DNA from: Yamagishiella unicocca
Taxonomy: Eukaryota > Chlorophyta > Chlorophyceae > Chlamydomonadales > Volvocaceae
Reading direction: 5' to 3'
Assembly (NCBI GenBank): GCA_003116995.1
Contig: BDSL01000064.1
Span: forward strand, 372,001 to 436,000
DNA: 64,000 bases
This document shows positions 1 through 64,000 of the stretch, piece by piece. A model generated the notes under the pieces. It was not told the DNA's origin. It did no database searches and was given only the letters and a program-made list of their open reading frames with translations. The position numbers and the translations under genes were made by a program. Numbering within the stretch: position 1 is the first letter of the stretch; each line of letters starts with the position of its first letter.

Positions 1-1
1 G

Positions 2-538
2 GACGAGCAGGCGGGAGCAGCAGCGGCGGTAACTCCAGGTGGAGAAGCACGGCAGGTCACCGGCACCGCAGCTCCGGCTGATGGCGCCGGGGCGGCCACA
101 AGGGAGCAGTTCACACCGGTGCGCCGCATAATAGTGCGGTTCACGGGTGAGGCAGAGGATGTTCAGGCTGCAAGGGCAGCCTTTATCAGCTGCGCTGTGT
201 TCATCCGGCAGACGTTCCAGTGGGTGGTTGCCGACAACCTCACCCCCGCGGGTCGCGCCGCCCGACGTGCAGCATCGTACGACTACAAGAGGTTGCTGGA
301 CGGCGGCATGCGGCCGAAGTGGCGCAACGGCGCCCAGATCTTCGTACTGCCTCCGGGGTCACGTGTCCCCAGGCAGTACACAGAAGAGGACGTGAAGCGC
401 TGCCCGGAGGCACCACCAGAGACGGGCGGACGAGGAGTGAGGGGAGGCGGAGCATGGCGCAGTATGGCGGGGTCCGGTGAGGGACCCGGGAGGAATGGAG
501 ACCTGGGAGGTGCGCGTAACGGCGACGCACGAATCTAA
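2..538 (+). CDS. LINE ORF1 protein, C-terminal part
   Basis: The frame is open from base 2 to the TAA at 536-538, so at least 178 residues are present and the start lies outside the window. The protein is Ala/Gly-rich at first, then has a compact segment beginning PVRRIIVRFTGEAED that could be an RNA-binding fold, then a Gly/Arg-rich basic tail. I see no CCHC knuckle. In APE-type LINEs the ORF1 product is an RNA-binding chaperone that coats element RNA; that role is inferred from position only. The stop overlaps the ORF2 start codon (TAATG at 536-540), an arrangement that fits termination-reinitiation for ORF2 translation. Confidence 0.7.
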   Translation, partial: DEQAGAAAAVTPGGEARQVTGTAAPADGAGAATREQFTPVRRIIVRFTGEAEDVQAARAAFISCAVFIRQTFQWVVADNLTPAGRAARRAASYDYKRLLDGGMRPKWRNGAQIFVLPPGSRVPRQYTEEDVKRCPEAPPETGGRGVRGGGAWRSMAGSGEGPGRNGDLGGARNGDARI

Positions 539-3500
539 TGACGGATAGTAACCTGCGTATCATTTTGTGGAACGTGCGCCATCTAGAGGAAGGCAAGCTG
601 CAGGAAGACGAACTAATATGGCATTTACTTTCTATGCATGATATCATCATTTGTGTTGAAACACACGGCACAGAAGCGCACCCGACAGCAGGTCAACAGC
701 TACCGGGTTATAAGAATTTTTGCGTGGACAGGCCTAGAATGGGGGGCAGGAGGGCGGGAGGTGTAGCCGTGTACGTCCACGATAGAATCGCAGACGCCTT
801 GGAGCCGTTACTGTATGTAGCGGAGCCTCGGGGCTGCGAGTCTGTGTGGCTGCGGCTGCGCTCCGATTGGGCGGACGCAGGCGGCCGTAGTTTGCTGATC
901 GGTGCGTGCTATATCGCGCCCGAAGACTCGTCCTACCATAGGGAAGGACGACCAGCAGCCACGAACGCCGAAGCAGCCCTAGATGCCTTTGCTGCTCTTC
1001 AAGCGAGATTAGGCGCACTGCGACGTGACGACGACCTAGTGCTCCTTGCCGGTGATTTCAACGCACGTATGTCTGGGGGACAGAGCGGGATTCCAGACCT
1101 GCCCGACATCACAGTAGCAGGTTTAGCAGAGCAATTAGGGGCTCCCTTTGGCTATGACGACAGCATTGATGCTGTTCCACGTTTTCGGAATTGTGTCGAC
1201 GCGCGCACCAACCACGCGGGCATTGAGCTGGGGAACGTATGCCGCTCAGAAGGCCTGTGTGTAGTAAATGGGAGGGTTAGAGGTGATGAACGCGGGGCTC
1301 TTACGTTCTTGGGCCCGCAAGGTGGCAGTACGGTGGACCTATTTCTAACTAGTCCTAGTCTGTTTTCTAAGTGTCAGGCTTTATTTGTGTTTGATAATCT
1401 GCATAATAGGCTACGTACGTGGTACGGGCGGGCGTACGTTCAGTGACCACGGACCGGTTAGTCTACAACTGGGCGTGCGGCTGCAACGGCCGGACGGGGA
1501 ATTACCTCCACGTCGTCCTCGTAAGCGTCTGGGTTTCAACGTTAGCCAGTGGAGGAAGTATGCAACCTATTTCACTGCAGACGACAGTGCAGTAATGGCA
1601 AATCTACAGGAGGTTACGCAAGGGTTGGATAATGGCTCTGTTTCTAGCACATGTGCGGTAGATCGTATAGGCGAGATTCTGTACGGAGCTATGAAGCAGG
1701 CTTTTGGGGTGGGGCGTGAGTCGCGGCAACCGCGATCGAATCACGCGCCTTGGTGGAATGCGGAATGTGCGCAAAAGCATGCTGCTATGAGTTCTAAGCT
1801 AACGGATGCAAAAGGTCAAGGCAGGTGTTCGGGGGTGTGGCAAGCATACAGGGTCGCGAGGCAGGAGTTCAATAGAGCACGCAGGCGCGCAATGGCGGCT
1901 TTTGAGCACGAGGAATGGCGCGCATTCATTAACAACTGTCGCGGAGACCCTAAGGCGCTATGGCGCAAGCTTTCGGACGGGTCATCGGAGTCGTGCCCTA
2001 TTACTGATGCAGACGCGTGGCGAAGTCATTTCCAGGCGCTGCTCAATGAAAGGCAGCGCCCGCCAGATTATGAGCGTGCAACGGATATACTGGGCTTTGT
2101 TAATAGAGTAGATAGGCACACGTTACCTTGGTGGCGTGCCTTAGGGGAGGAGGAAGCAGAACTCAGGAGGCGAGCGGCAGATGAGGCGCTCAACACGCCA
2201 ATTACGGCGGCGGAAGTTGCAGTGGTTTTGGAGAAGCTACCGAATGGCAAGTCGAGCGGTCCCGAGAAAGTGTGCGGCGAGTGCTACCGATACGCTCGGA
2301 AGCTTCGCAGTGGCAGCGAGGATCGGAGCCCAGAAATTAACAGGCTTGTCCCGGTTGTGACGGTGCTAATGGAGCATATTCGCGCTACGGGTGATTACCC
2401 TGCACAGTTTACTGTGTCGGATCTAGTCCCGGTGTATAAGGGGAATGGGAAGGACATGTTAGAGTGCAGTAATTACAGAGGGATCGCGGTGGGCGGAGTG
2501 CTTGCCAAATGTTACGCTTCAGTTCTGGAACGGCGTCTTTCAAAATTCGCCGAATCTGAATTTGCAGCAAGACCGGTCCGACACTGGTGTCAAGCGGGTT
2601 TTCGTCGGGGTTTGGGCACACAACATCATCTTTTCGCGCTTCGTCATTTTATAGCTCGTTACGCTAGGCCGGGGCAACACGGGCTTTTAGTCTGCCAGAT
2701 CGATTTCGAGAAGGCTTTTGATCGTGTGGACCGAAATTTGTTGTGGGCTCGGCTAAGGGAACGGGGTCTTTCTGGGCAAATGCTGTCTGCTATTAGGCGT
2801 TGTTATGATAAGGTGCAATTGCGCGTGAAAGTCAACGGGAAGAGAGGTGAGCGGTTTGAATCAGTGCAGGGGGTAAAGCAGGGATGCCCGCTAAGCCCAG
2901 TCCTGTTCGGGTTGTTTATCGAATCATTTGCGGATTACGTAGATGAGCACGAGCAAAGGCAACCTCGGGGATGCGTCCCCACCGCGCATGGAAAAGGGGT
3001 CCCGGAGCTGCTGTACGCGGATGACCTTACGCTCATGACTATGAATCGGGAACGGATGCAATTCCTGTTGGATAGGTTAGCGGAATTCTGTGATGCATTT
3101 GGAATGAATTTGAATGTGGGTAAATGCGAGTTGATGGTATTCGCCGGTAGGCAAACGTCCTACGACGCACTTTTGAGTGATGCAGCAGGGTTGCGTTATG
3201 CGGGCCAGACGGTGCCAGTCAAAGAGCGCGCAAGATATCTTGGACTGCGATATGGATCAGGTTTTTCGTTCGACTCGTGCCGAATGGAGCTATGCGATGT
3301 GGGTCGCAGGGGAGTTTTTGCTTTAATGCGTAAGTTAGAATTAAATCGCGTATGGGCACCCGATCTTATGCTACGCTGTTTTGACGCCCAAATAAGGCCT
3401 TTATTATCGTACGGAGCGGAGGTATGGGGACCAGACGCTATTTGGGAAGTTTTAGGAACTAAGGGTAGACAGCGGGTTAGGGAGTGGCAAAGATGGAACC

Positions 3501-4492
3501 AGCGGGGAGGGTCAGGAGCGACGGGGGAGAATGCGGCGCTGCTTGGCAGATGGGGAAAATGGGTTCGAAGCACAGGTCGTGCGGCAGGTGTATTTGAAAG
3601 AGCTCTGGCGGATCCAATGGTCGAGGTACAGAAGATCTTTTTGCGCAGGGTAGTTGGCGCTAGTTTGCCTCCGAACAGGCAACTCTTCGCAGAGTCCTCT
3701 CAACTGCCTTTGCATCACTTTTGGGCACAGCAAGTGTTTGGTTTTTGGAAGCGCCTGAGTAAGCAGCCCTCGACGCTCGCACAGGCAGTCTTAGAGGAGG
3801 ATATTTTTGCATGGTTGGAATCGGATCGCTCGTCAAGCGAGCATGAATATTTCTGGGCTGGTAAGGTGCTGCGGATTCTTGGAGCACTTGGGTACGACTA
3901 TCGCCAACATGTGAGCGCAACGTTGAGTAATGTGGACAAAGCCAAGGCAATAGCCGCGTTGGAAATCCCGTTTGACAAGGTGCTAGAGGAGTTCAGGCGG
4001 CGTTTGCTGCTCGATTGGAACTCGAGTGATATTGTTATGGATCCGCGGGTTTTTCCCGAATTTGCAGCAGGAGACAGTGATCGCGGGAAGCCGGGCGTAA
4101 CAATGTGTCGCTACTCGAATTGGATGGGCGTTGCATATGCCCCCGACGCGCATACAAAGAAGCTCGATCACCTTCGCGCGTGTATGCCTCGGAAGCATCA
4201 CACGGCGCTGATGCGTTTTCGTCTCGGCTGTTGGGATCTCGACGTAAGTCGTTTTGCACGTCGGCCGCGTAAGCCACGTGTTGAGAGAACGTGCCGAGTG
4301 TGCCGCGGGGATATGGTAGAAGACGAGTTTCATGTTCTTATGGAGTGTCCCGTGTATGAGCCCCTCAGACGAGCTGTAGATTTCCCTACTGGACAGGATA
4401 TGCAAGTGGTGATGACTACGTGGGATCAGGTGAAACTAGGCAACCTTTTGGCTCAGATACAGAGGGCGCGGACAGAGTCATTAAGGGAATAA
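538..4492 (+). pseudogene. LINE ORF2: endonuclease-reverse transcriptase, frameshifted
   Basis: The first frame (538-1446, 302 aa) is an apurinic-type endonuclease with NVRHLE, VETHGT and GDFNARM motifs. The second frame (open from 1385 to the TAA at 4490-4492) starts with the missing last endonuclease motif SDHGPV and continues into reverse transcriptase: IDFEKAFDRV, QGVKQGCPLSP and the catalytic YADD at 3014-3025. The C terminus has a C-x2-C...H-x4-C finger (CRVC...HVLMEC). The endonuclease is therefore split across two frames that overlap at 1385-1446, so a single indel there breaks one ancestral ORF. Programmed shifting is possible but I see no slippery heptamer. Product role: nicks DNA and copies element RNA at the target site. 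Confidence 0.88.
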
Positions 4493-4585
4493 TCCCGATT
4501 TTCTAGTATTAGTTCTTGAAGTGCGCCCTTTGACGGATGTCCGTTATGGGGGGACGCATGCTACTGGCGCGAGCCAGTACGACAT

Positions 4586-4613
4586 GTAATAAATCGTAAA
4601 TCGTAAATCGTAA
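4586..4613 (+). repeat. 3' heptamer tail of the LINE
   Basis: About three and a half copies of AAATCGT lie about 95 bp after the ORF2 stop. Short tandem 3' tails instead of poly(A) are common in non-LTR elements, and this one marks the 3' boundary. Confidence 0.7.
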
Positions 4614-7463
4614 ACTCCGGCAGGAGCAAGGCACAAGTTCCGTACTGGACGTCTCCACCAAATAATCCGATTTTTTCAGCGTCAAATTTATTAACACTTA
4701 TTGGGGTATTGCACTCGCTCGTTAGTTGCGGTTGTTAATTAAGTTGCGATATCGCATCAGGTTTCCTACACTTCAGTCCCTCCGATACCCGCAAGGCGCT
4801 GCGGGTCAGAAGTTTTCGCCCCGTATTTGGCAGGAGCATGACAGCGCGCCGGGCCGAGGCGGCAGACCCCTTCCGTGCGCCACCCCAGTGGCGACACAGT
4901 TCTGGCCTTGATTTCCTCCAAGAGCTTGACCTGCCAATCATACACGACGGTAAGTGGATGAAATCTAATGCATATCATTTGTGTGTAATAGCAGAGAATG
5001 GAGGCTTACACCCAAGTGTCGGTATTTATCTCGGTATCTATGGAGTGTGTTCGGACGTGGAATGAAGGTGAAACAGTGACATGGTCGCAATTGGCGAGTG
5101 ACAGTGCAACCGCCCTAATTTCCTTATCTTAATTGCAGTTCCGAGGGAAACGCTTCCTTTGGTGCCCTGCGCGCTCATGAGCGACGCATCAGGCAGATGG
5201 CCTATGGCTGTGCCGTCGCAGAGTGCTCTGCAACAGCGGTAAGATATATATGCAGTCATGTTATACATTATCCTTCAGGTATTTTGTTGTTGCTGCTTCG
5301 CACGGCCGTTGCTTCAAGTACAACACAATTCTGCTTGCCATGCTCTTCCGCCCAAGCTTCCACATTCGCAACGTGTAGCTATGAGGATAGACCATTTACC
5401 TGTATTGCAAGTCCGGGCGAGCCCAGGCGAGAGGCTGGCCCATACCGAGAACACACCATACGAGGAGCCAGCGCTAGCAGCCAGCAGACGCCCCAAAAGG
5501 CTCAGAAAAATACAGGACACCCAGGAAGTCTGGGTCCGGACATAAAACAACAATTCGGGCCACCTCTGGAAAAACGTTTTGTGACCAGACAGCCCGAACC
5601 GATGGGCTGGAAACAGCAATCCCCGGCAGCCCAGGTCCCCACCCACACGCGAACAAGCTCCACCCAGAAAGCCATCCATCAAAGGGACTTAACACACACG
5701 GGCAGTCCAGCAAACCAGGACAAAGAAAAAAGGGGAAACGCAAAACCGGGCAGACAACGCCCCAGGCGCCCCCACCAAATCCCAGACCACAGGAAACAGC
5801 TAGGCGGGCCAAATCACCTTGGTAAAAACACAAGCGACGGGTTCAGAAGGAGCCAAACAGGCGGAAAAACACGAGAAGCACGAGGCAGGAGCCGCTCAGG
5901 CCCTCCTGGGCAGCCGGGTTTCTGCCAGCGCACCGCGAGCGATCACCTACCACGTAAAAAGGCGGGTTAGCTAGGGGCCCCGACAGCATCACACCCGGCC
6001 CGCGGCTCGCGCAGCTCTTCGAAACCCCCCAAGCGGGCTCCAGAACCAGTAACCGCAAGCAGTTAACTGCGCGCGAGCGCACGTGGCCCAGCCGGCCGGC
6101 GGTGGCAAGACACCGCCCGGTTGCTTGGCGCAAATTGGGTTGGCGCAAAATAGCCCGGAGTGTGTATAGCGGCTGAGGTCAATCGCATTGAGAGCGGCCA
6201 GGGGGGCAACATACATCCCAAAGACTCTGCTCCCAGCCAGGGGGCCCTTGCACCAGCCATAGCCCCACACGGGCCAGCGGCCGGACATACACCAGCGGGG
6301 GCAGCCAGCGGCCGGCCAGCCACGCATGGCGGCCGGTAGCGTGAACTCGACTGCGACCGCGCGCATGGCTGTCGCCGTCGCTGGTAGATACCAGTACAAT
6401 CCAGCAGCCTTATTTCGTATTGACACTTCATTTAACCCGTTTCATGCATTATGCGTTGTTGCGTTGCGCGTCGTTGCGTGGTTTCCGGCGGCATCCCCAG
6501 GTTTGCAGCAATTAAAGTCGCATTGGCCGCCGGTTTTATTGCCACTTCCAGGACCGCCGGGTGCGTCAAACCTCCTCGAGCCAAAGCTCTACTTGTTAAA
6601 GCCCTGCTTGCCTCCGCGAAGCTCTAGGATGAGTGCAAGCGGAGGTGCCGCTCGTCCAGACGCCGTCGCGGATCAACCGCTGGCGCTGGAGGCGTGTACG
6701 CACGGCTGGACGCTACATCTGGCAGTTGGATGCAGGACGACATGTACATCGAATGACGTGTGTTCCACGGACAAGAAGAGAGCCACGGTGGAAGGTAGCT
6801 CGGCTTCAAGTCGCACCCCGCAGCGAGCCCAAGGTCCGTAAGTGCGTCACACCGACACGGACATGCCGTGCCAACACCGAGCTGAATCCTACAAATGATT
6901 ACTGTTCCCCCTTTCTTAACGAGTTTAACGAGAACCCGGATTGCCGATACAATTAGTCGCTCCCTGCTGCGTCGGCAGAATGCACGAAGAGTAAGGTCAA
7001 CTGTATGAGCCTCACCCTTATTTGGTGGTTGGCAACCGCTGAGTAGCCCCTGTTAGGTGTATGTTTGCAGACGTTAGCCCCGGAGGCGACGTATCGACTT
7101 AGGAAGCTCGCGTCGTTGAGCAGTGGTGTAGCCTGCGTTACTAAGTTTGAGTTTTGTTGTTTGAGTCGACCAGCGGCCATGGCCATGACCTGCACCGGAC
7201 GCACTGATAGCGAGCGCTTTCAATTTTAGGTCCGCGGTTACGTGAGTAGTGTGCATTGGCGACTGCCATTCAGCTTTCAGCTTAACTCCTGTCCTTTGTC
7301 TGCACAGCCTTTGCGACATGGGTGCAAGCGGGTGCTAGGAAGCTCCCGTGAATTCAATACGCTCTGTATGACGCGCTCGTCCCACGAACATTTGTGGTGT
7401 GCCATCATTAGTGATCGCGTCATTGCTCGCCGCCTGTATACCTGGTAAATGCATGCCACTCGG
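4614..7463. other. Intergenic, no convincing gene
   Basis: Several frames are open here (for example 5197-5970 plus) but they have no recognisable domain, overlap equally open antisense frames, and are of biased composition. No conserved splice-linked model was found. The stretch is probably decayed repeat DNA. Confidence 0.5.
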
Positions 7464-9284
7464 CCCTATGGCATAAACGTGTCGGTTAGGGGTCGTTTTG
7501 GCCAACCATGGGGGTCGGTTATCGGGTGGGTCGGTCAACCTTCGGTTTTGGGTCGGTAAACGGTCGGTTGGGTTACCGAGTGTAAGGGTAACCCAACCTT
7601 GTGGTTGGGTAAACGGGTACCCAACGGGTACCCCGGTAAACGAACCCTATGGTTGGGTTACAGTACCGTTTCTGGCTACCGACCCCTGTAAACGGGTACC
7701 CAAATTTACAAACCATGTGTTTTCGTACCCTTGCCTCAGTATCCCAAACGGGGTTTAATGCTCGTTAACCGAAGATAGCCCACCCGATAACCGACCCCAT
7801 ATGGACTGGTTAACCCTGGTTACCCAGCCCAACCCGGCCTGTGAACAGCAGCAATGACAGATTGGCATCCATTCTGGTGTTTTACAAAGTAGGACCAGCT
7901 GCACAGCTGTCCATGCTGTCATCTGCCGCCCGCACACATCCGTCCACGCTGTCACTTGCCGCCTGCACACGTCTGTCCACACTGTCACCTGCCGCCTGCA
8001 CACGTCTGTCCACACTGTCACCCGCCGCCCGCACACGTCTGTCCACGCTGTCACCTGCCGCCTGCACAAAGCTGTCCACGCTGTCACCCGCCGCCCGCAC
8101 ACGTCTGTCCACGCTGTCACCTGCCGCCTGCACAAAGCTGTCCACGCTGTCACCCGCCGCCCGCACACGTCTGTCCACGCTGTCACCTGCCGCCTGCACA
8201 TGTCTGTCCACACTGTCACCCGCCGCCCGCACACGTCTGTCCACGCTGTCACCTGCCGCCTGCACAAAGCTGTCCACGCTGTCACCTGCCGCCTGCACAA
8301 AGCTGTCCACGCTGTCATTCACCGCCCGCACACGTCTGTCCATTCTGTCACCCGCCGCCCGCATATGACTGACTATGCTGTCATTCACACGTGTCTCACC
8401 CAATCTGTCACATGCAATATGCATACCTTTGTCCACACTGTCCCCCGCCGTCCACAAAAGGGTACACCAACAAAGATGCCCTCCTATGTTGTCTATGCTG
8501 TCTCGATGCCTACCTATTACGAGGGCCCCATCAAAACAAGTCACCCCTGCCACCCTGCTATTATTTTGCCATAGGTGGACACTGAGCGTGGTTGGAAAGT
8601 GTCATCAACGTCGCCTTGCTTGCACCAGACCCAGCCGCCTCTTTCATGGTAGTGCCGCCACCACCTCAAGTGCCAGGAAGGGGTCAGTCCCCCCAGGGGC
8701 AGTGCCAGCACCGCTGCCTGCCTGTCCGCCTTCTGACCACCTGAGGGTAGAACAATGAATGCGAAGAGGATATTTTCAATATCTAGTTTCAGAATGCTGC
8801 AGAATTTCTTTATCACAGTCCGTCTTAAAGAGCGTGGATACTAGCAATAAGGGTTGGCACAGTTTCCACGTAAACTAGGGCCGCTCATTATTTGAATAAG
8901 CCAACTATGACAGATGCCACCGACGTTTTCTTCCTGGAAAAATTTTCCTAAGCTATTTTAGAAGATATATAATTACTTTTGAAGATGGGAAACCTAGGTG
9001 CCATGGGCGACACACCGCTCTTTGCTGGTGCACAAGGAGCCGTACAGGGCCCATGCACATGCTTGTCAGTGGGGCACAGACATATTTTGTTGATTGTTTG
9101 TTACAAATTATGATGTTTTCTTGAACGATGGTGGGTTGGGCTTTCCGAGGCAGTTACTGTATCGGTTGACCGGGCTTCGGTGAACCGGGCGCCTCGTTCA
9201 CGCTACCGGGTCAGTCAGCCTGTTTGGTAAACGGCCCGGTAGGTCGGTAACCTGGGGGCAACCGAGGGTAAGTATGCCATAGGG
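7464..9284. mobile_element. Candidate inverted-repeat element carrying a minisatellite
   Basis: CCCTATGGCATA at 7464-7475 is repeated as its exact reverse complement at 9273-9284. The base triplet CGG sits directly outside both ends, as a 3-bp target duplication would. The left 340 bp and right 130 bp are rich in GGTTACC/GGTCGGTAA-type words. The centre has a 33-bp minisatellite and no transposase. This looks like a non-autonomous DNA element; 12 bp of TIR is short, so chance or a different boundary remains possible. Confidence 0.45.
7912..8362. repeat. 33-bp minisatellite, about 13-14 units
   Basis: A 33-bp unit is repeated almost perfectly; on plus it reads as 11-residue units of the form RLSTLSPAACT. 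Because the period is a multiple of three, several frames on both strands stay open, which explains the long repetitive ORFs. Two alternating unit types (CACACGT versus CACAAAG variants) suggest amplification of a dimer. No sign of real coding use. Confidence 0.9.
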
Positions 9285-9864
9285 CGGCAGCAGTGTTTGA
9301 AGGTGGGTAAAGTCGAAGGGGTGCTTTTTTACCCTACGAACAGTCTGTTATGTCATAGCTACGACAGTAAACTAAATCCAAGAGGACAGTGAGCTACATC
9401 CTCGAAAAATAAAATCTGTGCGGGCGTGGGATTGGGGCTTGTGGGCCCCTCCCGAACCTGTATATACCTGCATGTGTATGTATGCTGGCTCCGGTGCCAT
9501 GCTTTGGTAGTTTTTGTAGTTGTGGTTGTTCAGTTGCGGCGGACGCGGTTTCGGTGGCTGTTCCGGCTAGCCTCGGTTTACGGCTAATACGATTCGTTTC
9601 CTTTTATTAATAATGAATGGAATATCTTGTGATGAGAACTCCTGCGTTCTGGATGGAGTGGACGGCGTGATAACATTATATTGGATGGGTTCTGGCGGCC
9701 GACGAACGCCTAGGTTTATTTGTTGCTCCACCGCCCTGGTGTTCCCTAGTTGTCGAAACCTGATGCGAGCTGGTCGACGCTGGGGGACCTTAGCGAATGT
9801 ATAATCCTTCGAACGCTTTGAATCGTGACCGGATTGTAATGAATGCAAATCTACCAAACGCGTA
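9285..9864. other. Sequence upstream of retroelement ORF, nothing assigned
   Basis: No gene or clear repeat recognised. An antisense frame at 9567-10658 is a shadow of the retroelement ORF. Confidence 0.4.
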
Positions 9865-11232
9865 ATGCCAAGTACAACGTGGGCCAACGGAGTTTGCAAG
9901 ATAGGGCTTACTTGTTCCAGCGGGCTCCAGGCCAGAAGGCAGAACCACCGGGCACATCGCCGGATACTAAAAGACATCGCTAGCGAGCCGCTGGTGCCAG
10001 GCCCGTGGTGTGTACACGTGCCGATCTGGGGCAACCCGCTCCTCCCAGCCTGCCAGTCTGGGCAGGTGGTGGTCGGCAGGAGGCCGGGCTTGGAATACTT
10101 ACACCCAGAACTGGTGGGGTGCTGGGCCATTAAGACGTTGGGCGATGTTCTAGCGGCTCGTGATGCACTTCGGGACTTCTTAGTCGCGTCCGAAACGGCG
10201 GTGCAGACGGCATGGCCAGCGGGATGGCGGGGGCTCGTCGTCCGAGTCTTAGATCCGCGGTCAAGAGCAGCGAAGACGTTTCTGGGGCTTGATCGGTGGC
10301 GGGAATGTACGGGGGCGCTGGAAGCGTTGCTAGCTGAGGTGCCAACCCCGTGGAAGCAAGCAGCGGCACTGGTGATGCCGGTTTCCTCCCAGGGTATACC
10401 CCACGTTCTACCTGGGACAGAGGAAGTGGGGTCCATGCTCACCGCACGGTTGGGGTGGCGGTTGGGCGGGGGGGAGCCGCTGGCGCTGCGGGATATGACT
10501 GTTCGGGTTGGGACGGCTGTGCAATTGGTCGAGTTCGCGGACGCCCGGCGGGCCGCGCATGAGAAATTTGTGCGCGAAGCGCTTGGGGGGACCGGGCCTG
10601 TCCTGCCAGCGGCCCTGAATGCCTTGCAGCAAGTGTTCCGGCGGCTCTGGTCTGGCATGAAGTGGGAGCCGGCCTATAAGGAGGGATGGTGGCGGTTGGC
10701 TGTGGATGGGATCCCCCTCCTCGGGAACTCTCATATGCGGACGGCAGCAGCAGCCCCTTGTGGGTGCGGTGTGCCGGCTGGAGAGTCTCCAGGGGCGGGT
10801 ACCCCCCGCTTACACCACTTTTGGTTCTGCCCGGTGGCTCAAGCAGTGACTGCCCAACTCGAGACCCAGCTCGGTGCAGGGGTGACACGGGCGCAAGTTT
10901 GGTTGGTGCAAGCACCTATCGGGGTACAGTCCTGCGTCTGGGATGTAGTAGTCCTGGCGGCTATTACTGCCATGGAGGTGGGGCGCCGTTTTATGGCCGC
11001 GGCCTTGAAAAGGGCGGGGGCTGGTGGTCCCCCTCTTACTCCGGGTAGTGGTCTTCTGGATCGCGCCGTTCGCCGTGGGGTGGTGGAGTTTTGGGCCCTT
11101 TTGAGGGGCTTTGCGGCGCTGGGGCTTCCCCAGAAAGGCTGGGATGCAGTGGGGCCTCGGCATCCTTTCTTGCGGGTTGCCGCCAATCGCCTTGTGTGCG
11201 GGGGACCGGCTGAGGTACTGGTGGATTCCTGA
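9865..11232 (+). CDS. 5'-truncated retroelement ORF, C-terminal region
   Basis: A 455-residue frame ends at TGA 11230-11232. Near residue 310-330 it has a finger-like cluster (PCGCGVP...LHHFWFCPVAQAV). From memory, this kind of Cys/His cluster followed by FWxCPVAQAV is the C-terminal part of RT-bearing ORFs of volvocine retroelements; the RT itself is absent here. The frame is preceded by non-homologous sequence, as in a 5'-truncated insertion, and is followed by a 3' region that recurs elsewhere (11458-11625). A degenerate inverted copy of the same coding segment lies at 12064-12350. I would not treat it as a host gene. Confidence 0.6.
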   Translation: MPSTTWANGVCKIGLTCSSGLQARRQNHRAHRRILKDIASEPLVPGPWCVHVPIWGNPLLPACQSGQVVVGRRPGLEYLHPELVGCWAIKTLGDVLAARDALRDFLVASETAVQTAWPAGWRGLVVRVLDPRSRAAKTFLGLDRWRECTGALEALLAEVPTPWKQAAALVMPVSSQGIPHVLPGTEEVGSMLTARLGWRLGGGEPLALRDMTVRVGTAVQLVEFADARRAAHEKFVREALGGTGPVLPAALNALQQVFRRLWSGMKWEPAYKEGWWRLAVDGIPLLGNSHMRTAAAAPCGCGVPAGESPGAGTPRLHHFWFCPVAQAVTAQLETQLGAGVTRAQVWLVQAPIGVQSCVWDVVVLAAITAMEVGRRFMAAALKRAGAGGPPLTPGSGLLDRAVRRGVVEFWALLRGFAALGLPQKGWDAVGPRHPFLRVAANRLVCGGPAEVLVDS

Positions 11233-11457
11233 TCGGCTCGGGTTGTCTTGGGGAGCGGGGTTTCCCGTGCTTCATACTTTCTGGCTATATAGGCGTGTTG
11301 AGCCCTGCTAGGGGTCCGTGCCTTATGGGATGAGAGGTGGCGGGTTCCGATGTTTGCATCGTTGCGGCGCTTCACTGGTTCGTCGGGTGCTGGGCTGTTA
11401 GGTTGGTTGGTGGCCAGTTCCTGATAGGGGAGCCTCTAGTGCAAATTCCCCCTAGGG

Positions 11458-11625
11458 TGCTGGCTGCTGCTCGGTATGCCTACGGCCTGTCAACTTGGTG
11501 TTCTGGTGGTTTGCCTTTGTTTCGGTGCATGTCGGTCTTTGTTTCCTCCGTCTTCTTCAGTGTCAGGCGATGCGCCCGATGGTTCTACCTCTTGGTCTGG
11601 AACCCACTGTAACCGTTACAACAAC
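11458..11625 (+). repeat. 3' end module of the retroelement (reference copy)
   Basis: These 168 bp recur with few differences at 50322-50490. The terminal part, with TGGTCTGGAACCCACTGTAA and a run of GTTACAACAAC, recurs in both orientations at several other places. It is the 3' terminus of the element, and probably the part recognised by its reverse transcriptase. Confidence 0.75.
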
Positions 11626-11817
11626 TAAAAGAGATGAACGAGACAGAAACCCAGCCGCAACGCACTCATGACAAACCACCAAGATACTCGCCAATGGTCC
11701 AGAGGCAAAAACAGCAGCAGCCATCGCCCCAGATGAGATAGGGCACTACTGTTGGGCCCTACCACGAACCGACCGCCAAGACACCTCCCCGTCGGCAGTT
11801 TGTTCATCTTCCTGCGT

Positions 11818-12062
11818 CTCTTTCAGCGTCAGGCGATGCGCCCGATGGCTCTACCTTTTGGTCTGGAGCCACTATAACAGTTACCACGACACAATTGCCG
11901 ACCAGAAACACAAGCTCCGAGCAGGGAACCTCCACCCGGAGACGAAAGTCAAGAAGCAGGGGAACCGCCCTGCCGCCACGCAGCAGGGGCCGATCACGAC
12001 CCCACACTCCCGGCCCTTGACACACGCGGCTTTTGGTCCGGAGCCCACTGTAACACGTACTA
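11818..12062 (+). repeat. Two further partial copies of the 3' tail module
   Basis: At 11822-11890 the words CAGGCGATGCGCCCGATGG and TTTTGGTCTGGAGCC recur, and at 12028-12062 TTTTGGTCCGGAGCCCACTG recurs, both on plus. They interrupt an inver­ted ORF remnant, so the region is nested debris. Confidence 0.6.
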
Positions 12063-12063
12063 C

Positions 12064-12350
12064 TCAACAAGGCGACCTGAAGCACTCGCAAGAAGGGGTG
12101 CCAAGGCCCCACAGTGGTCCAACCCTTCCAGGGAAGCCCCAGCGTTGCAACCCCCCCGAAGAAGGGCCCACTACCCCATAACCCACAGCACAGCGGATGG
12201 CACGATCCTGGAGATCAAACCCCGGGACAACAAGATAGGGCGCCACCATCCCCCAGCCCCTTCAGTTCTGTAGTCATAAATCGGCGCCAAACCTCCATGG
12301 CAGTAGTGGCTGCCAGGACCAGCACATCCCAGACACATATTTGACACGCG
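12064..12350 (-). pseudogene. Inverted decayed copy of the retroelement ORF
   Basis: Reading minus from about 12344, VWDVLVLAATTAMEVWRRFM matches VWDVVVLAAITAMEVGRRFM in the 9865-11232 ORF. The similarity then continues in other frames (GFPGRVGPLWGLG, then MGPWHPFLRV against VGPRHPFLRV). At least two frame changes show it is dead. Together with the plus copy it forms a tail-to-tail pair. Confidence 0.7.
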
Positions 12351-12421
12351 TAAAAAGGCCACCAAGCGCAATCGTCGAGAGCCCCACGAAACCCTATAAA
12401 CCTCACGCACGACATGTACGG

Positions 12422-12502
12422 CATTACGGTAACGTGGCGGGCTCGTGGCGGGCTCGTGGCGGGCTCCCCTGGCGGGCTCGTGGCGGGCACGTGGCGGCTC
12501 GC
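12422..12502. repeat. GTGGCGGGCTC-type 11-bp tandem repeat
   Basis: About six imperfect tandem units of GGCGGGCTCGT. No associated gene. Confidence 0.7.
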
Positions 12503-12633
12503 GCTCCCCGGATCGCTTCCGCTGTTCGTACGACTTCGCGCGTCGTACGACTTTACTGTCTCCATTTCAGCTTAAACCTGGTGTATGCGCTGTTGTGTAT
12601 GTATTGTGGGCGGACTGCGGTGGCGGTCACGAT

Positions 12634-12690
12634 GAGTACTAGTAACTCTTACAGTGTGCCCCAGACCGTAAGGTAGATCCATAGGGTGCA
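12634..12690 (-). repeat. Dispersed 3' tail module, minus copy
   Basis: TTACAGTGTGCCCCAGACCG is the reverse complement of the tail word GGTCTGG..CCCACTGTAA, followed by the matching GATCCATAGGG stretch. Confidence 0.6.
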
Positions 12691-14383
12691 TGACTGACAG
12701 AGACACTGAAAGAGACGCAGGGAGAAGAACAAACAGTCCAATACAGTCCAATCGCGATACGGCAGACTACCAGGATCCCTGAACAAGAGTTTTTAAAAAA
12801 GCGGCACCAAGAGCCCATGAGGAAGTGGCCAAAATGGCCTCCTTATCGGTAGTCCAGCAACTGCAGCCCAGGCATGTGAGCTGGGTTCATTGGGTGTCTG
12901 CTCCTGCTTCTGGAACAGCCACGTGCTTTCTCAGTTTCTCTGGTTCAGGTATGGAGCCTGCACTTGTGACAGTGTTGCAGTGGGCTCCAGGCCAAAGGCA
13001 GGTGCTGCGGCGCAGTGTGCACGTCATCATTACAGTCATAACTTTCCAGTGTGGTGTGTCTGGATGAGTGCTTCAGATTGATGCCAACAGGCAACAAGAA
13101 ACGTCGTTTTAGGTAGGTCTCTAGCCCACTGTATTCGTAACGAATACTACAAACGTCGACATCCTATGCGCTAAGTGAACCCACCAGTGATCAGGGGTGT
13201 GCACCAGACGACCATAAACAGTTAGTAGTGAAGCCGCGCCCATTCCTGACGGCGGGTGCACCTCGCGGCACCTAAAGAGCTGTGCCCCGCCCACATAGTA
13301 AAAGCGCGTAGTTCTTCGTACAGTCGCACAACAATAGTACTGTGGGTCGCCGTGGTGAGATGTCACTCTGAGAGAGAGCAGTGAGAGCGGTGAGCTACGC
13401 AAATACACTTCTCACTCTCCTCGACAGCCATAGATCAATCGCTCGGGTTAGGAAGAGCGGGGTTGGAAAGAGCTCTTTTCCGCGCAGCAGCGACATCTCT
13501 GTTTTGAAGTAATTAAAGCCAATAATACAAATGACCGAAAAAGCCACGTTCAGAGGTTTCGGTTGCGCACGACGCCGCATCAAGATCGACTCGTAAGTAG
13601 ATAGCAGCAGATCAGCATCACGTCAGCAGCAGCCGTAAAAGTAGGCGAATCCTAATCGCCCACAATAATGATCCAAATGGAGGAAAAACGTGGTTTTCAC
13701 TCGAGGCGCGAATGGACCGCCGAGGTAGCAGGGTCGCGACAAGGCGCGACATCGCAGCAGCCCAACACGGCCCCACCGTGCCGACCAGCGCACGAATGCA
13801 ATAGAGGCGAAAGACACGTCGCCGGCAGCACCAACCACGCCAATATATCGATGCGCAAGTTATAACTATGTCACATTATTTCAATGTGAACTCGCCCCGA
13901 CTGCGACGCCTCGCTCGCCGTTACATGGAGATGACGACAATCACCACCACCACCACCATCAGGAGTTCAGGACCACCACCATCATCAGCACCACCATCAC
14001 AAGCGTCACCACCATCGCATCCAAGAAATCGACACGAGCTTGCATTCGAAGCCGCGCCGCCGCCCTCCGCCGACCAGCAGCCAGGCTACGCCAGACCGCA
14101 CCACGACCCTCGTCCAAAATACAGTTTCAGTACGGCACCAACCTGCCAGTGTACGGATAGATCCTACGCAGACGGTGCTTGTGGGGCTTCCCTCACCACC
14201 GCCCGTCAGCCGCACACGCCACATCCCAGTAGCAGCGGCATTATTCCGCCAACAAGTTCGTGATTGTCATGTATGAGTACGACCCCAGACAAACACATCA
14301 AACACGGTCCCTCATGCAGATCTCGGCACACCCGCGAGTCCAATCCCCCGGCCTCATCTTCACCATCGTGAGTCAGTTGGCAG
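12691..14383. other. Downstream flank of the cyclic-nucleotide-domain gene, no gene seen
   Basis: Contains a weak plus copy of the tail module near 13113-13152, GAGAGA and CACCACCAC microsatellites (13370-13395, 13935-14000) and no supported ORF. Confidence 0.4.
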
Positions 14384-14388
14384 TTACA
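14384..14388 (-). terminator. TGTAA polyadenylation signal
   Basis: TGTAA on minus, 127 bp beyond the TGA/TAA-type stop of the 24-exon gene at 14515. TGTAA is the established volvocine poly(A) signal. Its place supports the longer C-terminal exon of that gene; I found none between 14515 and the earlier alternative stop at 15217. Confidence 0.55.
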
Positions 14389-14514
14389 AGTTACGTCCCG
14401 GCGACAAGTTCTAACGACCAGATCCGCACTGGCGCCGGAAGCCGAAGTCCAAGGGGACACATAGTGAGGGCTTTGTAAAGCACATGCGTGTACCGGTGTC
14501 ACCGAGGGACCGGG

Positions 14515-17500
14515 CTAATGAACAAATGGCTGCTGGCTGTGGCGCTGCCCTGTGATCTGGTCGCTACGATGATGATGGTGGTGGTGGTGGTTATTAGGGG
14601 ACTGGAGGCCGCCGCCGCCGTCAAAGCCGCCGTCCATACCCGGCCGCGCGCCGCCGATGCTCGGCAAGCCAAACAAGTCGAGCTGACCCACGGGTCGCTT
14701 ACTTCCGCCCGTGCCCGCCGCGTCCGCATCCCGCCTCGCCAGTCCCGCGCGAATCGCCATATCGTCCGCAGTGTAGCCGTACTGCGACAAATCCATCAGA
14801 GGGGTGCCAAGCCGTGAACCGCCGCCGCCGCCGCCGGCTCTGCCCCGCGCCGCCGCCGCCGGCTCCGAAGCCGGGTAGGAGGCGGCCGGGTGATGGTGGT
14901 AGCGCTGAGCCAGAGCCGCGGCAGTGCCCTCTCGCCGGCCCGGTGAACCGAGGCCGGTGCGCTGCTGGGACCACCTGCGAGGACGAGCGTCGTACAACGG
15001 TCGTACCCAGGTCGTACAGGGGTCGTACAGGACCGCAAGATTGCGTTCCCATAAGCGAACATGGCGCGGGCATGGCGCGGGATGGCTTGTACGGCATCCC
15101 AAACCCGCCCCCAATCGCGCGACCGACCCTGGCTCGCCGGCGCGGGCGCCGGGCCTGCCTGCAGATGCACGACGCGCATCAACCACGTCTAAGGTTGGCC
15201 GCTCCGATACCGGCACCTACTTTTTGGACCAGCGTGTCAGGATATATTTGAGGTCGTCCAGGGAGGGCTCCGACAGCTTGCGGTTCTGGAGCGGAGGTGC
15301 CTCCGTGTCCACCTGCGGATTGGACGAGCGGGTCGGGGGGGGGGGGCGAGGGATCGGAAAGGGGCGATCGTCCAACCTCCTGCTCACCCACCCCTCTCCA
15401 TGTGCCAACTATCCTGTCCCGTTGCGTAATGCGTTTTTCATACAACCCCTCTCCGACCCCGCCCTGCCATACACGCCACTCTACCCCACCGCACCCCATT
15501 CCCACGCGCTTCCCCCTCCCCTTCCCACCGCTCTTCCTCCCAGGCCATCCCAACCCATCCCGACCCGACCCGACCCACCTCCAAAGGCAGCTCCGGCCCC
15601 TCCAGCGCCTTCAGCGGCATACTCTGCTCTCGGCGAAGGCTGCCGCCCGGCCGTTGCAGACCGTTAACGCCAGCCAGGTCTCGGAGCGACACACCCCGCC
15701 GCCTGGGGCCGCGGCCGCCTGGTCGCTCTCCCCCCGTGCCACCGTTACTGGCCGAGCGGCCGCCGATGCCGCCAGTGAATGCAACGCCGCTTTCGACAAC
15801 GGGGGCAGTCATGCGACTGATTGAGGAGTAATAGCCGAGCAGCTCCCGGGGCATGCCGAACTGGTAGGTGGGGGCCACATCCATGGAGCGGAGGCCGCGG
15901 GGAGGCGGCCGAGGGGTGTGTGCGTCGGGGGGGGTGGCGGTGCCAGTGACGGAGGCGGAGGTGGTGCCTGGGAGGGCCGGAAGGACGGTGGTGGTCTGTC
16001 CGCCAGAGGGGGAGGTGGCCCTGGGGTTGGGTACCTGCGGGAGGGAGGGAGGGAGGGAGGGAGAGGGGGCGAGGAAGGGGAGGGGAGGGAGGAACGGTGG
16101 GTTTCGGTGGGTCGAGTGGGAAAGAAGTCAAGGGAGGCGGATCACAAGCCGTGGACCGGAAGCATACGAAACGTGCCGTACGAGTACGAGGTGTCCTTTG
16201 CAAGGGGGGGGCCACTCACCGGCGCCGTCCCGAGAGACGACATCCGCCCGCCGTGCCGCGGCGAGCCGCCGCCTCGCGACGATCCACCTTCCACGAGCGC
16301 CGTCTCGTATACCAGCATGCGAGGAAGGATGACGACGCTGTCTGGGCTGGCCTCCGGCCCCGGCCCCGCCGCCACCGCCGGCGCCACCGCCGCCGTGGTC
16401 GCTGGTTGCTCCCGGAACGGCGACTGCCTTGAAGGAGACATGCGAGATATACCAGCTCCAGGGGAGACCTCACCCGTGAAGACTGGGCCACTGTTGCCTA
16501 AAAAGGAGGCGCCACTGACTCCAGTGAATGAAGGATTGCCGCCGCCGGTGAAGGACGGGTTGCCGCCGCCGGTGAATGAGGAAGCGCGGCCGGTGAAAGA
16601 GGAGGCGCGGCCGGTGATTGAAGAGCCGCGGCCGTTGCGTGCGGTGCCGGCGTTGAATGTGGGGCTGATGGCTCGGAGGAAGTGGTGCTGGTGGATCGGG
16701 TTGGCGTTGTCCCAGTTGAAGGAGGAGGAGGTAGAGGGGGGGAGGGAGGCGGCGGAGTAGGGCGGGACGGGGGAGGTGGCGGAGTAGGGCTCCAGGGGCC
16801 CCATGGACATGATGGTGGACTGGCGGTTGGAGCTGTGCCTGGCGGTTGCCGACGAGGCGGCAGGCTGGAGGGCGGGGGAAGTGGGGTTGGGGGAAGAGGG
16901 GGTTATTTACGAGGTGTTCACGAGGGCGTGGGAGGAGCATTTGAACGAGTTGGAAAGACGCTTGGCCGGGAATAAACCATGAACGTGTATAATAATTAAT
17001 AAACCAGGAATGAGTATATAATTTATATTTTATAATGCCCGGCGGCCCCCGGCGTGGTTCGAAACCAACGAACGGCGCGCACATCCCCCCCGCCCCGCAC
17101 CCATGTTCACCCGTACCTGTACGACAGCGGTGGCGGAAAGCACCGCCGACGGCATCGCGCCCGTGGTGACGTGCCCCCCTGGAGCCGTACGTTTGTACGG
17201 ATTGCTCGGCGGCACGTGGACCTGACCCGCCGCGAGCGGGATTGACGACGCGCCCAGGCATGCGCTGGACCGTGTCGGCGTCAGCGGCGGCGGCGGCGAC
17301 GTCGCCGCCGCCGCCGCCGTCGCAGCGGCGACCACGCCCGACGGAGACAATTGCAGCTGCGCCGCCAAATGGGACGCCGCCAGTGTGAGCGGCTCCACAT
17401 GCAACAGGCTAGACACACCGGGCAGCACCGACGATTGGGAAAAGGTCGACAGCCTAGGCTGCCGCCATGACTCATCGCCGCGGTACGAATCCTCGCCGAA

Positions 17501-20500
17501 GCTGCTGGTGCCGTACGTGTCTCCGCTGCCCGCCTGGGGCGGCGACAGCGCTGGCAGGGGCTCTGTGAAGGGCGAGCCTTCCGAATCCGACACCGCCACC
17601 CGCGCCGCCGCCGGCGGCGTCGTCGGGCCGTTGTCGGTTTCATCGTTGGCGGCGGCGGCGAAACTCAGTCTGACAGACCGCGGGGTTTGCTGTTGGTACG
17701 ACGAGGGGGCGGCGGAGGATGTAACGGACCCAACCGACCTGCACTGCGGCTCAACCGACACCAAAGTGTGGCCGCGGCCAGAGCTGCCGTACGAGTACGA
17801 CCCGTCGTCGCCACCGTACGACCCGTCGTACACCTCGCCGTCGTCGTTGCAGTACGACACGCTGTTGGCTTTGCGCAGTGAGGTGACGGAGTCGACGCTG
17901 CTGAGCGTGGGGCTGACCACCTTGACCAGGTCCGAGTGGTTCTCGAGCACCAACATCGCGACGTTGCCAGCGAAGGGAAGTCCCAGCTGGTTGCGGTGCG
18001 CGGCTCGGGGGCGGCCGTTACGTGACTTGCCGCCCGCGGGATCGGGCAGCAGGGTCAGAGAGGAGCGGTCCAGGCAGCTGGATGAGTTGGAGGACTGAGC
18101 GGGGAGGGAGGGAAGGGAAGGGAGGGGAAGGGAAGGGAGGGTTGCAAGGAAGGAGGGGAGAGGAAGGGAGGGAGGGTGGGGTGTTTTGGTTGCGAGGCAG
18201 GATTTCGTACCGAGACAGCTGTCCGTTGGATCCAACGGCAGTACGACGATGCAGAATGGTAATGCAACGCACCGGCAACTGCCTCCGCACCCCAGGGCTG
18301 CTTCGTACGACCGGCTCCCCAACCAATCTTGAGCATCAGCAAACCGCCAAGAAGCGATATCGCCCAACAAGCCAACCGCCCTCCAGATGCACCACAAGCG
18401 ACATTCATACCTGCTGCAGCGGCAGCGGCGGTGGCGCCTCCAGCCCCAGCTCCCTCGCCATCCCTGGACTCGGTGCCCTCATCTTCGTGCGAGGTATGGA
18501 CACAGCCTGGGCCACTACCGTCGTGACGTGCTGCTGCGGATCTCGGTGCTGGTGCTGATCCCATTGCTGCTGCTGCTGCTGCTGCTGATCATGCTGCTGC
18601 TGCTGCTGCTGCTGAGAGAGACCGCCTGACGCGGCGGGCCCGAAGGGCCCGCCACCACCACCGGGGGTAGCACCTCCGGAACCAGCTCCGGAACCAGCTC
18701 CAGAACCAGCTCCGGAACCAGCTCCTACGCCGGACCGCCGTGACGCCGGCAGCGTGTCCAATACGGACTGCCCCACCGCCGCCACCAGCTTCATAATGTC
18801 GCCGTGCTGTACGGCGCCCAGTACGAACAGTGACGGGTCAGCTGCGGCCGCTGCGTAGCCTAATTGGGATTGGATTTCGGTGGGGCGGGGCGCAAGGGAG
18901 GGGGGGTTACATAAAGGAACCAGCAACGCGAAACAGTAAAAGGGGGAGGGAGAGATCGTACTGAGTTGTTCGGGTGGTGACACGGTGAGGGTGAGGCCCC
19001 ATGCAGAGATTTGTGTTTTTGCCTTCTACAGCGCTACGCTGAGCCTGTACGGTAGTTGGATGGCGCCACGTAAGCCTAACCCCCAACCGCCTCCAACCGC
19101 CGCGCCCAACGTCGTGCCCCAGCCTCACCTGTCAGGTTGCCGGATGTCATCGCCTCCGCCCCCGGTGTCTTGGGAATGTAGTGCTGCAGGAAGGTGGCCG
19201 ACTCGGGCATGGAGGAGCCCCGGCTGTCCATCATGGCGGCGGAGGTCTGGGCGGGGTGCGGAAGAGGGAGGGAGGGGAGGAGGAGGGAGGGAGGGGTACG
19301 GAAGAGGGAGGGAGGGGTTTCGAGGGAGACCCGTGGACGCGAGAAACACCGTTTAGGACAAGACGTTTTGAGATGCATGCTGGAGACCTTGGGTAAGGAA
19401 AAGACGGAGGTCGTATGTCGACCTTCGGCGGCTAAGCGAACGGGAAGGGAGGAGGAGAGAAGGCGCCAGGGAGGCGGTGGTGAGGAGACCCGGGTACACG
19501 ACACATGAGGCGGAGGGCAATGAGTGGTGGGGTCCAGAGGAGGGAAGAAGCGAGGGGCGCAGTCGGACCCGCCCGCCCTGAAAGATCTCCCCCCGTACGG
19601 CACGGTACGTCCCGGTACGACACGGTCCGACCCGGCCAACCAACTCGCTGGATTGCTCCTAGGAACCGCGGGAGGGTGGATCGAGTCCTCACTCCGGTCA
19701 AACCCAATTGCAAACCCGGCTCGTGAACGTCGCTGCTTCATTGCTCAATCGCGCACCAAGCCCCCAGTATACAAGGGCTGGGAGGTCCCTGACCCACCGA
19801 CCCATCGACCCACCTGACGCACGCCGACCATGTGCACCGCCCGCTCCCGATGTACCTCAGCCTGTACGACACGGACCGAGGGGAGGGGTACGACAATGAG
19901 AGCCGATAGGGTGGATTCAATTGCCCGGCTCGATCCTTCAAGGGGCCCTTCTTTGCGGGCGCGACGCCTCGATGGGCGCGTGTACGCTTGGGGGCGGAAA
20001 ACCGTGTGTGGGGGGGGAGCATCGAAACCCAACCGCCGTTGCACGACGCGTGAGGCTCGGCTTGGGGACGGGGCCCAGCGGCCTCACCGACAACACGTGC
20101 GACCACGTGGCCAAGCCGCCCAGCAGCAAGGGCTCAGCCCCATGGCTCCAGGGCGGGCCGGTTTTCGGCGAGGCGGCACGTGGCATGTGGAGCAGCGGAC
20201 GCGCCGGAGGGCAGAAGGCCGCCCCTGGGGTGCCCTGGGGTGCGCGCGGCTGCTGCTGCTGCTGCTGCTGGCGCGATGTTCTGGTCACAGTGGTGTGCTG
20301 CTAAGGGGTGCTGCTAAGGAGCTCATGCGCGGCCAAGATGGACTGTTGATCGCAGCGGCCGATGGCGAACGGTTTTACTTCGCGTTCTGTTCCTACAAGG
20401 GACGCACCGCTAGGCACCAGTCTCAAAAAACTGTGCAGATTTCGCCTACCACCGAATGCGGTGGCGACAGTCACAGCAACCCAAAGGTTTTGGGCAATGC

Positions 20501-23500
20501 TGCAGCGTATTCCGAGAAATAAAAGCGGGACGAGCAACCCTCAGTGCTTGCGCACGTCGTTGGCAAAGCGGTTTATGCTTTGCAAGCGCAGAGGGACAAG
20601 GGGTACGGCAGGTCCAAAAAGTCCGTCGTACAGCAACCCGTGGGTTGATGTCCTCAAAACCCTAAACCCAAAAACTTCGCCGTACATGGAAGGGTTGCGA
20701 CAGAACAGTTCCCTGGCTTCTCATATGATGAGGTCACGGACATGGGCCCCTCTTCATTGCCCGGGTTCGTCCGGGCTTGAGGACACTGCAACGTCTATTC
20801 GTCCGGGCTTGAGGACACTGTAACGTATTTAGGATAGCGCCCTCAAGGCATGGTCGGCAGGTGCCTGACTCGGTCGAGACACCTCTCCCAAAAACCCACG
20901 AGGCAAGTGAAGCAACACGCAACTGGTGCAAATGGCGTGTAGGTATGGAATCTGTTTACAAACGGTGCTCGGAAGAAACACCTGCACCTGCATAGTTGTC
21001 AACGACCCTATGCGATTGTGGCGCCTAATCGATATGTTTTCTCACAAACCAAGAGCCTTGGGTGCGCAATTCGCTACGACTCGAAGTGCGATGGGGGCAT
21101 CCGGCCGTGCGGGACAAGTTCGAAGCTTGTTCATCTACCAGAGCCAATAATTACGTACGGGTTCAACACATAAACAACAGTTTTAGCCCTTCCAAGCCGG
21201 CCGTAGTTTTTAATAAGCTGGATTACGATCCCGATCCCGCCACCGGGCATTCCCGGGTTGCCGAGTAGACCCGGTTACACAACGGGGGGGAATGGATTCG
21301 GGTTTCTGGTTCCGTTTGGGCATGTGTTCTCGGCGCACAGTGTGTCCTGATCCTATCGACCCAAACCCTATTTGAAAAGGGGATTAAAGCCGCAGGATAT
21401 CTACAAGGCTTACATGAAGTGTGACCTTGCACAAACGGCGTGCATAACTGTGCAACGCATCCACGGCTTCGATGCTAGCACTGTACATATTTATGGACTA
21501 ACCGAGGAGTAATAACAGGAAAATCGCCAGGCAAGTGAGGGTGTCGAGGCATTGAGTGACGAACTCATTACCAGCGGACTTCGGGATTTGTGGCTGCATT
21601 GACCGCAATGCCCGAGGGTTTGAATATAACCCTGACCCTCAGTCCCCCAACATACGTGACAGCTCGGACAGCAAGTGTTTGTTGCTCCACAGGCCGACCG
21701 CGACGGATTTGCAGGCGAACGTTGCCAAGAAAGCACGTTAGTGTTCTTCTAGTAGTAGACGAGGATAATTTTAATGGAAAACGCCCATCCGTGCTGACTG
21801 CCCAGTTATTGGGTTACGAGGTTATGAAGTACAATACAGGAACAGCGGCCGGGCCGTGAACCTGAGACTGCATTCCAAACTATATAATGGCGGATAAGGA
21901 TAACCTCAAGAGATTAGGGCCTGGAGGGGTGGTTGCGGCAGATATGATGTACCGGTATTATGTCGAATTGCCCGCCGAGTTGGCGGGAATAAAGATCGCA
22001 CTTTTATTGGCTTTTACGGCAGCAGCGATACGCTAGAATTCTTGGCGACGCTGCCATTTCTAATCCTTTGCGCCGAGGAGTGGCGAAACTCGTTCCAGCA
22101 CATGTCACGCAGCATTCTCCCTCCCAAGCCACCACAGAACCATCAACGGCCCACCACTTACCTACACAGAGGGAAGATTGCGGGCACATGGAAGAAATAA
22201 TAAACACATGAGCAGTGCAGGCCATCGAGACCTTCTCGCTGATAAAGCGCAATCCGAAGTGGACGGCTGCGCTGCGCCATGAGCAGTATCAGCCACGGCA
22301 TTAAAAACGTCGCGTGAAGTCCTAACGATATCACTGCCATGCAACATAAGCAATGCAATGCCGGCGCCGGTCTAATCCGCATACCAATCGCCTCGTCCGG
22401 TTCGTTCGTCCTCTTGACAAATGGGCGTCGATCACACAGCCGCGAGGAAGCGTCCGAAAGAGGCACAAGTCCGACGAGCATAAGCACAACTCACTTGTCT
22501 CCGAACCAGCTCTCGTAGCATGATGGCCTGCTCCCGGCCGAAGATCTGCTCCAGAGCCGACTGGCCGCCCGTCACCTCCAGAGACATGACCTGCGGAAGG
22601 AGGCAGCGGGAGGGCGAGGGGGGGGAAGATAGCCCGTGGACTGGGAAGCCGATTAGGACCCCCCCCTCCCGTGGGCGAGGGGGAAGGGGGGTTTAGGGTT
22701 TTGCGAGGAGATAGTGGGGAAGCGCGGGCTCACGTGTGCGATCTCCAGGGAGGGTACCCCGCTTCGTCGCGGAGGGGCTGGAGAGACTTTGTAATGTTGC
22801 GGCAGCCCGCACCTCCCTTCCCAGCCCCGAAGCATGCCGGACACGAGCTGCAAGGGGCATTTTGAAGCGGGGCTAGGAGGGAAGCGAAACCCTGCCCTGC
22901 CCTGCCCTGCCCTTCTCCCTGAGCCCCGACCGTTGGACCCACCTTCACGTTCGTTGCCGCGATCACCGTGAAGCACGTGTTCTTGCCGTGCAGCACCATG
23001 CCGTTGACCACGTCGCCGCGGGAGAGCAGCGCGAGCTGTAGATCGCATGTGTATTGAGGCGGGAGGGGGCGGGGGGGGGCGGGGTGGTGACGGAGGGGCA
23101 AAGGAAGGCCCGTGTAAAACAGACAAACCGTTGAAAACAGACGTGTCGAGATGCATGCTGGAGAACTTGGTTGAGGAAACTAAAGACGGAGGTCGTGGTG
23201 ACGGAGGAGGGGGTGTAGGACGAGCAGGGCAGTCCCGACAATGTGCTTGGGCTGCGTCGGGGGCGGCATCGAGGGTGGGTGGCGGTTGGGTTTGCTCCCA
23301 TCGTACGACATGCCGTACCTCGTACACACATGGCTGCTGCCGCTTCCTGATGCTCTTTCCGCCGTTGCCCAGGCCCGCCACGTTCGTCCCGTCGGTGGAG
23401 CTGTTGGCGCCCGCCATGGCTCCCGAGGTGGAGGTGGAGCCGCCCCCGGCGCCGTCCATGGGGCGGTCGCTGCCGGGGGGCACCTGGGCGGGTTAGAGGG

Positions 23501-25383
23501 TTGGAGGGTTGGCGGGTTGGAGGGTTGGCGGGTTGGCGGGTTGGCGGGTTGGAGGGTTGGCGGGTTGGAGGGTTGGAGGGTTGGCGGGTTGGCGGGGTTG
23601 CAAGAAAGGACCGGTTACGCGACGTGGGAAGTGTAGGTGGCGCACAGGCGCCCGGGGGGGTTACAAGTTAAAAACCGGTAACTCGACTGGGGTAATGTAG
23701 TGGGTGCATAGCCTTCATAGCCCGGGGGGGGGGGCGAGACAGCACCAGTCCACGGCATGTGGGGAGTGCGCTCCCCCCCGGCTGCCCCCCCCTCCCTTCA
23801 GCCCCACCCACCTGTGTGGGCGAGTCAGCCACCCACAGCATCTTGGCCTGCCCCTCCACGATGAAGAAGAGGCGGCTGGGCGGGCAGGAGGGGTCCACGA
23901 TCGTGGAGCCCGCACTGAAGGTCTCGTCCTGCAGGCGGCATTAGAAACCGCGCGTGGTGTTCCTTATTTATAACAACAGGAAAGGAAGGGAGCCGAAACC
24001 CCTGCCCAGCTCCGCGAAGCTACCTAAGACAGCAGGTGGGTGTTAATAACCCGCTAAGCCACACGTTTGCGTGTATTTTTCTGCGTTCGTTTTTTCCGTG
24101 CCTGGGAAATTACAGCGAAGCCAAGGGGATCTAGCCCAGGGGAAACATCGAATGTTATGCTTTACGTCAGGGCCCGTGCTTGTGCTCGTGCGAGGAGTCC
24201 GCATGAGGCTCAATAAGAAGAAAGGTGTGGACGGGGGGGAGGGCGGCGCGAGGGCGGGGGCAGCAGCGGTGCATGGAGGCCAAGGGCCTAACTAGGCAAC
24301 AGCGCGGGCGCACCTGGCAGTTGATGGCGATCCTGGTGAGGATACTCTGGCTGGAGGCGTTGGACAGGATGGCCATGCCCTACATTGGAAATGATTAGTT
24401 GGTGTCGGTTGGGAGTTAGTTGCCGTTGGAATTGACACAGACGGATGAGCAAGGCAGGAGGGGTGGGGTGTGTTGACGGACCCCGCACCTACCTCCCACC
24501 CAACTACCAGTCATCGCCGCCCCAACCAACAGCCGATCCCAACCACCAACCAACCCCAACCACCCCCTCTCACCTGCAGCACCTCCAGTCGGGCGTGCAG
24601 CGATTTCTGCATCTGGCTGCGGATGAGGCGGTTGTAGCCCACCTTCGTCACGATCGCGAACTCGGTCAACTGGCGGCGGATGGGCAAGCGAGATCGGGGG
24701 ATCGAAACCCAAAGTTGCGGGCTCCAAGGGAGCGGTGGGCGCGGAAAGGGGTGGGAGATCCGAAACCGCCGGGCCCAGCAACCCCCAACCGCCGTCCGTG
24801 GCCGGGGTGCCGTACCTGTGTGCAGCGGGCCGAGAAGTTCCGCTTCTTGTCGCTGGCGACGGATGCATTGGTGCCGCCGCCGCCAGCCGAGGAGGAGCCG
24901 GTCCCCACCTGCAGCGCCGGCAGCGTGCCGAACTGCTGGCCGCTGGTGCGCACCGCGAAGTCGTCGGAGGTGCGGCGGGCCTCGTTGTAGCGGCTGAGGA
25001 CCACCTCACCCTGTGTATGTAAGTGTGTGCGCGTGTGTTTGTATGTGTTATGTGCGTATGTGGCCGGGGGGGAGGTGTGGGGGGGGGAGGTGTGTGGGGG
25101 GGAAGGTGTGGGGGGGAGGGGCGTGGGGGGGGGAGGTGTGGGGGGGGGGGAGGTGTGGGGGGGGAGGTGGAGGTGTGTGGGGGGGAGGTGTGTGGGGGGG
25201 AGGTGTGGGGGGAGGTGTGTGTGGGGGGGAGGTGTGTGTGGGGGGAGGTGTGTGGGGGGGGAGGTGTGTGGGGGGGAAGGTGTGGGGGGGGAGGTGTGTG
25301 GGGGGAGACGCATGGGGTGGGTGGGCGGGCGGGCAGAGCGGCTTGATGGCAGGTAGTGCCGCGAATGGCGGCGGCGAAGAGCG

Positions 25384-25414
<31 letters not shown>

Positions 25415-28400
25415 GGGTCCGTGTCCTCCTCTGCCGCTGTGTGGTTATCGTCCCAGTACGCGTCTGCCTCCCCCTGCCGCTGCGTGTATTCCGCCCCAGG
25501 AAGGGCCTGCCCGCCCTCCCTGTACCTAAACCCTAAAGCCCGCCGCCCCCCTCCTGCAGACCGGCGCCCCACCTTGAGGATGACGTACGTGAAGTCGACC
25601 TTGTCCCCCTCCTCGAACAACACCGTGCCTGGGGGGTGTCGGCGGTGAGATGCACGCGAGGCCGGTTGAGGACCCAAGGAGGCTGCTGGTAGCACCGTTG
25701 TCAGGGGTCAATGTAGGATGAGGTCACGCGGGCTGGCCCCCCACCCTGCCCAGCCCCTCTCCCCCTCCCGGCCCTTCTCCGCCCCCCTTCCCGGGCCCTA
25801 TTGCCGTACCCTCCGGCAGCGCCAGGAACTCCAGCAGGCCGCACAGCTCGTGTCGGAACTCCGGGTCCATGCCTCGGAACATGTCCGTCACGGAGAGCAG
25901 CGAGACCAGGTCGGCGAGGGCCTTGGGCTGGCGGTGGCCCCTGGGGGGGGGAGGAGGTGGTGGGTGGGGTGCGGCGAGGAGGGAGAGGGTAAGGGTGAGG
26001 GGTGAGGAGAGAGGGGGAGAGGGGGAGGGGTGAGGAGGGAGGGGGTGAGGGGGAGGGGTGAGGAGAGGAGAATCTGCAGCTGCAGTCGGCAGCCGGATTG
26101 GCGCCGCTCCGGCCCCTGCCCACCCGGATGCTCCGAAACCCCATCCGCCCCTCCGTGAGGCCGCCCGCAGCCAGGCCACCAGGTCCTCGAGGACCCCCCC
26201 GTCCCCACAACTGCTCGCCCCGACCACCCTGAGCGCCCCCGCCCCCCGGTCTTAATGCCACCCTCCGAAACCAAACCAAACAGTCCCCAATCTTGGCTTT
26301 ACTTCTCAGTGCCGACTTCAGGTTTCCGCTCATAACCCAGCCCCATACCGCCCCCCAACCCACTTGTTTGCCATGAGGCTGCTCATGGCCCGCAGCCCCT
26401 CGAAGCTCTCCCGCACCGCCAGCGACACCACCGTCAAGTAGTCGGTGCGCGACAGCACAGCAACCTGGCAGCTGCTGGTGGCCTGGGGTGATGAGGGTGA
26501 TGAGGGGGGTGCGGGGGGTGCGGGGGGTGAGGGGGTTGAGAGGGGTGTTTTGGGGCGGTGGCAAGCAGGCCACGGGAGGGGCACGGAGGCACGGGTTGCC
26601 GTACCTGCACGTTGATGATATACGGGTTGCCCTGCAACGCCTCCTGGCCCAACCGCTCAAAGGCCTGTACGAGGCGGAGGGCAGCAGCAGCGGCAGCAGC
26701 GACCATGGAAGGGCAGCAGCAGCGGCAGCAACAAGAAGGGCATCATGCCGTTAGGACTAAGGAGCGGCCGAGCTGTCCACGAAGGCGGCACTTGGAAGTA
26801 CTGCCCCAGGCATCGGCACTACGGCACCCACCCAGCTAGCGGCAGTGTCAGCTGGCAGCGGGCATAGGGCCCCATCGACGAGAATGGGTCGGAGATCGAC
26901 CGTTGGTAGTTGGCAGTTGGGAAGGCGCAATGCGACGCGGCCTTACGTACCTTGACTTCTCTGCCCGGGGCCCTCACGGGCGGTGGCGGAGGGGCGGGAG
27001 GGGCCGGTGGCTCCAGGGGGGGGAAGTCCGACCCCACGCCGCTGCCGCGTCGGGAGCCGGAGTCGTCGCCCGTCCTAGACCGCCGCTCGCCGGACAAGGG
27101 GCGCTCCTCATCCCCATCCGGCGGCGGCGACGGCGGCGGCGGGGGTGTCCGCGGCGGCGACGGCGGCGGCGGGGTCTTGTACTCCTCCATGGTGCCTGCA
27201 TGGAGGTGCACGGCGTGTACGGCAGTCGGTTGTGGGTTTAACGGTTAAACCTGCGAGCGGAGGCGTAGTTAATGGCCTGAAGAAACCGCCCTCCACCGCA
27301 GACCCCCGGGTCGCATCCAATGCCCTCCTCCCTCCCCCGTCCCTCCCCCAACCCCTTCCCGCTACCCCACGCCCCTCAACCTCGCACCCGCTCACCCATT
27401 ACCTTCCAAACGAAACCCCAACTCCCAACCACCAACCCCCACCAACCACCCACCCGTCAGCAGCCAGTACGCGCTGTCCCCCAGCTCCGCCTCCGTGATC
27501 AGCTCCTCGCCCTCCGCCACCTCCAGCAGCCGCATCCGCTGGCAGCAGTGGTACCACACGTACAGCTGCCTCCGGTCACTGCCGTGCCAGTTGGGTAGTT
27601 GGAAGTAACGACCCAGCTCGCATAGGTCCCTGGAAGGGGGAGTCGAGGCGGGGGGGGGTTAAGTCGGGAGGTCCAGGGAGGGGGGCGAGACGGCAGGGGG
27701 TGGGGGGGAGTGGGTTTTGGGAAAGTGTGTGGCAGCTGGTGGGAGGGGGAGGTGGCGGGGTGGGTGTAGGATGGGAGGGGGTACGGGGCAGAGGAGTGCC
27801 CAGGGGAGAGAGAAGGGTGCACTGTGTAGGGGTCCCCGAATGGCAACCCCAGATCGAGCCCCGCAACCGCCACATCCGCCCTGCCGCACCTGTACGTGGT
27901 GGCCCGCCGCTGCGCCAGCGGCGTGGACAGCAGCTTCACAAGCTCGGCAGGGGCCTGCGGGTGAGGGTGGGCGGGTGAGTGAGGGCGGGTGAGGGCGGGT
28001 GACCGGGGACGGGGGAGTGTTGAGGGCGGGTGAGGGCGGGTGAGGGCGGGTGACCGGGGACGGGGGAGTGTTGAGGGCGGGTGAGGGTGGGTGAGGGCGG
28101 GTGAGGGCGGGTGGGCTCGGTTGACCTCATCAACGTTTGCGCCTGGGTGAGGCATAAATGCCACCCAGCCCCTGTCCCAGCCCCTCACCCGTCGCGCGTC
28201 CAGGAGGCTGGCCTTGTTGAGGGTGGCCCTGCGCGCGTTACCAGATGCGGCAAAGGGGGAGCGCGGCACGAGTGGGGTCAGATCCGGTCAAATCCCGTCA
28301 GATCCGGTCAGATCCGGTCGATCAGGTCAGATCCGGTCAGATCCAGTCAGATTCGCTCAGGCACAGCCCCCTCAGTACCACCATCAGCTCCGGCCTCCCC

Positions 28401-30137
28401 CTTCCCCCGCCCCCACCCCGCTGATCCCCCAGCCCCCTCGTCCACTCACTCCGCGAAGAGGTCGGTGATGGCGCTGAAGGCCCCGAAGTTCTTGCCGCTG
28501 CACACAGTGGCAGGAAGCAGTGGCATCAGCAGTAGCATCAGCATCAGCAGTAGCAGATAGCAGAACTAGCATCAGCAACGGACGAGTGGCAGTGACAGCG
28601 GCAGTCGCACCAGCAGCAGTAGCTGTAGCAGCGAGCAGACCTAGCGTCAGCAACGGGACGAGCCGTTGGGTGTTGTGCGCTGCCGTTGGTCAACGTGCAC
28701 GAGCTTTCCATTCGTGGCACCGGTGCGAGTGTGTGTAGGGCTGTGCGCGACCGGGGCAGCAGCGCCATTGCCAGCATGCAGGGGTAAAAGCAGCAACGAG
28801 TGGCAGTGGCAGTGACAGCAGCACCATCAGCAGCAGCACCAGCAGCAGGGAGCAGAAAGAGCGCCAGCAACGGCACGAGTCGTTGGGTGTTGTCCGGGGC
28901 AGCAGCGCCAATGCCGGCATGCAGGGCTGTGAGTGGCTGTGGCTGGGTCGAGCCAGCTGCGCTTCCCCTGTTGTACCCCCAGGGAGGCCTGCACCCCACA
29001 ATGCCGCGACTCCGCTGCGGGAGTCGCGAGATCCAGCAGCGGAATTGAGTGTTGCGTGGTAGACGAGCTGTCAGTCCGTCCGTATGCCCGAATGCGTGGT
29101 TGGGCAGGTGTGTTTACCGCGTCGTACGGACGTAAGGCCCTCCCAACCGGAATCAGGAACACGTGCAGGTGCGTGTGGCGCAGCGATTGCATCACGCGGG
29201 AGAGGGAGGGGGTAACCAAAAAGAACCGGTTACTCCAGGGGGGGAGCATAAGGGCTCTGGGGCGTGAGGCGAAAAGACGCCGCTTGTGCTGTTGCCTCAA
29301 CAATGGGAAGCATGGCTTGCGCGAATGCCTGTGCGGGTGCGTGTGCCAATGGAGGTGCGGGCACACAGCCACATGGGCGCGGGCAGGCATTAGGAGCAGG
29401 CGGGCGCTGGTGCCTTCCAATTCCTCCTTCCCCGGGAACTGCTGCGAAGGACCAGCAGGGGCGGCCTCGAGCTCTAGGGGCGGCTGCCGGGGGCACTTCG
29501 TGTGTTGGTCGAGGGAGGGTGTTTCACATGTCCCCGCGGGGGACTCGGCGAAAGGCGCCCGGCTTGCGGCCGCGGCCTCCCTTCGCTCGACGGTCTACAC
29601 ACGACGTTTCTATCTACGAACGACAAGCGGCAGCAGCCAGCACGATCACCGACCACTTGAGGGGTCTGAGGCTCTGGGTGAAAGATGGCGGAGCGACGGA
29701 GATGCGTGGGATCAGCGCGCCGAACGCGCGAGGTGCATGGGTGCAAAAAGGGCGCGATACCGTTGATGACGGCAAATCGAAGGTGATGGAGGCCTCCAGT
29801 GCACCCAAGGCTGTGCGACAGGTTCCAGGTCGTTCCAGGACTACACGTCTGTATCATGCCACAGTCCTTGTCGCCTGGGTGGCCGTAATGCTCCCTGGCC
29901 TAGTCCGGGTGGTGCGGCTGCGCCGCACGCGATAATGGATACCTAGCCCGTATCCAAGTTATGCTACATCAGGACGTACCTCAATGCTTTGACCTTGGCC
30001 CTGACGTTGGCAAGTCGGACGGACCGCTCCACCTTGTCATGATTTCCGCCCCCATCGCCCCCGGCACTAGGGCTAATTTGAACCAGCTTGGGCAGAGCGT
30101 CGTGTCTGGGTTTACCATCCTGCTTGTTCGTCTCCAT
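14515..30137 (-). CDS. Triple cyclic-nucleotide-binding-domain protein with long disordered tail
   Basis: Model (minus): 30137-29980, 28497-28450, 28228-28189, 27954-27890, 27629-27454, 27195-26951, 26664-26605, 26482-26364, 25940-25810, 25628-25573, 25010-24816, 24669-24574, 24379-24314, 23928-23812, 23483-23319, 23035-22943, 22590-22495, 19246-19129, 18859-18411, 18094-17117, 16819-16220, 16034-15579, 15312-15221, 14839-14515. All junctions are GT-AG with matching phase; product about 1647 aa. Three cyclic-nucleotide-binding folds follow: A (~82-303, with an 81-residue Pro-rich insert), B (~304-463; VLFEEGDKVDFTYVI, FGTLPAL), C (~464-642; PSRLFFIVEGQAK). The rest is Ser/Gly/Gln/Pro-rich, with FTG repeats and a His run. 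No kinase, channel or phosphodiesterase domain is visible. The phosphate-binding cassettes lack the usual FGE and mostly the Arg, so ligand binding is doubtful. If the exon at 15312 is not spliced it stops at TAG 15219-15217, giving 1540 aa. Exon 1 and the exons flanking the 3.2-kb intron are the least certain. Confidence 0.85.
19246..22495 (-). other. 3.2-kb intron of the triple-CNBD gene
   Basis: Joins exon ending 22495 to exon starting 19246, both phase 0. It holds a plus copy of a dispersed repeat at 19352-19440, a tandem duplication at 20768-20826 (TCCGGGCTTGAGGACACTG twice), and long stretches without similarity. An unassigned protein-like stretch on minus near 20260-20040 could hide an additional exon. 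Confidence 0.5.
19352..19440 (+). repeat. Dispersed intronic repeat R100, copy 1
   Basis: Shares GAGATGCATGCTGGAGA, AAGACGGAGGTCG and GTCGACCTTCGGCGGCT with copies at 23118-23200 (plus) and 58830-58925 (minus). About 100 bp, non-coding, lies in an intron. Confidence 0.7.
23118..23200 (+). repeat. Dispersed intronic repeat R100, copy 2
   Basis: Same family as 19352-19440; lies in the intron between exons at 23319 and 23035 of the triple-CNBD gene, antisense to it. Confidence 0.7.
23490..23600. repeat. GGGTTGGCG/GGGTTGGAG 9-bp tandem repeat
   Basis: About twelve 9-bp units alternating two variants inside an intron directly upstream (on minus) of the exon starting at 23483. Confidence 0.85.
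25062..25310. repeat. G-rich intronic low-complexity tract
   Basis: About 250 bp of GGGGGGAGGTGTG-type units on plus, within the 25011-25572 intron. Dozens of G-runs make stable quadruplexes likely on the non-template side; the open frames across it are artefacts. Confidence 0.85.
27965..28360. repeat. Intronic tandem repeats (GGGCGGGTGAG and GATCCGGTCA)
   Basis: 27965-28110 is an 11-bp array with an interspersed duplicated block containing GACCGGGGACGGGGGAGTG; 28270-28360 is a 10-bp GATCCGGTCA array. Both flank the small exon 28228-28189. Confidence 0.8.
28500..28900. repeat. AGCAGT/CAG-rich repeat with internal duplication
   Basis: AGC-rich microsatellite plus two related blocks sharing CAGCAACGG...ACGAG..GTTGGGTGTTGT (near 28635 and 28865), inside the first intron of the triple-CNBD gene. 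Confidence 0.65.
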
Positions 30138-30670
30138 CTTCAATCGAAGGACCGTCTGCGGCCACCGTCCCTTTGCCTTGCCGCCGCCTCCCTAATTCGC
30201 CAATGTCAAGCTGATGAAAGACAAAACCTTACAAGACTGCATCATGGAAGCGGCAAATGACATCTCACGTTGTTCCTCAGGGTTCAGTAACGTAAGCGTC
30301 GGAATATACAGTGCATTTCGCATGTAACAGTGTAGGGTTAATGATTAAGTTTAGTAGTCGAGTTGAGTATCGGGGTCTGGTGATCGAGGGTTAAAGCACA
30401 AGAGAACGGTGGTAGTGCATTTCCGTTAGTGCAGGGAATCGGAGCGCCATGTACTTATCCCATAACAGTTCATATACTCATTACGCCGTGGCTCCATTAG
30501 AACCAAGTAGGCTAAAAGTCGGGTTAAAGTCGGCGGCGTTGGTTTCCAAAGTTTTCATATTAGTTCATTTAGTCCGAAAAAACCGTACCGCCTAACGTTT
30601 GGATACATCCTTTACTACCAACATAGGGCATCCCTCGTAGTTGTCAGGTAGCGTGCCGTTGGCAACAGGG
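30138..30670. promoter_or_regulatory. Shared divergent promoter region
   Basis: 533 bp separate the start codon of the triple-CNBD gene (30137, minus) from that of the TMEM70-like gene (30671, plus). A stop codon lies in frame just above the 30137 Met, so this is 5' UTR or promoter. No core motif could be identified with confidence. Confidence 0.45.
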
Positions 30671-33600
30671 ATGGCAACATCACTCGCTCGACTTTCGTCG
30701 TGCACACCGGCGCTGCGCGCTTTCTCAGCCGCAAGCTTCTGGAATAACATCGCGAATGTCGATGTCGATTCGACTCTCCATCATACCTGTTGCACAAAGC
30801 AGGAAGACGTTACCGTTCCGTCGCCGGCATCAGCGTCGCCCTGGGGAGCGCTCAGCGCACCGGGCGCGCTCGGCAGTCGGCAAAGGCGTGCACTGTATTA
30901 TCCTGGACCCGCTGGCCTGGGTAAGAGCATCATGGGACATACGGTGATGCGTACGACATGGCATGGCCCCCGCCAGGAAAGCCTCTCCGACATTGATGCC
31001 TAGGGCCACTTGAGTTATGCTTGCTACGTCTAGGGTCAAGGCACATGCGGCCCTTCCCCCCCGTGGCAGCGGCGCTCTCCTGGGTCGCGTGAGGCCTCAT
31101 CTCTGCCTAGGAGACGATGGCCCTCCCACCATCACCGCTAGGGAGCCACAATTTTCCAGCAATGTATCGTTTCATCTGAAGCGGAAGCAAGACGTGCAGT
31201 GCCTCGCCGCTACTTACAACCCTTTCCCCGTGTGCTAGCTTGGGTCCACGTGTTCCCTCCCTGGCGTCCATGTGGGGGGGGGTAGGCACCTGCAAGCTCC
31301 CTCCCTCCCTGTACTTCTCCCCCGCTCGACTCTCGACGTAGCTGACAACCTTTTTCAATGGTATCTGGCCTGTGCTCCACTTGATCTGGTCACACCTAGC
31401 CTGACCTCCACTTGATCTGGTCACGCCTGATCTCCACTTGATCTGGTCGGGCACCTAACCTGATCTAATCGACCGCGAACATCCCCGACCTCCGCACGCG
31501 CACGTGACCCCCTAAACCCCATGCGGAGCCTCCGTCGTACCGCAACTTCCCCCAACCTCCAACCTCCAGCCATCAACCATCAACCGCTGCGCATCGCTGT
31601 CCGCAGGCGGGTCTATCACGTACTGGCCGGGCACCCGGTCGTTCGCTGCCCAGCCGGCCGAACAGCAGCAGCAGCAGCAGCAGCCTGAGCAGCCGCAGTC
31701 TCAGCAGCCCCAATCTCATCCCCCGCCCGCCCAGCCGGCGCCCGAGGCGACCCCTCAGCGCCCTCCCAACGACGCCACTTACTTCGGCCCGCTGTCCCAG
31801 CAGCACAAGTTGCTCAAGGTGTGGCTTGTAGAGGGAAACGTGGGGTGTATGCGAAACCATTAAACCACGCTTGTTTGCGTCCATGCCCACCCATCACCAC
31901 ACGCCCGCTTTCCCTCCTGTCTACGTCATCGCCCGACCTCTCTCAGCTCCCGCCCTACGGGGCACTTGGCCAACCATTTTAGTCTCCCCAACCCCGCCCA
32001 ACCCACCTAGTACGTACCGGTACCTCTTCTTCCCCTTTGTCGCTCTATAGGGAACTCCACTCTACCCGTGTCCGTGTCTCCACCTCTGTCGCTTTACCGA
32101 TTTCCTCACCCCAACCCGCCCCAACTACCTCAACCCGCCCCACCCCGCCCCACCCTGCCCCACTCCAACCCACCCCCAACCCGCAGCGTATCAGTATCGC
32201 CAACACGCTCGTCGCCGCCGCCGCCGCCCCTGCCATCGTGGCCCTGGCGGACAGCATCTCCATGACTGGCCGCTATGGGCTGGCGGCGTCACTTGGCTTC
32301 TTCGGGATCATCACCACGGGTGGGCGGCTGGATGGGTACCCTGCATGGGCAGCGTTAAAAGCGCGTACTTGCTCTACGAAACATCTAGGCAGAACGAAAT
32401 CTTAGTTGGAGACCGGATTTGAACAGGCGTTTCACGTCTCGTGCGTGGGTGGGCGGTTGAATAAGGAAGAACCCGTGGGGACGACTTCCGTAGGAGAAAA
32501 GAGAAAGCGCGGGTGGTTGGGTGGATGGATGGCTCCTGGCTCCCAGGGCCTTGAGCGAATGTCCCTGAAACCAAAAGGCAGCTGGCCAACTACCCAACAA
32601 CTACTCGTCAACCACCCGTCAACCACCTCTCAGGCGCGCTCCACTGGGTGGCCCACCCGTACGTCCACGAGCTGCGGTACACCGCCGCCACTGGCCAGCT
32701 GGATGTACGGACAACCACCCTGCTGGGCAACTCCAGGTAGGGTACGGGAGGGGAGGCGGGAGGGCGGGTTGTCGGGGGGGGGATTGCAAGGGGTTTGACA
32801 CGATGCACTGGGAGGGAGGAAGGGCACTGAGGGAGTAAAGGGGGCTCCGAGGTGGCACTCGTGTGTTTTAAGCAAGTGTGGAAGCGGGGGGGCCCTATGG
32901 TGTTGTCCGGCGGGAATGCCCCGCAGCGCAAGCCCACCCACCCACTCCCACCGTCCCGGCAGTCCTCGCTTCGTTGCCGCACACCGCCCCCGCCGCCCCT
33001 TGCCTCGGGGCCCCCGCCGCCCCCTCCAGGTGGCACTCGTTCAACGTTGATGACGTACGGCCGCTCCCCTGGAGCCGCCCCGTAGCGACCTTCACGGTGA
33101 GCGCCCAGAGCGACAAGCCGCGAAAGCGCGCGGGAAAGAATCAGTCCGGGCGGCGCGTAGCGCACGGCCCATCGAGGAGAGGCAAAGGAGGAATGCGGTT
33201 TACGAAATGACCGGTAGGAAAATTAACGAACTGCAAAGGAGGAATGCGGTTTATGAACTGACCGGTAGGAAAATTAACGAAGGAATGAGCGGAAGCCCGT
33301 GGAGAACAGAGTTAAGGGAGGAAGTCAGCTGCCGGCGTAGTAGTAGCTGTTACAGTGGGCCCCAGACCGGAAGATAGAGCCATCGGGCGTGCGTGGCATG
33401 ATGCGAAAGTAACGCTCACGTCGACCAACTCCAACCACTCGCCTCCCCTTACCCGCCACTACCTCCATTATCACCTCCAGGCCCTGGGACAGTTCTACTA
33501 CATCGACGTGTACGACTTCCCGGACGAGCAGCTGCTGCGGCGTCTCACGCCGGATGAGGCTGATGTGCCGCCGGTGCGCACTGGGGGCTGAGGGGCAGGC

Positions 33601-33841
33601 AGGGACTGGTGGGCTGTGCCCGGGGGCTGAGGGGCGGACTGCAATGCGCTGGAGGGAGACGGACGCGCCCCATCGGCAGGAGTCCGGATTGGTTCGGCAG
33701 CGGTCTCTATGTACGTGTGGGCTCACGGGTGGGTGATGGAGTGTGCGTTTTGTCGGCTCCGGAACCTGTCTGATGCCGGCAGTGCGGTCCCCCCCTCCCT
33801 CCCTGCAGGGTTACAAGGACAAGGATGATGATGACGACTGA
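30671..33841 (+). CDS. TMEM70-family mitochondrial protein
   Basis: Exons 30671-30920, 31607-31818, 32187-32319, 32634-32736, 33030-33096, 33481-33573, 33809-33841; every intron is GT-AG, phases agree, product 296 aa. The N terminus (MATSLARLSSCTPALRAFSA) is Arg/Ser/Ala-rich without acids, as mitochondrial presequences are. A poly-Gln/Pro stretch follows, then the family core: KLLK/RISIANTL, two hydrophobic segments forming a hairpin (VAAAAAPAIVAL and LAASLGFFGIITT), GALHWVAHPYVHELRY, LLGNS, and QFYYIDVYDFPDEQLLRRL; the end is acidic. TMEM70 relatives are inner-membrane assembly factors for ATP synthase and complex I in animals; the algal role is inferred. Exon 2 could start upstream at 31570 instead, so residues around the exon 1-2 junction are the least sure. 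Confidence 0.87.
31380..31455. repeat. CACTTGATCTGGTCA tandem repeat
   Basis: Three imperfect units of about 28 bp in intron 1 of the TMEM70-like gene. Confidence 0.7.
33183..33285. repeat. Tandem duplication of about 52 bp
   Basis: AAAGGAGGAATGCGGTTTA and GACCGGTAGGAAAATTAACG each occur twice, in intron 5 of the TMEM70-like gene. Confidence 0.85.
33336..33392 (-). repeat. Dispersed 3' tail module, minus copy in an intron
   Basis: GTTACAGTGGGCCCCAGACC followed by ATAGAGCCATCGGGCG is the reverse complement of the retroelement 3' end at 11575-11620. It lies just before the exon at 33481. Confidence 0.8.
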
Positions 33842-35339
33842 TGGCCGGGTCGGATGGGGGCAGGGGTCTGAGGGGCAGGTGGGGACGTCGGTTGGAGCCA
33901 TGTGATGCCGGCAGGGGCTTGCTGCTTGCGGTTGGTGCAGTTGAAACGGTTGGACGAGCGGATGGACGAGCTGCTGTCATGTGGCGCGAGGAGCGAGGGG
34001 GCGCACCGAGGGCGCGAGTGTACGCTCGCGAACATGCAAACTGAGCGCATGGAGATCGCCGTACATACCGATCGCCATACATCTCAATATCGGAAGCACC
34101 CGACATTCGTTTCTCTCCAGCATGTCCGCTCCCCCTCATCCTAATACATCGTCACGTCACTGTCGCACGTCAATGTCGTACGTCAATGTCGCACACTCGT
34201 ACAGATGGGACCGGGTTGACTCGCCCAAACACGGTTCTCGTCCTACAGGGGGCACCCAAAAGACCCATACCCAATCATACGATAACTCCAGCAGCAGGGC
34301 CAGTCACCACACACACCTGCGAATAACCAATCACGTGCAACGTGCAGATGCGCAATTCGAGCCCCGCTCTTGGATCCCGAAAACCAATGTTACGGCATCT
34401 GTGCGACAAACTTCGACTTCACTCCACACCCCAAGTCCGGCCCCGTGCCATCAGAGTGTAAACAGTAGAAGTGCTTCATGCTACCATTAGTACTCCTATG
34501 GGGTAGTCAGCCGCCATGAAAAAGGAATATGGAAACACACAAGTCCCCCCCGGCCGGCACCAGGTCAGGCTAGCCATGTAAGAAAACAGATATTTCGGCA
34601 CGCGAATGTTTCGGCACGGACATGCAAAGGAATGAAAACACGCAAATGAGCCTCCTGGGCAGACTACCCCGACAAGGAGGGAAGTCGTGCCCCGCCGCCG
34701 AGCTCACGCATTGACAGTTTCTTCGCGCCCGCTCACCGCTCAACACCTATGACGTGAAACACAATCCTACCCCCATGCGTTGCAAACAAGGTCACGACCC
34801 ACATCTTGTAAGGAGCATTCGCTCGCTCGTCCATGCACCGTCCAGCCTGCGTCGGCTTAGCTTGTCTCCCTGCTGACCACAACGTACGCCGTACGGCAGT
34901 GTTACTGTGCCGCTTCCTTAATAAACGTTAATACTTAGGCAACGAGTGCGCTTCGAACCCTCACCCTCTCTAGCCCAATCCCGTTGGACTACCTTCTTTG
35001 GGGTTTAGGGCTTTATTCGCCCCCAAAGCCACGGCAGGGTGCAGCCGTAGCGAGCGGCCACTGTAACGCGGTCTCTCTCTCTCTCTCCCTCCAGCCGCTG
35101 GTCTCGCGCTCTCGCCCTGACCCTCTCTCTGCCCCGCGCGATCCCTAAGCCGCACAGCGGGTGAAGGCTCGTCGCCGCAGCGCGTCTCGGGGAACGTCAC
35201 CTGGTAGTATGGAGACCGGGACGAACGGAGACCGGGTCGAGGATGGACACCGAGCAACGCCAACCGAATAGATCAATGATGACACGATGGGCCCTTCACG
35301 GACGCCAACGCGTCCGAAGCTAAGCGGGGGGGCAGGGTA
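33842..35339. other. Region between convergent genes
   Basis: 3' flanks of the TMEM70-like gene (plus) and the LRR gene (minus). TGTAA at 34457-34461 could end the TMEM70-like transcript. A CT microsatellite lies at 35072-35093. No gene found. Confidence 0.45.
34950..34995 (-). other. tRNA-like A-box and B-box pair (SINE-like head)
   Basis: On minus, TAGTCCAACGGG (34991-34980) resembles an A box and GGTTCGAA (34959-34952) a B box, spaced about 20 bp apart. The flanks do not fold into a full cloverleaf, so this may be a tRNA-derived SINE remnant or chance. Confidence 0.25.
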
Positions 35340-37546
35340 TTATCCCAGCAACAACAACGGTACTTCCAGTTCTGACTGAGGCACTGCCAGATGTTCCACC
35401 GGCGGCAGCTGCAGCAGCTGGTTCCACAGCTCGAGCAGCATAAGCAGTCGGTCTCGCTCGCTGCCTGCCCTCTCATCGTCCCAGTAAGCCTGCGCTACCT
35501 GTGGACCGGTTTTTGGTTTCAGGGTTTCAGGCCAGTCTGGCGGAGTCTTATATAAGCCATGAGTCAAGAGACGGCCCAGTCAGCGGAGTCTTATATAAGC
35601 CATGAGCAAAGAGACGGGAATGGCCGGACGGGGTTAGCGGTGGGTAATATCCAACGGTGATATGCCTAGGCATGTACCAGTACGTACTGCGTCGGTACGA
35701 GTTGCCCCGTAGTACTTCATGTGCTGGATCCTCAGCCAGAGGCCAGTGTGCGCTTATAAGGCCCTCCCAACCACCCACGCACCCGCCCACCTACCTGGGA
35801 CATGGCGTAAAAGAGCAAGAAGTTCGGTTTGTACGACTTGCCGTCGGGTACGGCCACCTTTAATCGAACCGCCTGCAGCTGCCGTGCTGCGCTGGCTTCC
35901 GATCCTCCCGCTGCCGCCGCCGCCCTGGCCTCCGCCTCAACCACCGCCGCGGCTTCCGCCGTGGAGCACAGCAGCAAGAGGCACGCTGCGCTCGGTATGT
36001 GGAGATAGGAGACGCCGGTCTGTAGCCAGTCGACCGGCAGCTGCGCCGCGGCCGCCTGCACAGATAGCTGCTGCATCCACGCCGCCAGAGCCTCTGGCGC
36101 CCAAGCCAGAGCTGCGACCAGCGGTCCTCTGAGCATTACAAGGTGGATAGCCGCGGCGGTAGATGTGTGGTTCGTGTCGGGAGTGGCTGCCTCCAGCACA
36201 CCCACCGATGAAGTGGCCACCAATCGCTGCAGCGCCAGCTCCATAGCGAGGCAGGGAGCCGCTTCCGTGCGCGCGGGTGTCATCAGGGGCTGTCTGCAGG
36301 CGTCCAGGGCAGTGGGCTGTCCAGCTGCTCGGAGGCGCAGTTGGCACATAACGTCACGCAGCACCAGATCCTGCGGCTTGCCGAGCAAATCGAAAAACAT
36401 CAAGGCCGCTGGAGCCTCCACTGGACCGGCAAGGCAGAACGTGTCGATCTCAAACAGATCGCAGCGGTCCATCAGCATCTGCATCCGCTGCGAGGTGACG
36501 AAGCCGGGGCCGCCCGCGTAGATCTCCACGCCTTGCACGCGCAGGAGGTTCAGCTGTGGGCCCAGCGCGCGGCACCTCAGAAGCACCCTGCTAGCAAACT
36601 CTGCAAAGCCGTCCAGCTGCACCACGGCGGCCACATGCATGGACGTGAAGCGCCCGTCCGCAAGGCGAATCTCCAACTTGCAAACGCCCTCGTCGCTGTG
36701 CTCGATGAGTTGAAAGTCAGGGAGGTTGAGGACTTGGAGGCCCGGTGGCAGGTTGTCCATGAGCTGGAGCAGAACGCCAAAATCGCTGCTGCCTCCGGTG
36801 ACAAACGAGATGCTGAGCTCCGTGAGCAGGTGCAGCTGCGCGATGCTCGCGATTACTCCTTCATCCATTATGCTTGTCAAATTCCATCTGTCGCCTGCGT
36901 CCAGGACGGTGAGGCACTCCAGCCGGCCCGCCAGTGAGCCCACGCTCTGCAGAGCGCAGCAGCTAGGCAGCGTGAGGCGCCGCAGGTGGCGCAGGGATAA
37001 CAGCGCGTCGTACAGGAGCTGCTGCTGAAGCGGTTCGTACGACAGGCCGACGTAGATGCCGACTTCGCACAGGTTGCACAGTCTGTGGAACAAAGACGAA
37101 AGAGCGATGGCTGGCATGACGGCCTCCATGGAATCCTTCACGTGCAGGGTCGTGATGCCGTGCAGGCGCTCTAGTGGCTGGCCCGCGAAGGGCAGGGCAA
37201 GCAAGGTGCCAGGGTCGGCTTCGTCGTCGTCGTCGTCCTCGTCGTCTCTTTCAAGGTTGACAGTGAACTCTTTTAAACGCGGCCAATGCCTTAGCGGCGG
37301 ACGACACCCTTCCTCCCAGAGCGTGTTGCATTGCGCCGTGACCTTCAGGGAGAGGTGACGAATGCCACCGTCTATAACTTCGCGCAGTGCCCGTAACGCC
37401 AGTCGTGCAGGTTTGAGGCAGCCTTGGGACTGCAATACTGTAACGATGGCGTCCTGGCCCCGCATATCCAACGCTCCAAGCACAGCAGGAAAGGTCGGTC
37501 GCGGTCGCAGGAGCTCAAAATTTTCCATTATTAATTCCGGCGCCAT
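35340..37546 (-). CDS. LRR/F-box-like protein of unknown function
   Basis: Two exons on minus: a long one ending at 35795 and a last one 35498-35340, joined phase 0 through CAG|GTAGGTGG ... CACAG|GTAGCG. The first ATG in frame is at 37546; the frame is open without ATG back to 37630, where a TAG stops it, so a short upstream exon is possible. Product about 636 aa. The N-terminal part resembles an F-box-like segment (ARLALRALREVIDGGIRHLS), followed by irregular Leu-rich repeats (LRHLRRLTLPSCCALQSVG, LECLTVLDAG) interrupted by an Asp/Glu run, and an Ala-rich C-terminal half. Volvocine genomes hold many such proteins, often assumed to be ubiquitin-ligase adaptors; that is inference. Last residues LLLLG. 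Confidence 0.72.
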
Positions 37547-38178
37547 TTCCACATCAACAAGTGTATGAATTGTGGAGAAGGCGTGAAGTGCGTGGAGACA
37601 TAACCTACGACATGTAGGACCATCCACGGTCTATCCAGGACGCCAAAACATGTATCGGTCCACACTCACCGCGCATCTGCACACAAAAGTCAAGAATAAA
37701 CAGCCAAGTAGGACTGACAAGTTTTCAAGCACGGCCAGCGCGACATTGCCCTCGCTTGGATGCAGACACCTTGCGTGTGTTCCGTCACAGACAAATGCCG
37801 GCGTCTTCAGGCTTTGGTTGTTATATAAAATAATAAGCACAGAGGTTGCGCGCCGATACAGGCCGGATACAGTCGGCAAGCATACTTGTGTTATTTTTTA
37901 AGACGTGTTCTGTTTTAGTCGCAAATCCAAATCTAGTGTTGAGCTGTGTTGCAAAAGCACCGCATGTCTGCGCACACTTAGCCCAAGCCAGGCAAGGCCA
38001 GGTTGAGCCCAGCGGAGTCAGCTGGGGCTAACCTTTTGATCGCGTGCTGCGGCTGGCTGCGGCAATATATTATATGTAGCGTACATCCTCACTAGCGCTT
38101 TAGTGGTGGCTCGTGGGGTTCAGGGTCGTTGAGGCGGGTCCGGCCACAAACTGCGGCTAAACAGGCACCTACCTGCAG
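37547..38178. other. 5' flank of the LRR gene, no gene seen
   Basis: Presumed promoter/5' UTR of the minus-strand LRR gene and 3' flank of the next gene. An AT-rich patch ATATATTATATG lies at 38064-38075. Confidence 0.35.
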
Positions 38179-38823
38179 CTAGGGTAGCAAGCAACACAGC
38201 AGCACACCGCCCTTCCGGGACCCGCTGTCACGCACGTAACGGGGACGCGGTGGAATATCATACCTGGGTCTAGCAGAACGAGAGGGTATGCCCGCCATGG
38301 CAATTGCTTGGTGGCGTGCTTGCTTCTCATGTGCGTCGTCTTGTATGTGCAGGCGGACAGCGGTGCTGCGCTGTCTGGATTCTGCTGCCAGGCCAACGAA
38401 AGGAAGTGCCAGCACTGCCGGTAGATCCAGTAGATCTGCATCTTCGCTGTCGATGGTCAGGATGTCAAGAGTCGGTGCTGAAGGCCGGACCTGCCGCTCC
38501 GTGAGGACTGTACGGAGAATTTAATAAGCAAAAAGCGCCAACTGCCCATCTCGAATTAGAACAGAACAGATCAAGCAATATTGGGTTAGGAATGAAGGGA
38601 GACACCAGCCAGGACTGTGCTTTAGTCAGCACCTCACGTGCACTGGCAAGCCTGGAACCCCAGTCGCATCCCTGATGGACTCAGCCACCGCCGCCGCCGA
38701 GCGGCTGCTGCAGCATTCCAGGATCACAGCTGTGGTGTGTGCTGCTGGCCCTAGAGAAACAGCAGTGGCCCATCGGGGCCGTCGCTGGGCCCACTGCCCA
38801 GCGACCGTCGTGCTGAGGGCCAT
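38179..38823 (-). CDS. Small hypothetical protein, tentative two-exon model
   Basis: Exon P 38823-38638 reads MALSTTVAGQWAQRRPRW... and ends before GTGAGG. Exon Q begins after the acceptor at about 38508 and reads LTERQVRPSAPTLDILTIDS, then DADLLDLPAVLALPFVG, to a stop at 38179. Both stretches have protein-like composition and no domain I recognise. Exon P ends in phase 0 while Q needs phase 1, so a small exon or a different donor is missing, or they belong to separate genes. Treat the boundaries as provisional. Confidence 0.35.
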
Positions 38824-39066
38824 GTTCAATGAGTAAGGTGTAAGTAAGGTTACACACGTCATTTGAAATCCTCACAGGCCGTGTCAAGTCTTAAAAGCAG
38901 CTCCTTACTGGACCAGACTGTACCGATGCCGGTAGTTCAGCGTAAAGTATCATATCCAGCAGCGCGCAAATATGGTTCTGACAGTCAGGGAACAGCCCGA
39001 CATGCGAAGTCTGCGTTCAACGGCTTACTAACCATGCCGGCCCATCCAGGGTCGCACCCAAATGCT

Positions 39067-39071
39067 TTACA
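39067..39071 (-). terminator. TGTAA polyadenylation signal of the helicase gene
   Basis: TGTAA on minus 73 bp after the helicase stop codon. Confidence 0.5.
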
Positions 39072-39143
39072 CAATATACACAAGAGGACGTCCTATGCCC
39101 CTGCGTCGCATGCAACCTGCCAGGAAAGCGACAGCTGGTCAGC

Positions 39144-42100
39144 CTAGCCGCGCTTCCTATCTGTGGCACCCTGCTTTCTCGCCTGCTGCGGCCGGCCCTG
39201 CTGCCGCCCCCCGGCGGCCTTCTGACCCTGCCCTTGGCTCTTCATCTTTGCGAGCTTCTTCCGCAGCCGCCCCGGCATGGGCTTGTACTTCTTCTTCGCT
39301 GCCTCGTGCTCGCCCCCCTCAGCGAAGTCGTCGTCGTCGCTGGCTCCTCCATCGCCCGCGCCCAATCCCTCCATTCCGCTCCCCCCTCCCACCGCAAGAG
39401 CCGTCTTCCGCTGCTGCAGCACCGACCTGCCGGCAGGCCCCCCCGACCTGACCTTGACAGCCCCCGGTTCGTCATCCGGCTCCGAATCCGACCCACTGTC
39501 CCGCGCAGCACGCCAGCCACCCCGGCCGCGGGCGGCGGCGGCGCCGCCGCCGCGTCCCTCATCGTCGCTGTCGCTCAGAAAGTCCGAATGCCGTACGGGG
39601 ATGATCGGCTTATTCCGAGTGGGCAGCCCCCAGGCTGACGCCGCCTTCGCTTTAGCCGCCGCCGCCGCAGCTGCCTTCTCGGCAGGTGCCTCACCGCCAT
39701 TGGCGCCCCCGCGGGACCCCGCCGCCGCCGCCTTCGCCCCGGCCTTGCCCTTGCCCTTGGCCCCTGCCGCCATCAGCGGCTGGTCCGGGTAGTATCCGAG
39801 CCCCAGCGGCCCCCGCTTGAACACGAAGCCCGCCAGGGCGCCAGTAAACGTCTTTGATGCCACGAACGCAGCCGGCCGCCCGCCGCCCGGCTGCTGTTGC
39901 TCCTGCATCGCTCGACGCTGCTCCTTAGTAGTGGGAACCATCTGGGCGTCACCCGCTCGGCCCTTCCGCGTCGCCTCTCCCGCACCCGCATCCGCGGCCG
40001 CAGCCGCCACCGCCTCCCGCCGCGCCTTCTTTCCAGCCGGCTGCCGCGCGCCGTCCTTCCCTCCGGCGCCGCCCCCCTCACCATCCGCCTCCGTCGCCGC
40101 CTTCCCGGCCTGCTGCCGTTCCTGCTGCTTCGACAGCTTCCTCTTCATCAACGTGGCAATCGCCAGCGCATCCCGGTGCCCCAGCCCCTCCAGGAGGTCG
40201 TCCGCGGCGCCCAATACCTCGTCCGCGAAACTGAGCCCATCGCCCTCGCGGGCAGCCGCAGAAGCATCGCCCTCGTCGTCGTCGCCCTCGTCGTCGTCGC
40301 CGTCATCGGTGGCGGCGACCCCGCCTTCTCCCATGCGCGCCGCCGCCGCCGCCGCCGCCGCGGCACCCTTGCTCCCCAGCTTCTGCTCCGCCACGCTCCA
40401 AGCCGCCGCGAGCGCCGCCAGGTTGGGGTCGACCGATTGCCCGTGCGTTTGGAGCAGCTCCAGCAGCGGGGGTGCCAGGGGGGCCTGCATGCCGGAATAC
40501 AAAAAACCGGTACAATATCACACCGGTAAGTAAAATATACGGTACGGTACGGTACGACAAAAGGGTATTGCTCAAGGGTATTGCCAACCTAATCTTGGGC
40601 ACGGGGGTTCAGGCGGGTTGAGTGTTCGTGCCCCTTCCAAGTCCGCGAGACACACGCTTCCTCAACGGCCCCAACCCCAAAACCCTGCTCCCTCAAACTG
40701 CCCATAAACCCTAAACCCTAGGTGGTTTCCCCGCCTTGAGTTTCCTCAGCGCCCAGCCGCCGCGCCCCTGCGCTGCACTGCACCCACCAGGTTGCGAGTG
40801 AAGAAGCTGTACGAATGGCCGTACGCGGCGAGGCGACCCGTACGGCCGACGCGGTGCACGTACGTCTCAAGACGCGTGGGGAAGTCGTAATTGACGACGT
40901 ACGGCAGCGACCGGATGTCGAGACCGCGAGCTGCCACGTCGGTGGCCACAAGCACCTGCAGGCGTACGGCAAGATGGAATGAGCGGCCGGGGCACAGCGG
41001 CGGGGACAGCACGGGGTGATGCGTTGCGAGTCAGCATATGAGTCAGCATATGAGTCAGCATATGAGTCAGCATATGAGTCAGCATATGAGTCAGCATATG
41101 AGTCGGCAGCCACTTCAGGACATCCAGCGACCCACTGCCGGAGCCGCGTGGTTTGGGGCTACGCGACCGTGCCTGCTGGGGAGGGAGCACCTCCTGAGGT
41201 CCTGACCCTCAACCCCCCTCACCCCCACACCCCCACCGTCACGGGTCTTCCTCGCAACCCGCCCACCGCCCCTCCAGCCCCCCGTGCCAGCCTCACCTGC
41301 GCCTTGCCGCTGCGGAAATCCGACACGGCCTGGTTGCGCTCCGTCTGCAAGTAAAAGAAACACCGAAAGAAGGGGCGGCCGGAGTCGCGTCAAGGCGGGC
41401 CAACCAACGAACCAGCCAATACGCTAACCTCCAACCAACCCGGCCAACCCGGTCGGTTTATCACAGACACCCGACCGAGCGCCGACGCGCCTGGGCGCCG
41501 AAGCACAATCGACGCCCGCGCACGTGCCGTACGGCGGTTGGCGCCCGCCCCCATCGCGCCTCGGCTCACCTGCGAGCGCTGCCCGTGCAGCTGCGCGACT
41601 TTGTAGCCCTCCCTGGAGAGCGCGGTAGCTAGGAAGCGCACCGCCTTGACCCGGTTGGCAAACACCAGCACCCGGGGCACGTTGCGGCAGCCGGCGGGGA
41701 TGGCGTCCCGGATGCGCCCAAGGTGTTTGAGTAGCTTGTCGGGCTTCTTGTGTTCGGCGCACACATGAACCACCTGCAGCAGGACCGTGGAGGGGCGAAG
41801 GGAGCAAAGGCGGGAGATGGGGGGGGGCGAGAAAGGGGGGTCGTACGGAGTGGTTGGCGTCGGTTAGCGTCGGTTGGCACGGGCTACGGCGTTGGGCATC
41901 ATGGCCTAACCAGGCAACGTGTGTCTAGACGTCACGCGAGTGGTTTCGGGTTGGGAGCTAGTGGCGGCGGTGGCGGGAGCGGCGGCGGCTGTGGGCTCAG
42001 ATCAAGAAATTCAACCAGTTGAGTAAATGTCCTCACATCTTCATCAGAAGCGCGGATAAACTCATTCGTCATCATCGCCCACGACTCGCCGCGGCCACCG

Positions 42101-45100
42101 CCGCACGCAGCCACCACCGTCTGTGTTATGCTCTCGCAATCGCTTCCGCCCCCCCGCTGCTCATGACGGCAAGACCCAAGCACCCCACCGGACCATGCAA
42201 CCCCCCCTAACATCCCTCGCTGCAACTTCTTCCCCACGTGTCCCCCGTCCCTCCCCAGCCCTCCCTCCCCAGCCCTTCCTCCCCAGCCCTTCCTCCCCAG
42301 CCCTCCCCTCACCTGAGTGATAGTGCGGCTGATGGCGTTGGCGCCGCTGGAGCCCACGGTCACCACCTCCGGCTGCCGCAGCCATATCGCAGCGGCAACC
42401 GCCACGTCAGAGGGCATAGTGGCGCTGAAGAGCATCACCTGCGGACGAGGGATCCCGCAAGGAGCGGCCGGGTCCTTCGCCCCGCCGTCCGCCTGCTGCT
42501 GCTGCGGCGGCGGCGGCGGACCCTTGCCCTTCTTCTTCTTACCAGCCTTGGCTCCGTCAGCAGGCGCGGCTGCTGCTGCTGCGGCGGCGGCGACAGCCTC
42601 GGCCTCGTCCGAGGGTTTCAGCAACATGCCGTACAGCCTATCCAGTTGAGGCTTGAAGCCCAGCGAGAGCATCTTGTCTGCCTCGTCGAGCACCAGGTAG
42701 CGCACGTGGCCCTGCATGGGGTGGGGCAGCGGGTTGCGGAGCATGTTGGTGCGTGTTGCCTCGTGGGACTGGGCTGGGGCCGGGGCGGGCGGGGGGTGGG
42801 GATTTTATAACAGAATCCGGGGGTGGGGGTTTTGCGACGGCACGAAGTGGTTTTTAGGTGACGGACCGACGGGGCTGTTAACCGTTGAAGCACTTAAAAA
42901 AGTAGCTACAGTGCTCCCCGCGGCATCACGACCCAGGGGACCACGACCCAAGGCACTCATTCGCACCTGTAGCTTCAGCTCCCCGCCATCCACCAGGTCC
43001 AGTACTCGCCCGGGAGTGGCCACCAGCACGTGCGGGTGCTTGCCAGCGAGCAGGGCAGCCTGGGGAGAGGGGAGAGGAGGTAACAACGCGTGGAGGCACG
43101 GCGGTGGGGTATGTTTAGAGTAGAGCCAAGCAACGCGGAATCAACAAGGATGGATGTCGAGGCGGCTGTGCGAAGGACGTGCCTATATCCGCTCCCAGTC
43201 CTCTTCCCTTCCCAACTTTCGGCTTCAGGTTCATCGGCCCCACGGCGCAACTCGCGCCCGTCGGTAGGGCCCGCTTTGGGTGTGTGGCAACTATAAACTA
43301 TAACCACCGCGAGAAGCGAAGAGAAGGCTCCGCAGATGTGCGAGTGTTGGACCCACATCCAGCTACCCATTTGGCGGCCTGCCGGCAGCACACAAGTGTA
43401 CGCACCTGCTCCTCGCGCGGAGCTCCACCGAAGACGCAGACCGTCCGTAGACCCGTCACGGCGCGAGTAGCCCGGCACTGACCGGCAACCTGCGGAGCTT
43501 GGATGGCGGCAGAGGCGCAAGAGGGCAGAGGCACTGCGGGGAGTAAGTGGCGCGATGCGGGGGCGGCGGCCACGGGTCGCGGGACGGGCTGGGCGGGCGT
43601 ATATCCGTGAAAGATTACTCCCCTTCACCGCGTCGCAGCTGTGTACACCAGGTGAGCGTAAGATGTTTTCGTCCTCAGCCAGGAGTTCCCAACGCATTGG
43701 AACGGTGCATGCGTCTGTGATGCTGTCGCCTACTCGATTGGCTCAGATCAAGAAATTCAACCAGTGTTTGTCCGTTGTCCTCATCTGCTAGATCAGCAGC
43801 GCGGATAAACAAATTATTCGTCATTGCCAGACCGGAAAGAGTGGAGTCTGCTGCCTGAGACGGACGCAGCTTCCGACAAAAGGGTTGTATCCAGACTAGA
43901 GAAAATTGCTTTGGGTTTGAAAACGCGCACGCCGTAGGAGCATGCATGGGACACGCCGCACAAGCAGTGGCTCAGATCAAGAAATTCAACCTTAGTTTGT
44001 TCTTTGTCCTCATCTGCTAGATCAGCAGCGCGGATAAACAATCTCGTCATCATAGCCACAGAAAGGGACAAGACAGGCTGATGGCGGGATGGCGAGGAAT
44101 CCCACGTAGGGACGAGCAGTGCACTGCAGGCGACCTCCCGCAAATCCTCATAGACCACAATTGTTGCGTGATGCATGACAGGCAGGGGGGCAGCCGGGCG
44201 CTCAACTAAAGGGAGTCACCGGGCACCGGCTCCCCTTTTTGGATCCTGGATCGCACCTGCTGCGCCAGTTCGCGCGTGGGCACCAGCACCAGCAGGATGG
44301 GGCCCTCGGGGTTGGTGGCGTTGGAGTGGCCGTCTGCCTGCCAGAAGCAAGTGAGGACATGGGGTGGGGTTTTACGTGGAAACGCCTCGACGCAAATAAG
44401 GGCCCTTTGTGCAACCGTGCAAACTAGTGCGGTGACGGAGCAGTGCAAGACTCCCGTTCGGACCTAGTGAGCAAACCCACTGAACAGGAGGCGGCGGCTG
44501 TGGGCTCAGATCAAGAAATTCAACCAGTTGAGTAAATGTCCTCACATCTTCATCAGAAGCGCGGATAAACTCATTCGTCATCATCGCCCACGACTCGCCG
44601 CGGCCACCGCCGCAATCCCCTAAGCGGTTACGTAAAATCCTGATAAGGTGCGACTGTGAGTCCCGCACCGAGCCGTACGGCAAGCAAGGTGTGCAGACAT
44701 AGCGCCGACGCGTACGTGCATGGGGTGATCTACATAACTGATTCCGAACGAGTCGCACCCGAGTGCTTTGTGCGATATGTACGGCGTGCTGCGTTCATCC
44801 CCATGATCAGCGCTATGCGCGCTGCGCAGGGGGGGTGGACGCAAGTGGTGGCTCGGATCAAGAAATTCAACCTTAGTTTGTTCGTTGTCCTCATCTGCTA
44901 GATCAGCAGCGCGGATAAACAAATAATTCATCATCGCCAGACCGGAAATAGTGGGTTTGTACGACAATCGCCGCCTGAGACGGACGCAGCTTCCGATACT
45001 CGGGTTGTTCCCAGGCTAGGGAAAATGGCAAGAGGGTTCAAAAAGCGCACGCCATAGGTAAATTATGCATGGGACGCGCAGCATGGATATAAGCGATGGC

Positions 45101-47437
45101 TCGGATCAAGAAATTCAACCTTAGTTTGTCTGTTGTCCTCATCTGCTAGATCAGCAGCGCGGATAAACAAATTATTCGTCATCGCCAAGTGCGGATGGGT
45201 GGGGTTCTGTGATTGATGCTACCTCACAGATGCTACTGCACAGCACGGCGGTTGAAAGGCGTCCTCACACTTTGCGTGGACCCACGTGTTCAGTAGTTTT
45301 TTGGGCATAAATGTCCTGAACCACAAACGTCAGGACATGAAGGGCGGGGCACAGCTGCCCCCGACGGGTGCAATGGATTCGTGTCATGCCCCTTCTTATG
45401 GATAGGGTGCAGAAATAGCTGCCAGTAGCCGGTGGCTCGGATCAAGAAATTCAACCTTAGTTTGTCCGTTGTCCTCATCTGCTAGATCAGCAGCGCGGAT
45501 AAACAAATTATTCGTCATTGCCAGACCGGAAAGAGTGGAGTCTGCTGCCTGAGCCGGACGCAGCTTTCGACACAAGGGTTGTATCCAGGCTAGAGAAAAT
45601 TGCATGGGATTTGAAAACGCGCACGCCGTAGGAGCATACATGGGACGCGCAGCACCGGACACAAGCAGTGGCTCAGATCAAGAAATTCAACCTTAGTTTG
45701 TTCGTTGTCCTCATCTGCTAGATCAGCAGCGCGGATAAACAATCTCGTCATCATAGCCAGAAGCAAAAAGGTAGGGTCGACGCCGGCCATGCACACGTAC
45801 GGACCAACGGTGTCTTATCCTGCTGGGCTCACCCCCGACTTTGTTTGGGAGTATGAGATTATGGCTAGTTGCTGACAAGTGGAGTTTAGGTCACAGTTGA
45901 TGTGCCGGACTTGCACCGTCAATTGGTGGCGATTGCTGAACCCTCTGTCTTCAAAGGGAAGTAGGGTGAAATAATGAGGTCGGTTCCTGGTGTTTGGAAC
46001 CAAAATGCACAATGTTTCGACCAATGGCACCTCTTGACTTCGGTTCGTGGGGTATACGGTCAGGGCCTTCGGGCCTTACGTCTGTAACAACTCAACAACT
46101 CAACAGCTTACGAGGGCTGCCGCGGGACCGCCCTCGAGGCACGTACGGACACGGACAGGCTTCAGGGCAGTTGCGTCACCGCGAGCCGGCGCTCAATCCT
46201 CCCTCCCCAAGTTTGAATCTTACCTGCAGTCTGACCAAGCCCGGTAGCAGGTACGCAAGCGTCTTGCCGCTACCCGGCTCCGCCACACCCTGTGACAGAT
46301 TCATTGGCCACACATAATTAGGCCGCAGGCAGCCGTGGGAGCGACCGTTAGGAAGGCAGTTATGTTGCAAACTAGGGCATCTTACGACGGCATTGATGTG
46401 GCCGCAGCTCAGCGAACCCGGGCAGCGTTAGGCGAGGCAGCTACGGCTCTGGGGTCCATTCTACATAAGTGTAACGGCAATCCTCTACCAAGCTATCGAC
46501 GGACCCCCAGCTATCGACCCGGAAGCAAGACGCACCTGCACATCCCGGCCAGCTAACGCGGGCGGCCAGCAGCGGTCCTGCACCGGAGTCGGCTCTACAT
46601 GGTGTTGCATGAGCATGCAGGCTTGCAGCAGCGCGGGGAACTGCTCCAGAGCATCTGTCTTCGCGCCGACTGGCAGCTTGCGCAGCGCCGCCTGCCGCGC
46701 ATTTTCAGCTAGGACCGCTGGGTCCAGCAGCTGTACAGAGGTAGACAGCCCGCCCGGCTTGCCCTCCTGGCCCTGCGGAACAGCGTCCGCGTCCGCAGCA
46801 GCGCGGCCAGTCTCAACACGTTTACGTTTCTTTTCCTGCTGCTTTTTTGAACCAAGCTGGACCTGCGGCTGTTGGGGCTCATCTGCGCCGCTTGTGCTTG
46901 CGCCTCGATGGGAGTTTGCTCGCGCGGCCGCCTCCTCAACATCGCTGTCCTGGCCGCCCTGCGGCAGAGCGCGCCACAGGACCAGGTAACCAACAGACAT
47001 GACGGCTCAAGGCACGGCATACGGTTTAGACTCGAGGATTGCGATGGCGATGCTGGTAATTGCGTGCGGCGGCGTCGCCGCCGGCCATGGACCCCATCAA
47101 TGGGACAGGAACACTGTCAGGAGCCCAACGCACCAGGCCATTCTCCTCATCATCGGCCCACTGTTTGTCCTCCTCCGTCAGCTCCGGCGTTTTGTAGCAC
47201 ACGCCTTGGCATAGCCGCCGAATCTGAGGGTTTCACGCCAGGGAGATACGTGAAACCAATCCCAATCCTGATTTGAGCCAACGGCACATGGTTAGCAGCG
47301 GGATTTGGTGTTAACAGGCTATGACGAACCTTCTTGCGCCGCCGCTCCCGCTGGGCAACACCATCTTTACCGACCGCCTGTCTTTCCTTCTTCTTACGCT
47401 TCTTGGCCGACTTTCGTGCGATGTAGTCCACTCCCAT
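39144..47437 (-). CDS. DEAD-box RNA helicase, probably nucleolar
   Basis: Twelve exons on minus: 47437-47330, 47223-47134, 46958-46536, 46289-46224, 44337-44257, 43489-43406, 43059-42967, 42711-42313, 41773-41570, 41344-41297, 40955-40788, 40484-39144; 1034 aa. Visible motifs: Q motif [10 protein letters not shown]-loop GSGKT (~213-217), PTRELA, TPGR, DEAD (324-327), SAT (411-413), [12 protein letters not shown] and HRVGRTGR (566-573). A 55-residue Ala/Lys/Pro/Gln insert sits between DEAD and SAT. The N terminus is Lys-rich; the 446-residue C-terminal exon is Ala/Gly-rich with acidic and basic tracts and the element [15 protein letters not shown] (~808-822), ending in a basic tail. These helicases remodel RNA using ATP; the basic/acidic tails and the snoRNAs in its introns point to ribosome biogenesis in the nucleolus (inference). 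Subfamily not resolved. All eleven introns are phase 0. Confidence 0.93.
41029..41107. repeat. GAGTCAGCATAT 12-bp tandem repeat
   Basis: Between six and seven near-perfect units in the helicase intron between exons at 41297 and 40955. Confidence 0.9.
41991..42082 (-). ncRNA. Box C/D snoRNA, copy 1 (intact)
   Basis: On minus: terminal stem GTGGGC/GCCCAC, box C ATGATGA (42075-42069), D' CTGA, and box D CTGA (42000-41997). The guide before D is complementary to AAGAAATTCAACC, and the guide before D' to GCGCGGRTAAAC, both in 25S/28S rRNA. Lies in the helicase intron 42312-41774, in sense orientation. Predicted to guide 2'-O-methylation. Confidence 0.82.
43738..43829 (-). ncRNA. Box C/D snoRNA, copy 2 (box C degenerate)
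   Basis: Same family. Box D CTGA is intact, box C reads ATGACGA, and the terminal stem is TGGC/GCCA. Both guide sequences are retained. In the helicase intron 44256-43490. Confidence 0.62.
43967..44059 (-). ncRNA. Box C/D snoRNA, copy 3 (intact)
   Basis: Terminal stem GTGGC/GCCAC, box C ATGATGA, D' CTGA, C' AGATGAG, box D CTGA, and both 25S rRNA guides. Same intron as copy 2, 229 bp apart. Confidence 0.82.
44500..44591 (-). ncRNA. Box C/D snoRNA, copy 4 (intact, identical core to copy 1)
   Basis: The core and about 40 bp of flank are identical to copy 1, showing recent duplication between two introns. Both boxes, guides and the GTGGGC/GCCCAC stem are present. Confidence 0.82.
44849..44939 (-). 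ncRNA. Box C/D snoRNA, copy 5 (box D degenerate)
   Basis: Box C ATGATGA is intact; box D reads CCGA. Both guides are present. In the large helicase intron 46223-44338. Confidence 0.58.
45097..45187 (-). ncRNA. Box C/D snoRNA, copy 6 (both boxes degenerate)
   Basis: Box C ATGACGA and box D CCGA; guides retained. Likely a decaying copy. Confidence 0.5.
45433..45523 (-). ncRNA. Box C/D snoRNA, copy 7 (both boxes degenerate)
   Basis: As copy 6: ATGACGA and CCGA with both guides. It shares a linker of about 150 bp with copies 2 and 5. Confidence 0.5.
45668..45759 (-). ncRNA. Box C/D snoRNA, copy 8 (intact)
   Basis: Box C ATGATGA, D' CTGA, C' AGATGAG, box D CTGA and both guides. The terminal stem is TGGC/GCCA. 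First of the array in transcription order. Confidence 0.8.
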
Positions 47438-47759
47438 TATGTACCCGTTAGACTACTGTTTGCACTATGTTGGCGTCCGTCTTCCGATATCACCTGGAAT
47501 ATTGGGACGTGACCTGACAAACCTGCGACATAAATATATCTGAAACAATGGTTATGTGTCGATTATGGCAAACGTCTGCACTCTGCGGAATGAATCCCTG
47601 GACGCTCGTCACAACGTACGATGCGTTGTACTCGGCTTATGATTACAACTTGCGAACTCGTTTCGCTTTGTCGGGAATTATAACGAGACCTTCATACCAT
47701 TTTCTAAACAATTTCCGTTACAGCGCTTTGGAGGCTGCCGAAAGGCCGCCGTTGCTGAG
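47438..47759. promoter_or_regulatory. Shared divergent promoter: helicase / selenoprotein W
   Basis: 322 bp between the two start codons, on opposite strands. Must hold both promoters and 5' UTRs. No core motif assigned. Confidence 0.5.
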
Positions 47760-48355
47760 ATGTCCCCTGTTACTGTCCATGTCGTCTTTTGTGGCGGCTG
47801 AGGCTACTTCCCGCGGTATCGCAGGTGTGTTAACTGCCATGTTTTTGTAGTATCTTGGTATCTGCAACAGTATGCGTGCACTGTCCTAACAAAGCCTCCG
47901 TCGAACAAACCTCCCAGTCTTGAGAATGCGTGCCGCCAGAAGTTCCCCACGGCTGACATCAAATACACGTATGAGGCCACGCCAAACGTCAGCGGTAAGG
48001 AATGCGCGTCTTCGTTGACCTTGTGAAGCCCGCGGCTTGCAGGAACGTGTTAAGTCCTTCCCGTAAAGTCCTTCCTAAAACAGCATACTGTTAAATGCGC
48101 TGTGTGTGGAAGGATACGACCTTTAACTTAACGCGTGCTTAAGTAATGGGCACGGTCACGTTGCCCCCGTCACCAGAAGACCGGCGCACTGCACGTTTGT
48201 GACGCGACCTGCACCGCTGTAACATCGTAGGCTTCTTTGAAGTCGAGGTGAATGGTGAGCTGGTCCACTCGAAGAAGGACGGAATGGGCCACGTGGATAC
48301 CGCTGAGAAGCTTTCGGCCATCTTGAGCAAGATCGAGGCCGCGGCGGCCAAGTGA
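47760..48355 (+). CDS. SELENOW: Selenoprotein W (UGA-encoded selenocysteine)
   Basis: Exons 47760-47824, 47918-47994 and 48231-48355; GT-AG introns with matching phases (2 and 1); 88 residues counting the UGA as Sec. The N terminus is MSPVTVHVVFCGGUGYFPRY: the first beta strand followed by the CxxU redox motif, with TGA at 47799-47801. Then SLENACRQKFPTADIKYTY and FFEVEVNGELVHSKKDG, typical of the SelW/Rdx thioredoxin-like fold; the true stop is TGA 48353-48355. Family length is about 85-90 aa. SelW is a small cytosolic thiol-selenol redox protein; partners are uncertain. The in-frame TGA is not a mutation: reading continues in frame through conserved sequence into two more exons, and a SECIS lies downstream. 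Confidence 0.93.
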
Positions 48356-48778
48356 CATGCTCATGGACAGCAATGTCAGTTGAATGTGGTTGCGGCAGCT
48401 AGGCCCTTCCTGGGCCTGTAACCGGTCCTTTCAGCTGGCTCGTGATATGGGCAAGCCATGGTGAGGCTGGGGGCGATGGGTGACATGTGGGTTATCGCGT
48501 TCAAGCCATCTACGTCATGTTAGGCTCCTTCATGGGGCTGCATGCCATGCCATTATGGCCTTACATACTGCCTAGGGATCCTATTGTGTAACACCGTTAC
48601 AGGGGGCCTTTTCAGGTGGGGCTCTGCAATAGGAAGGCTCTATCATCGTAGTTCACAGCTTCGTGCGACGTCCTGTACACGCATGCACCCTATATTCATA
48701 CACCCAACCCTACCCTTGGGAGTGTCTGTACGACGTGTCCTACGGTTTCACCCTTCCGCAGGGAGAAGGTTGGCGCTG

Positions 48779-48853
48779 ACGTCGGCGGTATGAGGGACAC
48801 GAGCTTTAACGGATGATGCATCCTGGGCTCGTTCCCGACAGCAGAAGCCACGT
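48779..48853 (+). promoter_or_regulatory. SECIS element (form-II-like)
   Basis: The 5' core ATGA is at 48790-48793 and the 3' core CGAC at 48836-48839, allowing the tandem G.A pairs. Between them helix II pairs GGA-ACGAGC with GCTCGT-TCC (one bulged C). The apical part has unpaired AA at 48808-48809, 13 nt from the core quartet, followed by a mini-stem GGATG/CATCC, the form-II signature. Lower helix I pairs ACGT-GGC with GCC-ACGT. It lies 424 nt after the stop and before the TGTAA at 48977, so within the 3' UTR. It recruits SBP2 and the Sec-specific elongation factor. Confidence 0.78.
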
Positions 48854-48976
48854 GCAACGTCAACAAGAGCCTCATGGGTTTCGCCCAAGTTTCTTTGCAT
48901 AATTGCCTGTGAAAATTGCAACAAGGCCGTCGACGGCCCTGTCTGTTAGCCGTACGACTGGCCTTGCTAAATTATT

Positions 48977-48981
48977 TGTAA
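48977..48981 (+). terminator. TGTAA polyadenylation signal of selenoprotein W
   Basis: TGTAA 124 bp after the SECIS; its position keeps the SECIS inside the mRNA. Confidence 0.55.
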
Positions 48982-50129
48982 AGTAGCCGTTACGCCGTGT
49001 CTAGCAGCGACCCGGACTCCAGCTGCACACACCTAGTGTGCAACGCATGATACGCCGGTCGGTAGTAGAAGCCGTTACAATGGGTCCCAAACTGTTGGTG
49101 GTTGCCTAAACCCTAAACCCTAGGCATGCATCATAAACACCTAATAGGCCAGCGGGCGTCAGCGCCTGCTGGCACAGCACCTGCCAGGACTTCATGCCAT
49201 GCAATGGTGGCAGTCCAGGGGGAACGTACGCCGCCATCCCAACCAAAACGTCGAAAGAGAAAAGCAACGGTCCCCCTGATTTTACTTTGGGTGCCAGCTT
49301 CTATGAATTCATGATTAAAAGGACGTTTGAAGCGTGAAGTTATATCAACATCTAGGCATTTTTGCACTCCTTGTGTCATACAAAGTTGTAGTAAAACTTA
49401 CAAATAGGCCATAACTAAAGTCCAAATAAAGTGATAGTGGCAACAAAAAGCGGAACGGTACTCACACTCAAAAAAGGCATTCAATCCACGTCCCGCCGGG
49501 TCGGTCCGCTCCGGGACCCGCGGTATCAGATTTTGAACATCTAGGTTGCTGACAATTACAACTCTATTAAGGTTCTTGTGAAATTTCGGTGAATTTAGGA
49601 CAGCTTTTGTGGAGAAGTAATTGGTGTTCCATAATAGGGGTGTTCCATGACAGGTGCCTCCACCTGTAAGCGCCAGTGCAGTGTCCTCTTGCGCGTGACC
49701 TCTTCCAAGTCCTCTGTCCTCTTGCAACGCGGCTGTTGCGACACAGCCTCACCAATGTCGGGTATGCGGCCACTTGTGTATGTAAGGTGCAAACAAGATC
49801 AGCTGGTCTTTAGGGTTGTTCGTTCGTGCGCCTACATCGGCGATTGCTTACAGCGAGCAAATACGAAACGCACATCGGCGACCTCTTTATACGCCGGTTA
49901 CATCACATGTAATCGGCTCGTAAACATTTTTTCGCGACTGATACCGTACGGGCCCCTGAGCTGCACCGTGTGTGTACGAAACACGTGGTGCTTCGTGCCC
50001 CGTGCTGCCCCGTGGTGCGCGGCGAGGTCCCGCCCTCCGCTTTGGGTTTCCTCCTCCGTCTGCTTTATCGTGTTAGAGGGGTTATTGAAACGGGTTTCTC
50101 GCCACCCTCACCCCCACTTCCACCTCCAG
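48982..50129. other. Intergenic, no gene seen
   Basis: Holds a minus copy of the 3' tail module at 49062-49098, AAACCCTAAACCC-like sequence at 49106-49122, and no supported coding region. Confidence 0.4.
49062..49098 (-). repeat. Dispersed 3' tail module, minus copy
   Basis: GCCGTTACAATGGGTCCCAA aligns with the reverse complement of the module (GTTACAGTGGGCCCCAGAC). Confidence 0.55.
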
Positions 50130-50310
50130 GCGGTGTGGGTGCTGGCGCCTGCGCCACCACCCACCACAGCGTCATGACTGGTTTCAAGTTCGACGAGTCG
50201 CGCTTCGAGAATGCCAGCGTGGAGTTTGACGAGGCGGCGCTAGCGCCCACCTACAAGCTGCTGTGGGGCATACCAGGGAAGAGCAACGCGCTCCGCATCG
50301 CCAAGCCTAC
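50130..50310 (+). pseudogene. MutS2-type exon fragment
   Basis: After an acceptor-like CCACCTCCAG the frame reads GVGAGACATTHHSVMTGFKF, then RFENASVEFDEAALAPTYKL and LLWGIPGKSNALRIAK. This is the post-Walker-B part of MutS2-like ATPases (ATTHH, FENASVEFD, PTY.LLWG.PG.SNAL). MutS2 proteins bind branched DNA or stalled ribosomes; in algae they are often organelle-targeted. Only one exon's worth is present, no flanking MutS exons are seen, and at 50322 the sequence switches to a retroelement 3' end, so it is a broken gene copy. Confidence 0.72.
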
Positions 50311-50321
50311 AACGCCCTGGG

Positions 50322-50490
50322 GTGCTGGCTGCTGCTCTGTATGCCTACGGCCTGTCGATTTGGTGTTCTGGTGGTTTGCCTTTGTTTCGGTGCATGTCGG
50401 TTTTGTTTCCTCCGTCTTGTTCAGTGTCAGGCGATGCGCCCGATGGTTCTACCTCTTGGTCTGGAACCCACTGTAACCGTTACAACAACA
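50322..50490 (+). repeat. Retroelement 3' end, second long copy
   Basis: Nearly identical to 11458-11625, including CAGGCGATGCGCCCGATGG and GTCTGGAACCCACTGTAACC. Inserted directly after the MutS2 fragment and followed by non-homologous sequence. Confidence 0.85.
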
Positions 50491-50596
50491 CCAAAAGTTG
50501 ATGGCTGATGACTGCACCACGCACCGCGTGACAATTATTGACGGCTGGCACAACATACCGTATGCCGTCTTTTAATGACACTTGAATGGCACCAAA

Positions 50597-50601
50597 TTAC
50601 A
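50597..50601 (-). terminator. TGTAA polyadenylation signal of CNOT9 copy B
   Basis: TGTAA on minus 50 bp after the stop codon of CNOT9-B. Confidence 0.5.
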
Positions 50602-50650
50602 GCTGCGCTGAACGCCTCCAACCTCGTCGCCCCGGACGTCGCCGTTTGCG

Positions 50651-53275
50651 TTACACCAATGAGATCATGAGGGGGGTGGGGTGCATCACGTCCAGGGCTC
50701 CCAGTGTCGCAGCCGAGTCGGGGAAGCCCGCGTTCATGAGCAGCTGCGCCAGCCATCTGTATTCGGGGTAGGGCGGGGTGAAACCAAGGGAAGGGGAGCA
50801 GAGCACGTGGGGGGGGGTCAGGGGCCCAGGGCAAGCCCCACGCGGCTGGACCCACGGCCTGAGCCCTCGCCGGCCCGCCGGCCTACGGCATCTACTTAAT
50901 CGTACATGTTACGGTACAGTAGCATCTACTGTCACCCCATCATCCATCACCCCATCATCCATCACCCCCCTAACCCCCCTAGTATCCTGTACGCCCTACC
51001 TCCGCGTCGTTTCGTCTCCCCTGACGCATGCCGTGAACTGGACGTTATGCAGCAGCTCCGGCAGGCACGACCGCAGAGCCTCCCGTGCGCTGCAGCGCGT
51101 TGTCGCAGTTGCCGCATTTTAGGGCGGGGCCGGGGTCAAGAGGGGAAGTAAGTGAGTTCGGCGCCGGTTAGCGCGTCGGCGTGTTGGCGCCATTCCGTCG
51201 AATCTGTAATGGGAGCTCGGCTGGCCGCCCATACTTGCACCGCCGAGCTGGCAGCCTGGCATACAGCGCTCAGCCGGTGCTGCTCGCGCGGGCGGGATGA
51301 TCATAGCGCGGTGCCTTGGGGTCGTGTTCCATATCCATCGCGCGGTGCCTTGGGGCCCTGTTCCATATCCCTGGCATGCTCACAGCCACCACCCTGCCAG
51401 GTGACCGGGCAGAAGGGACTGCCGTACACTCACCCACACTTCCACCCTCATCCAGCACTCACGTCGGTGTGAAGCCAACAAACCCCGCAGTCGCCATCCC
51501 TCTAAGCTTCACGCGTTTGCCCCCTCTCCTCCTCCTCCTTCACCGTGTACACGGGTTTCCTCGCCATCCCGTTCCTCACCGCGGGTCGACGGTGGTCGCC
51601 CCCTTCCTGCTCTGAGCCCATGTGCGCGGGTCGCGCCCTTTTCCTGCTCTGCCGTCGTTCCGACAACCCACTCACCGCGGGTTGTCGGAGAGGCGCAGGT
51701 AGCACCGGATGATGTGCTTGAGCAGCCGCTGCGAGGGCTGGTCCACCATCTGGGCCTGCGCCACCACCATGCCGTACAGCGTGTTGCTGACGGCGAAGAA
51801 GCGGTCCCCCGAGGCGCAAATGTAGTTTAGGCCCGCCTGCGGTTGCGGTTGCAGTTGCGGTTGGGGGGGATTTGAGAGGAAATCCGTTGGTCGGCACTTT
51901 GGGGAGGGCGAGAAGACCCGGTTACACGACATAAGAAAAGGAGGGCGGTCTGGCGGAGGAAGCAACAACTTAGGGGGGAGGGCGGTTTGCACCGGGGCAT
52001 GTGACAGGGTTACGGTAGCCTTTGGGACGAGCGCCATGGTGCCGTGGTACAGGTGTCCGGCAGGCCAAAAAGCAGAGAGCGTGTTAGTGTGTGCGGGTGA
52101 ATTTTTATCTTGGGAGTTGAGCGGGACGCAGAGGAACCCTCTCCCTCCTGCACGCCGCCACGCCCTCGCCCCCCACGTCACTCGAGGGTTCCTGGGACCA
52201 TAGGGTTTCCGCAAACCCTCCCACTCACGTCGTCTAGCAGGATCTTCTGCACGATAAAAGTGGCGACCGTCTTTGACAGCTCCGTGCCGATCTCCATGGT
52301 CCGCAAACAGAGCGGGATGATTTCCGTCGACAGCAAGAAGTTGATGACGTCGGTGTCGTCCACCTGTGACCCGCATTGGGTGAGTTGCAAAAGACTCCTT
52401 TACTCTACCCGGATAGAGGGAGGGGACGCGGGGCAATTTAAAAGATTTGCACGTAATGGTGTGTATGTGGTGCCGAGCACTATACTGGAAGGACCGTGTG
52501 GCATGCTAGTAATGTGGCGGAGGCCATTGCACCACCCACTTTGACTAGCGCTCCGATGACCCCCAGGCTGGTGAGGCGCAGGTACTCAAACGGCCGGGTG
52601 CGACTCGCGCTCTGCAGGAAGGGGTAGAGGAAGAGCGGCATGTGCGCTGCGGCGCGGGCGAGAGGCAAGGCGGGGGAAGGAGGGGGATGGAGGTGGAGGC
52701 GAGGGGGAGGCAAGGCGGGGGATGGAGGGGGAGGCGAGGGGGAGGCGAGGCGGGAGAAGACCAGGGCCGCCGGGAAGCTGATCGGGCGCCACGTTTGCTT
52801 GCCCGGCAGTTCGAGGAAGTCGGGGGAACAACAATCAAGTGATGGCGATTCAAAACACCGCCAGACAACAACGGAGGGCAGTAGTCTATCCACCACCGGG
52901 TCGGGGCGGGGTGGATCAAGTGGGTCGGAGCGTCTAGCGTTTGCTCCGCCAGTCGGCCGACTCACCTTGCAGGAAAACGGTGCGGGTCGCATGGTGCGAC
53001 GCAACGCATTGCAGCAGCGCAAGCGCGTTGCAGACGCGGTTTGATGCTTGGGCCGTGAGAGACGGCGGCTGAAGCAGCGGGTAAATGGACACGATTTCTT
53101 GCAGCAAGGCCGCAATGGCGCCGCAGCTGTGCCATAGGTAAGGCGCCAGCTCGGGGAAGTTCTCGCGCTTCTTGCTGAGCTCCAGCAGCGCGTTCTCCCT
53201 TGTGATTGGGTTGATCAGATGGTACACCAGCACCTCCACCTGCTGAGCTTCGCCCAGGCAAGCGGCCGTTGCCAT
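50651..53275 (-). CDS. CNOT9: CNOT9/RCD1, CCR4-NOT subunit, copy B
   Basis: Six exons on minus: 53275-52966, 52646-52540, 52363-52229, 51836-51676, 51089-51000, 50756-50651; phases agree; 302 aa. The protein is the all-helical ARM-repeat CNOT9 fold: [116 protein letters not shown]9 docks on NOT1 and binds Trp-containing motifs of GW182/silencing and other RNA-binding proteins, linking them to deadenylation. Compared with copy A it has differences such as LWHSCG for [22 protein letters not shown] for [16 protein letters not shown], and a different C terminus ([11 protein letters not shown]). Confidence 0.94.
51302..51375. repeat. Tandem duplication of about 39 bp
   Basis: GCGCGGTGCCTTGGGG and GTTCCATATCC occur twice in the CNOT9-B intron between exons at 51676 and 51089. 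Confidence 0.8.
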
Positions 53276-54299
53276 GCTTTTTCGAGGAAGGACTGCCAGG
53301 CTGTTGCAACGCGCCTTGGGTCAGGCGACAGTACACGGCTAGATTTTGACCAGAGCGCATAACGCGAACGTTGGCTGAAGGTGCCGTATTGGTATTGGTT
53401 TACGGGCGCAATGACGAAGCGAAGGTTGAGTAAAAGGTCGCGCTAAGGATTGGCAGGCTGCAAGAATGGTGATTGAGGCCGCCATACCAGGAGTTGACCT
53501 TAGGCTGAAAAAAAGGACACCAATGGAGGATACATCGCGGTCGTCTACTTCCATGTGCGCAACAGCCAGCGATGAGCGCACAGCACACCTTGGACGCCTT
53601 CGCGCGCTCGACAAGTGACCCCCGGGTCTCTCGACTCGAACACCCTACTCACAACCGCGACAGCACACGAAGCAAAAGCCCGGAACCGACGAACCGATCG
53701 CAAACGTGACCTGGGATCAAACGATTGGGCACGGCTTGCCACTTAGGGCACAGCAGTAGTGCGGTCGCGCGCATCTCCACCAGCCGGCTCAAAGCTCTTC
53801 TCTTATTGCGCAGCATTGCAGCGGTACATTATGCGGCAGACAACGGGACCCCACGCCAAAGGGCCCCCGCGTGGGAATTACCCAGCATTTCAGCACACGT
53901 CGTGTTTCGCTACATCCGCACGACCGAAGTCCGTCCAATAACACATCACGCCGGGTCGATGTCGATGTTCGAGGAGGGTACTTCTTACGGCCGGGGCCGG
54001 CCAACGCTCTTAGGAGTCGCCCCATACATGTGGATATGGGTAGTAGTATTAGGAATCACGTCGCTGCACTGACCGAGTCCTGCCGCGCAGCGGCCTCAAG
54101 ACAGCCCCTGAGCCACCGGTCCAAACCCAACAACTCCCGCAGCTATTTACGGCTTTCCCGCCTGCCTCCAAGCACCAGCCACAACCTGGGAGTCGCGGTT
54201 CATCAAGGCACGCGCAGGAGTGAGGTCTCGGCCACCGTCACGCACTGCTGCCGTACGCCGCCGGATCCGCCGCCTGACCGCACTCGGGACGTCGCCCAC
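53276..54299. other. Spacer between the two CNOT9 copies
   Basis: About 1 kb; 3' flank of copy A and promoter of copy B. No gene or clear repeat recognised. Confidence 0.4.
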
Positions 54300-56980
54300 T
54301 CACGCTCCCGTCATGGGCGTCGGCTGCACCACGTCCAGGGCGCCGAGAGCAGCCGCCGCGTCTGGGAAGCCCACGTTGATGAGCAGCTGGGCCAGCCACC
54401 TGCGAACCCACCAATAGCGGCCAAAAGCGTTTTTGCTCCCTTACTAGCCATGAGATGAGCAACGGAGCAACGGAGACCGGACGGCAAAGAACGTGGGCAA
54501 GGCAATGTGGGCCCAGATGTACAGTGTTTGCAACCAAAAGCCTGCCCTCTGGTGCGATGCACGCACGGCCCGCACGCGCGGCGCAATACAAAGCCATGGG
54601 GCTCGCATGTAATGTAGACAAGGGAATCTGACCGGAAGCGATCCCGCGCTGTGAGGCACAGCGGTCCTGCGCTGTGCCGTGTCAAGTGCTTCGGCCCATG
54701 CTCCCAGTCGAGCCACTGGCGCCGGGGGTCTGCAGGCAACCACCCACCCGCCCAGCCGCACCTGCGTGTCGTGTCGTCGTTCTTGAGGCACGCCGTAAAC
54801 TGCGCATTGCGCAGCAGCTCCGGCAGGCAGGACCGCAGTGCCTCACGGGCGCTGCAAGGGAAAGGGAGGAGACGAGAGCAGGAGCAGCGGTGGGACAGGT
54901 TTTCAGTGTTCGGAAGGGGTCATACCGCTCCATGCAGGTGCCGGCGATGCCGCCGGCACTCCGTGTTACCGGGCCCACGGGATTAGCGTCATGACGCTCT
55001 GAGCCCCTACGCGCGGGTCACCCCCTTCCTGCTCTGAGCCCATACGCGGGGTCACCCCCTTCCTGCTCTGCCGTCGTTCCAACCCACTCACCGCGGGTTG
55101 TCGGAGAGGCGCAGGTAGCACCGGATGATGTGCTTGAGCAGCCGCTGCGAGGGCTGGTCCACCATCTGGGCCTGCGCCACCACCATGTTGCCCAGCACTG
55201 CCCCCACCGCGAAGAAGCGCTCAGCGGTGGCACAGATGTAGTTGAGGCCCACCTGCTTGGAACGACAAGCACGTGACGGGTCGCGTTCATCCGAGCGGCA
55301 TGCTGGCAGCGAGGATACCTTCCGCGCATCGTAGGTATGCGCGGATGCGCGGGCGCAGATGCGCGGGCGATGCGCGGGCGCAGATGCGCAGATGCAGCTG
55401 CGGGATGCCCATTTGCGCTTGCTAGCTGAAGTCGGGTCCTAGGGCCCTGGCACGGCACCTGGGTCCTCCATGGGAGGACTACAGGGAGGCTTCGCATCTG
55501 TGTCTTTCTCCTTTTGGAATGTCGTTTTGGCATTTCACGCATACTCAGGCTCCGAGAGACGTCTACCATGACTCCGCAAACGCTCCCACTCACGTCGTCT
55601 AGCAGGATCTTCTGCACGATGAAGGTGGCGACCGTCTTTGACAGCTCCGTGCCGATCTCCATGGTCCGCAAACAGAGCGGGATGATCTCCGTCGACAGCA
55701 AGAAGTTGATGACGTCGGTGTCGTCGACCTGGAAGGGAGAAAACACCGTGTGAAAAATACCACGCGGCATGGAGCTACTGTGTAAACAATCAACACTGCG
55801 GTTGATGGGTAATGTAGCTGGGGACGAGGCGCACAACGCAGAACGCATGCAACCAGCAATGTAGGCGCGCTTCAGCGACCCAGGTCGCCAATCCCTCACC
55901 CATTTCCAGCTTGATTCACTCTTACCACTGGCGCACGGTCTGTGGCACCGTACACAACCCGTAGCCTAACCGACCCGCCTTCAACCCACTTAAAACAAGC
56001 AGCTAAGAACAAAACCCAACAGAACACTTCCGCAACCAGCTCCCATGGAGTAAGCCCAGTGCGCGCTGCCTGAGAGGGCGACGATTGGGCCCCCCTCCGA
56101 ACGCGCCCAACGTTTTGTCAGCGCAACCGCCACTCCGGCAGTAGCGTTGGGAGGAAATTGGATGAACCCTAGAACCCTAGATCTCCCTCGTGCGATCTTG
56201 CACCTCCCCCGAAACCGTGTGCGCAAACTGTACATAATCAGGAGCCTCAACCAGCAGATGACGCTTCCCACCATGCGCAACGCATTCAGCGGTTGTGCTG
56301 CGCGCACGAGCAGCTCCATGCTAATGTCGATGATGCTCCTCGACGCTATGCCTCGCCCGCCCTCCGTCATGGTCCATAAAACCGCGTCACGAAACCCACC
56401 TTGACTAGCGCACCAATGACGCCCAAGCTCGTAAGCCGCAAGTACTCAAACGGTCGCGTTTTGCTCATGGTTTGGAGGAAGGGGTACAGGAAGAGCGGAA
56501 TGTGCGCTGCACGGAAACACGGCATGGGGACACAACACAGCACGGCGTCGGCACAAGGTACTGTACGTCGTGGAAGGCATGAACAACCTGTTGCAGATGC
56601 CAGGCATCTTCAGAGGACCACCCATGATTCGCCGACTTGAAACCCTGGCTTTCAACTCTCCCGCAGGGCTCACCTTGGAGGAAGAGAGCGCGCGTCTCGT
56701 TGTGGGACGCCACGCATTGCAGCAACGCCAGTGCATTACACACGCGGTTTGATGCATGCGCCGTTAGAGACGGAGGCGATAATAACGGGTAGATGGATAC
56801 GATCTCTTGCAGCAGCGCCGCGATTGCGCCGAAGCTGTGCCAGAGATAAGGAGCTAGCTCCGGAAAGTTTTCTCTCTTTTTACTCAGCTCCAGCAGAGCA
56901 TTCTCTCGCGTGGCTGGGTTAATGAGCTGGTGCACAAACGCCTCCACCTGCTGCACATCGCCCAAGCCACTTGCCGCCAT
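54300..56980 (-). CDS. CNOT9: CNOT9/RCD1, CCR4-NOT subunit, copy A
   Basis: Six exons on minus: 56980-56674, 56506-56400, 55728-55594, 55252-55092, 54851-54762, 54399-54300; same intron positions as copy B; 299 aa, the usual length. Conserved blocks: [94 protein letters not shown]. The last exon ends [10 protein letters not shown] with TGA at 54302-54300. It retains the more standard residues (WHSFG), so it is probably the ancestral-like copy. Both copies look intact; whether both are expressed cannot be seen. Confidence 0.95.
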
Positions 56981-58299
56981 CCTGACGGGCCAGCCGGCCC
57001 CTGCTGCCTGGTGTACTCAGGCTATAGGCCGCTCTGCTTCCGCAGTGCGTCCAAGGGTTGTTGTTTGTGCTCGTCTCAATAAATGTGCCTAGAACAGTCC
57101 AAGGTTCCACTTGGCGCGCCCAATAAGACCGCTGTCTACTGCTACTACTGTACCTATGCCAGTAACTGTAACTAGGAAGAAGTGGCCAACGCCCAGCCGC
57201 AAACTAGCTCCTCGGATGTTAAACCAATTAGGCAAAGTGGGCGAGGAGATAATCCTACAAGGGAAGTGGCTATCTTTTGCAGTCAGGCGTCTCCAATTGT
57301 CATTTTGGATGGCGTTTGTCGTTCCGAGACACAGCGTCGCCGTACTGGATTTCAGAATGTGCCAAATCTGCGTCTAGCCAGGTTTCACCCATTATGCTGT
57401 ATGCTATAACGCATGTAAACGGACTTGTTGTATAATCCTTGTGTGATCGGGCGCGATGAGCATCCTGCCTCGTGCACGCTGTGTTTGTGGGATGGGCGGC
57501 TACGTCAGAACTGTTAAGCAAGTCGCTGGGCGGAAGCGGTGGCGCTGATGCATGAAGTATGCAACACTTAGTTGCAGCTATCGATACATGGAGAATGCAT
57601 CAATGAGAGGCAGCCAAGGCGTGCGTGTGCTGTTGTTAGGATCTCCCCTACGACAGCGTGTATACCGGCATCTTCGCCTTTGCGCACCCAACATATTTAG
57701 CCTGCTACGTTTAAATGCTAAGCTGTGGGGCCTCGAAACAGCCGTTCACCCTGTCTATGCACGGATATGTACGCCGATCGCCGAAGGTTTCAATGACGCT
57801 CCCTGCAACGTGAAGCCAGCGCGTGCCATGCTAGGGCTGCGGACGTGCTTGTTCAATTATACGTAGCCATGCCTTACATGAGCCTCATTGGCTCTGGCGT
57901 AATCCTGCACGGCACCCCGTGCCACCCCGTCTCTGGCGATAGAGCGATCTTGCTTTGTGCCAGCCACCGTCACAGCACAAGACGCCAGCTTGTGATGCCA
58001 TTTAAACGTGGCCCACCGAGCGCCGACAGCTACGCGGCGCACACGCCATTGCCTTATGGATCTGCCTCTAGGTCTGGAGCCCACTGCGACAAATACTACT
58101 ACCATGAGGGTTCAGTTGCTCAGGCGGCTACCGCATTTCGGCGCATCGTCGGAACGTCATGAGCCCAACCGTCTTGACACAGCTATAGCTCCTGTCATGG
58201 CATATCGTGCTCGTGCTGACAGAAAGCGCGAGCAATGAATTTTGTCCCGCTGCTTTTAGTCCGGTTTGGACCCACCGCTGACGCAACGTCATAGCCGTG
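56981..58299. other. Intergenic, no gene seen
   Basis: Promoter side of CNOT9-A and 3' flank of the next minus gene (candidate TGTAA on minus at 57878-57874). Contains a tail-module copy at 58040-58105. Confidence 0.4.
58040..58105 (+). repeat. Dispersed 3' tail module, plus copy
   Basis: CTAGGTCTGGAGCCCACTG followed by CGACAAATACTACTAC, matching the retroelement 3' end. Confidence 0.75.
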
Positions 58300-60475
58300 T
58301 CACTTCTTCATTACCTTGGGCTTCTTACCCCGCCTCCCCGCCGCCTCCTCAACTGCCACCGCCGCTCCGGCGCTCGGCGACTTTGCTGCCTTACCCGCCA
58401 AGCATACGGCTGAACCTTTGCCGCTTTTTTTATGCGGCGCGTTTGCCACGGGCCCCCGGGCAGGCACGCCGCCGCCATCCGCATCCCCATCGTCCTCGCC
58501 GTCTACGACAAGATCCGCCCGTTCCAGTGCCGCGCGCTTCTTTTTCCCTTTCTGCTGCTGCGGCTGCGACGGCGCCGCCCCTTCCGCCGCCCCGCCCGCA
58601 CTGCTCTTGCTGCCTGCTGAGGCACCTGCCTGCGCCGCCAACTTGCTTCCCGAACCTGCGATGCCGGAACGCAAGGGACGGACAATAAGAAAAGTGCAGG
58701 ACCCGAACCGCAAGGGAAGGTCAGTCTTTAAGGAGGCGGGAGCGTGTGGCTCCACGAGTGCTTGCAACGTGTGCGCTCCCGCGCCTCCCACCCACCCTGG
58801 AGCATCCCACCCGAAATAGACACAGCCGCCGAAGGTCGACGTGCGACCTCCAACGTTTAGTTCCCTCGATCAAGTTCTCCAGCATGCACCCCTAAACGTC
58901 TTTTCTAAACGTTTCTTTCTTTCGTGCACGGTTTCCTTGCAACCCTGGAGCATCGTACGGCGAGGGCGTCACTTCGTGCGGGTGGACACCAGGCCTCCTC
59001 CCCTCCCCAAGCCCCGCCGGGCCCAATCCCACCTGTTGGTCGAACCGCAACCGCAGCCACGTCGTTGGAGGTTGTTGCAGTCCTGCAGAGAACGCAAACG
59101 GCATTGGGGCACATGGCGATGTATGCACTGGTACATGCGCGCGGGAGGCCCCAAGCAACTGAACTGGAAGCATCTCAAGGATGTAATCCACGCACTGAGA
59201 TCACTCCCCATGCATGTGAAGCCCGCTGCTACCCACTTGATCGCGTGTGTCTCCCCGTCGCCGTGGGCTGCCACCGTCGTCTTGGTTGACTCGACGGTCC
59301 CGACCACACTTGCTCGGGTGTGTCTCACACCCGCCCGCACAACCGCGCTTGGGACCCAGTATAACAGTACGCCGATATCCCCTGCCTGCTGCCGTCGTCG
59401 ATGACCAGACCGCCGACGTCCCCCGCCTCCTACTCATCGCCTCCAACGACGGCACGACAACGGCATAACGCACAAGGCACCATCGTTCAAGCGCTCACCC
59501 TGGGGCCGCACCGCCAGTCCGCTTCTGTTTCTTCGACGCCCGTTCCTGCTCCTCTACAGCCACGACGGCCTTCACCGCATCGCCGCGTTCCTGCTTCTGC
59601 TTTTTGTGCTGTCCACCATTGCCTCCTTCGCTCTGTTTCAGCCCAAGCTGCTTCTGTTTCTGCTTCTGCTGCCGCGACGCCAGCTGCTGGCCAAGCAGGA
59701 GCTTCACAGCCGCCACGATGTCCTTGCCGCAAGCCAGGTTGAGCGGCTGGTTGTCGGGTCCAACCGCCCGCCAGCCTCCCAGGTTGCTGGGGGCGGGCAG
59801 CGAGGTACCGGTCAGCGAAATCGACCCAACACCGCCAGATAGGCGTCTATGGCAACCCCGCCCCTTGGACAGCCGTCCCTTCGGGTGCGAATCCGCCCGG
59901 CGCCTACCGATGACATGATAACTGTTCCAGCACACTTCTCGCGATCGTAACAGCCGCATCGGGCCTCCCCCCATGCCCACCCCCCCTCCGCCTAGGCCAG
60001 GTCGCAGCCCAACGGGCCCCATAGGAGTCGCCGTCGTACCTTGCCACCACTTGCAACGCGTACGCCCGGCAGTAAAGCTCCTGCAGCCACACCGCCATCG
60101 CCTCCGGGCTGGCCTGCACGCTGTCGGGCGCCCGGTTGAGGGACGCCATGTGCGCCGCCAGGGTCAGCAGCCGCTGCTGGTTCTCGTGCTGTTGGCTGCT
60201 GCGGCGGCAGCGGCAGCAAGTAGGGGAGGGCGGCGCTTGTGTAGAGGCGCGGCGATGATTTGGGGTGCGCTTTGGAGGAAGGGCCGTGCGGCGTGATGTG
60301 GCGAGGTTCGGCCCGGGATGGTGTGACTCAGGGACGGACGACAGCAGAGATGCGTCCGCACATGAGGGGACAGGGGCACCGTGGCAGCAGGGCACAGGGT
60401 AAGACCCCCTGGAACGCACCTGTTGTCGTCTTGACTGTCATCGCCACCCACGCGCAACGCCGCGAAGCGCACCAT
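58300..60475 (-). CDS. Lys-rich, probably nuclear/nucleolar protein
   Basis: Five exons on minus: 60475-60420, 60198-60040, 59937-59908, 59786-59512, 58655-58300; GT-AG, phases agree; 291 aa. The N-terminal half is helical and looks like a real domain: QQRLLTLAAHMASLNRAPD, WLQELYCRAYALQVVARSVL, then WRAVGPDNQPLNLACGKDIV. The C-terminal half is Gln/Lys- and Ala/Lys-rich with several nuclear-localisation-like clusters (QKGKKKRAA, GRRGKKPKVMKK). I do not recognise the family; composition resembles ribosome-biogenesis proteins. The exon 4 donor (GTGCGG at 59511) was chosen over a stronger-looking GTGAGC 12 bp further on because only it keeps the last exon in frame. Confidence 0.7.
58830..58925 (-). 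repeat. Dispersed intronic repeat R100, copy 3
   Basis: Reverse-complement match to 19352-19440 and 23118-23200 (GCATGCTGGAGAACTTG, GGAGGTCG, GTCGACCTTCGGCGGCT), lying in the last intron of the Lys-rich protein gene. Confidence 0.7.
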
Positions 60476-60634
60476 GCGACACGTGCTCCGCAGAGCGCGA
60501 CACTGTGCGCAAGCAAACTGCACGTGGAAAACCGAGGAACGGCGCAGCAAAACTTCAGCGAAGGCGGTGAAATGAAGCTGTCTTATTAGGACAGGCTGCG
60601 GCGTATTGCACTAAGTGAGGCGAGGAGGGGCCCC

Positions 60635-61118
60635 CTACGTTGGGACGTGCCAGGAATAGGACGGATCAACGACACGACGCACCCCTGCGCTGCGTAGCAC
60701 CACGTTTCGGCTTTTGAAGTCCAGCCCCGTTATCACAGTGAAGAATAACGTCGAGTCCACGTCCTCGCCATCTGATGCGCTGTTGCTTGTCGAAGGGTTA
60801 CCATCAGCGCCGCACACGCAGCATGCCGACATCGCCCGCCCGACACCATCCAGCAGCTCTTCCAGTGCATGTACTGACTCTTTCCCTGCGTTATGCCCAC
60901 GATGCTGTCACTTTATTGGACAGCGACGCAATTGCGCACGAGCCGCCGCCACAGAACTCACCAGCATGCTGCATAAGCTCCATCAAGTCTTGCGTGTCAT
61001 AACCATTGGGTGTCATCGATGGGCAAAGTACGGGACAGCATGCTTGGAGCGCCTCAACCTTCATATGCGAAGGAAAGCCCACGAGGCAAACATGTCGGAG
61101 CTTAATTACAAACTTCAT
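60635..61118 (-). CDS. Small two-exon orphan protein
   Basis: Exons 61118-60962 and 60885-60635 joined phase 1 through GCTG|GTGAGT ... ACGCAG|GG; 135 aa from Met 61118 (140 aa if Met 61133 is used). The protein has a short hydrophobic N-terminal strand (KFVIKLRHVCLVGFP), a helical middle (TQDLMELMQHAGKESVHAL) and an acidic Ser-rich stretch (STSNSASDGEDVDSTLF) before FTVITGLDFKSRNVV. No family recognised. It sits 277 bp downstream of PEX11 and 159 bp upstream of the next gene, all on the same strand. Confidence 0.55.
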
Positions 61119-61239
61119 TTTTAACGTTATCATATCACAAACGGGCGCAAGCCACGGACCTGCCGCTGCAAGGAATCCGCGGTGGCCGCCATTCCGCCTG
61201 AAAAGCGGTCAGTGCCCCTGGAGATGGATGCGTAACTTG

Positions 61240-61244
61240 TTACA
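61240..61244 (-). terminator. TGTAA polyadenylation signal of PEX11
   Basis: TGTAA on minus 151 bp after the PEX11 stop. Confidence 0.5.
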
Positions 61245-61395
61245 CAATTGTTGATAATGAAGTGCGTGATGATTCTTTATTGAAACCAACAAGTAGAACG
61301 AATCGACCAGTGACAACAAATCGCAAGGTGACCAATGCACGACGCATAGAAAAAAGTTTGGACGCCACAAGTTTCCCAACCCTGGAAGAGAGAAA

Positions 61396-62482
61396 TTACA
61401 TATTCCAGTTCTTGTAGAAGCTGATACTGCCAGACGTCAAGCCCGCCAGCGCCAGAACCACGGGACTGTTGAGCCCTTTCACCCGACCACCTGCCAAAAC
61501 AACAAAAACGAAAAAACAGGTTTATAAGGATCTCAAACAATGAACTAGCCTATGGTGCATTCCTGCATTCCTCACCGGTCACGTCGTTTAGTGCCATGAG
61601 CGAGTCCGCAATGTCCTGCACGATGAGCGCACAACGCAAACGGCGCTGGAATCGCATCGCAACCAGGTTGCTTTCGCCCTTGGAGTCAATAATGCCCTCC
61701 TCCTGCAGCATGGCACATTGGCATAGGGTAAACGACCAAGTCAATCCTGTACCCATGACGCCTTTCCATACAAATGGCGAGGGCCGAGAAATGCCACACC
61801 TTCCGGACTTTTGCCAGATTCTGCTCCATCTCACGCTCCTTTTGAATGAGGGTTGACAGCTTGATAAGCGAAAGCCAAACGCCTCCCGCGTATCCGACAA
61901 GCTCCGCGAAGGCGCTCGCGAACGCCAGACGATCCTCAAGGTCCTTGCTAAGAGCGCCTGCTTTGACAAGCCTGCATAGAGCAAAATGCATCAGCATTGT
62001 CCCGTATATCGAAAATCGCGCACATGCGTACCAGGTGAATTGCTCGATGAAGTAGTAAACGCCCTCCCCGCCATAGGCCAGCAGCTCCAAAAGCAGAGTG
62101 GGGTCATTTGTCTTGCTGTGCCGCAGGTTGTTTACATCCTGGAGAAACTTGCCCAAGCGGAACGCTTTTCTGCACACGTCCCACAACCGTTAAGAGGTCA
62201 CGGAAAAATAACGTTCACATACAGCATACTTACCGCGAAACACCAACACTCTTTTCAAAGGCTGCGAGCCTTGTGGTCAGTTCCCGGTCCTTGGGACTGA
62301 GAGCAACAACAAGTCGCGCTGAGTATCGCAGAAGCTTCAGTGTCTGTGGGTATCACGACCGGGACGACGTTGCCATTTTGAATCGTGCGCAATACTAGCG
62401 GTATTGCTGTCACCTTGTCAATGCCTTCGCGCTTGGCGAGGAAACGTGACGTCTTGTCCAAAACATCTTCCTGCGACGCCAT
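61396..62482 (-). CDS. PEX11: Peroxisomal membrane protein PEX11
   Basis: Six exons on minus: 62482-62414, 62334-62234, 62169-62032, 61971-61800, 61702-61576, 61490-61396; GT-AG, phases agree; 233 aa, the family's size. Features: MASQEDVLDKTSRFLAKREG, KLLRYSARLVVALSPKDREL, RKAFRLGKFLQDVNNLR, LLAYGGEGVYYFIEQFTW (the conserved amphipathic/hydrophobic core), FASAFAELVGYAGGVW, and the C-terminal hydrophobic segment SPVVLALAGLTSG before FYKNWNM. PEX11 inserts in the peroxisome membrane, bends it, and recruits the fission machinery. The frame extends upstream to Met 62536, but the family normally starts close to the chosen Met. Confidence 0.95.
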
Positions 62483-63412
62483 TCCGCTGCCTGACAACGT
62501 GTGCCGTTGAGAAGCGACAGTGGACGCAAGGCGCATGAAGATTAAATTTCATGGCATCGAACAGTCTGATGCAGGCCATAATACTGCAGGTTTAGTGTGC
62601 CCTACATTACACGCCGTGTACGGCATGCAATGCATGCGGTGTGAATGATGGGTATGGTGGTATGGATCATGCAGGCAGTAGTATTTATTTCAGCGCCAAC
62701 TTTGCGCTCTTAGGGCATACTCCCGTCGCACTATTCATTTCGCGCGCACATCGCGTCAAGGAACATTTCAGACTGTTGTTTTCCTGTATTATGTAATTAC
62801 CTTTGCTCGATCACTTCCCTATTTACGCCGCAAGAAAGGAGGGGAGGATCGTGGGGGAGCGGGGCGGCAGCTCCGCGATCCCCACGACCCATCCCCTAAC
62901 ATACATTCACTTCTTCAAAATGAAACGCCGAACTTTGCGGGATGAGCGGTGGCCCAGCATTTAAAAGCATGATAATTCTCTGTCCACAGGCCATGCGGTT
63001 GTCGATAGCATGCAATCACATAATCAGAATGATGCGTCCTGCTGCCATGGATAGGTTAGGGCCACCGCGGGCCATGTATCCCTCTCGGATACGAAGTCTG
63101 GATTCATGGACTGAACACCAAGTATGTTCGTCAATTAATACCGCAAAGATACGAGCAAGTTGCATTGCACAGTGCGTGGCAGTCGGGTCGGAACGTGTCG
63201 GAAGCGGCCAGTTAGGTGTGTGTTCAGCTGCGGATGACAGCGGACAAGGCCTAGGTCGCCAGCAGCGCCAGACAAAAATCCGTGTCTCCCAACGCCGCTA
63301 CCGGCGCCAGCGCCAGGCGACGATCCTAGCCTCCCAAGACCGCTACCGCAATCACCAAGACCGCTACTACCGCCGCCATCGCCTCCGCCAGATGACGTGC
63401 TGTACCTCCTAA
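62483..63412. other. 5' flank of PEX11 and upstream part of repeat region
   Basis: The frame 62942-63412 on plus is open but ends at TAA directly before the Pro-rich repeat frame. From about 63265 another plus frame reads Pro-rich text related to the repeats (LPTPLPAPAPGDDPSLPRPL), suggesting degraded or spliced repeat units. Confidence 0.4.
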
Positions 63413-64000
63413 CGCCGCTAACGCCGCTGCCAGCGCCAGCAGCAGAGACGATCCTAGCCGCCCAAAATCGCTAGCGCCGCCGGCAGAAGCGCCAGCAGCC
63501 AATGGCCCTTACATCTCAAGGCCGCCATCGCCGCCAGCACCAGACGACGATCCTAGCCGCCCAAAATCGCTAGCGCCGCCGGCAGAAGCGCCAGCAGCCA
63601 ATGGCCCTTACATCTCAAGGCCGCCATCGCTGCCAGCTCCAGACGACGATTTTAGCCTGCCAAAATCGCTAGCGCCGCCGGCAGAAGCGCCAGCCGATGG
63701 CCCTTACATCTTAAGGCCGCCATCGCCGCCAGCACCAGACGACGATCCTGGCCGCCCAAAATCGCTAGCGCCGCCGGCAGAAGCGCCAGCCGATGGCCCT
63801 TACATCTTAAGGCCGCCATCGCCGCCAGCACCAGACGACGATCCTAGCCTCCCAAAATCGCTAGCGTCGCCGGCAGAAGCGCCAGCAGCCGATGGCCCTT
63901 ACACCGCAGATGATTTGCAGCAACAACCAATAGTGCCAAATCTTCCCGTCCCGACACCGTACCAACCTGTACTGCTACCATCATCAACCGCGCAATCAAG
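63413..64000 (+). CDS. Pro-rich tandem-repeat protein, partial
   Basis: The plus frame is open from 63413 to the window edge. It carries about five copies of a 32-33-residue unit (…SLAPPAEAPAADGPY… …RPPSPPAPDDDPSRPK), then non-repeat sequence ADDLQQQPIVPNLPVPTPYQ running off the end. Unit length varies by whole codons (96 or 99 bp), so the frame is kept across all copies, which argues for coding. The repeat is rich in Pro/Ala with an acidic DDD, resembling extracellular or disordered linker proteins of volvocine algae; function unknown. No start codon seen: this is probably an internal exon. Confidence 0.5.
63455..63905. repeat. 96-99-bp tandem repeat, about 5 units
   Basis: Boundaries repeat at CCAAAATCGCTAGCG, found at about 63461, 63561, 63657, 63755 and 63851. 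Underlies the Pro-rich coding repeat. Confidence 0.9.

Follow-up and report, generated by a model that had tools for sequence, protein, structure and literature searches.

Eight probable U36a box C/D snoRNA genes in three introns of a DEAD-box helicase gene of the green alga Yamagishiella unicocca

The U36 snoRNA of Arabidopsis is one of six snoRNAs that, according to passages of PMC8053127, carry two guides for sites 11–18 nt apart; it is assigned there to the mapped 25S rRNA nucleotides A2221 and G2237, and the U36a/A2221 duplex begins at guide position 4. In a review table, yeast Am2220 corresponds to Arabidopsis Am2221; Gm2237 is entered there for Arabidopsis, together with counterparts in tomato and tobacco and with blank cells for human and yeast (PMC11542601). 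The Ostreococcus column contains Gm2079, an entry that the accompanying text calls a prediction (PMC11542601). For 18S rRNA, a section of PMC8817022 lists Am619 for snR47, Am668 for human U36A/B, and Am621 for Arabidopsis U36. Most plant and Chlamydomonas snoRNAs are described in a part of PMC7671301 as multigenic families arranged in clusters. A passage of a survey from 2016 states that land-plant snoRNAs are without identifiable green-algal homologues except for U14 and snoR96 (PMC5122169). The Rfam match reported here argues against this statement, for U36a only.

Eight elements in a 64 kb window of the Y. unicocca genome (the whole stretch of DNA that was analyzed, 64,000 nucleotides) match the Rfam family RF01302 (snoU36a) with scores of 55.5–60.6 bits, compared with a cut-off of 45, and with E-values of 2.3e-10 to 5.7e-9 as reckoned for the window. 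Each match covers model positions 1–90, and all the elements are located on the minus strand, in the sense orientation of a DEAD-box helicase gene (Table 1). The matches coincide with eight elements that an earlier note on this DNA had placed here. Its claim that they belong to the box C/D class is borne out by the Rfam match and by the C, D′, C′, and D boxes and short terminal stem found in all eight, and its claim that they lie in sense orientation in three helicase introns agrees with the joined gene model. The length of about 92 bp given there holds as an approximation and not as an exact figure, as the elements measure 88 nt in two copies (c1 and c4) and 91 nt in six. There are two subtypes: c1 and c4 are identical to each other and 74–77% identical to the remaining six copies, which are 88–99% alike. 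The elements are very probably genes for U36a, a known box C/D snoRNA with a described function. A new snoRNA family was ruled out because RF01302 fits the elements end to end.

A search of the assembly (133,378,104 bases in 1415 contigs) with one U36a copy returned at least eight places, all of them in the helicase gene and none elsewhere. The RF01302 model returned the same places, at least eight, and none elsewhere among the 65 scored of 1152 first-look candidates; these whole-genome counts are lower bounds. Scanning positions 39000–48500 for further snoRNAs in Rfam with E-values up to 0.5 gave only four; each overlaps c1 or c4 and scores far below the cut-off.

Table 1 Positions of the helicase gene, its snoRNA-bearing introns, and the eight RF01302 matches in the window.
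Feature	Position	Strand	Intron	Subtype	Length (nt)	Score (bits)	Remarks
DEAD-box RNA helicase host gene	39144..47437	-					12 exons, 1034-residue model
Host intron 4	44338..46223	-					holds c4, c5, c6, c7, c8
Host intron 5	43490..44256	-					holds c2, c3
Host intron 8	41774..42312	-					holds c1
U36a c1	41993..42080	-	8	1	88	58.5	C box AUGAUGA, D box CUGA
U36a c2	43739..43829	-	5	2	91	58.9	C box AUGACGA
U36a c3	43968..44058	-	5	2	91	60.6	
U36a c4	44502..44589	-	4	1	88	58.5	identical to c1
U36a c5	44849..44939	-	4	2	91	57.2	D box CCGA
U36a c6	45097..45187	-	4	2	91	55.5	C box AUGACGA, D box CCGA
U36a c7	45433..45523	-	4	2	91	56	C box AUGACGA, D box CCGA
U36a c8	45669..45759	-	4	2	91	59.4	

The model of the host gene was built by joining exons by hand at GT-AG sites from 47437 down to 39144, and the length of every one of the 12 exons is a multiple of three. 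The product contains the domains DEAD (PF00270, E 2.3e-38) and Helicase_C (PF00271, E 4.6e-29). Among the best 120 of 6690 matches, the relatives that extend over the whole 588-residue query include one from Volvox africanus that is 73% identical and one from Gonium pectorale that is 69% identical, weaker relatives occur in other green algae, and the algal relatives are annotated as ‘hypothetical’ or ‘helicase 20-like’. The N-terminus agrees by eye with that of the relatives. In the Gonium model the exon that separates intron 4 from intron 5 is missing, and the Volvox carteri model starts inside exon 6, perhaps, as a guess, because the same introns are long there too. The best solved relatives, among the best 60 of 196 matches, are DBP2 and DDX17, and the earlier suggestion that the helicase itself acts in ribosome maturation is unsupported. 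In NCBIfam scans of two orthologues of the helicase, the best 25 models for each included none above its cut-off. The distances from the elements to the 3′ splice sites vary from 164 to 1331 nt; therefore, a fixed branch-point spacing is not a feature of this arrangement. Intron 10 of the gene contains a 12-base tandem repeat of 6.8 copies (GAGTCAGCATAT) at 41028–41108. A divergent neighbor gene of the selenoprotein W type is located on the plus strand at 47760–48355. Its first exon encodes MSPVTVHVVFCGGUGYFPRYR, with an in-frame TGA in the CxxU motif, and the protein, with exons joined by eye, matches Pfam Rdx with an E-value of 5.5e-14. Neither a SECIS element nor any other Rfam family matched positions 47700–49500 at E-values up to 1.

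Two guide stretches, identical in all eight copies, give the elements their predicted targets. The first, GGTTGAATTTCTT, ends at guide position 4 upstream of the D box, from which it is separated by GAT, and the second, GTTTATCCGCGC, ends at guide position 3 upstream of D′, with two nucleotides between. With a conserved 25S stretch that is not the alga’s own, the D guide forms 13–14 base pairs that put position 5 opposite the equivalent of yeast A2220 in every copy. Pairing of the D′ guide with that 25S stretch, likewise not the alga’s own, extends over 14–15 base pairs including G-U and puts position 5 opposite the equivalent of yeast G2236, again in all eight. The yeast 25S numbering of both targets is anchored on pseudouridine 2258, the position of which we assume. 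When two copies were aligned to the RF01302 consensus, both guides of the family were found to be kept, and the guides of the other six are identical. The alignment of the eight elements that the earlier note had suggested, with both guides unchanged throughout and complementary to the conserved 25S sequence, upholds the claim of a double guide, and the same two nucleotides had been named there as targets. The predicted targeting is a known function of a known family, because Arabidopsis U36 is assigned to the corresponding sites, A2221 and G2237. The alga’s own 25S stretch was not found in the assembly by an exact 30-mer or by a 39-mer with up to three mismatches, most likely because rDNA is absent from the assembly. 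Exact eukaryotic 25S patterns had no match in bacterial and archaeal contigs or in viral contigs.

The variation among the copies is distributed unevenly. None of the 25 guide columns is variable, compared with three of 22 box columns and 25 of 44 in the rest of the core; the contrast between guide and remaining columns gives a Fisher p of 6.6e-7, which is no true probability because the copies are related. The D′ box CUGA and the C′ box RUGAGGA occur in all eight copies, as do the C and D boxes. The C box is AUGAUGA in five copies and differs by a single change, AUGACGA, in c2, c6, and c7; the D box is CUGA in five copies and, again by a single change, CCGA in c5, c6, and c7, so that a noncanonical C or D box is present in four of the eight. 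A terminal stem of four base pairs can be formed in all seven distinct rows of the alignment. Three of its pairs are invariant; at the fourth, six copies have U-A and two have G-C, a covariation that is not significant, since it concerns one pair in one of the seven distinct rows and was reached by 79 of 500 shuffles. Sliding the structure by +3 raises the covariation from 0.143 to 0.238, but then only 60.7% of the cells are paired, compared with 100%. Beyond the terminal four base pairs, long external stems are possible around c1 and c4 (41981–42105 and 44490–44614), with duplex energies of −44.9 and −31.9; those of the other six range from −7.7 to −20.7, all calculated for 25-base flanks without a shuffle control. 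Five spacers between copies were folded, and none contained an unusual conserved hairpin (z −1.2 to +1.1, 60 mononucleotide shuffles each).

From the family, the boxes, the invariant guides, the intronic location, and the shared blocks described below, all of which are read from the sequence, we infer the likely course of transcription, processing, methylation, and dosage. Each U36a would be transcribed within the helicase pre-mRNA and then released from its intron. Several units in one intron require cuts between them for their release, which would be the route in introns 4 and 5. Snu13/15.5K would bind the kink-turn formed by boxes C and D, and Nop56, Nop58, and fibrillarin would complete the particle. 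The guide before D would then direct 2′-O-methylation to the 25S A that corresponds to yeast A2220; the D′ guide would direct it to the counterpart of yeast G2236, a G sixteen nucleotides from the A site. As to their origin, stretches of intron would have been duplicated inside the gene, and the most likely use of the copies is dosage. We hold this explanation as a whole, intronic snoRNA genes that guide both 25S methylations and were copied by segmental duplication, with high confidence.

That the elements are repeated intron filler with a chance resemblance to a snoRNA is so improbable that it was ruled out: the Rfam E-values are at most 5.7e-9 in all eight copies, the guides are invariant, and in c3, the sole copy tested, the longest run complementary to rRNA reaches 15, a length not attained in any of 500 mononucleotide shuffles, which gave 13 at most. 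Whether every copy works is a closer matter. Box C was mapped as R-U-G1b-A2b-U3b-G4b-A and box D as C4n-U3n-G2n-A1n, a mapping of our own that agrees with sequences in a part of PMC5579392. The 3b·3n pair, which comes after the two sheared G-A pairs, is U-U in c1, c3, c4, and c8, C-U in c2, U-C in c5, and C-C in c6 and c7. Copies c2, c5, c6, and c7 could be decaying paralogues that are alike through recent duplication or conversion and not through use, as their changes hit the presumed U-U pair, and archaeal box C/D kink-turns strongly favor U-U at this place, a human plot being said to be similar in the passage concerned (PMC5689011). However, these four copies have kept both guides and the D′ box unchanged while other columns vary, and the D box of the Rfam consensus is itself noncanonical (AUGA in our reading), which indicates that the family tolerates change at this box. 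Decay of some copies is a real possibility to which we give less than even chances, and the simplest view of the 3b·3n changes is neutral drift. A functional role for them is far more doubtful. According to a section of PMC4382518, C at 3b permits folding in metal ions alone, a rule measured in another kink-turn, Kt-7, and C-G at −1b/−1n favors such folding in the part of PMC5689011 that deals with it. The U36a copies have C-G at −1b/−1n in our reading, and by analogy the kink-turns of the c2, c6, and c7 snoRNAs might fold before Snu13 binds, with another assembly order or dosage control as a consequence; this is a long shot. Control by m6A through the GAC of the AUGACGA boxes was dropped: the published GAC (PMC5579392) lies at 1n in the opposite strand, and the sequence on the D-box side is GAG in these elements. 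The effect of m6A on a kink-turn depends on its location and context, according to a passage of PMC6779385.

The origin of the copies can be followed in the blocks that the introns share. The c2–c3 block of intron 5, 327 nt long, is 93% identical to the c7–c8 block of intron 4, and the c5–c6 and c7–c8 blocks, both in intron 4, have 84% identity over 343 aligned nucleotides. The regions of c1 and c4, in introns 8 and 4, share 125 nt that are 100% identical, and no longer match joins the two introns there. These blocks are read here as the product of segmental duplication within one gene. If a mobile unit, such as a retroposed snoRNA, had instead carried the copies from intron to intron, an identical segment of 125 nt without a longer match around it would be natural; by contrast, the 327-nt block consists of two units together with their spacer, and the genome searches, which found at least eight places, returned no copy outside the helicase gene. 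Mobility is therefore improbable, and segmental duplication remains the preferred origin.

Other snoRNAs of the same genome provide a measure of the copy number. With 70 of 11282 candidates scored, the genome search found SNORD36 at one place; a scan of that locus showed another SNORD36 next to it. The two matches to RF00049 lie on contig C83, at 1501–1582 and 1679–1759 of the extracted region on the minus strand, 96 bases apart, and score 49 and 34 bits compared with a cut-off of 30. Judged by eye, the first of them contains a stretch that presumably fits the 18S site of snR47. Two U14-like places fall short of the RF00016 cut-off (64 bits), with scores of 50.5 and 48; the model may under-detect algal U14. 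Eight U36a copies are a high number compared with SNORD36 and the U14-like sequences, because those show two places each. Nevertheless, as the SNORD36 pair illustrates, local copies are not unique to U36a in this genome.

The elements belong to an ordinary kind of RNA gene that is already understood, in an arrangement that is somewhat amplified, and they leave views on how guide RNAs work unchanged. Mildly unusual are the two subtypes, the segments common to different introns, and the changes of the kink-turn pair in four of the eight copies. A U36a with both guides intact is now placed by sequence in a chlorophyte alga, and the locus is a compact case of snoRNA amplification across the introns of one gene. 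Assembly rules could be tested on the kink-turn variants as natural material. Intronic snoRNA clusters were reportedly described in Chlamydomonas by Chen et al. in 2008. The elements resemble the Chlamydomonas clusters in being clustered, in having multiple isoforms, and in belonging to a green alga (part of PMC7671301). SNORD36 and yeast snR47 (RF00049) are related to U36a through clan CL00051, which is common to RF00049 and RF01302. We take snR47 to guide the yeast A2220 site as well. A difference is that snR47, human U36A/B, and Arabidopsis U36 are listed for an 18S site, and Y. unicocca has its separate SNORD36 genes elsewhere, on contig C83. The closest system is plant U36, with which the elements share the end-to-end model match, both guides, both predicted 25S targets, an A-site duplex that starts at position 4, and, as in Arabidopsis, multiple gene variants. 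The D box differs, being CUGA or CCGA here and AUGA in the consensus as we read it, and so does the arrangement, in which three introns of a single protein gene hold eight copies.
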